This document shows, piece by piece, positions 1 through 64,000 of a stretch of DNA of 64,000 bases. The notes under the pieces were generated by a model. The model had not been told where the DNA came from, searched no databases, and saw only the letters and a program-made list of their open reading frames with translations. Origin of the DNA: Arcobacter sp. (GTDB lineage: Bacteria; Campylobacterota; Campylobacteria; Campylobacterales; Arcobacteraceae); contig PKUJ01000016.1 of the NCBI GenBank assembly GCA_002869565.1, positions 62,001 to 126,000 on the forward strand, read 5' to 3'. Each line of letters begins with the position of its first letter. The stretch's first letter is position 1. Position numbers and translations under genes: made by a program.

Positions 1-443
1 TCTTAAAAGGTGATAGTCCTTTAAGTGTAAGAAAATCTAATGATTCAACTTGTGATAATGATAAAGAATGTAACTTAGGAGAAAATAAAGGTATGAGTAA
101 CGCAACAGGAAACTACACGGTAGTTGTAGATGGACAAAAATTTAATGTAACTGTAGCAGAAGGAAATGCTGATATTCAGGTGACACCAGTAAGTGATTCT
201 GCACCAGTAGCAGCAGCTACACCTGCAGGAGGAGCTGAAGTTGAAGCTACAGTTAGTGGAAATGTTTGGAAAATATTAGTAAAAGTTGGAGATAAAGTTG
301 AAGAAGGTGATGTTGTTGCTATCTTAGAAGCTATGAAAATGGAAATTGATGTTGAAGCACCTTGTTCAGGTACGATTTCTGCAATTTTAGCTAATGCAAG
401 TGACCCAGTTGAAGAAGGTCAAGCTATAGCTACAATTAGCTAA
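1..443 (+). CDS. oadA: Oxaloacetate decarboxylase / pyruvate carboxylase biotin subunit, 3' end (partial)
   Basis: This is the C-terminal end of a biotin-dependent carboxylase or decarboxylase. The frame is open from base 3 with no stop before the ATG at 93, so that ATG is internal and the gene begins outside the window. A Pro/Ala/Gly-rich linker is followed by a biotinyl domain with the biotinylation motif EAMKME, whose Lys carries biotin. The family transfers CO2 between oxaloacetate/pyruvate and carboxybiotin. The next gene is the membrane beta subunit of Na+-pumping oxaloacetate decarboxylase, so the pair probably decarboxylates oxaloacetate to pyruvate and exports sodium. No gamma subunit is visible here; it could lie upstream. 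Confidence 0.85.
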   Translation, partial: LKGDSPLSVRKSNDSTCDNDKECNLGENKGMSNATGNYTVVVDGQKFNVTVAEGNADIQVTPVSDSAPVAAATPAGGAEVEATVSGNVWKILVKVGDKVEEGDVVAILEAMKMEIDVEAPCSGTISAILANASDPVEEGQAIATIS

Positions 444-476
444 AACAAAATTGTATTAAAAATCGGAGTATTTTAT

Positions 477-1808
477 ATGAATAAAAAATTTATAGCTTCT
501 CTACTGATAATGTTATTTTCAATTTTTAGTGTAACACTATTTGCTAGCACTTCTCATTCATCAGAGGAAGCAACAAAAACAGAAGTAAAACATGAATATA
601 AACCAAAATCAATTACTGAGCTAATGGTTTCTTTTTATCAAACTACAGGGATTAATGCAATTGTTAATCCAAGTGAAGATATTATGACTTCTGAGCCAAA
701 TCCTGCGGATGCAAGACCAATGACATTCTTTGAACAAACATGGGGAAGAATAATCATGTTTGGTATTGTTATATTATTGTTTTACTTAGCAATTGCAAAA
801 GGTTTTGAACCTTTATTATTACTTCCTATTGCTTTTGGAGGTTTATTAGCTAACATTCCTTTAGCCAATATGGGAGGTGCTCATGGTATGTTGGGAATAA
901 TATATAATATGGGTATTGCAAATGAATTTTTCCCACTCTTAATATTTATGGGTGTTGGTGCAATGACGGATTTTACTCCTTTATTAGCAAATCCAAAATC
1001 GGCAATCTTAGGTGGAGCAGCACAATTTGGAATTTTTGGTTCTTTAGTTGGAGCTGTTGCAATTGGATTTGACTTACAAACAGCATCAGCAATTTCAATT
1101 ATTGGTGGAGCTGATGGACCAACATCAATATTTATTGCAAATAGACTTGCACCTGAAATGCTGGGAGCAATTGCAGTTGCTGCATATTCATATATGGCTT
1201 TAGTACCTGTAATTCAACCACCAATTATGAAGGCGTTAACTACTGAGGCTGAAAGAAGAATTAAAATGCCTAAATTAAGAAAAGTACACAAATTAGAAAA
1301 TCTTTTCTTACCAATTTTAATTCTATTTTTAGCAATTTTATTTTTACCTGAATCAACACCTCTTATTGGAGCTTTTGCTTTTGGAAATTTCTTAAAACAG
1401 TCAGGAGTTGTTGAAAGACTTTCTGATACAATGCAGAATTCATTAATCAATATTGTAACAATATTCTTGGGATTAGGTGTTGGTTCAAAACTAGCTGCTG
1501 ATAAATTCCTTGTATTAGAAACTTTAGGTATTATGGTAATTGGACTACTAGCATTTTCAGCGGGAACTGCGGCAGGTGTTATAATGGCTAAAATAATGAA
1601 TAAATTTAGTTCTGAAGAATCAAAAGTAAATCCACTTATTGGTGCAGCTGGGGTATCAGCAGTTCCAATGGCAGCGAGAGTTGTTAGTAAAGTTGGTCAA
1701 GAATATGATAAATCAAATGTATTATTAATGCATGCGATGGGACCAAATGTAGCTGGAGTTATCGGATCTGCGGTAGCAGCTGGTGTACTTTTGTCAATTT
1801 TTAAATAA
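477..1808 (+). CDS. oadB: Oxaloacetate decarboxylase beta subunit, Na+ pump
   Basis: The 443-residue protein has a signal-like hydrophobic N-terminus, a charged stretch of about 70 residues, then many membrane helices. The family motif [10 protein letters not shown] lies near residues 208-217, in the region that binds Na+ and carboxybiotin. In the known complex this subunit decarboxylates carboxybiotin on the alpha subunit and uses the energy to move Na+ out of the cell. It starts 33 bases after oadA and is followed 18 bases later by pckA, so the three probably form one transcript. The N-terminal extension before the first core helix is longer than in the classical enterobacterial protein. 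Confidence 0.9.
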
Positions 1809-1826
1809 TTTATAGGGAAAGATATT

Positions 1827-3407
1827 ATGTCTGAGATTAAAGACCAACTTGGTTTAGAAAATGTAGGTAATGTATATAGAAATTTAGATGTAGATACATT
1901 AATAGAGCATGCAGTTGCTAATGAAGGAGCTAAAATTTCTTCAACAGGTGCATTAATGATTGATACTGGTATTTTTACGGGAAGAAGTCCAAAAGACAAA
2001 TTTTTTGTAAATCAAGATCCTTCAAATAAATATATTGCTTGGGGTGATATCAATTATAAGGTATCTAAAGATGTTTATGAAGACTTATTAGTTACTTCAA
2101 AAAAACAATTAAATAAAAAAGACTTATATGTAACAGACGTATATTGTGGTGCTTCATTAGATAGTAGAAAATCTGTAAGATTTATTACTGAAGTTGCATG
2201 GCAAGCACATTTTATTCAAAATATGTTTATTGTTCCAGAAAAAGAAGATTTAGAAGACTTCAAACCTCAATTTACAATATATAATGCTTGTAAAACTGTA
2301 GACATGGCTTATGCAAGTCATGGTCTTCATTCTGAAGTTTATGTAGTATTTAATGTGGAAGATAATGTAGCAATTATTGGTGGAACATGGTACGCAGGAG
2401 AGATGAAAAAAGGTGTTTTTTCAATGATGAACTACTGGTTACCTTTAGAAGGTAAATTACCAATGCATTGTTCTGCAAACATTGGAAAAAATGGTGACAC
2501 GGCTCTATTTTTTGGTCTAAGTGGGACTGGTAAAACTACGCTGTCGACGGATCCTAATAGAGCATTAATTGGTGATGATGAACATGGCTGGGATGATAAT
2601 GGTGTATTCAACTTTGAAGGTGGATGTTATGCAAAAGTAATTAACCTAGATGCTGAATCAGAACCAGAAATTTTTGGTGCGATTAAAAAAGGTGCAATTT
2701 TAGAAAATGTTGTAGCTGATGAAAATGGTATTGTTGATTATAAAGATTCTTCAAAAACTGAAAATACAAGAGTTTCTTATCCAATTAACCATATTGAAAA
2801 TCATACAGCTGATATGAGAGGTGGTCATCCGACAAATATTATCTTTTTATGTGCAGATGCATTTGGTGTATTACCTCCTGTTTCTAAACTTGATAAAAGA
2901 CAAGCAATGTATTATTTCTTAAGTGGTTATACTGCAAAAGTTGCAGGAACAGAAAGAGGAATCAGCGAACCTGTAGCTACATTCTCTTCTTGTTTTGGAG
3001 AAGCATTTTTACCTCTTAATCCAACGGTTTATGCTGAATTATTAGGTAATAAAATAGACAAACATGCTGTAAACGTATATCTTGTTAATACTGGTTGGAC
3101 TGGTGGTCCATATGGTATTGGAAAAAGAATGAGTATAAAAAATACTAGAGCTTGTATCAATGGTATTTTAGATGGTACAATCAATAATTCTGAATTTGAA
3201 ATTTTACCAATCTTTAACCTTGAAATTCCAAAAACACTTGATGGCGTTGAGACAAGAGTATTAAATCCAAGAAACACTTGGGAAGATAAAGAATCATATG
3301 ATGAAACTGCAATAAAACTAGCGGGTATGTATAATGAAAATTATTCTAAAAAATATTTAACATTAGAAACTGATTATGATTTTACTGCTGCAGGGCCTAA
3401 ATTATAA
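1827..3407 (+). CDS. pckA: Phosphoenolpyruvate carboxykinase (ATP)
   Basis: At 526 residues this is the normal length for ATP-dependent PEP carboxykinase, which converts oxaloacetate and ATP to PEP, CO2 and ADP. The kinase-1a loop [11 protein letters not shown] is near residue 231, and the metal-binding kinase-2 segment with GDDEHGW follows about 20 residues later. The RGG element (MRGGHPTN) and the C-terminal adenine-binding region with NTGWTGG are also present. It is the last gene of the oadA-oadB-pckA group and is followed directly by a strong terminator. Together with the decarboxylase it controls the split of oxaloacetate between gluconeogenesis and pyruvate. Confidence 0.95.
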
Positions 3408-3423
3408 GATAGACTTGATAAAT

Positions 3424-3459
3424 TAAAAAAGGAGTGAATTTATTTTCACTCCTTTTTTT
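3424..3459 (+). terminator. Rho-independent terminator of pckA
   Basis: A perfect 8-bp GC-containing stem GGAGTGAA/TTCACTCC (3431-3438 with 3445-3452) has a 6-base loop. It is flanked by an A run upstream and a run of seven T downstream. The A run also makes it usable in reverse. Confidence 0.9.
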
Positions 3460-3463
3460 ATGT

Positions 3464-3503
3464 AAAAAAAATAGTTGAAAGAGCTCTAAACTATTTCAAC
3501 TAT
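3464..3503 (-). terminator. Rho-independent terminator of ribBA
   Basis: A 10-bp inverted repeat ATAGTTGAAA/TTTCAACTAT (3471-3480 with 3494-3503) is followed on the minus strand by seven T (3470-3464). It lies just after the ribBA stop and stands back to back with the pckA terminator, separating the two convergent genes. Confidence 0.75.
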
Positions 3504-3510
3504 ATCAATT

Positions 3511-4542
3511 TTAACACTCTATCTGAATTTCTTCTAAAATTTCTAGACCAAATCCATTTAAACCAACAAATGAATGTTTACCACAACTTGTCATTAATTT
3601 TATTTTTTTTACATTTAAAGAGTTTAAAATTTGTGCCCCTATTCCATAATCTCTATGAGACTCTTTATGAATTGTATCTTCATTTAAAAATATTAGTAAT
3701 CCATCTTTTGCTTGTAAAAAATTTATAGTTTTTAACATTGAATGAAGCTTTTCATCATTTAAGAAAAGATTTAAATCAGGAATTACAGTATGAAATTTTA
3801 CATGAGTTACATCACTAGATTTACCAAATTGAATTACAGTATGAATATGCTCCAAATGATCTTTGTACTCTTTTTTTATTACATCTGTACCAAAAAACTT
3901 TATATCTTGACTAGATATTTCATCAACTAGATTTTCATGAGATAATCTATACTCTACTAAATCAGAAATATAAATTTGTTTCATATTATGTTTTTTAGCA
4001 AATATGTCTAAATCATCACGTCTAGCCATAGTTCCATCTTCTTTCATAATCTCACAAATTACAGCTTCTCCATTTAATCCAGCAAGCTTACAAAGGTCAA
4101 CAGAACCTTCTGTATGACCTGTTCTAACTAATACTCCACCATCTTTAGCTATTAAAGGAAAAATGTGTCCTGGTCGAACTAACTCTTGTGCTTTTGAAAT
4201 AGGATTTGCTAATATTTTTATAGTATCATCTCTTTCTCCTGCACTAATTCCTGTAGCTGCATCAGCTGCATCAACAGAAACTGTAAAAGCAGTCTCATAA
4301 GATGATGTATTTGAACTAACCATTGGATTTAACTCTAATTTATTTGCTGTTTCTTTTGTAACAGATACACAAATTAAACCTTTGGCATGGGTAGCCATAA
4401 AATTTACTTTTTCAGGAGTACTTAAAGGTGCAGCAAATACTAAATCGCCCTCATTTTCTCTATCTTCATCATCTAGCATGATGACCATATTACCTTTTTG
4501 AATTTCTTCAATTGCTTCTTTTACTCTTTGTATTGCATTCAT
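3511..4542 (-). CDS. ribBA: 3,4-dihydroxy-2-butanone-4-phosphate synthase with GTP cyclohydrolase II-like C-terminal domain
   Basis: The N-terminal half is RibB, which makes the four-carbon riboflavin precursor from ribulose 5-phosphate. It shows the acidic loop DDEDRENEGD, the RPGHIFPL segment and the HTEGSVDL motif. The C-terminal ~150 residues resemble GTP cyclohydrolase II (they retain RDYGIGAQIL) but lack the three zinc-binding cysteines found in the separate RibA at 9900-10475, so this half probably does not hydrolyse GTP. I place the start at the ATG at 4542 (MNAIQRVKEA); the frame stays open to 4623, but those residues do not resemble RibB. A possible weak ribosome site (AAAGTAG) precedes the start. 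It is transcribed away from the tRNA cluster. Confidence 0.88.
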   Translation of the reverse strand: MNAIQRVKEAIEEIQKGNMVIMLDDEDRENEGDLVFAAPLSTPEKVNFMATHAKGLICVSVTKETANKLELNPMVSSNTSSYETAFTVSVDAADAATGISAGERDDTIKILANPISKAQELVRPGHIFPLIAKDGGVLVRTGHTEGSVDLCKLAGLNGEAVICEIMKEDGTMARRDDLDIFAKKHNMKQIYISDLVEYRLSHENLVDEISSQDIKFFGTDVIKKEYKDHLEHIHTVIQFGKSSDVTHVKFHTVIPDLNLFLNDEKLHSMLKTINFLQAKDGLLIFLNEDTIHKESHRDYGIGAQILNSLNVKKIKLMTSCGKHSFVGLNGFGLEILEEIQIEC

Positions 4543-4616
4543 ATTTCTACTTTTTGGGTTATATTTTTTATTTAAGAATATTATATCAAAAATTTCAAAA
4601 TTTAATCTAAAAACCC

Positions 4617-4645
4617 TTGACAATATATGCTTTTTTTACTATAAT
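4617..4645 (+). promoter_or_regulatory. Sigma-70 promoter of the tRNA cluster
   Basis: TTGACA (4617-4622) and TATAAT (4640-4645) are separated by exactly 17 bases, a perfect consensus promoter, 17 bases upstream of tRNA-Gln. Most promoters in this window show only a recognisable -10 box, so this one is likely very strong. Confidence 0.85.
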
Positions 4646-4662
4646 TTCGGCACTTAAAAAGT

Positions 4663-4737
4663 TGGGGTATCGCCAAGCGGTAAGGCAACGGCTTTTGGTG
4701 CCGTCATTCGAAGGTTCGAATCCTTCTACCCCATCCA
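4663..4737 (+). tRNA. tRNA-Gln (TTG)
   Basis: The gene folds as a full cloverleaf. Acceptor stem TGGGGTA pairs with TACCCCA, the anticodon loop is CTTTTGG with anticodon TTG, the T arm has GGTTCGAATCC, and the CCA end is encoded. The U1-A72 pair is typical of tRNA-Gln. Confidence 0.97.
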
Positions 4738-4752
4738 CTTTTTAATTTTGAT

Positions 4753-4829
<77 letters not shown>

Positions 4830-4848
4830 ATTAAAAATGATGTCTTAA

Positions 4849-4925
4849 GTCAAGGTAGCTCAGCTGGCTAGAGCGCTGGTCTCATAAGCCGGAGGTCGAG
4901 GGTTCGAGTCCCTCTCTTGACACCA
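4849..4925 (+). tRNA. Elongator tRNA-Met (CAT)
   Basis: Acceptor GTCAAGG pairs with TCTTGAC, the loop is CTCATAA with anticodon CAT, and CCA is encoded. A paired acceptor end and the lack of the GGG/CCC anticodon stem exclude the initiator. tRNA-Ile2 with a lysidine-modified CAT anticodon is possible but less likely. Confidence 0.85.
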
Positions 4926-5017
4926 CTTAAGTCCCAAATCGTGGGCAGTAGACATCTTTTTACCTTTATCCTTTTTTAATAATTTCAAATTATTACTTTT
5001 TTTAAGGATATTTTATT

Positions 5018-5094
5018 GCTGATGTAGCTCAGTTGGCTAGAGCAGCTGATTTGTAATCAGCAGGTCGTAGGTTCGACTCCTATCATCAGCTCCA
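5018..5094 (+). tRNA. tRNA-Thr (TGT)
   Basis: Acceptor GCTGATG pairs with CATCAGC, anticodon stem GCTGA/TCAGC closes loop TTTGTAA (anticodon TGT), and CCA is encoded. It is the last of four tRNAs probably read from the promoter at 4617-4645. Confidence 0.96.
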
Positions 5095-5360
5095 TTTTGC
5101 GAAAATGAAAATGAAATAGAACAAATTAATAATCAAATATATTTTTCCACCCTAATAAATTTTAACTCACTATTTTCTATTTCATTTTTGTTCTTTTTTT
5201 TAATCACTCTATTAAATTGTAACTTTTTTTAATTTAAAGCATATTTACAAAATATCTATTAGATTTATATAAATTGCGTTTAATTTTATGGTTTATAAGT
5301 GTACAATGGAATAATAAATTTATAAATGAAACAAAATAGGAATTAAAATGAGAACATACC
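5095..5360 (+). other. Non-coding region after the tRNA cluster
   Basis: No gene is visible in this 266-base AT-rich stretch. It holds a distant inverted repeat, AAAATGAAATAGAA at 5108-5121 and its complement at 5175-5188, followed by a T run (5194-5201). This could be the end of the tRNA transcript, although the loop of over 50 bases is large. A ribosome-site-like AATAGG (5335-5340) sits 7 bases before an ATG at 5348 that opens a six-codon frame overlapping the next gene. Confidence 0.4.
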
Positions 5361-5843
5361 ATGGTTGATATAAGTGATATGATAATTGCCTCATTATCTA
5401 AGGTGTGGCATTTAATTCCAATAGTTATTGCTATTTTATTATTTAAAAAATTCATTAATACAAAAGACAAAAAACGTAGAATAAATATAAATGAGGAGAA
5501 TGAAAAAAAAGGATTAACTTTAGAATTAAGAACAGTAAAAAAATATGAAAAAATGGGATATACAGTAATATATAATGAAAAAGAACAAGGAATAAATTTA
5601 CTCTGTTCTAAAAATAATAAAACACTATTATTTCAGTGTAATAACTACTCTAAATCAAAATCAATTACAGATAAAGATATAAAAAACTTTATTAGTAATG
5701 CAATCAAATATGTTAAAACAAATAATATCAAAAAAAATGATGTAGAGTTTAGATTTGTAGTACCATACCTAGATGTATTTGATAAATCTGCAATTAAAAT
5801 ACTAAAGGATGATTCTTATAATTGTAAGTATGTAGTTTTATAA
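5361..5843 (+). CDS. Membrane-anchored, degenerate Mrr-like (restriction endonuclease fold) protein
   Basis: This 160-residue protein has one membrane helix (about residues 16-31) and a basic stretch, followed by about 110 residues resembling the Mrr/PD-(D/E)XK nuclease fold. The order GLTLE, MGYTV, GINLL, LLFQCN matches the family pattern of Glu helix, GY, G-hydrophobic-D and QCK strands. The metal-binding Asp is Asn here (GIN) and the catalytic Lys after QC is Asn, so nuclease activity is doubtful. The start at 5361 has no nearby ribosome site; a good one serves the ATG at 5348 in another frame (see findings). The family assignment is by eye only. Confidence 0.55.
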   Translation: MVDISDMIIASLSKVWHLIPIVIAILLFKKFINTKDKKRRININEENEKKGLTLELRTVKKYEKMGYTVIYNEKEQGINLLCSKNNKTLLFQCNNYSKSKSITDKDIKNFISNAIKYVKTNNIKKNDVEFRFVVPYLDVFDKSAIKILKDDSYNCKYVVL

Positions 5844-5865
5844 AAATTAAAGTTACTAAGGAATC

Positions 5866-6207
5866 TTATTTCGTTGGATTTTCAAAGAAAATATAAGTTG
5901 AGAAATCAGAAACTTCAAAGTAAACTTTCTTTTCATTCAGATCTATTTTAAAATTTTGATTCATATCTAAGTATCCATAACCATATCTATAAGAACGAGA
6001 TTGACTACCTTCTGTCGCCACTGCCGTTGATAATTTATCAATTTTCATAAACCTTTTTACAAGTTTCTCTCCAGCATATACTTCTATAACACCATTAACA
6101 CCTGTCCAATTCTGAATGTACCTATTGAATTTATTTTGTTTTTCCTCACAACCTGCTAAAAAAGTTACTAAAGCTAATAATCCTACTGATGATAAAATAT
6201 ATTTCAT
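5866..6207 (-). CDS. Predicted lipoprotein of unknown function
   Basis: The 113-residue protein starts with a short basic N-terminus, a hydrophobic stretch and the lipobox LAGC near residue 20, followed by EEKQ, so it is probably a lipoprotein anchored through Cys20. The mature part has a Ser/Tyr/Gly-rich patch (SRSYRYGYGYLD) and beta-type sequence. I recognise no family. A second small lipoprotein gene lies 3 bases upstream in the same direction, so the two are probably co-transcribed and may act together at the envelope. Confidence 0.65.
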   Translation of the reverse strand: MKYILSSVGLLALVTFLAGCEEKQNKFNRYIQNWTGVNGVIEVYAGEKLVKRFMKIDKLSTAVATEGSQSRSYRYGYGYLDMNQNFKIDLNEKKVYFEVSDFSTYIFFENPTK

Positions 6208-6210
6208 ATT

Positions 6211-6381
6211 TTACTCAGTCGCTTCGTTAATTGCTTTTTTAGTTTTATTATAAACCTTTTTACTTCCATCTTTAGTTGCATCCCAAGCATCAGAAGAATC
6301 TTTTTTAACGCCTTTCCATGTTGCACAACCACTTAATACATAAATTGTTATTATCATTAAAAAAAAAGTTTTTATCATCAT
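6211..6381 (-). CDS. Small lipoprotein, entericidin-like
   Basis: This 56-residue gene has a hydrophobic signal ending in the lipobox LSGC near residue 18, then a Lys/Asp-rich helix-forming tail (WKGVKKDSSDAWDATKDGS and onwards) that ends at a TAA at 6211. A strong ribosome site GGAGAA lies just before two adjacent ATG codons (6379 and 6376); spacing favours the second. Size and composition resemble small entericidin-type lipoproteins, but that link is tentative. It directly precedes the larger lipoprotein gene. Confidence 0.6.
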   Translation of the reverse strand: MMIKTFFLMIITIYVLSGCATWKGVKKDSSDAWDATKDGSKKVYNKTKKAINEATE

Positions 6382-6477
6382 TTTCTCCATTCTAAAATTA
6401 TTGAATTATTTTAACAAAAGTTATTATATTTATTGCTTTAGAATAAATTGAGCTTAGTATTTTTTATAGTTAGTTAA

Positions 6478-6506
6478 AGAAAAAGTAAGGCAAGTGCCCT
6501 ACTTTT
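6478..6506 (-). terminator. Terminator of glyS
   Basis: On the minus strand a hairpin with a 7-bp stem (AAAAGTA/TACTTTT), one mismatch and a short GGC/GCC top is followed by TTTTTCTTT. It starts just after the glyS stop. Confidence 0.65.
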
Positions 6507-6509
6507 GGT

Positions 6510-8525
6510 TTATATTGTGATTTCTTTTATATCTGCAATGTTTTTAAATGCCTGATATATTAATCCAATACTATTTTTTCTATTTATTTTAATATCTTCA
6601 TTATCATGATTTACAAAAACATTATCAAAGAAATTATCTAATTCTGGTTTTAGTCCAAACAATGCTTCTAGCTCTTCATCATATGAAGAATACTCTGTTG
6701 AAGTTACACTTGTATATTTAGCAAATAGTTCTTTTTCTTCTTTATCTTCAAATAAAGCTTCATTTACATTAAGTCTACTGTTTGTATCTAAATCTTTAAT
6801 AATATTAGCAACTCTTTTGAATGTCGCACTATACTCTTTAAAATCATCACTTAATACAATAGGATTTAAAGCACAAAGCTTTTGTGAGATTTCAAATACG
6901 TCAGTCTCTTCTGAGCCTAATACAGCTTTTAATACAGAAGGATTAACATCAAATATTTTAAATAATCTTTCATTAAAAAACTCAACCAATTGTTTTTTAT
7001 CTAATCCTGAATATGAAGGTGCAAGAGCATCGATAATTTTACCTATATCAATAGATAATTTATGTTCCATCGCAATTTTAACAATACCTGCTGCTGCACG
7101 TCTAAGACCAAATGGATCTTTTGAACCAGTTGGAATCTTTCCTACAGAAAATAAACCCATTAAATTATCAAGTTTATATGAAAGTGCAATTATTGCAGAA
7201 AATTTATTTGATGGAAGTTCTGAATCTTCACCATCTGGCAAATATTGCTCTTTTAAAGCAGTATAAAGTTTTTCATCTTCACCTGCAATCTTTGCATAGT
7301 AGTATCCCATTAGTCCTTGAAGTTCAGTAAATTCATAAACCATCTCTGACATAAGGTCTGCTTTACTTAACATCACAGCTTTTGTTACAAGCTCTTTATC
7401 TTCTACATTAAAAATGTCTGCTAAATAAGAAGCAATTTTTGCTTCTCTTTCACATTTTTCATACATAGAACCTAAACCTTCTACGAATACTAATTTTTTA
7501 AGACCTTCATTTGAAAGACCATTATTGATATCATTTTTATAGAAGAACATACCATCTGAAAGTCTTGGTCTTAAAACTTTTTCATTTCCAGCAATAATAT
7601 GCGAGAAATCGTCAGTTTTTGAGTTTGAAACAACAATAAAATTATTTGTTAAAATACCATCTTTATAAACAGCAAAGTATCTTTGATGTTCTTTCATAGA
7701 TGTTACAATTACTTCTTCTGGAAGTTCTAAAAACTCTTCATCGAATTTTCCAATTAAAGCAGTTGGGTATTCTGTAATAGCTACAACTTCTTCAAGAAGC
7801 TCAGCGTCAATTTCAATTTTTACACCATTTTCTTCTTCTATCTTTTTCATTTGATCTAAGATAGTTTTTCTTCTCTCTTCTGGATATAAAATAACTCCAT
7901 TTTTATCAAGTTTACAGAAATAATCTCCTGCAAAATCAAAAGTAAATGGTTCATAAGAAACCATTCTATGAGCATAAGCATAATTTGATGATTTTACGCC
8001 AAAAAGTTCAGCATCAATTACTTCTTCACCTAACAAAATAGCTAAGCTTCTAATTGGTCTAATAAAACTATCACTTCGTGAAGCCCATCTCATAGATTTT
8101 CCAAAATTTAAAGAATTGATAAATTCATTTACCATATCATTTAATAAATCTTTTGCTTCAGTTCCAATAACTTCTTCTTTGTAGTATAAAACCTCTCCAC
8201 GCCCAAGATCTTTTTTATCAAGTTCATCAACACTAACACCACATTTTTTTGCAAAACCTAAAGCAGCCCCTGTTGGTTCCCCATTTTTAAATGCAATTTT
8301 AACAGGAGCACCAAATTGTTCTTGAACAGAATCTTCTTGTTTTACTTGAAACTCTCTATGCCATAATACTAATCGTCTTGGTGTATAGAAAAAATCAAAA
8401 TCACATAATAATCTATTTTTTTCTAAAATATCACTCCATTTCTTCTCAATATTTGGAAGTTCTTTTAAAAATGGAATTGCTGGAAGTTCTTCAACACCAA
8501 TCTCTATTAATAATGGTTTATTCAT
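6510..8525 (-). CDS. glyS: Glycyl-tRNA synthetase beta subunit
   Basis: At 671 residues this is the beta chain of the alpha2-beta2 bacterial glycyl-tRNA synthetase, starting with LLIEIGVEELPA, the family hallmark. The internal motif MKEHQRYFAV and the HD-like central region with KADLMSEMVYEF are present, and an anticodon-binding tail lies at the C-terminus. The beta chain binds tRNA-Gly and is needed for aminoacylation. The alpha subunit gene is not in this window. It is the last gene of a minus-strand run from ribA and overlaps the preceding 51-codon gene by 8 bases. Confidence 0.95.
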   Translation of the reverse strand: MNKPLLIEIGVEELPAIPFLKELPNIEKKWSDILEKNRLLCDFDFFYTPRRLVLWHREFQVKQEDSVQEQFGAPVKIAFKNGEPTGAALGFAKKCGVSVDELDKKDLGRGEVLYYKEEVIGTEAKDLLNDMVNEFINSLNFGKSMRWASRSDSFIRPIRSLAILLGEEVIDAELFGVKSSNYAYAHRMVSYEPFTFDFAGDYFCKLDKNGVILYPEERRKTILDQMKKIEEENGVKIEIDAELLEEVVAITEYPTALIGKFDEEFLELPEEVIVTSMKEHQRYFAVYKDGILTNNFIVVSNSKTDDFSHIIAGNEKVLRPRLSDGMFFYKNDINNGLSNEGLKKLVFVEGLGSMYEKCEREAKIASYLADIFNVEDKELVTKAVMLSKADLMSEMVYEFTELQGLMGYYYAKIAGEDEKLYTALKEQYLPDGEDSELPSNKFSAIIALSYKLDNLMGLFSVGKIPTGSKDPFGLRRAAAGIVKIAMEHKLSIDIGKIIDALAPSYSGLDKKQLVEFFNERLFKIFDVNPSVLKAVLGSEETDVFEISQKLCALNPIVLSDDFKEYSATFKRVANIIKDLDTNSRLNVNEALFEDKEEKELFAKYTSVTSTEYSSYDEELEALFGLKPELDNFFDNVFVNHDNEDIKINRKNSIGLIYQAFKNIADIKEITI

Positions 8526-8673
8526 CTATTATTTCCTTATCAGAATTCTTTTTTTCATTTTCTGCTATTTTTTTATTATGTTTAGCTATCTGTTGTTTAT
8601 TAAATCCTCTAATAAACATAAATACCATAAAAACGAACAGGGCTAAAACAACAAAGTCTAAAATTTCTTTCAT
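8518..8673 (-). CDS. Small single-pass membrane protein
   Basis: The 51-residue product has one hydrophobic helix (about residues 5-23) and a Lys/Glu-rich cytoplasmic tail. The stop overlaps the start of glyS by 8 bases, which suggests translational coupling. The ribosome site (GGAT) is weak. I recognise no family. The tight overlap with an essential gene and the clean helix-plus-charged-tail pattern argue that it is real. Confidence 0.55.
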   Translation of the reverse strand: MKEILDFVVLALFVFMVFMFIRGFNKQQIAKHNKKIAENEKKNSDKEIIDE

Positions 8674-8717
8674 ATTTATCCAATACTTTTAATAAAAGTT
8701 ATTATATTATCTAAAAA

Positions 8718-9092
8718 TCACTTATTAAGTAATGAAGCATAAATCACTCCATCTATCTCGTTTAAAGCAACTTTTTCTATCTCATCACTTGACTCAATAA
8801 TAGCCAACACCTTCGCATCAAACATGTAATTTTCAGCTAATTTCTGTACAGATTTTGCAAGTTTTTTATCACAAATAATGTATTTAGAATTTAGTGCATT
8901 ACAATATATCGCCTCGGTAATATTTGTAACAACAATTGCATTACTTAAACCATTTTTTCTACAATATAATAATAAATTTTCATCATAATTAAATATTAAC
9001 ATCGAATTAGCAAGGGTATGTTCAATATCTAATATACTGTCAATAAATGAAAACTCTTTATGTGGAATTAAATTGTCACCAATTAAAATCAT
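8718..9092 (-). CDS. Conserved-type hypothetical protein, 124 residues
   Basis: This is a soluble alpha/beta-looking protein with no signal peptide or membrane helix. Short hydrophobic strands alternate with helices (NAIVVTN, SKYIICDKK, AKVLAIIE), resembling a small Rossmann-type fold, and IPHKEF lies near the start. I do not recognise the family. It sits in the ribA-rsmG-glyS run, 11 bases after the PP0621-like gene, so it is probably co-expressed with translation-related genes. Confidence 0.6.
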   Translation of the reverse strand: MILIGDNLIPHKEFSFIDSILDIEHTLANSMLIFNYDENLLLYCRKNGLSNAIVVTNITEAIYCNALNSKYIICDKKLAKSVQKLAENYMFDAKVLAIIESSDEIEKVALNEIDGVIYASLLNK

Positions 9093-9103
9093 AATAAAAC
9101 CTT

Positions 9104-9322
9104 TTAATTATTTTGAAGACACTCTTTTGAACAATAAAAATTTCCATTACTCAAAATTGCTTCTTTTTTTGATACAAATGTATTGCAAGTAGGACACTCG
9201 ACCATAACATCTTCAATCTTTTCATCTTCTTTTTTTGTTACACTTTTTTCTCTATTTTTTTTGAACAATACAATATAAATTAAAAAAAGTACAGCTGCAA
9301 TAGCTAAAAATTTTAATATCAT
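9104..9322 (-). CDS. PP0621-like small zinc-binding membrane protein
   Basis: The 72 residues comprise an N-terminal membrane helix (3-19), a Lys/Glu-rich linker, and a C-terminal treble-clef-like zinc site, CPTC near residue 43 and a Cys pair in YCSKEC near residue 64. This layout matches the PP0621 family of unknown function. It overlaps the end of rsmG by 4 bases, a coupling arrangement. Confidence 0.7.
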   Translation of the reverse strand: MILKFLAIAAVLFLIYIVLFKKNREKSVTKKEDEKIEDVMVECPTCNTFVSKKEAILSNGNFYCSKECLQNN

Positions 9323-9900
9323 CTCTTTCCTTTTAGATAAAGATAATTTCTATCTTTTCTATTTACTATTTCACAGTTATCTAACTTGGCATCTTCTATT
9401 TCACTATTTAAAAGGCTGCCCTTATAGAATAAATATGAACTATTTTCTTTTGTTATATTTTTAGTAATATCAAGTAACAGTTTTGTATTTGTAACAGCTC
9501 TTGAAGTAATTAACTCAACTTCTAAATTATCTATTTCTTCAACTCTTTTTCCAATTACTTCAACATTTTTCAGACCTAAACTATTTTTTACAAAATTTAA
9601 AAACGCAACTCTTTTTATTCGAGGTTCAATCAAGTAAGCCTTTACATTAGGTCTTGCAATTGCTAATATAAGTCCAGGATAACCTGCCCCTGTACCAATA
9701 TCAGCAAAACTATTATATGAGCCGATGAAGTTTAAAGGATATATTGAATCAAGAATATTCTCTTCAATATCTTCTTTACTTAATCTTCCACTTAAGTTGT
9801 GTACTTTACCCCATTGTTGTAATAAAGATACAAAAGTATTACATCTTTGAAAAAACTCATCATCAAAATAAAACTCTTTTAAACTATTTTCTAAACTCAT
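9319..9900 (-). CDS. rsmG: 16S rRNA (guanine-527 N7)-methyltransferase
   Basis: This 193-residue SAM-dependent methyltransferase modifies G527 in the 530 loop of 16S rRNA. Visible elements are the N-terminal helix with WGKVHNLSG, the SAM-binding loop ADIGTGAGYPGL, and the downstream LITSRAV motif typical of RsmG. Length fits the family. Its start overlaps the ribA stop by one base (TAATG), and its end overlaps the PP0621-like gene. Loss of the family enzyme is known to give low-level streptomycin resistance. Confidence 0.93.
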   Translation of the reverse strand: MSLENSLKEFYFDDEFFQRCNTFVSLLQQWGKVHNLSGRLSKEDIEENILDSIYPLNFIGSYNSFADIGTGAGYPGLILAIARPNVKAYLIEPRIKRVAFLNFVKNSLGLKNVEVIGKRVEEIDNLEVELITSRAVTNTKLLLDITKNITKENSSYLFYKGSLLNSEIEDAKLDNCEIVNRKDRNYLYLKGKR

Positions 9901-10475
9901 TAAAACATATGTCCCATATGCTCTTTTTTTGTATTTATATAATACTCATTGTATTTATTTGATTCTGTAATTGCAGGTATTCTTTCACTAATTTTGACAC
10001 CAATAGATTCAACATAATTAATCTTTTTAGGATTATTTGTAATTAATTTAATACTTTTTAAATTTAAATCTTTAAATATCTCTTCAACAATAGAATAGTC
10101 TCTATCGTCTTCTCCAAAACCTAATTCCAAGTTAGCTTCAATTGTATTTCGCCCTTGGTCTTGTAGTGCGTAAGCATTTACTTTATTAAGTAATCCTATG
10201 TTTCTACCTTCTTGTCTGTGATAAATTACTAATCCACCATGTGCAGCAATAAATTTTAAGCTTAAGTCTAATTGATTTTGACAATCACATTTTAGACTTC
10301 CAAGTGTATCTCCAGTTAAACATTCAGAGTGAATTCTTACATAAGGTGATTCAATTTTTTCAAAATTTTCACTCATTATTGCTAAATGTTCTTGATTTTC
10401 TTGTTTGTATGCTCTAATTTTAAATTTTCCATATTTAGTAGGTAAATTAGCAATATTTGATTTCTCTATATTCAT
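9900..10475 (-). CDS. ribA: GTP cyclohydrolase II
   Basis: This 191-residue enzyme opens the imidazole ring of GTP, the first committed step of riboflavin synthesis. The zinc site is complete: Cys52 (SECLTGD), Cys63 and Cys65 (LKCDCQNQL). The substrate and catalytic segment with YHRQEGRNIGL and the downstream DDRDYS motif are present. It complements the RibBA protein at 3511-4542, whose own cyclohydrolase domain lacks these cysteines. It is the first gene of the minus-strand run to glyS and diverges from hemB. Confidence 0.95.
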   Translation of the reverse strand: MNIEKSNIANLPTKYGKFKIRAYKQENQEHLAIMSENFEKIESPYVRIHSECLTGDTLGSLKCDCQNQLDLSLKFIAAHGGLVIYHRQEGRNIGLLNKVNAYALQDQGRNTIEANLELGFGEDDRDYSIVEEIFKDLNLKSIKLITNNPKKINYVESIGVKISERIPAITESNKYNEYYINTKKEHMGHMF

Positions 10476-10497
10476 AACCTTTTAAACCTTAAGTTGA

Positions 10498-10503
10498 TAA
10501 AAT
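10498..10503 (+). promoter_or_regulatory. Probable -10 box of hemB
   Basis: TAAAAT preceded by TTGA (TTGATAAAAT) lies 32 bases before the hemB start, in the short divergent gap with ribA. The same GATAAAAT form precedes argG and dnaJ in this window. Confidence 0.5.
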
Positions 10504-10535
10504 GCATAGGATTATATCCAACAAAGGTAAATAAT

Positions 10536-11510
10536 ATGTTTAAAAGATTTAGAAGATTAAGAATTAATCAGACATTAAGAAACTTAGTACAAGAAACAGT
10601 ATTAACAAAAGATGATTTTATATATCCACTGTTTGTAAAAGAAGGTCAAAACTTTAAAAAAGAGATTGAATCTATGCCTGGTGTTTTTCAAATGAGTATT
10701 GATGAAATCATCAAAGAGTGTGAATACATTAGAAGTATTGGATTAAATTAAATTATTTTATTTGCAATTCCAGATGTTAAAGATTCAGTAGGTAGCGAAT
10801 GTTTATGCGATGAAAGTATTATAGCTAGAACAATAAAAGCTATAAAAGAAATTTATCCTGATATGTTTATAGTAACTGATTTATGTTTTTGTGAATATAC
10901 AGATCATGGACATTGTGGTATTTTAGATCCTAAAACACAGACAGTTGACAATGACAAAACATTAGAAATATCTGCACAACAAGCTTTAGTCCATGCTCGT
11001 GCAGGAGCTGATATGATTGCTCCATCAGGAATGATGGATGGAATAATTCATACATTAAGAACGGCCTTAGATGAAAATGGATTTGAGAACTTGCCAATTA
11101 TGGCTTATTCTACAAAATTTGCAAGTGCTTATTATGGTCCATTTAGAGATGTTGCAGAATCAACTCCTAGTTTTGGAGATAGAAGAACTTATCAAATGAA
11201 TCCTGCGAATAGATTAGAAGCACTAGAAGAGTCTTTACAAGATGAAAAAGAAGGGGCAGATATACTTATGGTTAAACCTGCTTTAGCTTTTATGGATGTT
11301 ATACGAGATATTAGAAATGAATCAAATCTTCCTATTTGTGCATATAATGTAAGTGGTGAGTATGCAATGCTTAAACATGCAGGTGCTGCTGGACTTATTG
11401 ATTATGAAAGAGTTATGATTGAGACACTTACAGGTTTTAAAAGAGCTGGGGCTGATTTAATAATTACATATCATGCAAAAGAAGCTTGTGAGCTTTTAAA
11501 CAAAAAGTAA
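10536..11510 (+). pseudogene. hemB: Delta-aminolevulinic acid dehydratase with one in-frame TAA stop
   Basis: The frame from the ATG at 10536 (ribosome site AAAGG) to 11510 encodes a full-length HemB of 324 positions. The enzyme joins two 5-aminolevulinate to porphobilinogen in heme synthesis. Codon 72 (10749-10751) is TAA, in the context IRSIGLN-stop-IILFAIPDVKDS. Frame and family sequence continue on both sides, so this is a point nonsense, not a frameshift. The metal-site cysteines (CFCEYTDHGHC), one active-site lysine segment (STKFASAYYGPF) and the Schiff-base lysine segment (MVKPALAF) all lie after the stop, and the first later ATG (10863) would lose 109 residues. A TCA-to-TAA change would explain it. 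Sequencing error remains possible because the pathway is normally essential. Confidence 0.85.
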
Positions 11511-11521
11511 ATAAAAATATT

Positions 11522-12724
11522 ATGGGACAAACTTATCAAGAAGCAATTGAAAATTCAAATATTGTTTCAAAAACAAATGAAAAAGGTGTTATAACCTTTG
11601 TAAATGATGAATTTTGTAAAATTTCGGGTTTTACAAAAGAAGAGCTAATTGGTAGTAACCATAATATTATTAGACATCCAGATGTGCCAAAAGAGTCATT
11701 TGCTATTCTTTGGCAAACAATACTTTCTAAAAAGCCATATAAAACTACTGCAAAAAATTTATGTAAAGATGGTTCTACTGTTTACTTAAATACTACAATA
11801 ACTCCAATACTAGACCAAAATGATAATATAAAAGAGTTTATTGCAATTCGTTATGATGTAACAAAAGAAGTTGAACTTAAAAAAGATTTACAAAAAAAAG
11901 ATGAAGAACTAGAAGTATTAAATAAAACTTTAGAAGAACGAGTTAAAGAACAAACTAAATTACTTTTAGAATTAAATCAAACTCTAGAACAAAGGGTTCA
12001 AGAAGAGATACTAAAAAATAAAGAAAAACAAAAGATGCTATTTTGGCAGTCAAGAATGGCAAGTTTAGGTCAAATGTTAGCAAATATTGCCCATCAATGG
12101 AGACAACCATTAACTGAACTTAGTATCACTATGTTTAATATTAAAAAAGGTGCTAAGAGTAATGATGCAAAGAAGATAGATGAATATTATAAAGAATCAT
12201 TGAGTATTATTGAAAATATGTCAAGGACAATTGATGATTTTTCAAACTTTTTTAATCCTAATAAGCCAAAAGAAAAGTTTTATTTAGATTCTGCCCTTGA
12301 TGAAGCATTAATAATTACAAAAAAACTTATACAAAAAGACCATATAAATATAAATAAAAGCTATGAAAAAATTGAAGTAATTGGTGTATTAAATGAATTA
12401 ACACAAGTTATTATAAATTTGATACAAAATTCATCAGAAGCTTTTATTTGTAATAATATAATGTACAAGCAAATAGATTTGAAAATTATTGTACAAGAAA
12501 ATTTTGCAATTATTATTTATATAGACAATGCATGTGGTGCAAATGAAGATATTATTGATAAAATTTTTGAACCATATTTTACAACTAAACACCAGAGTAA
12601 TGGAACAGGACTTGGTCTATTTATGTCAAAAATGATTATTGAAAAAAGTCTTAATGGAACAATGGAAGCAAAAAATATAAAAAACGGGCTTCAATTTATT
12701 ATAAAAATACCTTTAGGAGATTAG
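11522..12724 (+). CDS. PAS-domain sensor histidine kinase
   Basis: This 400-residue cytoplasmic kinase has no membrane helix. An Aer-type PAS domain (about 5-120) with GSNHNIIRHPD is followed by a coiled coil (about 122-185), the H box NIAHQWRQPL with phospho-acceptor His191, and an ATPase domain with N box (LIQNSSEAF) and G2 box (GTGLGLFMSK). The G1 box is unusual (DNACGA instead of DxGxG). The next gene is an OmpR-type regulator starting at the following base, its obvious partner. The Aer-like PAS suggests sensing of redox or an internal energy signal; this is inference. Confidence 0.88.
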   Translation: MGQTYQEAIENSNIVSKTNEKGVITFVNDEFCKISGFTKEELIGSNHNIIRHPDVPKESFAILWQTILSKKPYKTTAKNLCKDGSTVYLNTTITPILDQNDNIKEFIAIRYDVTKEVELKKDLQKKDEELEVLNKTLEERVKEQTKLLLELNQTLEQRVQEEILKNKEKQKMLFWQSRMASLGQMLANIAHQWRQPLTELSITMFNIKKGAKSNDAKKIDEYYKESLSIIENMSRTIDDFSNFFNPNKPKEKFYLDSALDEALIITKKLIQKDHININKSYEKIEVIGVLNELTQVIINLIQNSSEAFICNNIMYKQIDLKIIVQENFAIIIYIDNACGANEDIIDKIFEPYFTTKHQSNGTGLGLFMSKMIIEKSLNGTMEAKNIKNGLQFIIKIPLGD

Positions 12725-13405
12725 ATGACAAGTGATGAAACTTTATTAAAAGAGCTTAAAATACTTTTTGTTGAAGATGAGGTAAATATCTCAAAACTAT
12801 TAAAAGAAGCACTTTCTGACTATTTTTTTTCTTTTACAGTAGCAAATAATGGAGAGGAAGGCCTACAAAAATTCATAAGTGTAAACCCTGACATAGTAAT
12901 AACTGATATCATGATGCCTAAACTCGATGGATTAGATATGACAATAAAAATAAAGGAACTTAATGAAGAAACTCCAATTATAGTTCTTAGTGCTTTTTCT
13001 GATAAAGAAAAATTATTAAAAGCCATTGATATAGGAATTACAAAATATTTTATAAAACCTTTTGATCCAGAAGAAGTCTTAGAATTTCTTATTTTTCTTG
13101 CAAAAAAACTAAATAAGCATAGAATTATATGTCTAAACAAGCATTTTAGTTTTGATAACAATACAAATAATCTTTTTGAAGAAGAAAATATTGTTAATAT
13201 AACAAAAAGAGAAAAAAAATTTATTTCACTTTTAATAGACAATAAAAAAAATATCACAACTTCAGATGAAATCAAAAGTAAACTTTGGGAAGAAGAAGAA
13301 ATTTCAGATGAGAGATTAAGAACTTTTATAAAAAGGTTAAGAGCTAAAACAGCAAAAGAACTAATTAAAAATATACCAGGACAAGGTTATATCATAAATA
13401 GGTAA
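12725..13405 (+). CDS. OmpR-family response regulator
   Basis: The 226-residue protein has a receiver domain with acidic pair ED (residues 17-18), phospho-acceptor Asp61 (VITDIMMPKLDG), Ser in VLSAFS and Lys in FIKPFDPEE. A C-terminal winged-helix DNA-binding domain follows (about 135-225). It directly abuts the PAS kinase gene (start one base after its stop), so the two form a two-component pair. The target genes are unknown. It ends 3 bases before the convergent nrdG. Confidence 0.92.
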   Translation: MTSDETLLKELKILFVEDEVNISKLLKEALSDYFFSFTVANNGEEGLQKFISVNPDIVITDIMMPKLDGLDMTIKIKELNEETPIIVLSAFSDKEKLLKAIDIGITKYFIKPFDPEEVLEFLIFLAKKLNKHRIICLNKHFSFDNNTNNLFEEENIVNITKREKKFISLLIDNKKNITTSDEIKSKLWEEEEISDERLRTFIKRLRAKTAKELIKNIPGQGYIINR

Positions 13406-13408
13406 TTA

Positions 13409-14080
13409 TTAATTTCTCCAAACAATATTCAACTTATTATCAAGTTTTGAAGTATCAAACGTTTTTGTAGATACTTTTAAATTTGATAAATTTTCAACAT
13501 CTAAAAAATTTTGTATATAAAAATTTTCTTGATAATTATTTTGAAGTAAAATAGTTTGCATTTCATTTATATCCTCTTCATTCAATAAATCATTGTGTAA
13601 CGTTGTTCTAACTTCAAATTTGGTCTTTGATTTATTTAATATATTAAGGGATTTAAGAAAATTATCATATGAAGATAAATTTGTTATAGTTTTATATTTT
13701 TCTTTTGGTGCTTTAAAATCAATTGCTACATAATCTAACAAAAAATTATCAAGTAACTCTTTTAATTGTTTTGGATTTGAACCATTAGTATCAAGTTTAA
13801 TTTTAAAACCAAGATTAGTAATTTTTTTACAAATTTCTATTAAATTATGATTTGTAGCCTCTCCACCACTTAACACGACAGAGTCAAGTAACCCTACTCT
13901 TTTATTTAAAAAAGAGTATAAATCTTTTAATTCGTAGTTTCCTTCTTTTGCGTTAACAATATCAGGATTGTAGCAGTATTGACATCTCATGTTGCATGAT
14001 ATAAACCACACAACACAAGATAAATGATCTTTATAATCCGTAGTTGTAAACTTGGTTATATTATATATTATCTTTTTCAA
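13409..14080 (-). CDS. nrdG: Anaerobic ribonucleotide reductase activating enzyme (radical SAM)
   Basis: The 223-residue radical-SAM protein has the cluster motif CNMRCQYCYN near residues 29-38 and the glycine-rich SGGEATNH. The family uses SAM and a 4Fe-4S cluster to place the glycyl radical on NrdD. The start is TTG at 14080; family proteins begin at a similar point (KKIIYNITKFTTTDYKDH), and no ATG lies close by. The start overlaps the small glycyl-radical gene by 20 bases, placing activator and substrate in one translational unit. Confidence 0.87.
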   Translation of the reverse strand: MKKIIYNITKFTTTDYKDHLSCVVWFISCNMRCQYCYNPDIVNAKEGNYELKDLYSFLNKRVGLLDSVVLSGGEATNHNLIEICKKITNLGFKIKLDTNGSNPKQLKELLDNFLLDYVAIDFKAPKEKYKTITNLSSYDNFLKSLNILNKSKTKFEVRTTLHNDLLNEEDINEMQTILLQNNYQENFYIQNFLDVENLSNLKVSTKTFDTSKLDNKLNIVWRN

Positions 14081-14219
14081 TAAATTTTACTCGTTGTTGA
14101 TGTTCACCTTTTTTACCAATATTAAAACTCTCTACTGGTCGATGGTATCCCATCACTCTTGTATAAACAATACATTTAGTTCTTTTTTCTCTTAATTTTT
14201 CAGGCTCTAAGCTTCTCAT
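14061..14219 (-). CDS. Separate glycyl-radical domain of class III ribonucleotide reductase
   Basis: This 52-residue gene encodes what is usually the extreme C-terminus of NrdD: a Cys at 16, YTRVMGYHRPVESFN at about 19-33, then GKKGEH. Gly24 in RVMGY matches the radical-bearing glycine of the family. It starts within the end of nrdD in the +1 frame. A strong ribosome site AAGGA lies 8 bases before its ATG, which points to independent translation. Its stop lies inside nrdG. Without this piece the long NrdD chain has no glycyl radical site, so the two chains must associate or be joined by frameshifting. Confidence 0.8.
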   Translation of the reverse strand: MRSLEPEKLREKRTKCIVYTRVMGYHRPVESFNIGKKGEHQQRVKFIEKDNI

Positions 14220-16335
14220 TTTCTGATTCCTTTTTATTATTTTCTTTTAATTCTTCATCTAAAATTTCTTGATCACATATTGGACAATATTCATACTCAC
14301 CGCTTAAATATCCATGTTTTGGACAGATTGAAAACAATGGAGTAATAGTAATATAAGGCAAGGTATAATTTGAAATTACATTTTTAATTAATTTTCTGCA
14401 AGCTTCTGCTGATGATACTTTTTCTTTCATATATAAATGAAGTACTGTTCCACCTGTATATTTACCTTGCAAATCATCTTGTAAGTCTAATGCTTCAAAT
14501 ACATCATCTGAGAAATCTGCTGGTAATTGAGAAGAATTTGTATAATAAATATTTTTTCCAAATCCCGCTTGTAAAATATCTTTATATCTTTTTTTATCTT
14601 CTTTTGCGAACCTATAAGTTGTTCCTTCAGCAGGTGTTGCTTCAAGATTATATAAATTTCCACTCTCTTCTTGATATTTCACCATTCTTTCTCTCATAAA
14701 ATCAAGTATTTCATTTGCTAATTCTATTCCTACTTGTTTTGAGACATCAAACTCTTTTTCTGTAAAATTTAAAATCATTTCATTTATACCATTTACTCCA
14801 ATAGTTGAGAAATGGTTATTAAAGCTAGGAAGATATCTTTTTGTATATGGAAATAATCCTCTTTCATATAAATCATTTACAAAAACTCTTTTTTTCTCTA
14901 ATGTAGATTTTGCTAAATCCATAAGTTCTTCGAGTCTCTTAAATAACCCTTCTTTATCACCTCTAAATAAGTATCCAAGCCTTGCCATATTAATTGTAAC
15001 AACACCAATACTTCCTGTCATTTCAGCACTTCCAAAAAGACCACCACCACGTTTTAGCAACTCTCTTAAATCAAGTTGTAATCTACAACACATTGATCTT
15101 ACATGTCCTGGTTTATAAGCATTTTCATTGGGAACTAAATTGCCATTTTTGTCTTTTGTATATTGACTTCCAATAAAGTTTTGGAAATATGAAGAACCAA
15201 TTTTTGCACTGTTTTCAAATAATAAATCAGTATTCTCACCATACCAATCAAAATCTTCAGTTAAATTTACTGTTGGAATTGGGAAAGTAAAAGGTTGCCC
15301 TGTTTTATCCCCTTCAGTCATTACTTCATAAAAAGCTTTATTTATCATATTCATCTGTTTTTGGAAATCTTTGTAAGTTAAATCAGTTAATGAATTATAC
15401 CCTCTGCTTTTTGCAATTTCTAATAACTCTTCATCTTCAACATCTTTTAGCAAATGTAATTGGTTTTTTGTTGGTATTTGATCACTTAAATCTCTTGGAA
15501 CAGTCCAATCAATTGTTACATTTGTAAAAGGACTTTGTCCCCAACGTGCAGGTACATTTAAATTATAAACAAAACTTCTAATATTTTTCTTTACTTCGCT
15601 ATAAGATAATTTATCTTTAAATACATAAGGTGCTAAATAAGTATCAAATGAAGAAAAAGCCTGAGCTCCAGCCCATTCACTTTGCAATATTCCTAAGAAG
15701 TTTGCCATTTGACCTAATGCTTCTCTAAAATGATTTGGGGCAGTACTTTCTACTCTTCCTCTTACTCCATTAAACCCTTCATCAAGCAATACTCTCAAAC
15801 TCCAACCTGCACAATAACCACTTAAACAATCTAAATCATGGATATGATAATCAGCATTTCTATGAGCTTGACCTTCTTCTTTTGAATAGATTTTATCAAG
15901 CCAATAGTTCGCTATAACTTTCCCAGCACTATTATTTATAAGACCCGCATGAGAATATCCGGTATTAGAATTCGCTTTTATTCTCCAATCTGTACCGTTT
16001 ATATACTCTTCTATTGTTTGTGTAGAATTTATATAAGTAGTATCCTCGCTAAGCCCTAATATTTGTTCTCTTTGCATTTTATGCATATGTCTGTAAATCA
16101 TAAATGATTTCATTACATCGTAATATCTAGCTTTATATAACTCTTTTTCTATTAAATATTGTATATCTTCAACAGCAGCAACTCTTTTTTTTGTAATCTC
16201 TTCTATAACATTTAAAAATATAATTGAATCATAAGTAGTATGTACACTTTTAAATGCTTTTTTTATTACATCTCTTATCTTAAAATCTTCAAAATTTTCA
16301 TATGTTCCATCACGTTTTAATATATTATTTATCAT
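14200..16335 (-). CDS. nrdD: Anaerobic ribonucleoside-triphosphate reductase, large chain
   Basis: The 711-residue class III reductase makes deoxynucleotides without oxygen. It has an N-terminal ATP cone (NNILKRDGTYENFEDFKIRD), the catalytic barrel with SGYCAGW and RSMCCRLQLDL, and a C-terminal zinc site CPKHGYLSGEYEYCPIC. The chain ends soon after this zinc site, in a Lys/Glu-rich tail, and lacks the glycyl-radical loop, which is encoded by the overlapping gene 14061-14219. The ribosome site AAGGAAAA precedes the ATG. With nrdG it forms a compact three-gene operon for growth under low oxygen. Confidence 0.93.
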   Translation of the reverse strand: MINNILKRDGTYENFEDFKIRDVIKKAFKSVHTTYDSIIFLNVIEEITKKRVAAVEDIQYLIEKELYKARYYDVMKSFMIYRHMHKMQREQILGLSEDTTYINSTQTIEEYINGTDWRIKANSNTGYSHAGLINNSAGKVIANYWLDKIYSKEEGQAHRNADYHIHDLDCLSGYCAGWSLRVLLDEGFNGVRGRVESTAPNHFREALGQMANFLGILQSEWAGAQAFSSFDTYLAPYVFKDKLSYSEVKKNIRSFVYNLNVPARWGQSPFTNVTIDWTVPRDLSDQIPTKNQLHLLKDVEDEELLEIAKSRGYNSLTDLTYKDFQKQMNMINKAFYEVMTEGDKTGQPFTFPIPTVNLTEDFDWYGENTDLLFENSAKIGSSYFQNFIGSQYTKDKNGNLVPNENAYKPGHVRSMCCRLQLDLRELLKRGGGLFGSAEMTGSIGVVTINMARLGYLFRGDKEGLFKRLEELMDLAKSTLEKKRVFVNDLYERGLFPYTKRYLPSFNNHFSTIGVNGINEMILNFTEKEFDVSKQVGIELANEILDFMRERMVKYQEESGNLYNLEATPAEGTTYRFAKEDKKRYKDILQAGFGKNIYYTNSSQLPADFSDDVFEALDLQDDLQGKYTGGTVLHLYMKEKVSSAEACRKLIKNVISNYTLPYITITPLFSICPKHGYLSGEYEYCPICDQEILDEELKENNKKESENEKLRA

Positions 16336-16506
16336 CTATTTTCCTTAAAGCATATGTGCAATAATAGAGCTATATTTCTTAAAAAATAATAATATAAATA
16401 GTCACAAAGATGTCACTATATAGGCTTCTTGGGACTTTTAATAATTTTTATAATTAATTATTTTAGAATAAAAAACATTTTAAGTGAATAGTAAATCATT
16501 TTTAGG

Positions 16507-16512
16507 TAAAAT
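16507..16512 (+). promoter_or_regulatory. Possible -10 box of argF
   Basis: TAAAAT in GGTAAAATTT lies 32 bases before the argF ATG, in the 208-base AT-rich divergent gap with nrdD. No -35 box stands out. Confidence 0.35.
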
Positions 16513-16543
16513 TTAATCTTTTTTAAAATATAAAGGTTAAATT

Positions 16544-17470
16544 ATGAAACACTTTTTGACACTAAAAGATTACACAAAAGATAAAATTCTAGAAATTCTA
16601 GAACTTGCAGCAAAAATTAAACTTGAAACTAAAAATAGAGTTTTCAAAGATTATATGCCAAAACATACATTAGGTATGATTTTTGAAAAAAGCAGTACAA
16701 GAACAAGAGTTAGTTTTGAAACTGGTATTTATCAATTAGGTGGTATTGGTTTATTTCTTTCATCAAATGATATTCAATTAGGTCGAGGTGAGCCAATGAG
16801 CGATACTTCAAGAGTTATTTCTAGAATGGTTGATATGGTTATGATTAGAACTTTTGAACAAAGTAAAATTGAAGAGTTTGCTAAATATTCTAAAGTTCCT
16901 GTAATAAACGGACTTACTAATGAATATCACCCTGTACAACTGATGGCTGATTATATGACTATTCAAGAAGTAGGTCTTGACAAAGATTTAGTTGTTGCAT
17001 ATGTTGGAGATGGAAATAATTTAGCACACTCATGGTTAATGCTCGCTTCTAAACTTGGGTTTGAACTTAGAATTGCAACACCAAAAGGTTATGAAGTAAA
17101 TCAAGATATTTTAAATGATGCCTTAGAATTTGCTAAAGAATCAGGGTCCAAAATCATTATAGGTAATGACCCTAAAGAAGCAATAAAAGGTTCAACCGTA
17201 GTTACTACTGATACTTGGGTATCAATGGGACAAGAAGATGAAAAAGAAAAAAGAATAAAAGATTTTGATGGATATATTGTTGATAATACAATGATGAAAC
17301 TAGCTTCAAATAAGGCTATATTCTTACATTGTTTACCTGCATATAGAGGTTACGAAGTAAGTGAAGAAGTTATTGAAAGTAAGCAAAGTTTAGTATTTGA
17401 AGAAGCAGAAAACAGACTACATGCACAAAAAGGTGTAATGGTTTGGTTAAATAAACAATTAAAAAAATAA
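16544..17470 (+). CDS. argF: Ornithine carbamoyltransferase
   Basis: The 308-residue enzyme makes citrulline from ornithine and carbamoyl phosphate in arginine synthesis. Carbamoyl-phosphate binding motif [13 protein letters not shown] is near residues 46-58, the HPVQ loop is near 127, and the ornithine-loop HCLPAYRG is near residue 265. The ribosome site AAAGG precedes the ATG. It heads a plus-strand run with hemN, an Fe-S protein and lgt. argG, the next pathway step, lies at 32454. Confidence 0.95.
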
Positions 17471-17489
17471 AATATAAAAGAAGTTTAAA

Positions 17490-18857
17490 ATGATTGATTT
17501 TAAAAAATTTGAAAAGTATTCCAAACCAGGTCCTAGATATACTTCATATCCTACAGCACCAGAATTTTCAGAAGATTTTTCTCAAGAAGATTTAATAAAT
17601 TATTATAAAAATCAAGATGATGATAGAAACATATCTTTATATATACATCTTCCTTTTTGTAGAAGTGCCTGTTACTTTTGTGGTTGTAACGTAATATTTA
17701 CATCTAAAGAAGATAAAAAAATAAAATATTTAGAGTACTTAAAAAAAGAACTAGATTTATTAAAAAAAGAGTTAAATACTAATAGAATAGTAACTCAAAT
17801 GCACTTTGGTGGGGGAACACCTACTTACTTTTCACCTGAACAATTAGATGAAGTTATTACTATGATTAAAACTACTTTTCCTAATTTTTCATCTGAGGCT
17901 GAAGTTTCTTGTGAAGTTGATCCTAGATTTTTCACAAAAGAGCACATGGATGTACTTAAAAAAGGAGGTTGTAACAGATTAAGTTTTGGAGTACAAGATT
18001 TAGATGAAGAAGTTCAAAAAACTATTCATAGAATACAACCTTATGAAACTACTCAAAATGTGATGCAAATAGCAAGAAATGCAGGAATCAACTCTATAAA
18101 TATTGACTTAATTTATGGTCTTCCTCATCAAAATAGAAAGACTTTTCATGAAACTGTAAAACAAATTTTAACTTTAGACCCAGATAGACTTGCAGTTTTT
18201 AATTATGCACACGTTCCTTGGCTAATGAAAACTATGAGAAAATTTGATGAATCTACTTTTGCTCCTCCATCAGAAAAACTTGAAATTCTGAAAGATACAA
18301 TTGAATTTTTTACTAAAAATGGTTATAAAATGGTAGGAATGGATCACTTTGCAAAACCTGAAGATGAACTTTTTAAAGCAATTGAAAAAGGTGAACTTCA
18401 TAGGAATTTTCAAGGATATACTACAAAAGGTGGTGCTGATTTAATTGGTATTGGGGTTACTTCTATTGGAAATGGTGTAGATTATTATGCACAAAACTTC
18501 AAAGATTTAAAACAATACGAAGAATCATTAGATAATGGAGACTTGCCAGTATTTAAAGGTTATAGATTAAGTGAAGATGATATATTAAGACAGTATGTAA
18601 TTATGGAACTTATGAGTAACTTTAGTCTGAATATCCCAAGAGTTGAAGAAAAATTTGGAATAAATTTTAATGAATATTTTAAAGATGACTTAATTGAATT
18701 GCAAGAGTTTATTGAAGCAGACTTAGTTTCAATTGAAAATGATAAAATTACTGTTTCACAAACAGGAACAATGTTAATTAGAAATATTTGTATGCCATTC
18801 GATGCATATCTTAAAAAAGTTCCTGAAAATAAAAGAAGGTTTAGTAAAACAATATAA
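17490..18857 (+). CDS. hemN: Oxygen-independent coproporphyrinogen III oxidase
   Basis: The 455-residue radical-SAM enzyme decarboxylates coproporphyrinogen III to protoporphyrinogen IX. The cluster motif LPFCRSACYFCGC is near residues 54-66, YxSYPTAPEF lies at the N-terminus, and GGGTPTY and the HemN-type C-terminal domain are present. Full length of about 455 residues and the extra Cys after the CxxxCxxC triad favour true HemN over HemW. The gene is intact, which shows the heme pathway is expected to operate in this organism and makes the stop in hemB notable. It overlaps the next gene by 1 base. Confidence 0.93.
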   Translation: MIDFKKFEKYSKPGPRYTSYPTAPEFSEDFSQEDLINYYKNQDDDRNISLYIHLPFCRSACYFCGCNVIFTSKEDKKIKYLEYLKKELDLLKKELNTNRIVTQMHFGGGTPTYFSPEQLDEVITMIKTTFPNFSSEAEVSCEVDPRFFTKEHMDVLKKGGCNRLSFGVQDLDEEVQKTIHRIQPYETTQNVMQIARNAGINSINIDLIYGLPHQNRKTFHETVKQILTLDPDRLAVFNYAHVPWLMKTMRKFDESTFAPPSEKLEILKDTIEFFTKNGYKMVGMDHFAKPEDELFKAIEKGELHRNFQGYTTKGGADLIGIGVTSIGNGVDYYAQNFKDLKQYEESLDNGDLPVFKGYRLSEDDILRQYVIMELMSNFSLNIPRVEEKFGINFNEYFKDDLIELQEFIEADLVSIENDKITVSQTGTMLIRNICMPFDAYLKKVPENKRRFSKTI

Positions 18858-20155
18858 TGAATATATTAGATAAATTTGATTATACAGAAATCAGCGATGA
18901 TTGTGTTAAGTGTGGTAAATGTAAACCAGTTTGTACAATTTTTAATATAAATCAAGATGAGGCTACAAGCCCTAGAGGTTTTATTGACCTTTTAGGTGCA
19001 TATAAAAGAGATGAGTTAGAACTTGACAAAAACGCAAAAGATATTTTTGAGTCCTGTTTCTTATGTACAAACTGCGTTGAAGTATGTCCAAATGATTTAC
19101 CAACTGATATGATTATTGAGCAAGTAAGAAGTGATATTGCAAAGAAATTTGGTATTGCCTGGTATAAAAGAGCATTCTTTTTTCTTTTAAAACATAGAAA
19201 AACAATGGATATACTTTCAAGTCTTGGTTGGGTCTTCCAAACATGTGCTTTAAAACTAGATTCAAAAAAACAATCAGCTCTTCCTAGATTTTCACTACCA
19301 ATAATTAAAAAAGATAGAGCATTGCCTTTTGCAGATAAAAGAAGCTTTTTAAATAAATATCCTCAAAATATACTAGCTAAAGATAAAAAAATTGAAGAAA
19401 ACAAAAAAAATAAAGTTGCAATCTTTATAGGATGTATGAGTAACTATACATATACTAATACTGGTGATTCTTTAGTTAAGATTCTAAAAAAACTTGATCT
19501 TGATATTTTTATTCCAAAAAAACAATTATGTTGTGGAGCTCCTGCATATTTTACAGGTGATTTTGATACCGTTGATTATCTAGTTAAAAAAAATATAGAA
19601 TATTTTGAAACTTGGATTGATGATGTTGATGCAATTATAAGTCCAGAAGCAACATGTAGTGCAATGATAAACCAAGATTGGGAACATTACTTACATGACC
19701 AGCCAGAATGGAAAGAAAGAGCTATTACAATATCAAAAAAAGTATTCTTAGCTACAAAATGGCTTGAAAATAACACAGATTTGAAAAATCTATTAGCTAA
19801 TTCTACTAAACAAATGAATGCTTCTATTACATACCATGATCCTTGTCACGCTAAAAAAATGCAAGGGGTATGGGAAGAACCGAGAGAACTGTTAAAACAA
19901 AATTATATTTTAACTGAAATGAGCGATTCAAATAGATGTTGTGGTTTTGGTGGAGTTACTATGCAAAGTGAAAAGTATGAATATGCTAAAGCGGCAGGAA
20001 TGCCAAAAGCTGCAATGATAAAAGAAACTAAAGCAGAGATTGTTAGTGCAGAATGTTCTGCATGTAGAATGCAAATTACAAACTCTTTATATCAAGCAGA
20101 TGTTAATGTTCAATTTAAAAATCCTATTGAACTCATAGCTGATGCGTTAGATTAA
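18857..20155 (+). CDS. Fe-S oxidoreductase subunit, GlcF/HdrD-like
   Basis: The 432-residue protein has two N-terminal 4Fe-4S motifs (CVKCGKCKPVC near 16-26; CFLCTNCVEVC near 67-77) followed by two CCG domains (CCGAPAYF and CCGFGGVT with flanking Cys). This layout is shared by glycolate oxidase GlcF, LldE-type and heterodisulfide-reductase-type subunits, which pass electrons from a flavin dehydrogenase to quinone or disulfide acceptors. No flavoprotein partner is next to it, so the substrate cannot be assigned. It overlaps hemN by 1 base and lies 9 bases before lgt. Confidence 0.85.
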   Translation: MNILDKFDYTEISDDCVKCGKCKPVCTIFNINQDEATSPRGFIDLLGAYKRDELELDKNAKDIFESCFLCTNCVEVCPNDLPTDMIIEQVRSDIAKKFGIAWYKRAFFFLLKHRKTMDILSSLGWVFQTCALKLDSKKQSALPRFSLPIIKKDRALPFADKRSFLNKYPQNILAKDKKIEENKKNKVAIFIGCMSNYTYTNTGDSLVKILKKLDLDIFIPKKQLCCGAPAYFTGDFDTVDYLVKKNIEYFETWIDDVDAIISPEATCSAMINQDWEHYLHDQPEWKERAITISKKVFLATKWLENNTDLKNLLANSTKQMNASITYHDPCHAKKMQGVWEEPRELLKQNYILTEMSDSNRCCGFGGVTMQSEKYEYAKAAGMPKAAMIKETKAEIVSAECSACRMQITNSLYQADVNVQFKNPIELIADALD

Positions 20156-20164
20156 GATTTATAT

Positions 20165-20980
20165 ATGGAATTTTGGCAAAATATTTATTCTAATTTTAAT
20201 CCTATAGCGTTTAATATAGGATCAATTGCCGTACATTGGTATGGTATCATGTATGCTACAGCACTGCTTTTTGCAATTTTCACTGCAAAATGGATAATAA
20301 AACATGATAAAATTCCAATTTCAAATGAAATATTTGATTCATATATTTGGTGGTCAGAAATTGGAGTTATTTTAGGTGCAAGAGTAGGATATATCATTTT
20401 CTATGATACTCATACAATGTATTATCTAAGTCATCCTTGGCAAATATTTAATCCATTTGTAGATGGTGTATTTACGGGTATTTCGGGAATGAGTTATCAC
20501 GGAGCATTCATTGGTTTTTTAATTGCCTCATTTTTATTTTGTAGAAAAAATAAAGTCTCTTTTTGGTTTTTAGCTGATATTTCTGTGCTAGGAATTTCTG
20601 CAGGTTATGTTTTTGGAAGAATTGGAAACTTTTTCAATCAAGAGCTTGTAGGACGAGTAACTGATGTTCCTTGGGGAATTTATGTTAATGATGTATTAAG
20701 ACATCCTTCACAGCTTTATGAGGCATTTTTAGAAGGTATTTTAATCTTTATAATTCTATTTACTATTAGAAAGAAAAAAACTTTTGATGGACAATTAGCT
20801 ATATCATATGGAATTTTATATTCTTCAATGAGAATAATTGCAGAGTTCTTTAGAGAACCAGATATTCAATTGGGATTTTTATATGGTGAATGGTTGACAA
20901 TGGGAATGTTACAATCAGGTATCTTTGCTATATTAAGTATAAGTCTTTTTTTAATTATAAAAAGAACAACTGTTAGATAA
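20165..20980 (+). CDS. lgt: Prolipoprotein diacylglyceryl transferase
   Basis: The 271-residue membrane enzyme attaches diacylglycerol to the lipobox Cys of prolipoproteins, the first step of lipoprotein maturation. It shows the Lgt signature GRIGNFFNQELVG near residue 155, HWYGIMYATA at the N-terminus, YHGAF in a middle helix and RHPSQLYEA. Several hydrophobic helices fit the known seven-helix fold. It is the last gene of the argF run; its stop lies inside an inverted repeat shared with the convergent regulator gene. Confidence 0.95.
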   Translation: MEFWQNIYSNFNPIAFNIGSIAVHWYGIMYATALLFAIFTAKWIIKHDKIPISNEIFDSYIWWSEIGVILGARVGYIIFYDTHTMYYLSHPWQIFNPFVDGVFTGISGMSYHGAFIGFLIASFLFCRKNKVSFWFLADISVLGISAGYVFGRIGNFFNQELVGRVTDVPWGIYVNDVLRHPSQLYEAFLEGILIFIILFTIRKKKTFDGQLAISYGILYSSMRIIAEFFREPDIQLGFLYGEWLTMGMLQSGIFAILSISLFLIIKRTTVR

Positions 20981-20996
20981 AATTTATCTAACAGTT
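20968..20996 (+). terminator. Convergent terminator-like hairpin, lgt / response regulator
   Basis: AACTGTTAGAT (20968-20978) is repeated in reverse complement at 20986-20996 around an A/T loop. The repeat spans the last codons of lgt and of the opposite gene. T runs are weak, so it may act as an RNA 3'-end stabiliser. Confidence 0.5.
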
Positions 20997-22270
20997 ATAT
21001 CTCCAAATTGATCTTCATAAGCTTTAATTACATCTTCTAAATCAACAATTTTACCTCTATATTCATCTATATACCCCTGCAGAGTATTAATTCCTTCTTG
21101 TGACTTTCCTAACTTATCTGTCATTACAACTATTTTCTTTTTAAATTTCTGATACTCTTCCACAGCAATAACTGCTGTTTGGTGCAGTTTTTCTATTCTT
21201 TTTTGATATCCCATTTGTAATTGGTCATTTTTATCTAATGCTTCTTTTAATTTTCTTTCTAATGAGAGTATTCGTCCTTTATCATCAGCATTTTTTGTTC
21301 TAAGAAGTTTTATTTGAGAATTAAGTTCATGTATAAATTTTGCTACTTGTTCATCTTTTTGCATTTTTGCAAAGTGTAAGGCATCATCAAACTCATCTTG
21401 AAGTCTTTTTTCTTGTTTAACTTGTTGACTTTTTTGATGCATAATAAATCTTTTTAATTTATGTTTTTCTTCTTCATCTTCTGTAATCAAAAAACGACTT
21501 GCCACATATTTTTCTATATTACCATCATTATCGAAAATAGGAAAAATTGTAGATTTCACATAATATGCATCACCATCTTTTGTTATATTTTTTATTTTTC
21601 CAGTCCATGTTCCACCTGATTGTATCGTTTTCCAAAGTTTTTCATATATTTTTGGAGAAACATCAGGATGCCTTACAATGTTGTGATTACTACCTATAAG
21701 TTCTTCTCTTGTATATCCAGATATTTCGCAAAAAATATCATTTGCATATGTAATTATACCTTTTAAATCAGTTTCACTAACAAGATTTTCTTTGTCTAAA
21801 ATATCTTTATATATTTGTAATTCATTTTGCTGTTTAGTAACTAGTCTTAAATTATAAATATCTTGTAAAATTCTACTTAAAACTTTTAGAGTAGTATTAA
21901 GCTGCATTGGTTTTACAATATAATCAGAAACTTTAAATTTTATTGCTTTTATTAATTGAGAGATGTCGTTAAAAGCAGTAACAATTAAAATTGGAATTTC
22001 AAAATCTTGTTTTCTAACTTCTGCCATAAATTGAATACCATCAATTTTAGGCATATTTACATCAGTAAGAATTATATCTATCTCGTCTATATGAGATTTA
22101 TATATATCAAGTCCTATTTGTCCATCTTCCCCAACATAGACTTTTTTAAAGAATTTTTCAAAGACAGAGAGAGTCTCCTTTCGGATTATCTCATCATCTT
22201 CTAAATATAAAAGTGTCGAATTCTTTAGAATCTCAAATTCATGAGAATTAGTTTGATTCGACGTATCCAT
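20984..22270 (-). CDS. Response regulator with PAS domain and long coiled coil, no output domain
   Basis: A receiver domain (about 15-130; phospho-acceptor in ILTDVNMPKIDG) is followed by an Aer-type PAS (about 150-265, GSNHNIVRHPD) and a Lys/Glu/Gln-rich coiled coil to the C-terminus. There is no kinase, GGDEF, EAL or DNA-binding part, so it probably works by protein contact. I use ATG 22270 as the start; a TTG at 22276 would add two residues. It overlaps the upstream zinc-ribbon gene by 23 bases, indicating coupling. It is the last of four genes transcribed from about 23444. Confidence 0.82.
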   Translation of the reverse strand: MDTSNQTNSHEFEILKNSTLLYLEDDEIIRKETLSVFEKFFKKVYVGEDGQIGLDIYKSHIDEIDIILTDVNMPKIDGIQFMAEVRKQDFEIPILIVTAFNDISQLIKAIKFKVSDYIVKPMQLNTTLKVLSRILQDIYNLRLVTKQQNELQIYKDILDKENLVSETDLKGIITYANDIFCEISGYTREELIGSNHNIVRHPDVSPKIYEKLWKTIQSGGTWTGKIKNITKDGDAYYVKSTIFPIFDNDGNIEKYVASRFLITEDEEEKHKLKRFIMHQKSQQVKQEKRLQDEFDDALHFAKMQKDEQVAKFIHELNSQIKLLRTKNADDKGRILSLERKLKEALDKNDQLQMGYQKRIEKLHQTAVIAVEEYQKFKKKIVVMTDKLGKSQEGINTLQGYIDEYRGKIVDLEDVIKAYEDQFGDITVR

Positions 22271-22508
22271 ACTCAACTGCTAATTCATCAATTTTTTTTT
22301 GTAATAAATCAATTCTCCAACCATGTCTATTAGCAAAATTTTCTATTTCCACTTCTCTTTGTTCTGGAGTACAAAAAACAAAAATCCTTTTAAGAAATGG
22401 TTTTGGTACTTGAATAGCAATTAATTGAAAGTAGTTTTCCTTACAACCTCTTGAACAAAAAGCCTTGCTCATTGCTATTTTTTTACCACAATATGGACAA
22501 TGTGACAT
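22248..22508 (-). CDS. Small zinc-ribbon protein
   Basis: The 86-residue protein begins with a treble-clef-like zinc site, CPYC near residue 4 and CSRGC near residue 18. A helical, charged region follows (IENFANRHGWRIDLLQKKIDEL). The ribosome site AGGGGAAA is strong. I recognise no named family. It overlaps the PAS-receiver gene downstream and lies 3 bases after the 66-residue gene upstream. Confidence 0.65.
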   Translation of the reverse strand: MSHCPYCGKKIAMSKAFCSRGCKENYFQLIAIQVPKPFLKRIFVFCTPEQREVEIENFANRHGWRIDLLQKKIDELAVEYGYVESN

Positions 22509-22511
22509 TAT

Positions 22512-22712
22512 TTATTTCCCCTCTTTATAAATTAATTTGTAGAATTTTGCATTTGTTACATCTTGCAAGAATTTTGGATCAACTTCATGAAGTGCAATTA
22601 TTTCAATCTCTTTGCCATTCATTATCCAACCTTTGCCTGAATCAATTACTTTTTGTTCTTCAAACATTTGAATCAGATCTTCTTTTGATATTATTTCTTC
22701 TTGCTCTTCCAT
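22512..22712 (-). CDS. Small hypothetical protein, 66 residues
   Basis: This acidic soluble protein has a helical N-terminus (EEQEEIISKEDLIQMFEEQ) and short strands (GKGWIMNGKEIEIIALHEV). It has no signal, membrane helix or cysteine. I cannot assign a family. It is placed tightly between the regulator 22743-23444 and the zinc-ribbon gene, in the same direction, which supports it as real. Confidence 0.55.
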   Translation of the reverse strand: MEEQEEIISKEDLIQMFEEQKVIDSGKGWIMNGKEIEIIALHEVDPKFLQDVTNAKFYKLIYKEGK

Positions 22713-22742
22713 ATGTTGGTTCCAAACAGTATTTAATATAAT

Positions 22743-23444
22743 CTACTTTTGTATATCATCAATAACATAACCTCTATTAGAATGATTTCTAATAATTTCA
22801 TAATAAGTTTTTTGTCTAATTTTATTTACTATATTTCGCATAGTATATATTGACATATTCTTACCCTTCCAAACAACGCTCTTAATTGTATCATAATCTA
22901 CAACATCACCTTTTTTAACAATAAGAAGTTTTAAGAAACCTTTTTCTAATCTAGTGAAATCAATTAAACTTCCACCTGCTTTAAAAAATTGATCTCTGTA
23001 TTCATCAAAATAAATTCCATTTTGGAATTCTATTTTATCACCTCTTTTAGTTTGATTTAAACACATTATAACCGCTAACTTAATATCTTTTGGTCTTAAT
23101 GGTTTAGTTAAAAAAGTATAAGCACTATTGTTTATTGCAGTTACAATATCTTCATTGTTATCTTTGTTTGAGATAATAATTTTTGGTAAAGTAGGAGCAG
23201 ATTGTGATATGTTTGTACATAAATCATCAAAATCTTTAGCCTCTACATCAGTATCAATAATTATCATATCATAACTATTCTCCTCTATTAATGAAACCGC
23301 TTCATTAGTACTTTTTACTAAGGTAAGTTCTTTAAAGTAATCATCGAACTCATTTTCAATAGTAGTTTTAACTTCTGCATCATTACTAACAAATAGTAAT
23401 TTTGCATTATAAAGTTTTCTAATGTTTTTTAATGTTTTTAGCAT
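22743..23444 (-). CDS. Response regulator with winged-helix output and atypical receiver
   Basis: The start is set at ATG 23444 (MLKTLKNIRKL), which has AAAGAGA 5 bases upstream; a longer frame from 23477 lacks a better site. The receiver is divergent: the usual acidic pair is replaced by VSNDAE, the phospho-acceptor Asp is probably in IIIDTD, and the Lys in FLTKPL is kept. The C-terminal OmpR-type winged helix is normal and ends in NRGYVID. The weak acidic pocket suggests altered or phosphorylation-independent control. It heads the four-gene group that ends with the PAS-receiver protein; no kinase is adjacent. Confidence 0.82.
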   Translation of the reverse strand: MLKTLKNIRKLYNAKLLFVSNDAEVKTTIENEFDDYFKELTLVKSTNEAVSLIEENSYDMIIIDTDVEAKDFDDLCTNISQSAPTLPKIIISNKDNNEDIVTAINNSAYTFLTKPLRPKDIKLAVIMCLNQTKRGDKIEFQNGIYFDEYRDQFFKAGGSLIDFTRLEKGFLKLLIVKKGDVVDYDTIKSVVWKGKNMSIYTMRNIVNKIRQKTYYEIIRNHSNRGYVIDDIQK

Positions 23445-23548
23445 AGTAATCTCTTTATAAAATAATTTTAATAACATTCTAACAAAATTTTACTATTTTG
23501 TCAAAATAAAATTATTAAATAATAAATTTATTTTATATATTTTATGAG

Positions 23549-26266
23549 TTATTTAAGTTCTTGCCAACTTAAGCCTACACTTTGTGATACATTAAGAGGA
23601 ACTTTTAATTTATATATTTCTTCCATAACTTCAGCCAATTTTTTGATTATTTTCTCAACTTCATCATTTTTAACTTCAAAAATTAATTCATCATGAATTT
23701 GAAGTAACATCTTAACATCCTCATTATTCTTGAACTCTTTAAAAATTTTCAACATTGATAATTTAATTAAATCTGCTGAACTTCCTTGAAAAAGACTATT
23801 AACTGATTCACGTAAAAAAGCTGCTCTCATCATAGCATTTGCAGAATCAAAATCAAATATCCTTCTTCTTTTTACTAAAGTTTCTACATATCCATCTTCT
23901 AAAGCTTGGTCCTCAATTGATTTTAAATACTCTTTAACACTTTTAAAGGCTTCAAAATAAGAATCAATATATTTTTTTGCATCTTTTGCAGGAATACCTA
24001 AAGTATCTCCAAGTTTTCTACTCCCCATTCCATAAAGAAGTCCAAAGTTTATTGATTTTGCAATAGACCTTTTTGCATCAGCCTCTTCTTCTCCAAAAAT
24101 TTTAACTGCTGTTTGTCTATGTATATCTTTATTATTATTAAATGCATCTAATAAAGCTTGGTCTTCTGAAAAATGAGCTAAAAGTCTCAATTCAATTTGA
24201 GAATAATCAATACCTATTAGTTTATAGCCATCTTTTGGAATAAATGCACTTCTAATTTCAGCACCAGCTGGAGTTCTTACAGGAATATTTTGTAAGTTTG
24301 GATTCTTTGAACTCAACCTTCCTGTTGCAGTTCCTGTTTGTAGAAATGAAGTATATATTCTATTTTCACTATTTTTTAATCCTAATTCTAATAAAGGTTC
24401 AATATAAGTAGATTGTAGCTTAAAAGCTTCTCTATATTGTAATAACATAGGTATTATCTCATGAGCATCAACTAATTTTTGAAGAACAACTTCATTTGTA
24501 CTATATCCACTTTTTGTTTTCTTTGATGGAGGAAGCTTTAGATTATCAAATAATATTGTTCCTAACTGTTTAGGAGAATTTATATTAAACTCACACCCTG
24601 CACTTTCATATATTTTTGCAGTTAATTCTTGAATATGCTTAGCATTTGTCTCTTTTAACTCTTTAAGTTTATTAACATCAACTTTAATTCCATTATCTTC
24701 CATATTTGCTAATACATATATAAAATCAAACTCTATTTCATTTGCAACTTTGATTAAATGCTCACACTCTTTATTTTTAAAATCTTCAAGTAAAGCAAAA
24801 TATAACTTATATGTATAAAGAGCGTCTTCAGCAGCATAATTACAAGCATCGTCAATATTTACATTAGAAAAGTTTTCACCTTTTTTAACAACATCTTTAA
24901 AAGCAATCATTTTATGGTCAAAATATTTATTACTAAGAAAATCTAAACCTATTTTTGAACTTGAATCTAGTAACCAAGCCAAAATCATTGTGTCTGCAAA
25001 AAGTTTTAATTCTATTCCTAATGAATTTTTAATAATTGAATAATCATATTTGAAATTTTGAAGAACTAATTTCTTTTTATTTAAAATATTTATTACATCT
25101 TTTGCAACATTTTCACTTATTTGTTCTGGTGCTCCTAAATAGAAATGATTTAAAGGAACATAATAAGCTCTATTTTTCTCATATGAAAAGGAAAACCCTA
25201 CTAAAGAAGCATTTCTTGTATCTAAATCAGTTGTTTCCGTATCAAAAGCAACAATAGTATCATCAGAAATTGAATTTACCACTTCAAAGAGTTTCTTTTC
25301 ATCATTTAAAAGAATATATTCAACTTCTTCAATTTTTTTTATTTCTTTTATTTCCGATTCATTATTGTTAGGTATTTTTGTTTTATAATTTAGCCCCTCT
25401 TTATTTACCCTGTCAATAATTCTATTTAAATCATATTCTATTAAAATATCAGATATTTTAAGTATTGGATTTTCTTCAGGAAGAGTATAAGTATCAATTT
25501 CATCAATACAATGACAATCTAAACTAAGCGAAACTAATTCTTTCGAAATATAAGCTAATTCTTTTCCTTCTGTTAGCAACTTCTGCCATCTTGGTTTTTC
25601 AATTTCTTCTATGTTTGCATATATATTATCAAGAGTTCCAAACTGTTTTATTAAAGCTTCTGCAGTTTTAGCACCAACACCTTTTACTCCAGGAACATTA
25701 TCTGCACTATCTCCTAAAAGAGATTGATAGTCAGTAAATTGTTTTGGTAAAACTCCATATTTTTCAAAACATTTATCTTCATTCATAACAACTTTTTTTA
25801 TTGGGTCAAAAAGATACACTTTATCATCGTCAATTAATTGATATAAATCTTTATCATGGGATACAACTCTTACTTCTAAATCTTTTTGTTTAGCATCATG
25901 GGCAATTGAAGCTATTATATCATCAGCTTCAAAACCACTTCTCATTGCAGTTTGAAATCCCATTTTCTCAATCCACTCGATAGCAACAGGCAATTGTTTT
26001 AATAGATCTTCTGGAACATCAGGTCTGTGGGATTTATATTCTGAATAAATTTCATTCCTAAAAGTTGGTCCTTTTGCATCTAATGCAAAAACTAAATAAT
26101 CAGTTTGGAAATCTTTTCCAATGTTTGATATAAAATTCATAAACCCTGTTAGTAAACCTGTAGGGAATCCAGCTTTATCACCAGACTTTGCTTTTAAAGG
26201 TGGTAAGGCATAATAACTTCTAAATAAAAAACCAAATGTATCGATAACGGTGATTGTTTTTTTCAT
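23549..26266 (-). CDS. polA: DNA polymerase I
   Basis: This is a full-length 905-residue PolA. It has an N-terminal 5'-3' nuclease (FRSYYALPPL, GDSADNVPGVKGVG), a 3'-5' exonuclease with an intact DxE motif (FDTETTD near residue 341), and polymerase motifs A (DYSQIELRLLAHFS), B (KSINFGLLYGMG) and C (QIHDELIFEV). The acidic proofreading residues are kept, unlike PolA of several other lineages. It functions in Okazaki fragment processing and repair. It stands alone, divergent from the PAS kinase at 26373. Confidence 0.97.
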   Translation of the reverse strand: MKKTITVIDTFGFLFRSYYALPPLKAKSGDKAGFPTGLLTGFMNFISNIGKDFQTDYLVFALDAKGPTFRNEIYSEYKSHRPDVPEDLLKQLPVAIEWIEKMGFQTAMRSGFEADDIIASIAHDAKQKDLEVRVVSHDKDLYQLIDDDKVYLFDPIKKVVMNEDKCFEKYGVLPKQFTDYQSLLGDSADNVPGVKGVGAKTAEALIKQFGTLDNIYANIEEIEKPRWQKLLTEGKELAYISKELVSLSLDCHCIDEIDTYTLPEENPILKISDILIEYDLNRIIDRVNKEGLNYKTKIPNNNESEIKEIKKIEEVEYILLNDEKKLFEVVNSISDDTIVAFDTETTDLDTRNASLVGFSFSYEKNRAYYVPLNHFYLGAPEQISENVAKDVINILNKKKLVLQNFKYDYSIIKNSLGIELKLFADTMILAWLLDSSSKIGLDFLSNKYFDHKMIAFKDVVKKGENFSNVNIDDACNYAAEDALYTYKLYFALLEDFKNKECEHLIKVANEIEFDFIYVLANMEDNGIKVDVNKLKELKETNAKHIQELTAKIYESAGCEFNINSPKQLGTILFDNLKLPPSKKTKSGYSTNEVVLQKLVDAHEIIPMLLQYREAFKLQSTYIEPLLELGLKNSENRIYTSFLQTGTATGRLSSKNPNLQNIPVRTPAGAEIRSAFIPKDGYKLIGIDYSQIELRLLAHFSEDQALLDAFNNNKDIHRQTAVKIFGEEEADAKRSIAKSINFGLLYGMGSRKLGDTLGIPAKDAKKYIDSYFEAFKSVKEYLKSIEDQALEDGYVETLVKRRRIFDFDSANAMMRAAFLRESVNSLFQGSSADLIKLSMLKIFKEFKNNEDVKMLLQIHDELIFEVKNDEVEKIIKKLAEVMEEIYKLKVPLNVSQSVGLSWQELK

Positions 26267-26300
26267 TAAATACTTCTTTCAATTTATAAATAAAATAAGA

Positions 26301-26340
26301 TAATACCATCTAGTTTGGTATTATTTAAAGATTTTATAAT
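26301..26340 (+). promoter_or_regulatory. Promoter with upstream inverted repeat, PAS kinase 26373
   Basis: A TATAAT box (26335-26340) lies 12 bases after an 8-bp inverted repeat TAATACCA/TGGTATTA (26301-26308 with 26316-26323). The repeat covers the -35 region, the usual place for an activator or repressor site. Confidence 0.4.
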
Positions 26341-26372
26341 ATAATAATAACACTTAAAAATAAGGGTAACTA

Positions 26373-27866
26373 TTGTCTTTAGAAGATATAGAGAAATTAA
26401 AAAGAAATAATCAAGAATTACAAGAAATAATAAATCATTCTTGGGATGGTATTGGTATTATTGATAAATCTACAAAATTTATTTATGTTAATAATGCTTT
26501 TATGCCTATTTTAGGTTTTTCTAAAGAAGAACTAATCACTAAAACTTTTACTTCTTTAATGGAAGACAAGTATATTGAAGATTTTTTATCTCACCTAATT
26601 ATTAAAGATAACAATAAAAAACATAAAGCAGAAATTGATATTGTATGTAATAGGAAAGATCAGAAAAAGGTCTATTTAAAGATTACAATTTCATCTATGT
26701 TAAACAAAAACCTTTTTGTTATTAATACAAAAGATATTACAGCTCAAATATCAGATGATCAAATTTTAGATGATTATGTAATCTCTATGTATACTGATTT
26801 ACATGGACATATTACAAAAGTTAGTTCTGCTTTTTTAAAACTTTCAAAATACACACAAACTGATATATTAGGAAAAGCTTTTTCTTCTCTAGCTCACGAA
26901 GATACAGACCAAATTATCTATAAAAATATAAATAAGTCATTAAGTACTCAGCAAGAATGGAATGGAAAACTTAAAAAGAAAAAAAAGAATGGAAGTGCTT
27001 TTTGGATTGATTTAAGAATGAAACCTATGTATAATAAATATGGTGATGTCACAGGTTATACAGCTTTGATGTTTGATATTACAAATGAAATCAACTTGAA
27101 TGATGAAGCTTCAATGCTTCAAGAGCAAGTCTCAACAGCAAAAAATGAGATTTTAGAAAAAGATGATTTGTTAATACATCAATCAAAATTAGCAGTTATG
27201 ACTGAAACATTACAAAGACTTTCTCATGAATGGAGACAACCTTTAAATCTAATATCAATAAAAGCTCAAAAACTTGAATTAGATTATGAGATGAATAATA
27301 ATCCAACAATAGATAATACGATTGATACTTTAGAAAAAATTAAAAATGAGGCAGATACTCTATCCTTAACAATTGAAAATTTTCAGAAATTTTTAGAACC
27401 TAAATCAAAAAAAGAGATAACTAAACCATCTACTATTATAGAAAAACTTCTTGTTATGCTAGATTTTGAATCAACAAAAAATATCAACATTATTAAGAAA
27501 ATTGATGATGATATAGAATTTAAAACTTATTCAGAAGAGCTAACAACTGTTTTATTAAATATTATTTTAAATGCAAAAGAAGCAATACAAAGAAATAACA
27601 TTAAAAATGGTGAAATAAAAATTTCAGTATATTTTTTAAATGATACTATATATTTTGAGATAAAGGATAATGGTAAAGGTATAGATGATGAAATTATTCA
27701 TAAAGTTTTTGAACCTTATTTCTCTACAAAAGATGCTAAACATGGCGTTGGACTAGGCTTATATACAAGTAAGATACTTATTAATATGCATTTAAATGGA
27801 ATTATTACCGTAAGTAATCATTCAAATGGTGCAAATTTTAAAATCTCAATAACTGTAGAAAATTAA
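26373..27866 (+). CDS. Sensor histidine kinase with two PAS domains
   Basis: The 497-residue cytoplasmic kinase has two PAS domains (about 15-125 and 130-245), the second with a PAC tail (GSAFWIDLRMKPM). A short coiled coil follows, then H box RLSHEWRQPL with His285, N box (NIILNAKEAI), G1 (DNGKGI) and G2 (GVGLGLYTSK). The start is TTG, with AAGGG 6 bases upstream. kdsB follows after 12 bases with its own ribosome site, so they may be co-transcribed without functional linkage. No regulator is adjacent. Confidence 0.87.
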   Translation: MSLEDIEKLKRNNQELQEIINHSWDGIGIIDKSTKFIYVNNAFMPILGFSKEELITKTFTSLMEDKYIEDFLSHLIIKDNNKKHKAEIDIVCNRKDQKKVYLKITISSMLNKNLFVINTKDITAQISDDQILDDYVISMYTDLHGHITKVSSAFLKLSKYTQTDILGKAFSSLAHEDTDQIIYKNINKSLSTQQEWNGKLKKKKKNGSAFWIDLRMKPMYNKYGDVTGYTALMFDITNEINLNDEASMLQEQVSTAKNEILEKDDLLIHQSKLAVMTETLQRLSHEWRQPLNLISIKAQKLELDYEMNNNPTIDNTIDTLEKIKNEADTLSLTIENFQKFLEPKSKKEITKPSTIIEKLLVMLDFESTKNINIIKKIDDDIEFKTYSEELTTVLLNIILNAKEAIQRNNIKNGEIKISVYFLNDTIYFEIKDNGKGIDDEIIHKVFEPYFSTKDAKHGVGLGLYTSKILINMHLNGIITVSNHSNGANFKISITVEN

Positions 27867-27878
27867 AAAAGGAAAAAC

Positions 27879-28604
27879 ATGATAATAATACCAGCAAGGT
27901 TAAATTCTAGTAGATTTGCAAATAAAATTTTGGTTGATATTTTAGGTTTACCAATGGTTATAAAAACTGCTAAACAAGTTAGTTCACTAGATAAAGTAGT
28001 AATTGCAACTGATTCTCAAGAAGTAATTGATTTAGCAAAAGAGCATGGATTTGAAGCCGTGATGACTTCAAGTTCTCACCAAAGTGGAACAGATAGAATA
28101 AATGAAGCTGTTAATATATTAGAATTAGATGATGATGAAGTTATTGTAAATGTACAAGGGGACGAGCCATTTATTGAACCTGAAGTTATTCAAGCTGTAA
28201 TTAATAGAGTTAAAAAAGTAAAAGAAAACACTGAAGATATAATGATTACAAGCTGCTATAAAGAGATAAGTTCTGATTTAGCAGATGATCCAAATCATGT
28301 AAAAGTAATTTTGGACGAGAATTCAAATGCAATTTATTTTTCTAGAGCAAAAATTCCATATCATAGAGATCATTACGATAATTCATCTTATTGTGGACAT
28401 TTAGGTATTTATGGTTTTACAAAAAAATCTTTAAATGATTTTTGTAAACTTGTTCCTTCAAAATTAGAAAAAATAGAAAAATTGGAACAATTAAGAGCAC
28501 TGGATAATGGTCATAAAATTGCTATGGTCAAAGTTAAATCAAAATCTTTTGGAATTGATACTGAAGAAGATTTAAAAAATGCATTAAAATTATTTAATAA
28601 GTAA
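27879..28604 (+). CDS. kdsB: 3-deoxy-manno-octulosonate cytidylyltransferase
   Basis: The 241-residue enzyme activates KDO as CMP-KDO for the lipopolysaccharide inner core. N-terminal IIPARLNSSRFANK is the nucleotidyltransferase loop; NVQGDEPFIEP near residue 90 carries the metal-binding Asp; YCGHLGIYGF and GIDTEEDL are family features. The ribosome site AAGGAAAA precedes the ATG. lptB at 30004 also serves LPS assembly but is on the other strand. Confidence 0.95.
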   Translation: MIIIPARLNSSRFANKILVDILGLPMVIKTAKQVSSLDKVVIATDSQEVIDLAKEHGFEAVMTSSSHQSGTDRINEAVNILELDDDEVIVNVQGDEPFIEPEVIQAVINRVKKVKENTEDIMITSCYKEISSDLADDPNHVKVILDENSNAIYFSRAKIPYHRDHYDNSSYCGHLGIYGFTKKSLNDFCKLVPSKLEKIEKLEQLRALDNGHKIAMVKVKSKSFGIDTEEDLKNALKLFNK

Positions 28605-28608
28605 TTAT

Positions 28609-28641
28609 TATAATATAAAATTATTTCTGCTACAATTGTAG
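28609..28641 (+). promoter_or_regulatory. Promoter and 12-bp palindrome before the RR-GGDEF gene
   Basis: TATAAT (28609-28614) is followed at 28630-28641 by the perfect palindrome CTACAATTGTAG, extended as TGCTAC/GTAGCA. It would fall about 9-20 bases into the transcript, a position suited to an operator or short RNA hairpin. Confidence 0.4.
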
Positions 28642-28681
28642 TAGCAACAAAGTTCTATTGGGAAAAATAAAGGTTAAGTGA

Positions 28682-29998
28682 ATGAATAAAGAAATCTTGA
28701 AAAATATTAACGTTTTATATGTTGAAGATGAAGAAGACGTTAGAGAATTTACAAGTAAAACTATAGGCACCATTGTAAACAGTGTTGTTGTTGCAGGAAA
28801 TGGAAAAGAAGGATTAGAGAAATTTAATGAGAATCCTAAAATAAATTTAATTTTAACAGATATAAATATGCCCAAAATGGGTGGTTTAGAAATGTGTGCA
28901 GAAATTAGAAAAGTTAATAATGAAATTCCTATAGTAATTACAAGCGCGCATAGTGATCCAGATTTCTTGAAAAAAGCAATTGATGTAAAAGTAAGTGCTT
29001 ATGCGATGAAGCCAATAGATTTATATAATCTGATTGAAAGTATGATTAAAGCAATGGAACCTATTTTCTTGAGAAAAGAACTTGAAAAAGTTAATCATAA
29101 TTTGGAAAATAGAGTTGAGGAAGCAGTAAAACAAACTAAATCAATTCTTGATGCTCAAGATAATATAGTTATTTTATCTACTCTTACAAATATAATTGAA
29201 GTAAATAAAAAATTTTTAGATTATTTTGGAGTCTCTACATTAAATGATTTTTTAAATAAAAAAGAAACTCTTATCGATACTTTTATACGAGAATATGGCT
29301 TATTTGCTAGCGATAAAATCAATGAAGATGCAAATTGGATTTTAGAAATTCAAAAATTAAATGAACTTGATAGAATTGTTAAAATTCCAAATAAAAAGGG
29401 AGAAGAGAGAGTTTTTACTGTTAATGTTGACGATTATGAACATACGGGAGAACATTATGTAATCTCTTTTACTGATATTACTCAACTAAAAGAAAAATCA
29501 AATCTTTTAGAATATCAAGCAAATCATGACCAACTAACTGGTCTTTTTAATAGACAAAAATTTAATGAAATATTTTCAAAAGAGATAAAAAGAGAAAAAA
29601 GATACCAAAATTCTCTCTGTATAATAACATTTGATATCGACGATTTTAAAAATTTCAATGACGATTATGGACATATGGTTGGAGATGAAGTATTAAAAGT
29701 CATTTCTAAAATTGTAATGAATAGTGTAAGAGAGCATGATTCTGTTGCAAGATGGGGAGGAGAAGAATTTTTAGTTTTACTTCCTCAAACACAGTTAAAT
29801 GGTGCAATACAAGTTGCAGAAAAAATAAGAGCTGCAATTGAAAAATATCAGGACTCTGTAATTCCAGGTCAAATAACGGCAAGTTTTGGAGTTACTAAAT
29901 TAGAAAAAGATGATGATGAAGTAAGTGTATTAAAAAAAGCAGATGAAGCCCTATATATAGCTAAAAATAAAGGGAAAAATTTAGTTATAGCTAAGTAA
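28682..29998 (+). CDS. Response regulator diguanylate cyclase
   Basis: The 438 residues comprise a receiver (phospho-acceptor in ILTDINMPKMGG near residue 60, Lys in AMKPID), a helical linker, a PAS-like middle part, and a C-terminal GGDEF domain with an intact active site RWGGEEF. The family converts two GTP to cyclic di-GMP when the receiver is phosphorylated. The usual allosteric RxxD site is not evident. It has its own promoter and ends in an inverted repeat shared with convergent lptB. Confidence 0.92.
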   Translation: MNKEILKNINVLYVEDEEDVREFTSKTIGTIVNSVVVAGNGKEGLEKFNENPKINLILTDINMPKMGGLEMCAEIRKVNNEIPIVITSAHSDPDFLKKAIDVKVSAYAMKPIDLYNLIESMIKAMEPIFLRKELEKVNHNLENRVEEAVKQTKSILDAQDNIVILSTLTNIIEVNKKFLDYFGVSTLNDFLNKKETLIDTFIREYGLFASDKINEDANWILEIQKLNELDRIVKIPNKKGEERVFTVNVDDYEHTGEHYVISFTDITQLKEKSNLLEYQANHDQLTGLFNRQKFNEIFSKEIKREKRYQNSLCIITFDIDDFKNFNDDYGHMVGDEVLKVISKIVMNSVREHDSVARWGGEEFLVLLPQTQLNGAIQVAEKIRAAIEKYQDSVIPGQITASFGVTKLEKDDDEVSVLKKADEALYIAKNKGKNLVIAK

Positions 29999-30015
29999 CT
30001 TAGCTAAAAACTAAA
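29980..30015 (+). terminator. Convergent hairpin between RR-GGDEF and lptB
   Basis: A two-part inverted repeat pairs TTTAGTT (29980-29986) with AACTAAA (30009-30015) and inside it AGCTAAGT (29989-29996) with ACTTAGCT (29998-30005). It spans both stop codons and is followed by ATTTT. Confidence 0.5.
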
Positions 30016-30726
30016 ATTTTCTCCTAAATAATGTTCTCTTACACTGCCATCACTTCTTATCTCATCGGCATTACCTGAAGCTAAAAGACTACCACTTTTC
30101 ATAACATAAGCTCTATTACAAATTTCTAGGGTTTCTCTTACATTATGATCAGTAATTAAAACACCAATACCAATTTTAGTAAGCTCATATATAATTTCTT
30201 GTATATCTTTTACGGCAATGGGATCAACTCCAGCAAAAGGTTCATCAAGAAGTAAAAATTTAGGTTTTGAAACTAGTGCTCTAGCAATTTCAGTTCTTCT
30301 TCTTTCTCCTCCTGATAAAGAAACACCTTTTCTTTGTCTAATTGGTTCAATATTAAATACTTCTAATAACTCTTCAACTCTTTTATGTTGTTCTGTTTTA
30401 TCTTTTGTAACTATTTGAGCAGCTAACATAAGATTATCTTCAACTGATAAGTCTTTAAATATAGATGATTCTTGTGGTAAGTACCCTATTCCTTTTAAAG
30501 CTCTTTGATGTAATGGAAGTTTTGTAATATCCTCATCATCAAAAAATACTTTTCCAGAAGTTGGACTTACTAATCCGCATACAGTATAAAAAGTTGTTGT
30601 TTTTCCTGCACCATTTGGACCTAGTAAACCTACGATTTCACCTGAATTAACTTCTAATGAAATACCATGTAAAATTTCTGTTTTTTTAATACTTTTTGTA
30701 ATATCTTCAATTCTTAATTTATTCAT
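30004..30726 (-). CDS. lptB: LPS export ABC transporter ATPase
   Basis: The 240-residue ATPase powers lipopolysaccharide extraction by LptFGC. It has Walker A GPNGAGKTTT near residue 35, Q loop (LPQES), signature LSGGERRR near 138, Walker B FLLLDEPFAGVDP and switch His (LITDHN). The LptB-type ending YVMKSGSLLASG and REHYLGE are clear. It overlaps tsaE by 8 bases, so it is translationally coupled. Confidence 0.95.
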   Translation of the reverse strand: MNKLRIEDITKSIKKTEILHGISLEVNSGEIVGLLGPNGAGKTTTFYTVCGLVSPTSGKVFFDDEDITKLPLHQRALKGIGYLPQESSIFKDLSVEDNLMLAAQIVTKDKTEQHKRVEELLEVFNIEPIRQRKGVSLSGGERRRTEIARALVSKPKFLLLDEPFAGVDPIAVKDIQEIIYELTKIGIGVLITDHNVRETLEICNRAYVMKSGSLLASGNADEIRSDGSVREHYLGENFSF

Positions 30727-31138
30727 TTAAAATATATTGCCTTTTATCATCATATTTTTCTATTTCTAGAAGCATAACATTATAACCATATGATTTTAAT
30801 AATTCTTCTAATTTTTTATCTCCCCACTCAACAAAATGGATTCCCTCTTTTTCAAATTCTTCTAATAATCCTAAAGAGATAAACTCTTCTAATGTTTTAT
30901 TGTATACATCATAATGATAAATCTCATTAGAATATATTGATTGTAAAGAAAAGGTAGGAGAAGTAACTAAATCGTCAAGACCAAGAGATTTTACATAGTT
31001 TTTAACAAAAGTTGTTTTCCCACTTGCTAAATCACCCCGTAAAATGACTATTGCATTATTATCAAATTTATTTATTTCTAATTTTAATTCTTCAACTATT
31101 AAATTGATTTCATCAATACTTAAAACAAAAGATTTCAA
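30719..31138 (-). CDS. tsaE: tRNA threonylcarbamoyladenosine biosynthesis ATPase
   Basis: The 139-residue P-loop protein has Walker A GDLASGKTTFVK near residue 35 and VTSPTFSL, YHYDVY and HFVEWGDK, all family features. TsaE cycles the TsaBD complex that makes the t6A37 modification on ANN-decoding tRNAs. It lies between trpD and lptB with short or overlapping junctions. Confidence 0.93.
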   Translation of the reverse strand: MKSFVLSIDEINLIVEELKLEINKFDNNAIVILRGDLASGKTTFVKNYVKSLGLDDLVTSPTFSLQSIYSNEIYHYDVYNKTLEEFISLGLLEEFEKEGIHFVEWGDKKLEELLKSYGYNVMLLEIEKYDDKRQYILNE

Positions 31139-31146
31139 TAACTTCC

Positions 31147-32130
31147 TTAGTTAAGTTTTGAAGAGATAGTAATCAACTCTTCTAATTTACTTTTTGCTTT
31201 TAAACTACTAATCGCATTTCTAGCTATTTCAATTCCATCTTGTATATCTCTAGCTTTACCATCTACAACCAATGCAGCAGCTGTATTAATTAATACAATG
31301 TCAAGTTTTGCACCAGTAAGTTCATTATTTAATATTGCTCTTGTAATTTCAGCATTTTCATTTGCATCACCACCAACAACTTCTTCTTTTGGAACAAGTT
31401 TTAAACCAAAGTTTTGAGGATCTATTTCAAAATCTTCAATTTTTCCATTATCCAATTTTGTAGCAAATGAAATATCTGAAATTGAGATTTCATCCATTCC
31501 ATCATTTGAAGAAACAACTATTGCTTTTTTCGTATCTAACAATTCTAAAGCTGTAGCAATTTTATTAATATAAGATTTATTAAATACTCCTATTAACTGT
31601 TTTGATACAGTAGCAGGATTAGATAATGGACCTAAAATATTAAATATAGTTCTATGGGGAATTGATTTTCTAATTGGCATAATATATTTCATAGCAGGAT
31701 GATGATTTTGAGCAAACATAAAACAAAAACCTGTATCTTCGAGCATTTTGGCAGTGTTTTCAAAAGTAAGATTAAGATTAATTCCTAATGCTTCCAACAT
31801 ATCAGCACTACCACTTTTACTTGTAATACTTCTATTACCATGTTTTGCAACATAACATCCACAAGCAGCCAAAAGAATGGAAACTGTAGTAGAAATATTA
31901 AAAGAGTTTGATTTGTCTCCCCCTGTTCCACAATTATCAATCAATTTTTCTTTTAAATCATAATGAACAGGAAGAGGAATCAAATGATCTCTCATAGCAC
32001 TAGCCGCTGCAGCAATCTCAGCAGAAGACTCACCTCTTTCATATAATTCAATCAGATATTCTCTAACCTCTTCTTCTGGAAGTCTATTTTCAAAAATATC
32101 ATCAAATTTTAGTTTTGCTATATTAAACAT
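31147..32130 (-). CDS. trpD: Anthranilate phosphoribosyltransferase
   Basis: The 327-residue enzyme joins anthranilate to PRPP in tryptophan synthesis. DNCGTGGDKSNSFNIST near residue 66 binds PRPP; KHGNRSITSKSGSADMLEALG is the substrate loop; RTIFNILGPLSNP is conserved. It stands apart from other trp genes and is not fused to TrpG. trpB is at 53276, also alone, so the pathway genes are scattered here. Confidence 0.95.
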   Translation of the reverse strand: MFNIAKLKFDDIFENRLPEEEVREYLIELYERGESSAEIAAAASAMRDHLIPLPVHYDLKEKLIDNCGTGGDKSNSFNISTTVSILLAACGCYVAKHGNRSITSKSGSADMLEALGINLNLTFENTAKMLEDTGFCFMFAQNHHPAMKYIMPIRKSIPHRTIFNILGPLSNPATVSKQLIGVFNKSYINKIATALELLDTKKAIVVSSNDGMDEISISDISFATKLDNGKIEDFEIDPQNFGLKLVPKEEVVGGDANENAEITRAILNNELTGAKLDIVLINTAAALVVDGKARDIQDGIEIARNAISSLKAKSKLEELITISSKLN

Positions 32131-32139
32131 CTGTTATCC

Positions 32140-32385
32140 TTATATTTTCTTAACGAATTCATCCATTTTTGATTTTGGTGTTGATTTTGTTGTAGGTATT
32201 TGTAAAACTTCAAATTTATCACTATTTTCAAGATATTTAATTTCTATAATATCTCCAACTTTAACTTCTTTTGCTTTTTTAACAGCAAGACCATTAATAA
32301 ATACAACTTTATGTTCAAGCATATCTTCTGCAACTGCTCTTCTTTTTGTTATATTTACTGCATTTAAAAATTTATCTATTCTCAT
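32140..32385 (-). CDS. S4-domain RNA-binding protein, Hsp15/RqcP-like
   Basis: The start is set at ATG 32385 (MRIDKFLNAVNITKRR), which matches the family N-terminus; the frame open to 32433 encodes a hydrophobic stretch unlike it. The 81 residues hold one S4 domain (about 1-60) and a basic tail. Related small proteins (Hsp15, RqcP) bind stalled ribosomal subunits or tRNA. It is first in the run before trpD, tsaE and lptB, divergent from argG. Confidence 0.82.
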   Translation of the reverse strand: MRIDKFLNAVNITKRRAVAEDMLEHKVVFINGLAVKKAKEVKVGDIIEIKYLENSDKFEVLQIPTTKSTPKSKMDEFVKKI

Positions 32386-32410
32386 AATAAAGATTATAAC
32401 TAATTTTAGA

Positions 32411-32416
32411 TAAAAT
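32411..32416 (+). promoter_or_regulatory. Probable -10 box of argG
   Basis: TAAAAT in TTAGATAAAATG lies 37 bases before the argG ATG. The identical TTAGATAAAAT occurs before dnaJ, supporting it as the local promoter form. Confidence 0.5.
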
Positions 32417-32453
32417 GTTAGCCTTAAAAACAACTATTATATAGGATAAATTT

Positions 32454-33695
32454 ATGAGTAAAAAAGATGTTAAAAAAGTTGTTCTAGCTTACAGTGGTGG
32501 GCTTGATACTTCAGTTATTTTAAAATGGCTTCAAGATGAATATAAAGCAGAAGTTATTACATTTACTGCTGATTTAGGTCAAGGAGAAGAAGTTGAACCA
32601 GCAAGAGAAAAAGCACTTGCTATGGGTATTAAACCTGAGAATATTTTTATTTTAGACATAAGAGAAGAGTTTGTAAAAGATTATGTTTTCCCTATGTTTA
32701 GAGCAAATGCAATTTATGAAGGTGAATATTTATTAGGTACTTCAATAGCACGTCCTCTTATTTCTAAAAAACAAATTGAAATTGCACATAAAATGGGTGC
32801 AGATGCTGTTTCTCATGGAGCTACAGGAAAAGGTAATGATCAAGTTAGATTTGAGCTGGGTTACTTAGGATTAGATTCTGAGATTACTGTTATTGCTCCT
32901 TGGAGAGAGTGGGATTTAAATTCAAGAGAAAAACTTCTTTCTTATGCAAAAAAACATGGAATTAATATTGACAAAAAACATTTAGATGAAAATGGTAATC
33001 TAGCTGTTAGTCCATATTCAATGGATGCTAACCTTTTACATATTTCATACGAAGGTTTATTATTAGAAAACCCAAATGCTGAACCTGAAGAAGCTATGTG
33101 GTTATGGACTACATCTCCTGAAAATGCACCTGATACTCCTGAGTACATCACTATTGGGTATAAAAATGGTGATCCAATTTCAATCAATGGTGAAGAGATG
33201 TCACCTGCAACAATTTTAAAAACTTTAAATGAATATGGTAATAAACATGGAATTGGAAGAATTGATATTGTTGAGAATAGATATGTTGGTATGAAGGCTC
33301 GTGGTTGTTATGAGACTCCAGGTGGGACTATCATGTTAAAAGCACATAGAGCAATTGAATCAATTACACTAGATAGAGAAGCTGCACATTTAAAAGATGA
33401 ATTAATGCCTAAATATGCTAAATTAATTTATCAAGGTTATTGGTACTCTCCTGAAAGAGAAATGCTTCAAGCTTCAATTGATGCAACTCAAAAAGATGTA
33501 GAAGGTGCTGTAAAAGTTAAACTTTATAAAGGAAATGTAACAGTAGTTGGAAGAGAATCTGTAAAATCATTATTCTCTGAAGCTCATTCTACTTTTGAAG
33601 AAGATGAAGTTTATAATCAAAAAGATGCAGAAGGTTTTATTAGATTAAATGCATTAAGATTTATCATAGCAGGACAAATGAAAAATAAAAAGTAA
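32454..33695 (+). CDS. argG: Argininosuccinate synthase
   Basis: The 413-residue enzyme condenses citrulline and aspartate using ATP. The N-type PP-loop AYSGGLDTS is near residues 12-20; [15 protein letters not shown] near 118 binds citrulline and aspartate; [17 protein letters not shown] near 278 is typical. It is a single gene with its own promoter and a hairpin terminator, and works directly after argF. Confidence 0.97.
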
Positions 33696-33753
33696 CAGCT
33701 TTGTATTATTTTTACAATCTGTTAAAAAATAGACACCTTCCCTCCCTCAACAT

Positions 33754-33785
33754 AAGCCAAGTAAGTATATAATTTACTTGGCTTT
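33754..33785 (+). terminator. Terminator of argG
   Basis: A perfect 11-bp stem AAGCCAAGTAA/TTACTTGGCTT (33754-33764 with 33774-33784) with a 9-base loop follows the argG stop. The T run after it is short, so efficiency is uncertain. Confidence 0.6.
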
Positions 33786-33805
33786 ATAAAAAGCTCACAA
33801 TATTA

Positions 33806-33811
33806 TAAAAT
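33806..33811 (+). promoter_or_regulatory. Possible -10 box of the ATP-grasp/peptidase operon
   Basis: TAAAAT within ATTATAAAATAT lies 24 bases before the TTG start at 33836, after the argG terminator. The ribosome site AAAGGG (33823-33828) is 7 bases before the start. No -35 box is clear. Confidence 0.4.
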
Positions 33812-33835
33812 ATATACAATTTAAAGGGCTTTATT

Positions 33836-34933
33836 TTGAACTACTTAAAAGATTTAGAAACTATTATTAATATAAACTCTTATACACAAAATAAAAATGG
33901 CGTAGATGAAGTTGGTAAATATATGACCAAATGGTTAAATGAACTTGGCTTTGAAACAAAAGTATATGAAAGAGAACTTCTTGGGGACCATTTACTTTTT
34001 AAAACACCTAAAATAGATGGACCAAAAATACTTCTACTAGGTCATAATGATACAGTTTTTCCACAAGGTTATTTTGAAGAATTTAAAGAAGATGATGAAT
34101 GGGTCTATGGACCTGGTGTTTGTGATATGAAAGGTGGGAATATTGTAGCATTGCAAGCACTAAGAAACATTTTCAAAGAAAATACTGAACTATTTAATAT
34201 AGATTTTTTACTTGTTTCTGACGAAGAAACCGGAAGTGATGATTCGAAAGAAGTAAGCTCTTCAATTGCAAAAGATTATGACTACTGTTTTGTTTTTGAA
34301 GCTGCTGGAGAAAACTTAGAAGTAGTTACTTCAAGAAAAGGTGTGGGAAGATATATTATTAATATTGAAGGAAAAGCAAGCCATGCGGGTACTTCATATA
34401 AAAAAGGCATAAATGCCAATCTTGAAGGTGCGATAAAACTTCAAAAGTATTCTGAATTAATTAACCTTGAAGAAGGGACTATTGTAAATGTAGGAAAAAT
34501 GGAAGGAGGTATTGGGATAAATACTGTTTCTCCCCACTGCAATATGATGATGGAATTTAGATTTGATAAAAAGTCTGAGCAAAAAAGAGTTATGAAAGAA
34601 GTTGAAAAAATTACAGCTACATCTTATGTTGAAGGAACAAAATCTCACGCAGAAGGAATTATTCAAAGAGGTGTAATGGAAGAGAATGAAAATCAATTAA
34701 AACTTATCAAATTTTTTGAAGAATTAACTTCTCAATCTATTCCAAAAGAACGTAGAGGTGGAGTTAGTGATGCAAATATCATCGCTAGTTTTGGGGTTAC
34801 TACATTAGACGGATTTGGTCCATATGGGGATGGGGACCACACTATAAAAGAGAGAGCATTAAAAAGTTCTTTTGAGCAAAGAATAGAAATGATGACAAAA
34901 ATATTAAGGCATTATCAAAATAATAAGAAATAA
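33836..34933 (+). CDS. M20-family metallopeptidase, glutamate carboxypeptidase-like
   Basis: The 365-residue enzyme of the M20 clan has metal ligands His70 and Asp97 (LLGHNDTVF; GPGVCDMKGG), the DEETGSDD segment near 129-136 with the catalytic and bridging Glu, and a dimerisation domain with HAGTSYKKGINAN. Relatives such as carboxypeptidase G2 cleave C-terminal amino acids, often Glu, from small peptides or conjugates. There is no signal peptide, so it is cytoplasmic. The start is TTG with ribosome site AAAGGG 7 bases upstream. It is the first gene of a four-gene operon with two ligases and an M14 peptidase. Confidence 0.88.
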   Translation: MNYLKDLETIININSYTQNKNGVDEVGKYMTKWLNELGFETKVYERELLGDHLLFKTPKIDGPKILLLGHNDTVFPQGYFEEFKEDDEWVYGPGVCDMKGGNIVALQALRNIFKENTELFNIDFLLVSDEETGSDDSKEVSSSIAKDYDYCFVFEAAGENLEVVTSRKGVGRYIINIEGKASHAGTSYKKGINANLEGAIKLQKYSELINLEEGTIVNVGKMEGGIGINTVSPHCNMMMEFRFDKKSEQKRVMKEVEKITATSYVEGTKSHAEGIIQRGVMEENENQLKLIKFFEELTSQSIPKERRGGVSDANIIASFGVTTLDGFGPYGDGDHTIKERALKSSFEQRIEMMTKILRHYQNNKK

Positions 34934-34973
34934 AATCGTTTAAAATTAATAAAATTTAAATAGGAGTTCTAGT

Positions 34974-35873
34974 ATGGGAAAAAGAAAGATTGGAATGTGG
35001 TTATACCAAAATGGTGGAGGAGATGTTATCCAAGAAAAAATGATCAAACTATTAAATGAAAGAGATATTGAGGTAATACCTAATATAAACTTACGTGATG
35101 CAATTGCTAAAAATGGACATATATTATGGAATGATATCAAGCTAGATAAACTTGATCTATTTTTCTCATATAATGCAGGAGAACAAACTCAATACCAAAT
35201 GTATCTGTACAGAGCTTTAAACCGTGTAATCCCAATGATTAACTCTTTCGAAGCTTTTGAATTAACTGAAGACAAATTTCATACTTCATTTTTACTAAGA
35301 AAAAATAAAATTCAAACTGCAGATTATAAACTTTGTCATAGAGATGATAGTTATCATTTAAATGCTATTATTAAAAAATGGGACAAAATGGTATATAAAC
35401 CTACAGATGGTTGGGGTGGAGTTGGACTTACAAAAATAGAAAATCAAGAAACATTAGATATGTTAATTCCTTTTTTAAATCAAATGGATTTAAGATATTT
35501 CTATGTGGAAAAATTTATCAATTATGATAACACTGATTATAGAGTAGATATTGTAGATGGACAATTTGTTGGTTGTTATGGAAGAAAAGCAGGAGGAAGT
35601 GACTGGAGAACTAATATAACAAGTGGAGGAAGTGTATTTGTAAGAGAACCAAATGAAGATGTAATCAAATTGGCACTAGATGCTGCTAAAGTTACGGGAC
35701 TAGATATTGCTGGTGTTGATATAATTTATGATAAAGATAAAGAAAAATATGTTGTATTAGAAGTAAATGGAATACCTGCATTTGCAACTCCAGAACAAGA
35801 AAAACTTGGATTAAACTTTAATGATAAGAAAATAGAATTAATCGTAGATTTAATAGATAAAAAAACAAAATAA
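34974..35873 (+). CDS. RimK-like ATP-grasp ligase
   Basis: The 299-residue ATP-grasp enzyme has the phosphate loop KPTDGWGGVG near residues 141-150, a YVEKFI hinge near 177, DYRVDIV near 187, DWRTNITSGGS near 210-220 and the metal site VLEVNG near 261. The last three elements follow the order in RimK and LysX, which form amide bonds between a carboxylate and an amino group using ATP. The substrate-binding N-terminal part (VIPNINLRDAI) gives no clue to specificity. It lies 40 bases after the M20 peptidase and 25 before a second ATP-grasp gene. Confidence 0.87.
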   Translation: MGKRKIGMWLYQNGGGDVIQEKMIKLLNERDIEVIPNINLRDAIAKNGHILWNDIKLDKLDLFFSYNAGEQTQYQMYLYRALNRVIPMINSFEAFELTEDKFHTSFLLRKNKIQTADYKLCHRDDSYHLNAIIKKWDKMVYKPTDGWGGVGLTKIENQETLDMLIPFLNQMDLRYFYVEKFINYDNTDYRVDIVDGQFVGCYGRKAGGSDWRTNITSGGSVFVREPNEDVIKLALDAAKVTGLDIAGVDIIYDKDKEKYVVLEVNGIPAFATPEQEKLGLNFNDKKIELIVDLIDKKTK

Positions 35874-35898
35874 TTTAATAAAACAAAAGGAAAAGAAT

Positions 35899-37401
35899 AT
35901 GAGTAAATTGCCAAAGTTAGGATTTTTATATCTTGATTATGTATTAAGATTTTTTGATCATTCAAATTTCAAGGGATGGCCAAATAAAATAGAAAGTGTA
36001 ACTTATCACTGGAAAAATGATAAAAAAAGATTTATAAAAGAAGTAAAAAATAAAAAAATTGATATTTTAATTGGTAATATTCCAGCAACAGCTTATGATA
36101 CTTTTGTAGAAATATCTAAAGAACTTCCAAATGTAAGGTTTGTTCCATCGCTAGAGACTCAATTTCCTAATAAATCTAAAGAGAATGTTACACTTTTTTG
36201 TAATAAATATAAACTTTCAGCTCCGTATACTAAAATTTACTATGACAAAAAGAAAGGATATGATTATTTAAAAAATAAAGCAAAATATCCTCAGATTATA
36301 AAAAGATCTTATGGTCCATCAAATTATGGGGGATATTATGTTCATAAAGCTGATAATTTTAAAGAAGCAAAAGCTTTATTAGATAAAGAAAAATATAACC
36401 CTATTTATACTCAAGATGCAATCGATTTAAAATTTTCTGGTGATTTAAGAGTTATGTTGATTGGACATAAACCAGTTTGTGCTTTTTGGAGATTTTCAGG
36501 AGAAGGAGAATGGATTACAAATACATCTCAAGGTGGTTCAATGTCATACGAAAATGTTCCTATGAATGCACTTGAACTAGCTGTTGAAGCTTCTAAAGCT
36601 GCAAAAGCAGAATATTGGGCTTGTGATATTGCAATTGATGCAAAAAATGACAAAGCTTATATTTTGGAATGTGCAACTGCATTTGCTGCTTTCCCATATA
36701 TTAGAGATTGGATTTGTCAGTACTTAATGTGGGACTTTTCAAATGGAAAATTCAAAATGCCACATGTACCATTATTTTCATGGGAAGAGTTAGGAAAAAT
36801 TGATTCTTCATTATTAAGAACGATGAGACATATTGGATTTAGTAAATATAAACCATCTTGTGATGGAACTTGGTATATAAATGATAAAGTAGATGAATTT
36901 GATATGGAAAAAGCTGAATTAAGTGATCCAAGTGATGTTCCAGAATCTATTGAACCAAAAGATTTACCAATTTTTAAGGATTTAGAGAAAGATGCTAAGC
37001 ATGATAATTTTAAAATTAGTAAAATTAATTTAAATTCTGCTTCATTAACAGATATTATGACTCTTCACGCTATGGAAGAAGATTTAGCATTAGAGATTCA
37101 TGAGTATCTAGAAGACAATATAGTAACTGATTCTAGTGACTTATTAGAATTAGAATCTATAGATCAACAAATGTTAGAAACATGGAATAATCATCTTGAT
37201 GATATGAGAATTGATATAAATGAAGCGGATGAAAATACTTTAAAGAAAATCAAAGGTATTGGTGCTAAACTTGCAAAAATCATTTTAGATTTTAAAAATA
37301 AAAATAAATACTTTAAAAGTTTAGATGAGCTAAAAGAAATTGATGGTATTGGAAAAAATAAACTAGCTCAATTAAAATCTAGACTAAAAATAGGAGAATA
37401 A
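35899..37401 (+). CDS. ATP-grasp ligase fused to ComEA-like helix-hairpin-helix repeats
   Basis: Residues 1 to about 310 form a second, divergent RimK-like ATP-grasp: KRSYGPSNYGGYYV (Gly loop) near 134, DLRVMLIG near 189, WITNTSQGGSM near 206, and ACDIAID with YILECAT as metal site, where the usual ExN is EC-A. A linker with an acidic patch follows. Residues 374-500 hold two helix-hairpin-helix units (KINLNSASLTDIMTLHAME; INEADENTLKKIKGIG ... IDGIGKNKL) like ComEA, which bind DNA or act as protein docking modules. This fusion is unusual. It is cytoplasmic by sequence. The next gene starts 3 bases after its stop, using a ribosome site inside this gene. Confidence 0.85.
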   Translation: MSKLPKLGFLYLDYVLRFFDHSNFKGWPNKIESVTYHWKNDKKRFIKEVKNKKIDILIGNIPATAYDTFVEISKELPNVRFVPSLETQFPNKSKENVTLFCNKYKLSAPYTKIYYDKKKGYDYLKNKAKYPQIIKRSYGPSNYGGYYVHKADNFKEAKALLDKEKYNPIYTQDAIDLKFSGDLRVMLIGHKPVCAFWRFSGEGEWITNTSQGGSMSYENVPMNALELAVEASKAAKAEYWACDIAIDAKNDKAYILECATAFAAFPYIRDWICQYLMWDFSNGKFKMPHVPLFSWEELGKIDSSLLRTMRHIGFSKYKPSCDGTWYINDKVDEFDMEKAELSDPSDVPESIEPKDLPIFKDLEKDAKHDNFKISKINLNSASLTDIMTLHAMEEDLALEIHEYLEDNIVTDSSDLLELESIDQQMLETWNNHLDDMRIDINEADENTLKKIKGIGAKLAKIILDFKNKNKYFKSLDELKEIDGIGKNKLAQLKSRLKIGE

Positions 37402-37404
37402 CTT

Positions 37405-39993
37405 TTGAAGGAACTATATCGATCGTATGATGAATCAACTGAAATTTTTAAAAAGTTTCAGGAGAAATATCCAAGTAATTTTAAATTAGAATCTATTGGA
37501 GAAACTTGGGAAAAGAGAGATATAAACCTAATAACAATTACAAAAGATATCAGTAGTGCAGATAAAAATCCTGCACTATTTTTTACAGGAACTATTCATG
37601 CTAGGGAATGGGTAGGACATGAATTAGCAATAGAATTTACTACATACATTTTAGAAAATTTGGATACTGATCCAACATTACAATCCTATCTTAAAAATAC
37701 GACTATATACATGGTCCCTTGTGCAAATCCTGATGGATATGAATACTCTAAAAACCATTTCTCTTTTTGGAGAAAAAATAGAAGAGTAAATGCTGATGGT
37801 TCATATGGAGTTGACTTAAATAGAAATTTTCCTATTGGTTATGTAAAATCAACCGCCACGACTTCAAATGTATATGGTGGACCAGAGCCATTTTCTGAGC
37901 CTGAAACAAGAGCTTTAAGAGACTTTGTTGAAGCCCATGAAAACATAACTATCGCACTTGATTACCATTCTCAAGGAAATGTATTTTTTCCAGCACATGA
38001 CTTTAGACATGAAGATACAATTGATACTACAGATATGAATACACTTTGTGCAAATATGGCAGAAGAGATTAGAAAAATATCCGGACGAGAATATGGAATT
38101 CATCAAGGGAAACCACCTACAAAACTGATTTCAGGTAGTGGTAGAGAATTTTATCACTCTATGGGAATTATATCATCTGTGGTTGAAGTAGGTACTAGAA
38201 ATATCTCTGATTATATGGATGATATGAATGAAAATTTAAGAGAACATATACCTGCTTTACTAGCAGCAATTAAAGAGGTTCCAAATTATTCAAAAAACAA
38301 TTCTGTTTCTAGAGTAAATTCTTTTGAAATTACTGAAATTGGTTCCCACCATGTTAATTTAAAGTGGGATTATGAAGTAAATAAAGATGTTTTCTTCGAA
38401 ATTTATAGAAGTGAAAAAGATAAGAGATTTTGTAATGCATCTAATTTAATTGCAAAAACTAAAAGCTTAGAATTTAGTGATATTAATTTATCATCTAATA
38501 GAGATTATTATTACAATATTAGAGTAGTAAATAAAAAAACTTTTGAAAAATCTCCATTCTATCCTCAAATCAAACTTAGAACAGATTGTGATTATGATGA
38601 ATTTAGTCGTACATATTACGCAAACTCTAAAGATACGGGTTATGTTGCTGAAAATTTAAATGATAATAGTAAACATTTTGGTGTTAATTCATTATTTGTT
38701 GGAATAGACGAAAATAAAGGTGTTTCATACGCAATTGTTACTGTTAATGTAAAATCATTAGGTGAAAATGCACTTATAAAAAATGCTTCATTTAATTTAT
38801 ACCCTATTAATAGAGTTTCTACAACTATTGAAAAATTTGGTGAATGGAATGTGGGAATTGTAAATCAAGAAACAATGGGAGACATTACAAATTATGATGA
38901 TGTTGATAATATGGAGATACTACAATATGTAGGAAGACCAACAGAATCACATCAATTGACACAAGGTATTTGGAGAAATTGGAAATTATCAGGGATGGAG
39001 TGTAAAGTACTTCAAGATGTAGCTTCAAAATATGAAAAAATTGTATTTAGAGTGGAAGGACCAAAAGAGTTAATTATTGGACGTACTCGACAAATGATGC
39101 AATGGGATTTAGGTTATGGAAAATTTGGTTCAGGATTACCATTTAGACCAAGACTTGAAATAACATATACAATCAAACCTACAATCACTGAACTCTATCC
39201 AAAAGCTGTGTATACAGTAGGTAACAATGAAGTTAAACCTGATGAAATCACAGCAGGATACGATATAGATGGTAAAAAGATTTATTCTACATTTGAATTT
39301 AATTTGTCTTCCCTACCCCCATATAGTAGTACAATGATTACAAAAGCTTATTTTGAATTGAACTCTACAAAAATCTATATAAAAGATGATATTAGATTCC
39401 ATTTAGAGTTTGTAGATGAGAATATAAACCAAGATTACGAGAGTATTACAAATAGAGAAATTATTCAAAATATTGGTTATGATGTAAGTGCAACCGAACT
39501 TAAAAACAATCAAACACAACATTTCCCTTTTGATAGTTTTTCTGAAATTACATTAAATGAAAAATTAAAAAACAAATCAGATATTGCATTTGTTCTTAAA
39601 CCAACATCATCTAAAAAAGCTAATAAAGATAAAAGTGTATCTTGGGAAGTTAAGAATCAAGCACTATCTCCAAAACTTATTATTGAACATATCCCTAAAA
39701 GAAGATTTCCTTTAGAAAAAGTCAATAATGTAAAACTTTCACAAGAGAATGGCAAGATTAAAATCACTTGGGATAAACCAGATGATCCAGATTTAAGAGG
39801 TGTAAAAGTAATTAAAAATGCTTATAGAAAGCCCTATTCTACCCATGATGGTCAAAAACTTTATGCAGGATTAGATAACTACACATATGATGATTTCGGA
39901 GCAAAAGATATAGATAAATTTTATGCAATTTTTGCATATGATGAAGTGCCAAACTATTCAAAACCTGTAATAATTGAATACAAAGCAAAATAA
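37405..39993 (+). CDS. Large M14 zinc carboxypeptidase with fibronectin-III and DNRLRE-like domains
   Basis: The 862-residue protein has an N-terminal M14 catalytic domain (about 1-280): zinc ligands His65, Glu68 and His188 (HAREWVGHE; DYHSQGN), substrate Arg in LNRNF near 138, and probable catalytic Glu261 (VVEVGTRN). Then come a fibronectin-III-like module (about 305-395), two DNRLRE-like beta domains (about 405-600 and 610-770) and another fibronectin-like module at the end. Such domains are usually extracellular, yet no signal peptide exists; the start is TTG at 37405 with AGGAG 8 bases upstream. It probably removes C-terminal residues from a peptide or protein. It is last in the ligase operon and ends in a strong hairpin. 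Confidence 0.87.
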   Translation: MKELYRSYDESTEIFKKFQEKYPSNFKLESIGETWEKRDINLITITKDISSADKNPALFFTGTIHAREWVGHELAIEFTTYILENLDTDPTLQSYLKNTTIYMVPCANPDGYEYSKNHFSFWRKNRRVNADGSYGVDLNRNFPIGYVKSTATTSNVYGGPEPFSEPETRALRDFVEAHENITIALDYHSQGNVFFPAHDFRHEDTIDTTDMNTLCANMAEEIRKISGREYGIHQGKPPTKLISGSGREFYHSMGIISSVVEVGTRNISDYMDDMNENLREHIPALLAAIKEVPNYSKNNSVSRVNSFEITEIGSHHVNLKWDYEVNKDVFFEIYRSEKDKRFCNASNLIAKTKSLEFSDINLSSNRDYYYNIRVVNKKTFEKSPFYPQIKLRTDCDYDEFSRTYYANSKDTGYVAENLNDNSKHFGVNSLFVGIDENKGVSYAIVTVNVKSLGENALIKNASFNLYPINRVSTTIEKFGEWNVGIVNQETMGDITNYDDVDNMEILQYVGRPTESHQLTQGIWRNWKLSGMECKVLQDVASKYEKIVFRVEGPKELIIGRTRQMMQWDLGYGKFGSGLPFRPRLEITYTIKPTITELYPKAVYTVGNNEVKPDEITAGYDIDGKKIYSTFEFNLSSLPPYSSTMITKAYFELNSTKIYIKDDIRFHLEFVDENINQDYESITNREIIQNIGYDVSATELKNNQTQHFPFDSFSEITLNEKLKNKSDIAFVLKPTSSKKANKDKSVSWEVKNQALSPKLIIEHIPKRRFPLEKVNNVKLSQENGKIKITWDKPDDPDLRGVKVIKNAYRKPYSTHDGQKLYAGLDNYTYDDFGAKDIDKFYAIFAYDEVPNYSKPVIIEYKAK

Positions 39994-40014
39994 GACTTTT
40001 GTCTTATTTTGCTT
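39983..40014 (+). terminator. Terminator of the ATP-grasp/peptidase operon
   Basis: A perfect 14-bp stem (39983-39996 with 40001-40014, AAGCAAAATAAGAC and complement) with loop TTTT begins within the last codons of the M14 gene and is followed by a T-rich tract. Confidence 0.85.
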
Positions 40015-40038
40015 CTTGTATTTTTAAATCACTAAAGA

Positions 40039-40044
40039 TATAAT
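40039..40044 (+). promoter_or_regulatory. Probable -10 box of the carbonic anhydrase gene
   Basis: TATAAT in AAGATATAATAATC lies 31 bases before the ATG at 40076, just after the operon terminator. Confidence 0.5.
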
Positions 40045-40075
40045 AATCTCAAATAAATACTATTAGGATTTTAAT

Positions 40076-40576
40076 ATGATAATGAAATTTAAAGAATTTT
40101 ATCCAAAGATTAGTTCTTCTGCTTGGATAGCTCCAAGTGCAGATGTTATAGGGAATGTTGTTATTGGTGAAAACTCATCTGTATGGTTTCAATGTGTAAT
40201 TCGTTCAGATGTAAATGAAGTGATAATTGGGAAAAATACAAATATCCAAGATTTATCCATGATACACACTGATACAAATACAAAAACAATTTTAGGTAAT
40301 AATGTAACCATTGGGCATAAAGTTATGTTACATGGCTGTACAATTGAAGATAATTGCCTTATAGGAATGAGTGCAACCATTCTTGACAATGCAGTTATAG
40401 GCGAAGGTTCAATTGTAGGTGCAAATTCATTAGTTACTTCAGGAAAAAAATTTCCACCAAGAAGTTTGATTATGGGCAGTCCTGCTAAAGTTGTAAGAGA
40501 ATTAACACAAGAAGATGTTAATGGCCTAATTAGACATGCTGAGCATTATGTAGAGTATAAAAATGATTACTCATAA
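40076..40576 (+). CDS. Gamma-class carbonic anhydrase-like hexapeptide-repeat protein
   Basis: The 166-residue left-handed beta-helix protein has hexapeptide repeats through most of its length (IGNVVIGENSSVWF, IIGKNTNIQD) and metal-binding His residues in SMIHTDT and TIGHKVMLHGC. This fits the gamma carbonic anhydrase/YrdA group, which hydrates CO2 or acts in related zinc chemistry; many members are of unproven activity. The ATG at 40076 has AGGA 7 bases upstream; a second Met two codons later is possible. It is a single gene closed by a bidirectional hairpin. Confidence 0.85.
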   Translation: MIMKFKEFYPKISSSAWIAPSADVIGNVVIGENSSVWFQCVIRSDVNEVIIGKNTNIQDLSMIHTDTNTKTILGNNVTIGHKVMLHGCTIEDNCLIGMSATILDNAVIGEGSIVGANSLVTSGKKFPPRSLIMGSPAKVVRELTQEDVNGLIRHAEHYVEYKNDYS

Positions 40577-40580
40577 AAAG

Positions 40581-40617
40581 ATAAGGTAAAAAGAGTTAAA
40601 ACATCTTTTTACCTTAT
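40581..40617 (+). terminator. Bidirectional terminator, carbonic anhydrase / dUTPase
   Basis: A perfect 14-bp stem ATAAGGTAAAAAGA (40581-40594) with its complement (40604-40617) and a 9-base loop lies between convergent genes. A-rich and T-rich flanks suit both directions. Confidence 0.7.
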
Positions 40618-40624
40618 TAAATAA

Positions 40625-41542
40625 TTATCCTGGATAGTTATCTTTTAATTTTGAATATAATTCAGCAAAACTAACATCTTCCATAGTTTCTAGAATTGAA
40701 ATCATCACGACATTATCTTCATCACCATTCCATACTTTTACATAAGTACCTTCTTTATAACCATGGTCTTGTCTAAATTTATTTAAACAATTTTTACCAA
40801 TGTATAATTTTTGAAGCCATGTAAATGATAATCCAGAAATTTTACAACATCTAAAAAATTGATCAATGAATCTCTCAATACCACTAAATGATGGCATATT
40901 TCCAGTTTCTATTGCTAATGAAATATAAGATAATTTTTCAGATTCAGTAACCATAAGTTTTACATCAATATCTTCAACAGCTTCATAGATACAGTGTGTA
41001 TTTACTAAAGATACAGCTCTTGGAACATTAGTCTCTTGTAAAATATAAGACATTAAAAAGTGCCAAATATCAACTAATTCAACATGAATATTATTCATAT
41101 CAGGTTCAGCATTAATATTTTTCCAATGTTTCCAAGGAGTAGATTCAATAAGTTCAGCAACTTCCATATGAATACATCTAAGCCAATTAATATCTTTACC
41201 AAATTTATTTTGTCCTAATTCCCAGTTTTTACCATTTGTTGAATCATTCAATTCTTTTTGTAATAAAAACATCTCTTCTAGTTTATGAGGGAAAGAAGAT
41301 GCTTCTTCTAGTAATTCAGCTAAAGGAAGACACTCTTCAACTAAAGTATCAAGTGAAATGTTATTAGGTAAATCTTTATCACCTCTTAATAAATGAATAA
41401 TCAATGAAACAATATAGGGAACTTCATCTTTTTCTTCCCATTCTAAAATATCTGATGGAGTAACTCCAATATAATGTACAAAATCCTCAATAGTTAAAAA
41501 ACCAAGTGATTTAATACTTTCTTTTAAATCTTTATATAACAA
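40625..41542 (-). CDS. Dimeric all-alpha dUTPase with extra N-terminal HTH-like domain
   Basis: Residues from about 86 form an all-alpha dUTP diphosphatase of the type known from Campylobacter: NWELGQNKFG, HMEVAELIESTPWKHWK (metal Glu127 and Glu130), VELVDIWHF (Glu155, Asp158) and GKNCLNKFRQDHGYKEG. It hydrolyses dUTP to dUMP, keeping uracil out of DNA and feeding thymidylate synthesis. The first ~85 residues are additional; IGVTPSDILEWEEKDEVPY resembles the recognition part of a phage-repressor-type helix-turn-helix, so the protein may also sense or regulate. The Campylobacter enzyme as I recall it is about 230 residues. Confidence 0.83.
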   Translation of the reverse strand: MLYKDLKESIKSLGFLTIEDFVHYIGVTPSDILEWEEKDEVPYIVSLIIHLLRGDKDLPNNISLDTLVEECLPLAELLEEASSFPHKLEEMFLLQKELNDSTNGKNWELGQNKFGKDINWLRCIHMEVAELIESTPWKHWKNINAEPDMNNIHVELVDIWHFLMSYILQETNVPRAVSLVNTHCIYEAVEDIDVKLMVTESEKLSYISLAIETGNMPSFSGIERFIDQFFRCCKISGLSFTWLQKLYIGKNCLNKFRQDHGYKEGTYVKVWNGDEDNVVMISILETMEDVSFAELYSKLKDNYPG

Positions 41543-41614
41543 ATTAACACTCCTAAAAAAATTACTAAAATTAAAGCATTCATTTTACTCTAAAATCACT
41601 TTATATAAAATCTC

Positions 41615-43111
41615 TTATGAAATTGGAAGCTCAATCTTAAATACTGCACCCTTTGAGGAGTTACTTACAGTAAGTTTTCCCAAGCAATGTTTTTCTATAA
41701 TAGTTTTAGACATATACAAACCTAAACCTGTTCCATTCTTATCTGATTTTGTTGAAAAATAAGGTTCAAATATCCTATGAATAATATTTTCTGGAATTCC
41801 TTGTGCATTATCCTCAATCTCTATAAAAGCAGAATCATCTTTTTTATAGTATTTAATATTTATTTCTTTTAAAAATATATTATTTTCTAACAGAGCATCT
41901 TTAGCATTTTTAAATATATTAATTAAAACTTGTACTAATTCATTTGCATGTACATTAAGTTTCACATCTTCATTTGCATCAATATTTATACTTATTGAAT
42001 CTGTTTTTATCATAAATGAGACGAAATCAAAGGCTTTAGTCAATAGTTCTTTCAAAGAAACAAATTCTTTAGGTTTATCAGGTAAAAAGAAATCTCTAAA
42101 ATCATCAATTGTTTTACTCATATAATCTAACTGTCTACCAATACTATCTACAACATGATTTAAAAGATCGTCTGATATTTCTCCTTCAACCATTTTCGTC
42201 AAAGGAAGTTTTTGTATTAAAATAGATACTGCTTGAAGAGGTTGTCTCCATTGATGGGCAATCATTGATATCATTTCACCCATTGCTGCAGCTTTTGACT
42301 GTTCTATAAGAATATTTTGATGAGATAACAAATTCTTTTTAGATGTGATATTTTCCATTATTGCATCGTAAAAAACTATATTATTATTAGAATCAAAACT
42401 AGGATTTATAACAATGTTAACCCAAAAAAAACTACCGTTCTTTTTTTTATTTTTTAACTCACCTTTCCATTCTTGACCATTTTTTATGGCTGTCCATAAT
42501 TCTTTAAAAACTTTATTGTCTGTATCAGGATGTCTTATTATACTGTGCGATTGGCCTATAAGTTCTTCTTCTTTATATCCCGAAATTTCACAAAATGCAT
42601 CAGATACACTTTGAATAATCCCTTTTGTATCTGTTCTTGAAATAATTACATATTTATCAACAATACCTATAGACTTTGTTAACTCTTTTTTTATGTCATG
42701 AAGAGAGCCTGAATAAAGTTCTAAAACGTCAGCAAAGTTTTGTTCAAATATATAATTTATTTCTTTTTCAATTCTTAAATTAGTGATTTTTAAATCATAA
42801 GAAAATTCAATCATTGCATTTTTGAAACCACTACAAATTATAAAAATTTCGGAGGAAGTTATATTTCTATCTTTTAAATAAAAAAGGAACTCTTCAATTG
42901 TAGGACAAGTTCCAATTACTTCTTTTTCATTTACAATAGCAATATAATAGTCAATTATGCTAATAGCATATTTTTTTACAAAAATATCAGTTTCTATATT
43001 GTGACGTTTTAAAATATTATGTATTTTTTCATCTCTAAGCCAATATCTAATCAAAGAAATTTTATTTTTCGAATATAAACCAATATAATTTTTTAAAAAA
43101 GTATATTTCAT
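41615..43111 (-). CDS. PAS-domain sensor histidine kinase with helical N-terminal domain
   Basis: In this 498-residue cytoplasmic protein, residues 1 to about 140 are a helical domain I cannot name. An Aer-type PAS/PAC (about 150-265; GQSHSIIRHPD, GSFFWVNI), H box MIAHQWRQPL with His286, N box (NIFKNAKDAL), G1 (DNAQGI) and G2 (GTGLGLYMSK) follow. Its start overlaps the stop of the small Cys-rich gene as ATGA, so the two are translationally coupled, which makes that small protein a candidate accessory. No response regulator is adjacent. Confidence 0.87.
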   Translation of the reverse strand: MKYTFLKNYIGLYSKNKISLIRYWLRDEKIHNILKRHNIETDIFVKKYAISIIDYYIAIVNEKEVIGTCPTIEEFLFYLKDRNITSSEIFIICSGFKNAMIEFSYDLKITNLRIEKEINYIFEQNFADVLELYSGSLHDIKKELTKSIGIVDKYVIISRTDTKGIIQSVSDAFCEISGYKEEELIGQSHSIIRHPDTDNKVFKELWTAIKNGQEWKGELKNKKKNGSFFWVNIVINPSFDSNNNIVFYDAIMENITSKKNLLSHQNILIEQSKAAAMGEMISMIAHQWRQPLQAVSILIQKLPLTKMVEGEISDDLLNHVVDSIGRQLDYMSKTIDDFRDFFLPDKPKEFVSLKELLTKAFDFVSFMIKTDSISINIDANEDVKLNVHANELVQVLINIFKNAKDALLENNIFLKEINIKYYKKDDSAFIEIEDNAQGIPENIIHRIFEPYFSTKSDKNGTGLGLYMSKTIIEKHCLGKLTVSNSSKGAVFKIELPIS

Positions 43112-43284
43112 AATTGGCTATTTTTCAATTCAAAAAAAGAACAATCTAATCCACTACTTCTTTTTACAACCACAGAAGGTATAGTTTGAGATTTAAATCC
43201 ATAAGCTTTACATCCATGAGGTTTATATTTTTCCCAAGTGACATAATAAAATTTACATTTTTGACAAACAATTTTTTTATTCAT
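43108..43284 (-). CDS. Small Cys-containing protein coupled to a sensor kinase
   Basis: The 58-residue protein has Cys7 and Cys10 (CQKC), His23 and Cys25 (PHGC) and a later Cys, a pattern suited to one zinc or Fe-S site. WEKYKPHGCKAYGFKS in the middle is a distinct motif. The stop overlaps the kinase start by ATGA, and recR lies 23 bases upstream. No family is recognised, but the clean cysteine spacing and overlap support a real gene. Confidence 0.6.
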   Translation of the reverse strand: MNKKIVCQKCKFYYVTWEKYKPHGCKAYGFKSQTIPSVVVKRSSGLDCSFFELKNSQL

Positions 43285-43307
43285 AAATAATATTTTACCA
43301 AAGTTAT

Positions 43308-43880
43308 TTAAATATTTACTTTACTTTGTATTGCTTTAGCTAAGGATAAGATATCAACATTTTCTAAACTAACTCCAGTTGGCACTCCTTGAGCTATTTT
43401 TGTGAATGTAAGTCTAAAATCTTTTAACTTATCTTCAATAAAAAGTATAAAAGCATCATTTGAAAGAGAAGGTGTAATTGCAAATAAAACATCAGTAGTT
43501 TCATTGTCTTTAATAAAGTGTATTAATCTATCTAAACTTTCAGGGTCTAATTCTTCAATAACAAAATATAATCCATCAAATTGTTTAGATTCTTCTATTA
43601 TGAAAATATCTTTTGCACTTTGAACAATACAAACTTTTGAATGATCTTTACTATCATCTAAACATACTTCACAAATTTCGTGTTCACTCATAGAGCCACA
43701 CTTAATACATTTTTTGATATTTCTTAGAGCATTTTCAATACTATGTGCTATTTTTATGCCACTATAACTATCATTCATTACAATATGATATGCTAGTCTT
43801 AAAGCTGATTTTTTACCTATTGTTGGTAAAGATTCAAATGCATCAACTAAATCATAAAACTTTTCTAAACCTTTTTTCAT
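43308..43880 (-). CDS. recR: Recombination protein RecR
   Basis: The 190-residue protein has an N-terminal helix-hairpin-helix (LPTIGKKSALRLAYHI), a zinc finger with CIKC and CEVC near residues 57-72, and a Toprim domain (VCIVQSAKDIFIIEES; GVPTG). RecR loads RecA onto SSB-coated gaps together with RecO. Length fits the family. It is divergent from dnaJ. Confidence 0.95.
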   Translation of the reverse strand: MKKGLEKFYDLVDAFESLPTIGKKSALRLAYHIVMNDSYSGIKIAHSIENALRNIKKCIKCGSMSEHEICEVCLDDSKDHSKVCIVQSAKDIFIIEESKQFDGLYFVIEELDPESLDRLIHFIKDNETTDVLFAITPSLSNDAFILFIEDKLKDFRLTFTKIAQGVPTGVSLENVDILSLAKAIQSKVNI

Positions 43881-43915
43881 ATGCGGATTATATCTAACCT
43901 TAATGGATATTTAGA

Positions 43916-43921
43916 TAAAAT
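43916..43921 (+). promoter_or_regulatory. Probable -10 box of dnaJ
   Basis: TAAAAT in TTAGATAAAATC lies 33 bases before the TTG start of dnaJ. It is the same form as before argG. Confidence 0.5.
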
Positions 43922-43954
43922 CGCGAAAATTATTTTAAATTAGGAGTTAGTGAT

Positions 43955-45091
43955 TTGACTGAAATAGATTATTATGAATTATTAGAAGTTACTAAAAATA
44001 GTGATAAGAGTACAATCAAAAAAGCCTATAGAAAAATGGCTATGAAATATCATCCGGATAAAAACCCTGATGATCATGAGGCTGAAGAGAAATTTAAAGC
44101 AGTTAATGAAGCTTATCAAGTTTTAAGTGACGATGAAAAAAGACAGCTTTACGATAGATATGGAAAAGCAGGATTAGAAGGTCACGGACAAAGAGGTGGC
44201 GGTTTCTCTGGTGGAGGATTTGATGATTTAGGTTCAATTTTTGAAGAAATGTTTAGTAATTCAGGATTTGGTGGATTTGGTGGAAGTTCTAGAGGCAGAG
44301 AAAGAAAAACTTATAATTACAATTTAGATGTAGCTGTAGAATTAGAAATTGAATTTAACGAAGCTATTTTTGGATGTAAGAAAGAAGTTAAATATTCTTA
44401 TAAAGATGCTTGTTCTGACTGTAAAGGAACTGGTGCTAAAGATGGCAAATTAAGTACTTGTTCTCATTGTGGAGGCCAAGGACAAGTTCATATGAGACAA
44501 GGATTTATGACTTTTGCTCAAACTTGTCCACACTGTAATGGTTCAGGTCAAGCAGCAACAACAAAATGTAAAACTTGTAATGCTACTGGGTACAAAATCA
44601 AAAAAGATAAATTTGATGTTACTATTCCTGAAGGGGTAAATGATGGGAATAGAATCAGAGTTTCAAATAAAGGAAATATTGCACCGGATGGAACAAGAGG
44701 TGATTTATATTTACAAATAAAAGTAAACGAAGACTCTCATTATGTTAGACATGATGATGATATCTACTTTGAAGTTCCTATTTTCTTTACTCAAGTTGCA
44801 CTTGGGGCATCAATTAAAATCCCTGGGTTAAGAGGTGAATTAGAACTTAATATTCCAATTGGGACAAAAGATAAAGAACAATTCAAATTTGATGGAGAAG
44901 GTGTAAAATCTGTTCAAGGATATGGAAAAGGTGATTTGATTGTACAAATTAAAATCAATTATCCAAAAGTAGTAAACAATGAACAAAAAGAACTTCTAGA
45001 AAAACTAAAAGATAGTTTTGGTGTTGAGAGTAAACCTCATGAATCAAATTTTGAAGGTATGTTTGAAAAAGTCAAAAAATGGTTTTCATAG
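43955..45091 (+). CDS. dnaJ: Chaperone DnaJ
   Basis: The 378-residue DnaJ has an N-terminal J domain with HPD (KYHPDKNP near 33), a Gly/Phe-rich region (about 75-110), and a zinc domain with four CxxC repeats, the last degenerate (CKTCNATGY, Ala for Gly). A C-terminal substrate-binding domain follows. It stimulates DnaK and delivers unfolded protein. The start is TTG with a GGAG site upstream; the residues that follow match the family N-terminus ([10 protein letters not shown]). dnaK and grpE are not in the window, and no CIRCE-like inverted repeat is evident upstream. Confidence 0.95.
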
Positions 45092-45121
45092 CTTAATAAA
45101 AAAATACTTTAGAATTGTAAT

Positions 45122-45150
45122 CTTATTTGGATATAATCAATCCAAATAAG
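45122..45150 (+). promoter_or_regulatory. Inverted repeat centred on the -10 box of the sensor kinase gene
   Basis: CTTATTTGGAT (45122-45132) and its exact complement ATCCAAATAAG (45140-45150) flank TATAAT (45132-45137). A regulator bound here would cover the promoter. There is no T run, so a dnaJ terminator is less likely. Confidence 0.5.
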
Positions 45151-45165
45151 GTTAAAGTAGAATTT

Positions 45166-47877
45166 ATGAAAACATATATACTTTTAATTACATTTTTTCT
45201 AATCAATGCATTTGGAAATGTTAATACTCAAAATACTCTTAATAACCAAGAAAATGATATTCTAAATCTTACTGCAGATGAAATTAAATATCTTTCATTG
45301 AATAAAAAAATAGTAATAGGAAATGAATATGATTGGATTCCTTTTGATTTTAATGAAGATGGAGTTCCTAAAGGTTATGTTGTTGATTATATAAAGCTTA
45401 TATGTAAAAAACTTAAGCTTGAACCTATATTTATCACTGATAAATGGGATATATTAGTAAACAAAATAAAAAATAAAAAAATAGATATTCTTCCTGTTTT
45501 AGCAAAAAACAAAAAAAGAGAAGAATACTTGAACTTTTCAAAACCTTATATAACTCAAAACCTTTCAATTATAACTAAAAAATCAACTAATACTATAATT
45601 AATTTAGATGATATGATTGGTAAAAAAATTGGAATTATGAAAAGTTGGAATATTACTAATATATTAAGAAAACACTATCCAAATATTAATATAATTGAAT
45701 TTGAATCACTAAAAGATATATTTGATGCAATTAAGAATAATTTTATAGATGCTTCTATTCAAAATGAATTAATTTCAAATTATTATATAAATAAAGACTA
45801 TCAAGGATATATAAAATCCGGAGTAAAAGTTGACTTTTCAGAACATAATACTGTTCTTCATATAGGAATCAGAAAAGATTTACCGCAATTACAAGTAATT
45901 TTTGATAAAGCCATTAATAGTTTAACAAAAGATGAAATTGATCCAATTTATAAAAAATGGATTAATTATGGAAAAGAAATCAATTTCAATACTGCTGAAA
46001 AAGAGTTTATTAAGAATAACATAATTAAAGTATCTACAACTAGTATTTGGGCTCCATTCAATTTTAAAGATGAAAATGGAGAACTGCAAGGAATAGCATA
46101 TGATTTTTGGAATAAAGTAGTTGAAAAAGCAAATTTAAAAGTTCAGTATACTATTGAAGAAAACTTCTATGATATATTAAATAAAATAAAATCTAAAGAT
46201 GCTGATTTAACAATGGCTACAAGTAAAACAAAAGATAGAGAAGATTATGCCCTATTTTCAAATACCATATTAAAATCACAAATAGGCATTGCTACACTAC
46301 AAGAAGAAAACTATATTCCTAATGCAAATAAACTTTTAGGTAAAAAAATTGCTGTTGGTAAGAATTTTACAGCACATAAACTATTGGAAGAAAGATTTCC
46401 AACGATGCAATTTCATTTTGTAAAAAATGTTAAAGAGGGATTAGAAGAAGTTTCAGAAGGTAAGGCATATGCATATGTTGATATTATGCCTGTATTATCA
46501 TATAGTATTAAATACTTAGGATTTTCAAATATAAAAATATCTGGACAAACAGGAATCGATTACGAATTAAGAATAATGATGAGAAATGATTATTCACTTT
46601 TACAATCAATCGTAAATAAATCATTAAATAAAATTACAGTAAAAGAAAAACAGTCAATTTATAATAAGTGGATTGAAACACCCTTTAAAGAAAAAACTGA
46701 TTATTCATTATTATGGAAGATAATTATAGTATTTTTATTGATATTATCTTATGTAATTTATAAAAATAGACAGCTCCTTTCATATCAAAAGAATTTAGAA
46801 AAGACACAAGATGAACTGAAAAAATCACTTGTAAATTTTAAATCACTTATTAATTTTAATATAGCTGGTATTTTAATTATCAGAGAAAATAGAGTAAGAT
46901 ACTTAAATGATGAGATACTTAATATGTTAGATTATGATGAATATAATAATCTAATAAATATATATGTTAATAAACTATTATTATCTGACATTGTAAATGA
47001 TTTAGAAAGTTTAATTGATAAATCTAATAATTCATATGAAGCACAAGCTATCAAAAAAGATGGTACAAAAATACCAGTACTTTTAAAAGTTAATAAAATT
47101 AGTTTTGATAATCAAGAATCAACTATTATCTCAATAATTGATTTAAGTGATGTTAAAAATAAAGAAGACTTAATTCTACAACAGTCAAAAATTGCGAGTC
47201 TTGGTGAAATGATAGGAAATATTGCACATCAATGGAGACAACCATTAAGTTCTATTTCAACTGCAGCATCAGGAATGAAACTACTAAAAGAGTATGGAAA
47301 ACTTGATGATGAACACTTTAACAATGGCTTAGATTCTATTACAGAAACTTCACAGTTTTTATCTCAAACAATTGATGATTTTAGAAACTATATTAAAGAT
47401 AATAAACAGAAAAAAGAGTTTAACCTAAATGCTAGCATTAAAAAAGTTGTATCTATTATGCAAGGCTCTTTTACAAATCATTTTATTAAGGTAAAAATTA
47501 ATGTAGAAGATTTAACAATAAATGGCTATGAAAATGAACTAAATCAAATTTTACTAAATATTTTATCAAATTCTAGAGATGCATTAAAAAATATAAAAGA
47601 AGAAGATAGATATATAATTATTGATTCTTTAAAAAAAGACAAAAATGTTATTCTTACTATAATTGATACAGGTGGAGGAATAGAAGAGAATATTCTAAAA
47701 AAAGTTTTTGAACCATATTTTACAACAAAACATCAATCACAAGGTACTGGCTTAGGTTTATATATGACTCATAAAATAATTACTGAAAGTATGAGAGGAA
47801 ATATATTTATTGAAAACTGTACTTATAAAAAAAGTAAACACTGTACAAAAGTAATTCTGTCTATTCCTATTAACTAA
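45166..47877 (+). CDS. Sensor histidine kinase with two periplasmic amino-acid-binding-type domains (BvgS-like)
   Basis: The start is set at ATG 45166, giving signal peptide MKTYILLITFFLINAFG; a TTG at 45127 would add 13 residues before it. The 903 residues hold two tandem solute-binding (SBP family 3) domains (about 35-280 and 285-520; GNEYDWIPFDF and WAPFNFKDENG begin them), one membrane helix (about 530-545), and a PAS-like domain. H box NIAHQWRQPL with His688 and an ATPase domain (DTGGGI, GTGLGLYMTH) follow. It probably binds a small ligand in the periplasm, as in the BvgS group. There is no receiver or Hpt domain, and no adjacent regulator. Confidence 0.9.
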   Translation: MKTYILLITFFLINAFGNVNTQNTLNNQENDILNLTADEIKYLSLNKKIVIGNEYDWIPFDFNEDGVPKGYVVDYIKLICKKLKLEPIFITDKWDILVNKIKNKKIDILPVLAKNKKREEYLNFSKPYITQNLSIITKKSTNTIINLDDMIGKKIGIMKSWNITNILRKHYPNINIIEFESLKDIFDAIKNNFIDASIQNELISNYYINKDYQGYIKSGVKVDFSEHNTVLHIGIRKDLPQLQVIFDKAINSLTKDEIDPIYKKWINYGKEINFNTAEKEFIKNNIIKVSTTSIWAPFNFKDENGELQGIAYDFWNKVVEKANLKVQYTIEENFYDILNKIKSKDADLTMATSKTKDREDYALFSNTILKSQIGIATLQEENYIPNANKLLGKKIAVGKNFTAHKLLEERFPTMQFHFVKNVKEGLEEVSEGKAYAYVDIMPVLSYSIKYLGFSNIKISGQTGIDYELRIMMRNDYSLLQSIVNKSLNKITVKEKQSIYNKWIETPFKEKTDYSLLWKIIIVFLLILSYVIYKNRQLLSYQKNLEKTQDELKKSLVNFKSLINFNIAGILIIRENRVRYLNDEILNMLDYDEYNNLINIYVNKLLLSDIVNDLESLIDKSNNSYEAQAIKKDGTKIPVLLKVNKISFDNQESTIISIIDLSDVKNKEDLILQQSKIASLGEMIGNIAHQWRQPLSSISTAASGMKLLKEYGKLDDEHFNNGLDSITETSQFLSQTIDDFRNYIKDNKQKKEFNLNASIKKVVSIMQGSFTNHFIKVKINVEDLTINGYENELNQILLNILSNSRDALKNIKEEDRYIIIDSLKKDKNVILTIIDTGGGIEENILKKVFEPYFTTKHQSQGTGLGLYMTHKIITESMRGNIFIENCTYKKSKHCTKVILSIPIN

Positions 47878-47979
47878 CAAGATACAAAAATTTATTTCTA
47901 TATAATTTCTTATCTACATTTACTATTTTATTTTTAATTAAAAAATTTTATTGTATAAATAAAATTAAAAGGCAAAAAA

Positions 47980-48357
47980 TTGTTATATAACTCACAACGA
48001 ATGGTAATGTATCCACATTTAAATGCAGCTGGAATACTTTTTGGAGGGCAGGCTTTGTCTTGGATTGATGAAGAAGCAATTATCTTTGCGGCACAACTTC
48101 TAGATACTCAAAAACTTGCAACAGTTAAGATGAGTGAAGTATGCTTCAAAAACCCAGCACTTCTTGGTGATATTGTAGTTATAGGAACGGAATTAGTTCA
48201 AACTGGACAAACTTCTATAACAGTTAGATGTGAAATTAAAAATAAAACTACAGATAAAGTAATTCTTGCTGTTGATGAGATAGTGATTGTAGCTTTAGAT
48301 TATAATAAAAAACCAACAAAGCATATTCTTGCAAATAAATGTAATCTAAAAAAATAG
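47980..48357 (+). CDS. Acyl-CoA thioesterase, hotdog fold
   Basis: The 125-residue single hotdog domain resembles YciA-type acyl-CoA thioesterases: HLNAAGILFGGQALSWIDEEA near 14-34 carries the catalytic Asp/Glu on the hot-dog helix, and KMSEVCFKNPALLGDIV follows. It would hydrolyse acyl-CoA to free acid and CoA. The start is TTG with AAAGG upstream, giving MLYNSQRMVMYP. It is near but upstream of the aryl-CoA module (iorAB-paaK), a possible but unproven link. Confidence 0.82.
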   Translation: MLYNSQRMVMYPHLNAAGILFGGQALSWIDEEAIIFAAQLLDTQKLATVKMSEVCFKNPALLGDIVVIGTELVQTGQTSITVRCEIKNKTTDKVILAVDEIVIVALDYNKKPTKHILANKCNLKK

Positions 48358-48655
48358 ATGAGAAGAAACTATTCCTAAATCTTATACACTCATTTTCTTT
48401 GCCATTTATTAATTAAATTTTATATTTATTTATACCTTTAAACTTTAAATCTTCTTTAAAACTTAAATTATATTCCTAATTATTGTATGAAATATATAAT
48501 AAAAAATCAAATATTAAAAATATTTTTATACTTATTACAGATTAAACCTAATAATTATATTATTAACTAAATATTTGTGATAAATTATTATTTAAAGCTT
48601 AATAAATAAAATTACATGTATAATATTTGAAATTTTTAAAATAATTAGGAAAAAG
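48358..48655 (+). other. AT-rich intergenic region before iorA
   Basis: About 298 bases without a convincing gene. The sequence is extremely A/T-rich with several short imperfect palindromes. The only clear element is TGTATAAT near its 3' end, the probable iorA promoter. I see no riboswitch or RNA gene. Confidence 0.5.
48619..48624 (+). promoter_or_regulatory. Probable -10 box of the ior operon
   Basis: TATAAT directly preceded by TG lies 32 bases before the iorA ATG, at the end of a long AT-rich leader. Confidence 0.5.
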
Positions 48656-50479
48656 ATGAAACAGACTCTTATGGGAAATGATGCAATTGCATTAGGAATA
48701 ATTCATTCTGACATAGATTTAATATCAGGTTATCCAGGAACACCATCTAGTGAGATTCTAGGTAATGTAAATAAACTAAAATATCAATTAGATTTAGATT
48801 TATATGCACAGTGGGGAACAAATGAAAAAGTTGGTTTTGAAGTAGCCTATGCAGGAGCTATAGCAGGTAGAAGAAGTGCTGTTACTATGAAACAAGTTGG
48901 ACTAAATGTTGCAAGTGATGCACTTATGAGCGCTTCATATATTGGGAACTTAGCTCCTTTTGTATTAATTGTAGCAGATGATCCGGGCTTTCATTCATCA
49001 CAAACAGAGCAAGACAGTAGAATATTTGCTAAATTTGCAAAAATTCCTGTATTTGATCCAGCTACTCCACAAGATGCATATGATTTTGTAAAACTTGCAG
49101 CAGATGTGTCTGAAAAATTTCAAACGCCCACAATGTTAAGACCTGTTATGAGAGTTTGTCATGCACGTCAAATTGTAGAAGTAAAAGAAAACCATGACTT
49201 CAAACCCACAAAAGGCGAATTTAAAAGAGATATTAAAAGATGGGCTGCCGTTCCTAGAGCTGGAAGAATTATTCAAGGGTATTATCAAATAGAAAGAATA
49301 AATGCAATTAAAGAATATAACTGGTTAAACCTAATTAAACCAGAGTTTGATAAATGCATAGGTGGAAAACTCTTAATTCTTACATCTGGAACAGGTGATG
49401 GTTTTACGAGAGAAGCTTTGGAAGATTTAGGTGTAAAAGCTGATGTAGTAAAATTTAAAATGCCTTACCCTCTTCCAGAAAAAGAAATTAAAGCACAATT
49501 TGCTAATTACGAACAAATATTAGTAGTTGAAGAACCAATGGCATGTATTGAAGAGCAAATTTTATGTGATAAAGTACATGGTAAAATTGATGGAACAATG
49601 AATATCATTGATGAAATGCAAAAAGTTTACATCCAAACTGCATTAACAAAACTTGGTATTTATAAAGGTGAAGATTTATATCCAGTAATACCTTTTAAAG
49701 ATGAAGTTGCAGCTAGACCTCCAAATCTTTGCCCAGGTTGTCCTCATAGAGATATTTATTATTCAATTACTAAAGTATTTAAAAAGAAAAAATCAATTTA
49801 TCCATCTGATATTGGATGTTATACCTTAGCTATTAACCAAGAGGCAATTGATACGGTACTTTGTATGGGAGCATCTGTTTCAATGGCTAGCGGTTTTTCT
49901 ATTGCTGATCCAGATAAATATATTGTTGCAACAATTGGAGATAGTACCTTTTTCCATGGAGGAATTCCACCTTTAATAAATGCTGTTTACCAAAAACATA
50001 AATTTATGTTAGTCGTATTAGATAATTCTGTTGTAGCAATGACGGGTAGACAAAAGCCACCACAAAGACAAAATAAGGAAGTTGATATTCTAAAAATTGC
50101 TGAAGGTTGTGGAGCAGAAACTTATGAATATATTTATTCAAATGATTTAAATAATTCAATTAACTTCTTCAAAGAAATGAAGAAAAAATATGATGAAGCA
50201 AGTGGACCAATAGTAGTTGTAGTAAGAGAATTTTGTGTTTTAGATAAAGATGTAGTTGGTGATCATATACCAAATGACTTTGCTACTGTAACTCCTGAAG
50301 ATTGTGTCGCTTGTGACCAGTGTACAACTGTTTATAAATGTCCTCCTATGGCTTATAATGATGATGGTGTAGTTGAAATTGACCCATTTTTATGTATTGG
50401 GTGTGGAGCATGTCTAAATGTAGTCTGTCCTACAGAAGCATTTGTTTTAGATGAAGAAAATAAAGGATTCAATCTATGA
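48656..50479 (+). CDS. iorA: Indolepyruvate ferredoxin oxidoreductase alpha subunit
   Basis: The 607-residue thiamine-diphosphate enzyme oxidatively decarboxylates aryl pyruvates (from Trp, Phe, Tyr) to aryl-acetyl-CoA with reduction of ferredoxin. It has an N-terminal pyrimidine domain (SGYPGTPSSEI), a TPP-binding part (CPGCPHRDIYYS; DIGCYTL; GDSTFFHGG) and C-terminal ferredoxin motifs (CVACDQC; CIGCGACLNVVCP). The stop overlaps iorB by ATGA. The reaction may also run reductively, which is known for this family. Confidence 0.93.
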   Translation: MKQTLMGNDAIALGIIHSDIDLISGYPGTPSSEILGNVNKLKYQLDLDLYAQWGTNEKVGFEVAYAGAIAGRRSAVTMKQVGLNVASDALMSASYIGNLAPFVLIVADDPGFHSSQTEQDSRIFAKFAKIPVFDPATPQDAYDFVKLAADVSEKFQTPTMLRPVMRVCHARQIVEVKENHDFKPTKGEFKRDIKRWAAVPRAGRIIQGYYQIERINAIKEYNWLNLIKPEFDKCIGGKLLILTSGTGDGFTREALEDLGVKADVVKFKMPYPLPEKEIKAQFANYEQILVVEEPMACIEEQILCDKVHGKIDGTMNIIDEMQKVYIQTALTKLGIYKGEDLYPVIPFKDEVAARPPNLCPGCPHRDIYYSITKVFKKKKSIYPSDIGCYTLAINQEAIDTVLCMGASVSMASGFSIADPDKYIVATIGDSTFFHGGIPPLINAVYQKHKFMLVVLDNSVVAMTGRQKPPQRQNKEVDILKIAEGCGAETYEYIYSNDLNNSINFFKEMKKKYDEASGPIVVVVREFCVLDKDVVGDHIPNDFATVTPEDCVACDQCTTVYKCPPMAYNDDGVVEIDPFLCIGCGACLNVVCPTEAFVLDEENKGFNL

Positions 50480-51009
50480 AATATCAAGTAGTAATAGCAG
50501 GTTTTGGAGGACAAGGTTCTGTTTTTTTAGTTAAAATTTTAGCTTTATGTGCGGGAAATAAAAATGTTGCTTGTTTAGGAACAGAAAACCATGGAATGAG
50601 TCAAAGAGGTGGTTCAGTTTCTTGTACAATTAAATTAGGTGATTATACAAATCCAATTATTGATGCTGGACAAGCTGACTTACTAATTGGATTAGAAAAA
50701 AATGAAGCTCTTAGAAATTTACAGTTTTTAAAATCAATGGGAACTTTAGCAGTAAATGCTGAAGAAGATTTTCCAATTAATGATGTTAATGCAATAGTAT
50801 TTCATGTAGATGCATTTGAAAAAGCAAAAAGAAAAGAAATACCAATACAAGGGTTAAATGTTTACATGTTAGGACTTGTATTAGCTAAATGCAAGGATTT
50901 CCCATTTACAATAGAGGATGTCAAACAAGCAATAAAAGATTTTAATCCAAAAGTTGCTGAACAAAATATTCAAGTTTTAGAAAAAGCAATTAATGATATA
51001 AAGGCTTAA
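50476..51009 (+). CDS. iorB: Indolepyruvate ferredoxin oxidoreductase beta subunit
   Basis: The 177-residue gamma-type domain of 2-oxoacid:ferredoxin oxidoreductases has GFGGQGSVFL near residue 9 and GTENHGMSQRGGSVS near 40, as in IorB. It completes the enzyme with iorA, to which it is coupled by a 4-base overlap. The next gene starts one base after its stop. Confidence 0.93.
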   Translation: MKYQVVIAGFGGQGSVFLVKILALCAGNKNVACLGTENHGMSQRGGSVSCTIKLGDYTNPIIDAGQADLLIGLEKNEALRNLQFLKSMGTLAVNAEEDFPINDVNAIVFHVDAFEKAKRKEIPIQGLNVYMLGLVLAKCKDFPFTIEDVKQAIKDFNPKVAEQNIQVLEKAINDIKA

Positions 51010-51010
51010 A

Positions 51011-52324
51011 ATGGTATGGAATAAAATTGAGTGTAGTTCAAAAGAAGAGTTAAAGTCTTTGCAAAGTGCAAGATTAAAAGAGACTGTTGAACGAGTATAT
51101 AATTTGACTCCTTTTTATAAAGACAAATTTTCTGAGCTAAATATAAGACCAGAAGATATAACTTCAATTGATGATATAAGTAAATTACCATTTACTAAAA
51201 AACAAGATTTAAGAGATCATTATCCTTTTGGGTTATTTACTGTTCCAATGAGCCAAATAGAAAGAATTCACAGCTCAAGTGGAACTACAGGTAAGCCAAC
51301 TGTTGTGGGGTATACAAAACAAGATATGGATATCTGGGATGAAGTTATGGCTAGAGTTTATAAAATGGCTGGAGCAACCCAAAAAGATATTGTACACAAT
51401 GCCTATGGATATGGTCTTTTTACTGGTGGATTAGGATTACATAATGGCGCTGCAAAAGTTGGGGCAACTGTTGTTCCAAGTTCAGGAGGATTTACTGATA
51501 GACAAGTAATGCTTATGAAAGACTTTGGAGCTACAATTTTAGCCTCGACACCATCCTTTGCACTTCATATGGCAGAAAGTGCTGTAAAATCATCAACAAA
51601 TTTTAAAAATGATTTTAAATTAAAAGCAGGAATTTTTGGAGCAGAACCAACAAGTAAAGGTTTAAAAGAAGAAATTTCAAAGGTTTGGGGTATTGATTAT
51701 CATGAAATCTATGGTTTATCTGAAATAATTGGACCAGGAGTTAGTTGTTCTTGTAAACATTCTGAGTTATTGCACGTTTTTGAAGATCACTTTTATCCAG
51801 AAATAATAGATTCACAAACAGGAGAACAACTTCCAGATGGAGAACGTGGTGAACTTGTTATTACGACATTAACAAAGCAAGCACTTCCTATTATAAGATA
51901 TAGAACAGGTGATATTTCATCACTTACTAGAATTCCTTGTAAATGTGGAAGAACTATTGCTAGAATGGAAAGTGTTGTAGGACGTTCTGATGATATGATG
52001 ATTATAAATGGTGTAAATGTATATCCATCCCAAGTTGAACATGTGATTTCCCAAACAGAAGGATTAACTCTTAACTACCAAATTATTATAGATAAAAAAG
52101 GTCATTTAGATAAACTCGATATTTTAGTTGAAGTTAGTGATAGCATTATGATGGATTCAGTAGGAGAGATGGAAAATCTTAAAAAATGTATTCAACACAA
52201 TTTACTAAATAATTTATATATTAAAGCCAATGTAAAACTTGTAGAACCAAGACGTATTGAAAGAAGTGTTGGTAAAGCAATAAGAATAGTAGATAAAAGG
52301 AAAGAAAATGAAGTATGCCATTAA
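51011..52324 (+). CDS. Phenylacetate-CoA ligase-type adenylate-forming enzyme
   Basis: The 437-residue acyl-CoA ligase of the PaaK family has an ATP loop SSSGTTGKPTVVGYT near residue 90, GAEPTSKGL, YGLSEIIGPG near 236, and RTGDISSL near 297. A C-terminal mobile domain (VEPRRIERSVGKA) carries the catalytic Lys. It activates aryl acids such as phenylacetate or indoleacetate with ATP and CoA. Next to iorAB this suggests interconversion of aryl-acetyl-CoA and free acid, so in Ior-containing organisms it may salvage ATP or activate acid for reductive synthesis. Confidence 0.9.
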   Translation: MVWNKIECSSKEELKSLQSARLKETVERVYNLTPFYKDKFSELNIRPEDITSIDDISKLPFTKKQDLRDHYPFGLFTVPMSQIERIHSSSGTTGKPTVVGYTKQDMDIWDEVMARVYKMAGATQKDIVHNAYGYGLFTGGLGLHNGAAKVGATVVPSSGGFTDRQVMLMKDFGATILASTPSFALHMAESAVKSSTNFKNDFKLKAGIFGAEPTSKGLKEEISKVWGIDYHEIYGLSEIIGPGVSCSCKHSELLHVFEDHFYPEIIDSQTGEQLPDGERGELVITTLTKQALPIIRYRTGDISSLTRIPCKCGRTIARMESVVGRSDDMMIINGVNVYPSQVEHVISQTEGLTLNYQIIIDKKGHLDKLDILVEVSDSIMMDSVGEMENLKKCIQHNLLNNLYIKANVKLVEPRRIERSVGKAIRIVDKRKENEVCH

Positions 52325-52730
52325 ACAGCTTTCAATTTTTATAGAGAACAGAAAAGGTGAATTAACTGATATTACAATGATTTTGTCAACGAATAAAATA
52401 TCTTTAAAAGCAATTAATTTAGTTGATACAACAGAATTTGGTATTTTAAGACTTTTAGTTGATGATACAGAATCTACAAAAAGAATTTTGGATGATAATG
52501 GTTTTTCTTTAACTATGACAGATGTTTTTGCAGTATTAATTGATAATCATATTGGTTCATTTAATGAAGTATTGTCTATCTTATCAGAAAATGACATAAA
52601 TATTGAATATACATATACAATTAATAGCTCACAAAATGGAGCTTTCATATTTAAAGTATCTCCTGATGATATTAAAAAAGCAATAAAATTACTTTCTAAA
52701 TCTAAAGTATCACTTTTAGAAAAAATTTAA
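52308..52730 (+). CDS. ACT-domain protein
   Basis: The 140 residues form two ACT-like units (about 3-70 and 72-140), beginning KQLSIFIENRKGELTDIT. ACT domains bind amino acids, and such small double-ACT proteins often follow paaK-type genes. It overlaps the ligase by 17 bases. Likely role: an aromatic amino-acid sensor controlling the module. It has no catalytic part. Confidence 0.85.
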   Translation: MKYAIKQLSIFIENRKGELTDITMILSTNKISLKAINLVDTTEFGILRLLVDDTESTKRILDDNGFSLTMTDVFAVLIDNHIGSFNEVLSILSENDINIEYTYTINSSQNGAFIFKVSPDDIKKAIKLLSKSKVSLLEKI

Positions 52731-52787
52731 TCAAAAAAGAGAAATAGAATAGAAAAGAAGAAAAGTTTTTTTTAACAACTATTAGAA

Positions 52788-52793
52788 TATAAT
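52788..52793 (+). promoter_or_regulatory. Possible -10 box before the HTH-trpB pair
   Basis: TATAAT in GAATATAATTTT lies 33 bases before the ATG at 52827, after an A-rich gap. Confidence 0.4.
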
Positions 52794-52826
52794 TTTTATC
52801 TATTTTAGAATATTAGGAAAATATAA

Positions 52827-53276
52827 ATGCTCACTCCAAAAGAGATTAGTTCATTATTTGAAGTACAAGTTAATACTTTATATAACTGGCGTAAAACCAA
52901 ACCAAAACTTTATAGCTATTTACAAAATGCTGACTACAATTCAAAAATCAATAATGAAATTAATGTTCTTTTAGAATATTTTTCAAATACTATTCATAAA
53001 GATTTTACATTAAAAGAGATTGATTTTTTAATTGTTAGTGATTATGAATTGATTTCTATAGAAGAAGTTAATAATTTTCAAGACAATTTTATGAAAGCAA
53101 ACTACAAAATGCTGACTACTAATCATAAATTAGTATTGAATATTTACGATAAAATAAAAAGTCTAAATATTATTGAAAAATATCTTCTTTATAAAAAAAT
53201 ATACAAAGTAAGACAAGTTGGAGATCAAGATAGAGCAGAATTTTTCAAAGAATTTTTACAAAAAGGAAATAAATAA
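52827..53276 (+). CDS. HTH-type hypothetical protein preceding trpB
   Basis: The 149-residue protein begins with a helix-turn-helix-like segment ([24 protein letters not shown]), similar in form to phage or transposase-type HTH. A mainly helical region without a known fold follows ([20 protein letters not shown]). The stop overlaps the trpB start by one base (TAATG), so expression is coupled. It may be a local regulator; this is inference. The ribosome site AGGAAAA is good. Confidence 0.6.
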
Positions 53277-54490
53277 TGTCTAACTATTTAGAAACAAACC
53301 CAAATAAAGATGGTTATTTTGGTAGATTTGGTGGTTCATTTATACCTCCAATGCTAGAAAAACCTTTTAAAGATATAACTCAAGCATATGAAAAGTTAAA
53401 AAATGATCCAAAATTTATTGAAGAACTTAAATATGTGAGAAAACATTACCAAGGAAGACCTACTCCAATTAGTTTTGCAAAAAATCTGACTGAACATTGT
53501 GGCGGAGCAAAAATATATCTCAAAAGAGAAGATTTAAATCATACTGGTGCACACAAATTAAATCACTGTATGGCTGAGGTTATTCTTGCTAAATATTTGG
53601 GTAAAACAAAAGTTATTGCTGAAACTGGTGCTGGACAACATGGAGTTGCCTTAGCAACTGCTGCTGCATATTTTGGATTAGAGTGTGAAATTCATATGGG
53701 GGAAGTTGATATTGAGAAAGAACATCCAAATGTAGTTAGAATGAAAATTCTTGGTGCAAAAATTATTCCAGCAACACATGGTCTTAAAACTTTAAAAGAA
53801 GCCGTTGATTCAGCTTTTGAATCTTATATCCCACAAGCTGATACTGCAATTTATTGTATTGGTTCAGTAGTTGGTCCTCATCCTTTTCCTATGATGGTAA
53901 TAGATTTCCAAAGCGTAATTGGGTTTGAAGTAAAAGAGCAATTTTTAGAACATGAAGATAAAAATCCAGATAATATCATCGCATGTATTGGTGGTGGTTC
54001 AAATGCTATGGGAATATTTTCAGCTTTTATTGATGAAAAAGATGTAAACCTTTATGGTGTTGAACCTATGGGAATTGGTAAAAAACTTGGAGAACATTCT
54101 GCTAGTTTGACTTATGGGGAAGAAGGCATTATGCATGGATTTAATTCAATTATGCTAAAAGATGAAAATGGGGAACCAGCTCCTGTGTACTCAATTGGTT
54201 CAGGGATTGATTATCCATCTGTAGGTCCAGAACAAGCTCATTTAAAAGATATAGGAAGAACACAAGTTGGTTTATGTAATGATGAAGAAGCAGTGGATGC
54301 ATTTTACAAGTTATCTCAACTTGAAGGAATTATTCCAGCACTAGAATCTGCTCATGCAGTTGGATTTGCTATGAAATTAGCAAAAACTTTACCAAAAGAT
54401 AAAACAATACTTATAAATCTTAGCGGTAGAGGTGATAAAGACATTGATTTTGTAGTTGAGAAACACCCTATTCCCAACGCAAAATTTTAA
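53276..54490 (+). CDS. trpB: Tryptophan synthase beta chain
   Basis: The 404-residue PLP enzyme joins indole and serine to tryptophan. PLP Lys lies in HTGAHKLNH near residue 90, the phosphate loop is [10 protein letters not shown] near 237, and [11 protein letters not shown] is present. It keeps the residues of the TrpA-dependent TrpB1 form by overall sequence. trpA is not beside it, and the preceding HTH gene is coupled to it instead. It ends at a very strong bidirectional hairpin. Confidence 0.96.
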
Positions 54491-54523
54491 ATAAAAGAAG
54501 CTCAATAGCTTCTTTTATTTAAA
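54486..54523 (+). terminator. Bidirectional terminator, trpB / 54515-55195 gene
   Basis: A perfect 17-bp stem TTTAAATAAAAGAAGCT (54486-54502) with its complement (54507-54523) and loop CAAT ends trpB and covers the stop of the opposite gene. Confidence 0.85.
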
Positions 54524-55195
54524 TTGATTTAATAAATTTCTTTCTATCGTTTTATTGTCTTCATATTTATACATTAACTCTTGATATTTTAAATTATAGT
54601 CATTATATAAAAAAAAATAATCCTTATCATCTTCATCTTTGTATCGTCCATATTGGTCTTTTGAAGTCTTAGACAAAGCAGAAATAAAATTAAAAGAGTT
54701 CACTTCTAAAAGTATTTCATCTAAATACTCTTTAGGTATTACATCTGCACTATTTTGATTTTCTGGATTAATGATTTTTTTTGATATTGAATCATGTAAT
54801 AAATCAGAAAGTGATCTCTTACTATTAAGAATAGATTCAAGAAAACTATGTTTATCTTCATAAATATCAAATAAATAGCTATATCCAAGATTAAAAGGTT
54901 TTCCCATAACCGTATTAAAAAGTGCTTCACCTAAATATTTGTCTTCTGTAAACATGCTTGCAAGTCTTAAATTCTTGGCTTTATCTTTATCTTCTTCTGT
55001 TGTAAAAACTTGTTCTATTTCTTCAAGAGAAATACCTTTTATATTTTCATATGTAAAATCAGTTGTTCTTACTTTACCCTCTTCTACTTTTGTGTCAAGA
55101 AGTGAAGTAAGAAAAGAATTACTATAACTTCTGTTATGAATTGTATTATTAATCTGATTTTTTAATAGTATTTCATTTATATTAGAACTTATCAT
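54515..55195 (-). CDS. Hypothetical protein, 226 residues
   Basis: This acidic, mostly helical soluble protein has no signal or membrane segment. It begins with an Asn-rich segment (SSNINEILLKNQINNTIHNRS) and has a Lys/Asp/Tyr-rich end (KDQYGRYKDEDDKDYFF). It contains no cysteine and no recognised motif. I do not recognise a family. It is flanked by the trpB hairpin and by the DUF455-type gene, both on clear boundaries, and reads as a coding gene by frame length and composition. Confidence 0.6.
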   Translation of the reverse strand: MISSNINEILLKNQINNTIHNRSYSNSFLTSLLDTKVEEGKVRTTDFTYENIKGISLEEIEQVFTTEEDKDKAKNLRLASMFTEDKYLGEALFNTVMGKPFNLGYSYLFDIYEDKHSFLESILNSKRSLSDLLHDSISKKIINPENQNSADVIPKEYLDEILLEVNSFNFISALSKTSKDQYGRYKDEDDKDYFFLYNDYNLKYQELMYKYEDNKTIERNLLNQFK

Positions 55196-55261
55196 AATAA
55201 AACCTTTTATATATCATAGAAAAAATCTACTTATAATTATATAACTAGAAAGAATTAATTT

Positions 55262-56080
55262 TTAATTACAATTATCTCTTTTTGTTAAAAATTTAAGTTC
55301 ATCACATGAGAAGCCTGCTTTTTTTCTTGCTTCTATATTTAAATTTTGTTTTTTTGTTGTACAACCTGGATATATTTTTTCTAAAATTTCTAAATATGTC
55401 TTTTCAGGTTCAAGATTTAGTCTTTCACATTCATACTTAAACCATATGTCACCTTTTGTTACATGGTCAATTTCTTCTTCTAATATTGTATTTAAAGCTG
55501 ATAATATTTTTATATTAAATTTATCTGGATTAGAATTGAGCTTATCCATGATTTTTGGATTTTGTTCAAGACCATTTGCTTCTAAATAACGAGGAACAAT
55601 TGCCATACGAGATAATAAATCAGGAGTTTTTTTCATAGCTTCAAAAAGATTTGTATGGACTTCAATAGCACCATAATATGATCCTAGCTCTTCAAGTAAC
55701 TTTTCTATCATCAAAAAATGTCGAATCTCGTCATTTGCAACTTCAAGCCAATCTTTATAGAACTTTCTAGGCATATTTTGATACCTCAAAGAAGCATCTA
55801 AAGCTAAATCTATTGCAGAATATTCTATATGTGCTATTGTATGTAATAAATTTATTTTTCCTTCTTTTGTATTTACATATTTTCTTTGTTTCGCATTTTT
55901 AGGTAAGACTACCTTTAAAACACCAAGGTATGAAGGCTCTTCCAGTTCATACGATTTGTAGTTTTCTTCAAAATATAATTTATTTGCTAAAAAATTATTA
56001 TAAAAAAATTTAAATTCTTTAATTTTTACTTTTGGATTACATTCTAATAATATTTTTTCTAGAGAATAGTAATAATTCAT
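55262..56080 (-). CDS. DUF455-family ferritin-like protein
   Basis: The 272-residue helical protein has Glu/His pairs of a ferritin-like di-metal site: HIEYSAIDLALD near 90, NDEIRHFLMIEKLLEELG near 119 and EEEIDHVTKGDIWF near 203. These match DUF455 proteins. Some relatives act as tRNA-modifying or oxygen-dependent enzymes; the function here is unknown. It is a single gene on the minus strand, divergent from the metallo-hydrolase at 56147. Confidence 0.82.
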   Translation of the reverse strand: MNYYYSLEKILLECNPKVKIKEFKFFYNNFLANKLYFEENYKSYELEEPSYLGVLKVVLPKNAKQRKYVNTKEGKINLLHTIAHIEYSAIDLALDASLRYQNMPRKFYKDWLEVANDEIRHFLMIEKLLEELGSYYGAIEVHTNLFEAMKKTPDLLSRMAIVPRYLEANGLEQNPKIMDKLNSNPDKFNIKILSALNTILEEEIDHVTKGDIWFKYECERLNLEPEKTYLEILEKIYPGCTTKKQNLNIEARKKAGFSCDELKFLTKRDNCN

Positions 56081-56146
56081 AAACTTCCTTACAGCTCTAA
56101 TTATATATACTAATATAAATTTTATCTAACAAAGGATTAAAAAATA

Positions 56147-56740
56147 ATGGGAATTAAGATTCAACCTATGGGTGACTATCAAACAAATTGTTACATAATT
56201 ACTGTTAATAACAAAGATTTTATAATTGATCCAGGCGTTGGTGCAACTTCTTGGATTAAACAAAATGTCAAAAATCCTGTAGCAATTTTAAATACTCATG
56301 GGCATTTTGATCACGTTTGGTCAAATAAAGAAGTCAGTGATTTATTTGATTTAAAAATATATACTCCTAAAAATGATAACTTTATGCTTCAAAAAGACCC
56401 CTATGGAATGGGTATGACTCCTTCATCAGCTGATTATCTTATTGAACCTGATGAAGAAATAGACTTTGATGGAGTAAAAGTTAAATTTCATTTTTTCCCA
56501 GGACATACGCCAGGTTGCTCTGCAATTGAAATAGATAACAATCTTTTTGCAGGAGATTTTATTTTCAAAGGTTCAATTGGAAGATGTGACTTTCCTTATT
56601 CTAATCCAGATGAAATGATAAAAAGTTTGGACAAAGTTTTAAGTTGGGATAGAGATATAACAATTTATCCAGGACATGGACCATCAACAACTTTAAAAGA
56701 AGAGAGAAGTTCATTAAACAACTGGAAAAATTACTTATAG
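56147..56740 (+). CDS. MBL-fold metallo-hydrolase, glyoxalase II-like
   Basis: The 197-residue metallo-beta-lactamase-fold enzyme has NTHGHFDHVWS near residue 49 (HxHxDH zinc motif), FFPGHTPGC near 121, AGDFIFKGSIGR and PGHGPSTT. It resembles small hydroxyacylglutathione-hydrolase-like proteins widespread in bacteria; the substrate is unproven. The tandem GGDEF genes begin 8 bases downstream, so they may be co-transcribed. Confidence 0.9.
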   Translation: MGIKIQPMGDYQTNCYIITVNNKDFIIDPGVGATSWIKQNVKNPVAILNTHGHFDHVWSNKEVSDLFDLKIYTPKNDNFMLQKDPYGMGMTPSSADYLIEPDEEIDFDGVKVKFHFFPGHTPGCSAIEIDNNLFAGDFIFKGSIGRCDFPYSNPDEMIKSLDKVLSWDRDITIYPGHGPSTTLKEERSSLNNWKNYL

Positions 56741-56748
56741 GATTAAAT

Positions 56749-57657
56749 GTGCAAGAAGTAACTCAATTAAATACATATAATTTTCAAACTATAATTGCGC
56801 TAAATGAGCATTTAGTTGGAATAAATAAGCTTGATGATATTTTTAGCCATTTATCTTCATATTTAAATAAAGATTTAGGTATTGATAAATTTAAAGTATC
56901 AATCAATAACAATGAAATATTTAAAAACTACAAAGATGAAACATCTTTGAATAAAAAAGAATTCTTTGTAAAATTAAATGTAAATGAAGAACTAAAAATC
57001 TCACTTTTATACCAAGATAAAGAATCTGAAAATATATCTTCAACTTTTTTATTAATTAAAACTACTTTTGACATGGTTTCGCAAACAATATATAATAAAT
57101 ATTTGGAATACAAATTAGTTCAAATGACATTAAAAGATTCACTTACCGGTCTTTATAACAGACAATATATTGATGAATATTTAAAAACTACCTTACCTCT
57201 ATCTCAAAGAGAACATAAAAAAATGGCTTTTTTAAAAGTTGGGATTGATCATTTTAAAGCTGTAATTGATGAATTTGATTATACTATTGGAGACAAGGTA
57301 CTAAAGGTACTTGCGGAAAGTTTAGAAAATACTGTTAGAGGTTCTGACATAGTTGCTAGAATAGAATCAGATGAGTTTTTAATTGTATTACATAATATAA
57401 ATAATGAAAATAATGCTATAATGGTTGCAGATAAAATAATAAATAATTTTAAAGATGCAAGAGTTGTAGTTAATGAAGAGACAAATCAAATATTAATGAA
57501 AACTATTTGTACAGGTATATCTATTTACCCAGATGATGCAGTGAAAATAGATGAAATTTTCAGATCTTCTGATATTGCTCTATATGAAGCAAGAAATAAA
57601 GGTAGAAGTCAATATTTCAAATTTAAAAAAGATGATGAAACTATTGAATTATTTTAA
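56749..57657 (+). CDS. GGDEF-domain protein with degenerate motif (ESDEF)
   Basis: The 302-residue protein has an N-terminal GAF-like sensor part (about 10-120) and a C-terminal GGDEF domain whose active-site motif reads RIESDEF, so both usual glycines are replaced. Synthesis of cyclic di-GMP is therefore doubtful; it may bind nucleotide or act as a partner. The start is GTG. It is a tandem paralogue of the next gene: both share GVDHFKAVIDEFD (with V/I at the first position) and an ending with KGRSQ and (D/E)TI(D/E)LF. Confidence 0.85.
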   Translation: MQEVTQLNTYNFQTIIALNEHLVGINKLDDIFSHLSSYLNKDLGIDKFKVSINNNEIFKNYKDETSLNKKEFFVKLNVNEELKISLLYQDKESENISSTFLLIKTTFDMVSQTIYNKYLEYKLVQMTLKDSLTGLYNRQYIDEYLKTTLPLSQREHKKMAFLKVGIDHFKAVIDEFDYTIGDKVLKVLAESLENTVRGSDIVARIESDEFLIVLHNINNENNAIMVADKIINNFKDARVVVNEETNQILMKTICTGISIYPDDAVKIDEIFRSSDIALYEARNKGRSQYFKFKKDDETIELF

Positions 57658-57665
57658 GGGAAACA

Positions 57666-58640
57666 ATGAAAAATAGTATTTTAGAGCTAATAAAATCTTC
57701 AGCAAATAATGAACAAGACTATAAAGCATTAGAAAAGATATATAAATTGTATGACCAATTACAATATTCTTCTAATATAAAACAAATGGCTCAAGATATA
57801 TTTCTATGGCTACATACAAACTTTAATATTGATAATGTAACTGTGGCTTTATTTGATATTGAAAGAAATAATAGAGAGAATATATTTATTGAAGGAGATG
57901 AGTTCTATTTAGATGATTCTTTATCTTTTTTCTTTATTATTAATACACATACTAATTTAAATGCAATTGTCTCTTTTAGTGCTTCGTCAAAAATTCATTT
58001 TGAAATGCTATCTGATCAATACAATCTAATAGAATCTGCATTTTTTCAAATTTCTCCAATAATCCAAAGTGGTATTATAAAGAAAAACTTTGTTGATTCT
58101 CAATCATTAGATTCTGTAACAAAAGTTTATAATAGACACTATTTAATTGAAAATTTAAATAAACAAATAATATTATCAAAAAAAGAGTATAAAAAAATTT
58201 ATTTTATAATGGTTGGAGTAGATCATTTTAAAGCTGTAATTGATGAATTTGACCATGATATAGCAGATCAAGTATTAGTTGAACTTGCAAAAGTAATACA
58301 TACTAACATCTCTGAATATGATATGGTGGCAAGATTAAGTGGTGATGAATTTTTAATTTCAATGTTAAGTACAAATAAAGAGAATGATATCCTAAGAATT
58401 TGTGAAAATATTATTAATGACTTTAGTAAAGTAGAAGTTAAAGTTCATGAAGATGGATATATTTTAAAAAAGACTATTTGTATTGGAATTGATGTTTTTG
58501 AAACTTTTGATGAAAATGATAGTATAGATAAAACAATTAAAAATGCTGACATTGCACTATACGAAGCAAAAAATAAAGGACGTAGTCAATTATTTAAATA
58601 TAGTGATTTATCTGCTGAAGATACAATAGATTTATTTTAA
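57666..58640 (+). CDS. GGDEF-domain protein (SGDEF motif)
   Basis: The 324 residues comprise an N-terminal GAF-like region (about 40-140) and a C-terminal GGDEF domain with motif RLSGDEF. SGDEF variants are known to be active in some cyclases, so this copy could be the working member of the pair. It is 8 bases after its paralogue. The C-terminus (AEDTIDLF) is encoded inside a strong hairpin shared with cmoB. Confidence 0.87.
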   Translation: MKNSILELIKSSANNEQDYKALEKIYKLYDQLQYSSNIKQMAQDIFLWLHTNFNIDNVTVALFDIERNNRENIFIEGDEFYLDDSLSFFFIINTHTNLNAIVSFSASSKIHFEMLSDQYNLIESAFFQISPIIQSGIIKKNFVDSQSLDSVTKVYNRHYLIENLNKQIILSKKEYKKIYFIMVGVDHFKAVIDEFDHDIADQVLVELAKVIHTNISEYDMVARLSGDEFLISMLSTNKENDILRICENIINDFSKVEVKVHEDGYILKKTICIGIDVFETFDENDSIDKTIKNADIALYEAKNKGRSQLFKYSDLSAEDTIDLF

Positions 58641-58654
58641 ATCTATTGTATCTT
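58618..58654 (+). terminator. Bidirectional terminator, GGDEF gene / cmoB
   Basis: A perfect 16-bp stem (58618-58633 with 58639-58654, AAGATACAATAGATTT and complement), loop ATTTT, covers the ends of both convergent genes. Confidence 0.8.
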
Positions 58655-59557
58655 TCTTGCTTTCATATATACTCTTTTAGGTGCGGGGTAACCTTCTACC
58701 GTTTTACTAAAATCTTCTGGATCTAAAAAATCTTCTAAACTTTGTTCAAAAGACCATGATGTTTTTCTTTGTTCTTCATTTGTAGTTGTAGTTGTTGCGA
58801 TAACTTCCATATCTTCAAAACCTGCTCTACTTAACCAATTTGTTAAAGCTGAAATGGTAGGAATAAAATAAATATTTGGGATCTTTGAATAGCGTTTATT
58901 TGGAGTTAAACATAATTCATCTTCCCCATCTATCATAAAAGTATCAATTAATATTTCACCTTTTGAATTTAACCCTTTAGCTAAAGACTTTAATGTTCCA
59001 ACAGGGTCAGGTCTATGATATAAAACACCTAACATAAATATAAAATCAAATTTATGTTCATAATACTCTAAATGTTCAACCCCTAACATCTCATATATAA
59101 TTTCTGATTTAACAAAATGATTAACAAACTCAAACTGATGTAAAGTCAAAGCTGAAGGATCAAAACCAACCATTTTTTTTGGTTTATCTTCAAGCATTCT
59201 AAACATATAATAACCATTATTACACCCAATATCAGCAACTATTTTATCTTTTAAATTAAAATGAGGTCTAATAAGATTATATTTTATATTACTTTGCCAT
59301 TCACTATCTATCTCTAAACCAAATATATTAAAAGGACCTTTTCTCCAAGGTATAAGTTTTTTTGCTGTCTCTTCGATTAAATCAAATTCTTGAGCTGTTA
59401 AGTTATCTTTTTTACCAACACTAAACCAATCTCCATAATCAATTTTTAAATCACTTTTTTCAATTTCAAAAACTTTTAATAATTGTTCATACCAAGGTTG
59501 AACATTTTTCCAAGATCTACAATCTTCTTTTTTCTTTTTTAATGCTTCTAAATTCAT
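58643..59557 (-). CDS. cmoB: tRNA uridine carboxymethyltransferase
   Basis: The start is set at ATG 59557 (MNLEALKKKKEDCRSW); the frame stays open to 59602 but the extra residues do not fit the family. The 304-residue protein transfers a carboxymethyl group from carboxy-SAM to 5-hydroxyuridine-34 of tRNA. It shows KKDNLTAQEF, WRKGPFNIFGLEIDSEW, the SAM loop VADIGCNNGYYMFRM and MLGVLYHRPDP. cmoA, which makes carboxy-SAM, is not in the window. Confidence 0.93.
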   Translation of the reverse strand: MNLEALKKKKEDCRSWKNVQPWYEQLLKVFEIEKSDLKIDYGDWFSVGKKDNLTAQEFDLIEETAKKLIPWRKGPFNIFGLEIDSEWQSNIKYNLIRPHFNLKDKIVADIGCNNGYYMFRMLEDKPKKMVGFDPSALTLHQFEFVNHFVKSEIIYEMLGVEHLEYYEHKFDFIFMLGVLYHRPDPVGTLKSLAKGLNSKGEILIDTFMIDGEDELCLTPNKRYSKIPNIYFIPTISALTNWLSRAGFEDMEVIATTTTTNEEQRKTSWSFEQSLEDFLDPEDFSKTVEGYPAPKRVYMKARKIQ

Positions 59558-59696
59558 AATGCAATTATAATCATAATTTATTAAATAGATGATTACAATC
59601 AAAGAAAAAATTAATTTAAATGTATATAATTACAAAAATTAATGATTTTTTATTTTTTGTGTATAAAACTACACATAAAGTTCATACGCTAACTAG

Positions 59697-59702
59697 TATA
59701 AT
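59697..59702 (+). promoter_or_regulatory. Probable -10 box of ccsBA
   Basis: TATAAT in CTAGTATAATCTAG lies 28 bases before the GTG start at 59731. The surrounding CTAG/CTAG makes a short palindrome. Confidence 0.5.
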
Positions 59703-59730
59703 CTAGTAATTTAAAAAAAAGGATAGACAC

Positions 59731-62538
59731 GTGAAAAAATTGACTGACGTCTTGTTTTCATTTAAGACAACACTTATCTTATTAGCCACATTAGGTATAG
59801 GAGCAGGTATTGCAACATTTATTGAAAATGATTATGGTACTTCTACAGCTAGAGTATTGGTTTACAACAATATATGGTACGAAGCTGCTTTAGTATTAAC
59901 AATTTTAAACCTTATGGGGATTATATATAAATATAAAATGTGGAGAAGTCCTCCAAGATTTATTTTTCACCTATCTTTTGTAGTAATTTTAATTGGTGCA
60001 GCAACAACTAGATATATTGGATATGAAGGTATTATGCATATTAGAGAAGGTACAACTGAGAATAGAATGATTTCACTTGAACCTTATTTACAAGTTAAAA
60101 TTAAACAAGAAAATGGGAGTTTTTATAAAGAATATCCTATGGAATTTGCAGCTTCTACATTAAGAAAAGGGATGGATGCTAGTACAGATACTGGAATTGT
60201 TGAGCTTATAGGAGAACAATTAAATAATTTTAATCACGATATAAAATTTAATAATAAAAACTTAAATATAAAATATAATGGTTATATAGTAAGTAAAAAA
60301 GGCTCATCTGAGATGGGTATATTAACTGTAGATTTAACTTTAAATGGTCAAACAAAAGCAGTTAGATTACCAGGGAAAAGAGGTCAAAAAGGTGTTTCAA
60401 AAATTGAAGACTTTGGTGATACTGTAGTAACTTTAGAATATGGATCAAAAGTATTACAACTTCCATTTTCGATTAAACTAAAAGATTTCCAACTTGATAG
60501 ATATCCGGGAAGTATGGCTCCATCATCTTATGCTTCAGAAGTAACTATTAATAACGAAGATAAAACTAGCTATGATTATAGAATTTTTATGAATAGAACA
60601 CTTCACCAAGGTAATTTCTTATTTTTTCAAAGTTCATACGATCGAGATGAAAAAGGAACTATTCTTTCTGTAAATAACGATCCAGGTAAATGGCCTACTT
60701 ACTTAGGTTATTTTTTATTAACCCTTGGATTAATTTGGAATCTTTTTGATAAAAAATCTAGATTTTGGAAATTAACAAAACTTGTTAGTTCAAAAAATGT
60801 AGCTGCATTTATTACAGCTATTATTATTGGTTTTTCAGGGAGTAATTTACAAGCGGCAGATGCAAATCATGGACTAGAATTTAAAAACACAAAAAATGAT
60901 ATGGCAACATATCTTGAAAATTTTCAAACAGCTTCAATAGGTACTGCTGAAAAATTTTCTAAAATTGTTGTTCAAAGTAATGGTGGAAGAATGAAACCAT
61001 TGAATACTCTAAATCATGAAATTCTTAGTAAATTATCTGGTAAAAGTTCAATGTTTGGAATGAATGCTGATCAAATTATTTTAGGTATGTTAACAAGACC
61101 TGAAATTTGGCGAAATGTTAAGATGATAAAAATTAAAACACCAAGATTAAAAAAATTACTTGGGGTAGAAAAAACAAGAAAGTATATTGCTTTTTCTGAG
61201 GTTTTTAAAGAAGGAAAATATGTTCTTCAAAAAGAAGCACAAGCTGCATCTATGACGAAACCTAATGAAAGAGGAACTTTTGAAAAAGACATCATAAAAC
61301 TTGATGAAAAACTTAATATTTCATATATGGTTTATAACGGAAATTTATTTAGAATGTTTCCTCAACAAAATGCAAATGATAACAACAAGTGGTATTCACC
61401 TTTAGATGCAATTCAAATGTTCAAAGGTGATAATCAAAGTGCAATGGAATCACTAATAAGAGGATTTATAAATTCAGTTGTCTCTGAGAATTGGGATGTC
61501 TCAAATAAATTTATAGATTTAATTAGTCAATACCAAACAAAAATTGGTTCAGAGATAATGCCTTCGGAATCACAAATAAATAATGAAATCTTCTTTAATA
61601 AAATAAATATTTTTCCAAAAGTAACACTTGCATATGTTATTTTAGGATTTATTATGTTGATTGTAGCATTTATAGTAGTTTTTAATCCAAAAATTAAACC
61701 AAGAAAAACAACTTTTGTGTTCTTTGTACTTTTAGCTTTACTTTTTGCTATTCATACTTTTGGTATGTGATTTAGATGGATTCTTTCTGGACATGCACCT
61801 TGGTCTAATACCTATGAATCTTTATTATATATATCATGGTCAGCTGTATTTGCAGGGGTTATATTCTTTAGAAAATCATTACTAGCTTTAAGTGCGGCAG
61901 TTATTGTTGCAGGTATATTTATGTTTACTGCACATTTAACAAGTATTGATCCTCAAATCACTAATTTGGTTCCTGTACTTAAATCTTATTGGTTAACTAT
62001 TCATGTTTCAATTTTAACTGCCTCTTATGGATTTTTTGGTCTTGGTGCAATTTTAGGATTCATGTCATTAATCATGTTTATTTTTAGAAAAAATAGACCA
62101 CACTTAGATGAAACAATTAAGCATATTACGGCAATTAATGAAATCGCATTAATCATTGGACTAACAGCAATTACAATAGGAAACTTCCTTGGTGGTGTTT
62201 GGGCAAATGAATCTTGGGGTAGATATTGGGGATGGGATCCAAAAGAGACTTGGGCTTATGTTGCAATTGTATTTTATATTTTTGTAGTTCACCTTAGATT
62301 TGTTAAAGCTCTTAATACTCCATTTGTATTTTCAGTTGCATCATTGTTAGCATTTTCTACAATTCTGATGACATATTTTGGTGTTAACTTTTATTTATCT
62401 GGAATGCACTCATATGCTACAGGAGATCCTGTACCAATTCCAATGTGGGTTTATTATGTAACAGCAGGTGTATTTATAACAATCGCACTAGCTTATAAAA
62501 ATAGAAATCTAAAAGATGCTATTACACAAGTAAAATAA
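59731..62538 (+). pseudogene. ccsBA: Fused cytochrome c synthetase CcsBA with one in-frame TGA stop
   Basis: The frame from GTG 59731 (ribosome site AAGGA) to 62538 gives 935 residue positions: an N-terminal ResB/CcsB part and a C-terminal CcsA part with the heme-handling motif WGRYWGWDPKETWAY. The fused family protein exports heme and attaches it to apocytochrome c. Codon 680 (61768-61770) is TGA, in HTFGM-stop-FRWILSGHAPWSN, where relatives have a residue such as Gly; the same frame continues intact. Readers stopping there lose the whole CcsA half. No usable start lies before an ATG at 61921. Likely GGA to TGA; a sequence error is possible. Confidence 0.85.
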
Positions 62539-62550
62539 TAATTATAAAAA

Positions 62551-62586
62551 ATAGTAACTATGCCAAAATATTGGCTTAGTTACTAT
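62551..62586 (+). terminator. Hairpin after ccsBA
   Basis: ATAGTAACTA (62551-62560) pairs with TAGTTACTAT (62577-62586), then one T/T mismatch and a GCCAA/TTGGC top with loop AATA. It is long and stable, but the T run is poor. Confidence 0.55.
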
Positions 62587-62621
62587 TATCCTGTCACTAA
62601 ATGACAAAAAAAAACTGATTT

Positions 62622-62672
62622 AAAACAAATTAACTTCTATTTATTTAGTTCAAAACAAATTTCTTATATAAT
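62622..62672 (+). promoter_or_regulatory. Direct repeats and -10 box before response regulator 62701
   Basis: AAAACAAATT occurs at 62622-62631 and again at 62652-62661, exactly 30 bases apart (about three helical turns), ahead of TATAAT (62667-62672). OmpR-type regulators bind such same-face direct repeats. Confidence 0.4.
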
Positions 62673-62700
62673 TATTTTTAATATTAGGAGTTTTAATTTA

Positions 62701-63438
62701 ATGAATCAAGATAAATTATGTAATATTATTTATATTACAAAAATACTAAATATTTTATATATAGAAGATAATAAAGATGTACGAGAACAAACAATAAAAA
62801 TGTTAAAAATTTTTTTTGATAATATCACTGTTGCTGATAATGGAGAAAATGGACTAAAATCTTTTAAATCAAATAATAAATATGAGTCTACATCTTTTGA
62901 TTTAATAATTACAGATATTGAAATGCCTGTTTTAGATGGAATATCTATGATTAATAAAATCCGTGAACTTGATCGTGATGTACCAATATTAATTTTTTCA
63001 GCTCATGAAAATACTGAATATTTTTTAAAAACTATAAATGCGGGTGTTGATGGATATATATTAAAACCGTATAATATTGAACAAATATCAAATGCCCTAA
63101 TGAACATTATTGAAAAAAATAAGTTAGCAATTTCAAATAAGCACATCGTACACCTTGAAGATAATTTTTTATGGAATATTGATGAGTCTATTTTATTTAA
63201 ATATGAGAAAGAAGTTAAACTTACTAAAAATGAAATAAAACTTTTTACACTATTTATAAATTCTAAGGGCTCTTTAAAATCATATGATGAAATAGAATCA
63301 TTCATTTTTTCCGATTTTAGTGCAAATAATAAAAGAGTTAGAAACTTAATTTCAAGATTAAAAACAAAACTTAACTATGAATTATTTGAATCAATTTATT
63401 CTCATGGATATAAATTAAAATATAAAAAATTTATATAA
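62701..63438 (+). CDS. OmpR-family response regulator
   Basis: The 245-residue protein has a receiver with acidic pair ED (IEDNKDV), phospho-acceptor in IITDIEMPVLDG near residue 75, Ser in IFSAHE and Lys in ILKPYN. A C-terminal winged helix follows (about 165-243, ending YSHGYKLK). The ribosome site AGGAG is strong. A periplasmic-sensor gene begins 68 bases after it in the same direction and is a plausible cognate kinase. Confidence 0.92.
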   Translation: MNQDKLCNIIYITKILNILYIEDNKDVREQTIKMLKIFFDNITVADNGENGLKSFKSNNKYESTSFDLIITDIEMPVLDGISMINKIRELDRDVPILIFSAHENTEYFLKTINAGVDGYILKPYNIEQISNALMNIIEKNKLAISNKHIVHLEDNFLWNIDESILFKYEKEVKLTKNEIKLFTLFINSKGSLKSYDEIESFIFSDFSANNKRVRNLISRLKTKLNYELFESIYSHGYKLKYKKFI

Positions 63439-63475
63439 TAATGATTTTTAATTCATTTTATTGATACTTTTTTGT

Positions 63476-63481
63476 TATAAT
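63476..63481 (+). promoter_or_regulatory. Possible -10 box of the 63507 gene
   Basis: TATAAT in TGTTATAATTTAGC lies 25 bases before the ATG at 63507, so the sensor gene may have its own promoter apart from the regulator gene. Confidence 0.45.
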
Positions 63482-63506
63482 TTAGCATTTTAATAAAAAG
63501 TTAACA

Positions 63507-64000
63507 ATGAAATTTATAATAAATAATTTAATCATATCTTTAATTTTTTCTATTACTCTTTTTGCTAGTTCGCAAATTGAACTTACAAAAGAAGAATCTA
63601 AATTTTTAAAAGAATACTCTCCTTTAAGATTACATAATGAATTAAATTGGCCTCCATACAATTATTATCAAAATGATCAAGCCAAGGGTTTTTCAATTGA
63701 TTATACTAAACTTCTCGCTAAAAAACTTCATGTAGATGTTGAATATATTTCAGGTCCAACATGGGATGAATTTATGACTATGCTACAAGAAGATAAAATT
63801 GATGCTATTATCAATATATCAAAAAATGAGCAAAGAGCAAAAACAATTGCATTTACATCAATTTTTCATACTGCTGCAAATGCTATTTATGTAAAGAAAG
63901 GTAATGAAAATTTAGATTCATTGGAAAAACTTGGGGGCAAAACAATCGTAATGCCAAAAGGTTTTTTTGCACAAAAAGCTATCACAAAATATTATCCTAA
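63507..64000 (+). CDS. Periplasmic solute-binding (SBP family 3) sensor, 5' part only
   Basis: The frame runs from ATG 63507 past the window end (164 complete codons seen). A signal peptide (MKFIINNLIISLIFSITLFAS) is followed by an SBP family 3 domain: LRLHNELNWPPYNYY, KGFSIDYTKLLAKKLHV, and QRAKTIAFTSIF. The same start pattern occurs in the sensor kinase at 45166-47877, so this is probably another periplasmic-sensor kinase, or a GGDEF protein with the same front. The output part is not visible. Upstream is a response regulator. Confidence 0.82.
   Translation, partial: MKFIINNLIISLIFSITLFASSQIELTKEESKFLKEYSPLRLHNELNWPPYNYYQNDQAKGFSIDYTKLLAKKLHVDVEYISGPTWDEFMTMLQEDKIDAIINISKNEQRAKTIAFTSIFHTAANAIYVKKGNENLDSLEKLGGKTIVMPKGFFAQKAITKYYP

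Follow-up and report, generated by a model that had tools for sequence, protein, structure and literature searches.

A mobile four-gene module of RimK-type ATP-grasp ligases and zinc carboxypeptidases in Campylobacterota and other bacteria, and its possible role in reversible amino-acid tagging

A window of 64,000 nucleotides from the genome of an Arcobacter sp. (contig PKUJ01000016.1) contains four adjacent genes encoding an M20 metallopeptidase, two RimK-type ATP-grasp ligases (LigA and LigB), and an M14 zinc carboxypeptidase. These genes make up a genuine mobile module, which keeps the same gene order amid changing flanks and is inherited nearly all-or-none as a functionally linked unit. 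The protein families are consistent with the addition and removal of C-terminal, possibly acidic, residues. We tentatively favor a self-contained cytoplasmic system of reversible amino-acid tagging, in which the ligases would attach acidic residues, with glutamate the most probable, to some acceptor inside the cell, and the M14 and M20 enzymes would take them off again; we rate this reading at a little short of an even chance.

Organization of the Gene Set

All four genes lie on the plus strand, and the open reading frames matched the positions and spacings of the first-pass annotation exactly. The M20 metallopeptidase, which is carboxypeptidase G2-like, is encoded at positions 33836–34933 (365 residues, TTG start), LigA at 34974–35873 (299 residues), LigB with its C-terminal helix-hairpin-helix region at 35899–37401 (500 residues), and the M14 carboxypeptidase at 37405–39993 (862 residues, TTG start), with intergenic gaps of 40, 25, and 3 bases. 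A hairpin with a 9-bp stem was read from the sequence after argG, upstream of the operon (33756–33782, plus strand). The 14-bp hairpin reported at the operon end was located by computation at 39983–40014 on the plus strand, with 14 pairs and a T-rich tail. Terminator-like sites numbered 5 in the region compared with 1.2 expected from shuffles, and promoter-like sites were not enriched (39 compared with 40.7 in shuffled sequence). The proposal of a single transcript was supported, in that the four genes are likely one transcription unit. The −10-like box invoked for it is weak by this count and was placed by position. A candidate TATAAT-like box also lies a little upstream of the M20 gene in several relatives. 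The search for riboswitches and known RNAs found none.

On the 3′ side of the operon, the window holds a hexapeptide-repeat (gamma carbonic anhydrase-like) gene at 40076–40576. Most Arcobacteraceae have this gene next after the operon, but it is seldom found there in other carriers and for that reason probably lies outside the module.

Conservation and Distribution

Gene order was compared in 80 loci with LigB, drawn from a species-level genome collection. The order M20-LigA-LigB-M14 was found on one strand in 45 of the 80 loci, and the M20 gene was divergent in 7 more. The remaining loci were partial (many of them near contig ends), had one of the genes duplicated, lost, or disrupted, or contained LigB alone. 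In 62 of 63 pairs, LigA and LigB were separated by no more than 60 bp. This collinear order is far beyond chance. Carriers in Campylobacterota include Arcobacter, Poseidonibacter, Malaciobacter, Sulfurospirillum arcachonense, Sulfurimonas, Hydrogenimonas, and Nitratifractor; the module is also present in some Gammaproteobacteria and Desulfuromonadales, with Thiomicrorhabdus, Desulfuromusa MAGs, and Photobacterium sp. DA100 as carriers beyond Campylobacterota. Photobacterium sp. DA100 has all four genes at 44–64% identity and keeps the M14 and LigB motifs. The first-pass annotation had suggested searching for the same order in other genomes and for conserved neighbors. The order spans three phyla and so is not confined to close relatives, and the flanks proved lineage-specific, with argG and the carbonic anhydrase-like gene in Arcobacter, rplS in Sulfurimonas, and other genes elsewhere. 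No fifth conserved gene, transporter, or regulator was found beside the set when flanking ORFs of at least 70 residues were compared.

Co-occurrence was assessed in 298 near-complete Campylobacterota genomes. LigB was present in 30 and the M14 protein in 31, and all 30 LigB genomes had the M14 protein (Fisher p = 2e-40, a value that overstates independence since the genomes, from 15 genera, are related). M20 and LigA were found at E < 1e-145 in 29 of the LigB genomes and, at that level, in 0 of 20 listed non-carriers. Some genomes are complete yet unlinked: LigB lies far from the other three genes in G039 and G159, and the M14 gene is on another contig in G275. The 1.3-Mb genome G022 has LigB and the M14 protein only, without LigA or M20. 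Because M20 and M14 enzymes belong to broad families, the genes might be no more than a loose housekeeping cluster, with peptide salvage peptidases beside unrelated ligases and no common substrate. Co-occurrence contradicts such a cluster, and the order kept across three phyla also speaks against it; we regard it as the least probable of the readings considered.

The flanks also bear on ribosomal peptide maturation. Graspetides are made by ATP-grasp ligases (PMC8939145), and the set could act in this manner on a precursor encoded elsewhere in the genome. As first reported, the gaps between the genes are too short to hold a precursor gene. No neighbor of at least 70 residues is conserved; around the set, across many flanks compared at that ORF length, there was no conserved precursor-sized ORF or exporter. 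A graspetide-like role is accordingly very improbable.

In the comparison of loci, L061 (Desulfuromonadales) falls within the Sulfurimonas clade next to Thiomicrorhabdus, a placement that may reflect either transfer or faulty binning; the loci from Desulfuromusa make up a separate branch. Judged from organism names, most of the carriers that have a name were isolated from marine or saline settings. KatG-like catalase-peroxidase genes occur near the module in L045 and L046 (Aliarcobacter MAGs, downstream of the M14 gene) and in Photobacterium (L158:1860-4094); this proximity may be coincidence.

The Ligases

The family assignments of the first-pass annotation were confirmed by Pfam matches to all four proteins. 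None of the four reached an NCBIfam cut-off, which leaves the set without a curated name in that library. LigA matched Pfam RimK at 9.6e-21, and its PDB matches were RimK and ArgX (best 3.9e-18). The motifs WRTN and LEVNGIPAF are intact, the latter with the E-V-N magnesium motif, so that LigA has W-R-T-N-x-x-x-G-G plus E-V-N as do RimK and ArgX, both of which are glutamate ligases. Its best NCBIfam match was MptN, which, like CofF, adds glutamate to a coenzyme; however, LigA scored far below the MptN cut-off (146.6 bits compared with 350), and no coenzyme genes are conserved with the set.

LigB matched Pfam RimK at 2.1e-14 and HHH_3 at 9.1e-23. The best fold matches of its AF2 model were ArgX, RimK, and LysX, with ArgX closest; both the RimK fold and the region that binds ATP are preserved. 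At the E-x-N site of RimK-type enzymes, LigB has an invariant ECATAFA motif (36667–36687, plus strand), in which the second magnesium ligand is changed from Asn to Ala; the standard ATP-grasp E-x-N magnesium-binding motif is absent from LigB. ECATAF was invariant in 81 sequences and again in a 72-sequence set, and it also occurs in Photobacterium. Because the magnesium-ligand Asn is replaced by Ala, catalysis by LigB is in doubt, and the protein may be non-catalytic. The ComEA-type helix-hairpin-helix of LigB comprises residues 437–496 (37207–37386, plus strand) and varies in length among relatives.

Resemblances of LigB and the M20 protein to LysX and LysK raise the alternative of amino-group carrier-protein chemistry, in which a ligase would load an amino acid onto a carrier protein such as LysW and, after processing, the M20 enzyme would release it. 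The LysX/ArgX-LysW-LysK systems likewise combine a RimK-type ligase with an M20 enzyme, LysK. LigB shares W-I-T-N-T-x-x-G-G with LysX and has a modeled fold nearest to ArgX, and NCBIfam PRK04443 (LysK) matched the M20 protein at 2e-9. This last match is below the LysK cut-off, however, and the LysX cut-off was missed as well; no LysW-like gene, kinase, reductase, aminotransferase, or other downstream biosynthetic enzyme is conserved in the flanks, and the additional M14 enzyme has no place in the LysW pathway. We consider carrier-protein chemistry improbable.

The Peptidases

The M20 protein matched Pfam Peptidase_M20 at 3.4e-19. Its best PDB match and nearest solved relative was carboxypeptidase G2 (1cg2, 5.3e-29, residues 4–356), a glutamate-removing enzyme. 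The metal ligands are all kept, and these and the general base (His-70, Asp-72, Asp-97, Glu-130, Glu-131, Glu-155, and His-335) are invariant in relatives; the two proteins are nevertheless only distant relatives (104.6 bits over the whole length), and no export signal was seen in the M20 protein.

The M14 protein matched Pfam Peptidase_M14 at 4.5e-59. Its catalytic domain covers approximately residues 1–295 and is followed by fibronectin III and DNRLRE-like beta domains, which were found in 29 (fibronectin III) and 41 (DNRLRE) of 48 relatives. The DNRLRE-like domain (residues 595–760; 39187–39684, plus strand) scored 31.6 bits with NCBIfam NF033679 compared with a cut-off of 34. The AF2 model (pLDDT 86) has a fold matching carboxypeptidases A, T, O, and B. 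The zinc ligands His-65, Glu-68, and His-188, the residues Asn-139 and Arg-140, and the catalytic Glu-261 are invariant, so that the HxxE...H zinc site, NR motif, and catalytic Glu of M14 carboxypeptidases are all present. In agreement with the earlier statement that signal peptides are lacking, the listed M14 homologues start directly with the mature catalytic domain, apart from a short N-terminal stretch in two of 59 ORFs that probably reflects a start codon called too far upstream. For this reason the enzyme is most likely cytoplasmic.

The residue that might select the substrate is Arg-247 (38143–38145, plus strand), invariant in the motif SGSGREFY. It probably corresponds to specificity residue 255 of M14 carboxypeptidases, where Arg confers acidic specificity on carboxypeptidase O (PMC9925722). 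The two positions pair in one alignment, and the spacing of the motif (R-E-F compared with R-D-W) and a helix of the model that starts at residue 247 favor the pairing. An alignment that includes a Sinorhizobium outgroup opens a gap in which the pairing is lost, and model confidence is low around Arg-247. With the short pocket fragment alone, hhalign gave no significant match (E 0.22), and phmmer found no carboxypeptidase when given just the pocket region. Arg-247 may correspond to the acid-selecting residue of carboxypeptidase O, but the hint that it gives for glutamate appears weaker than at first sight, being alignment-dependent and in a low-confidence part of the model.

In G282, an orphan M14 gene (L115:4079-6676) lies in the argG slot and the other three genes are lost. 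Its pocket has drifted from GSGREFY to GSAKDYY (also read as GSAKDYYY), as expected if the M14 enzyme needs its partners.

Proposed Function and Comparison with Known Systems

The first-pass annotation had not recognized a described pathway, and no match emerged from the profile libraries or literature searched. No paper on the four-gene combination was found in that literature; a mention in a 2009 amidoligase survey is possible. To our knowledge, bacteria offer hardly any example of a dedicated system that writes and erases amino-acid tags, apart from RimK/RimB. This pair is the nearest working bacterial analogue; in the RimABK system of Pseudomonas, RimK is the ligase and the glutamate tail of RpsF is shortened by the retropepsin RimB (PMC7343187, PMC11957791). 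Both systems have an ATP-grasp ligase, here RimK-type by Pfam family and fold, and a dedicated peptidase in one operon, which in RimABK serves reversible C-terminal glutamylation. The four-gene set is not a member, however: RimABK has one ligase and targets S6, whereas here there are two ligases, and M20 and M14 peptidases in an operon from which a RimB retropepsin-like protease is absent. The ligases have the Pfam RimK match and the RimK fold but missed the NCBIfam RimK subfamily cut-off of 143.4 (LigA 127.7, LigB 58.6).

A eukaryotic parallel is tubulin polyglutamylation, in which TTLL ligases are opposed by cytosolic carboxypeptidases (CCPs). There, too, several ATP-grasp-like ligases face more than one cytosolic M14-family carboxypeptidase. 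CCPs belong to another M14 subfamily, though, whereas the M14 enzyme of this set belongs to the carboxypeptidase A/B/O/T type; the M20 enzyme has no counterpart, and the two are not homologous as systems.

For the tagging reading, the steps would be as follows. LigA would activate a carboxylate of the acceptor with ATP and join to it an amino acid, most likely glutamate. LigB would add a second residue or linkage type, or dock the acceptor for LigA. The M14 enzyme would trim C-terminal acidic residues, its large beta-domain tail suggesting a bulky substrate, and the M20 enzyme would hydrolyze the remaining or released glutamyl amide. Glutamate as the residue, writing and erasing on one acceptor, and this division of roles are inferred. 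Glutamate is favored because the M20 protein is near carboxypeptidase G2, the LigA motifs are RimK/ArgX-like, and the M14 protein has Arg-247. Against the tagging model count the loss of the magnesium-binding Asn from LigB and the lack of LigA and M20 in G022.

Ribosomal protein S6 is the best-known target of the RimK ligase family. In an indirect comparison, by tail sequence only, of 15 carriers and 15 non-carriers, the S6 tails of carrier and non-carrier Arcobacteraceae were the same, mostly ending AAKKAN, which also counts against the model. The write-and-erase proposal of the first-pass annotation thus gained from the linked, conserved set and the fitting families, but S6 as target found no support and was set aside. 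As a candidate anti-phage defense, the set was likewise dropped; PADLOC assigned 0 families to the four proteins.

The main alternative is a small-molecule pathway, in which the ligases would build a non-ribosomal di- or tripeptide (an osmolyte, a chelator, or a thiol-like compound) and the M20 and M14 enzymes would recycle it, after the pattern of other metabolite operons that pair ATP-grasp enzymes with peptidases. ATP-grasp ligases often make small peptides, small amides are substrates of M20 enzymes, no acceptor protein gene is conserved beside the set, and the habitats of the named carriers would suit such a product. An 862-residue M14 enzyme with several beta domains appears excessive for a dipeptide, however, and no transporter or regulator accompanies the set. 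An osmolyte hint was sought in the distribution of ectoine synthase and abandoned, since the enzyme is not linked to the set, is not exclusive to carriers (5 of 30 LigB carriers have it), and bears no clear relation to the set. A metabolite pathway seems less likely than tagging but is a serious competitor to it.

The tagging reading can be narrowed to an undescribed bacterial form of reversible post-translational glutamylation, in which one ligase initiates, the other elongates or serves as an adaptor, and the two carboxypeptidases act as erasers. Its target would be some protein that is not S6, and it would have spread by transfer among marine bacteria. This narrower version is possible, with the balance tilting against it. 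If true, the module would represent a second, independent tagging design built from two ligases and two zinc carboxypeptidases; otherwise, it could be a new peptide metabolite pathway.

Ligase Divergence and Additional Copies

LigA sequences form two groups, a major one of 51 and a minor one of 17. Mirror correlations of distances were 0.75–0.85 among LigB, M14, and M20 and looser for LigA (0.49–0.55). Extra LigA copies, in tandem or near the operon, occur at L067:8513-10417, L047:14796-16162, and L049:7355-10534; the tandem copies of L067 represent one of each LigA group, and L047 also has a 145-residue LigB fragment. LigB alone, 472–477 residues long and away from the operon, was found at L108:2871-4301 and L110:723-2153 and in L109, L107, and L015, and in the last three it follows efp. 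A whole or partial copy of the operon is present as well in the MAGs of L108 and L110 (L078 and L076).
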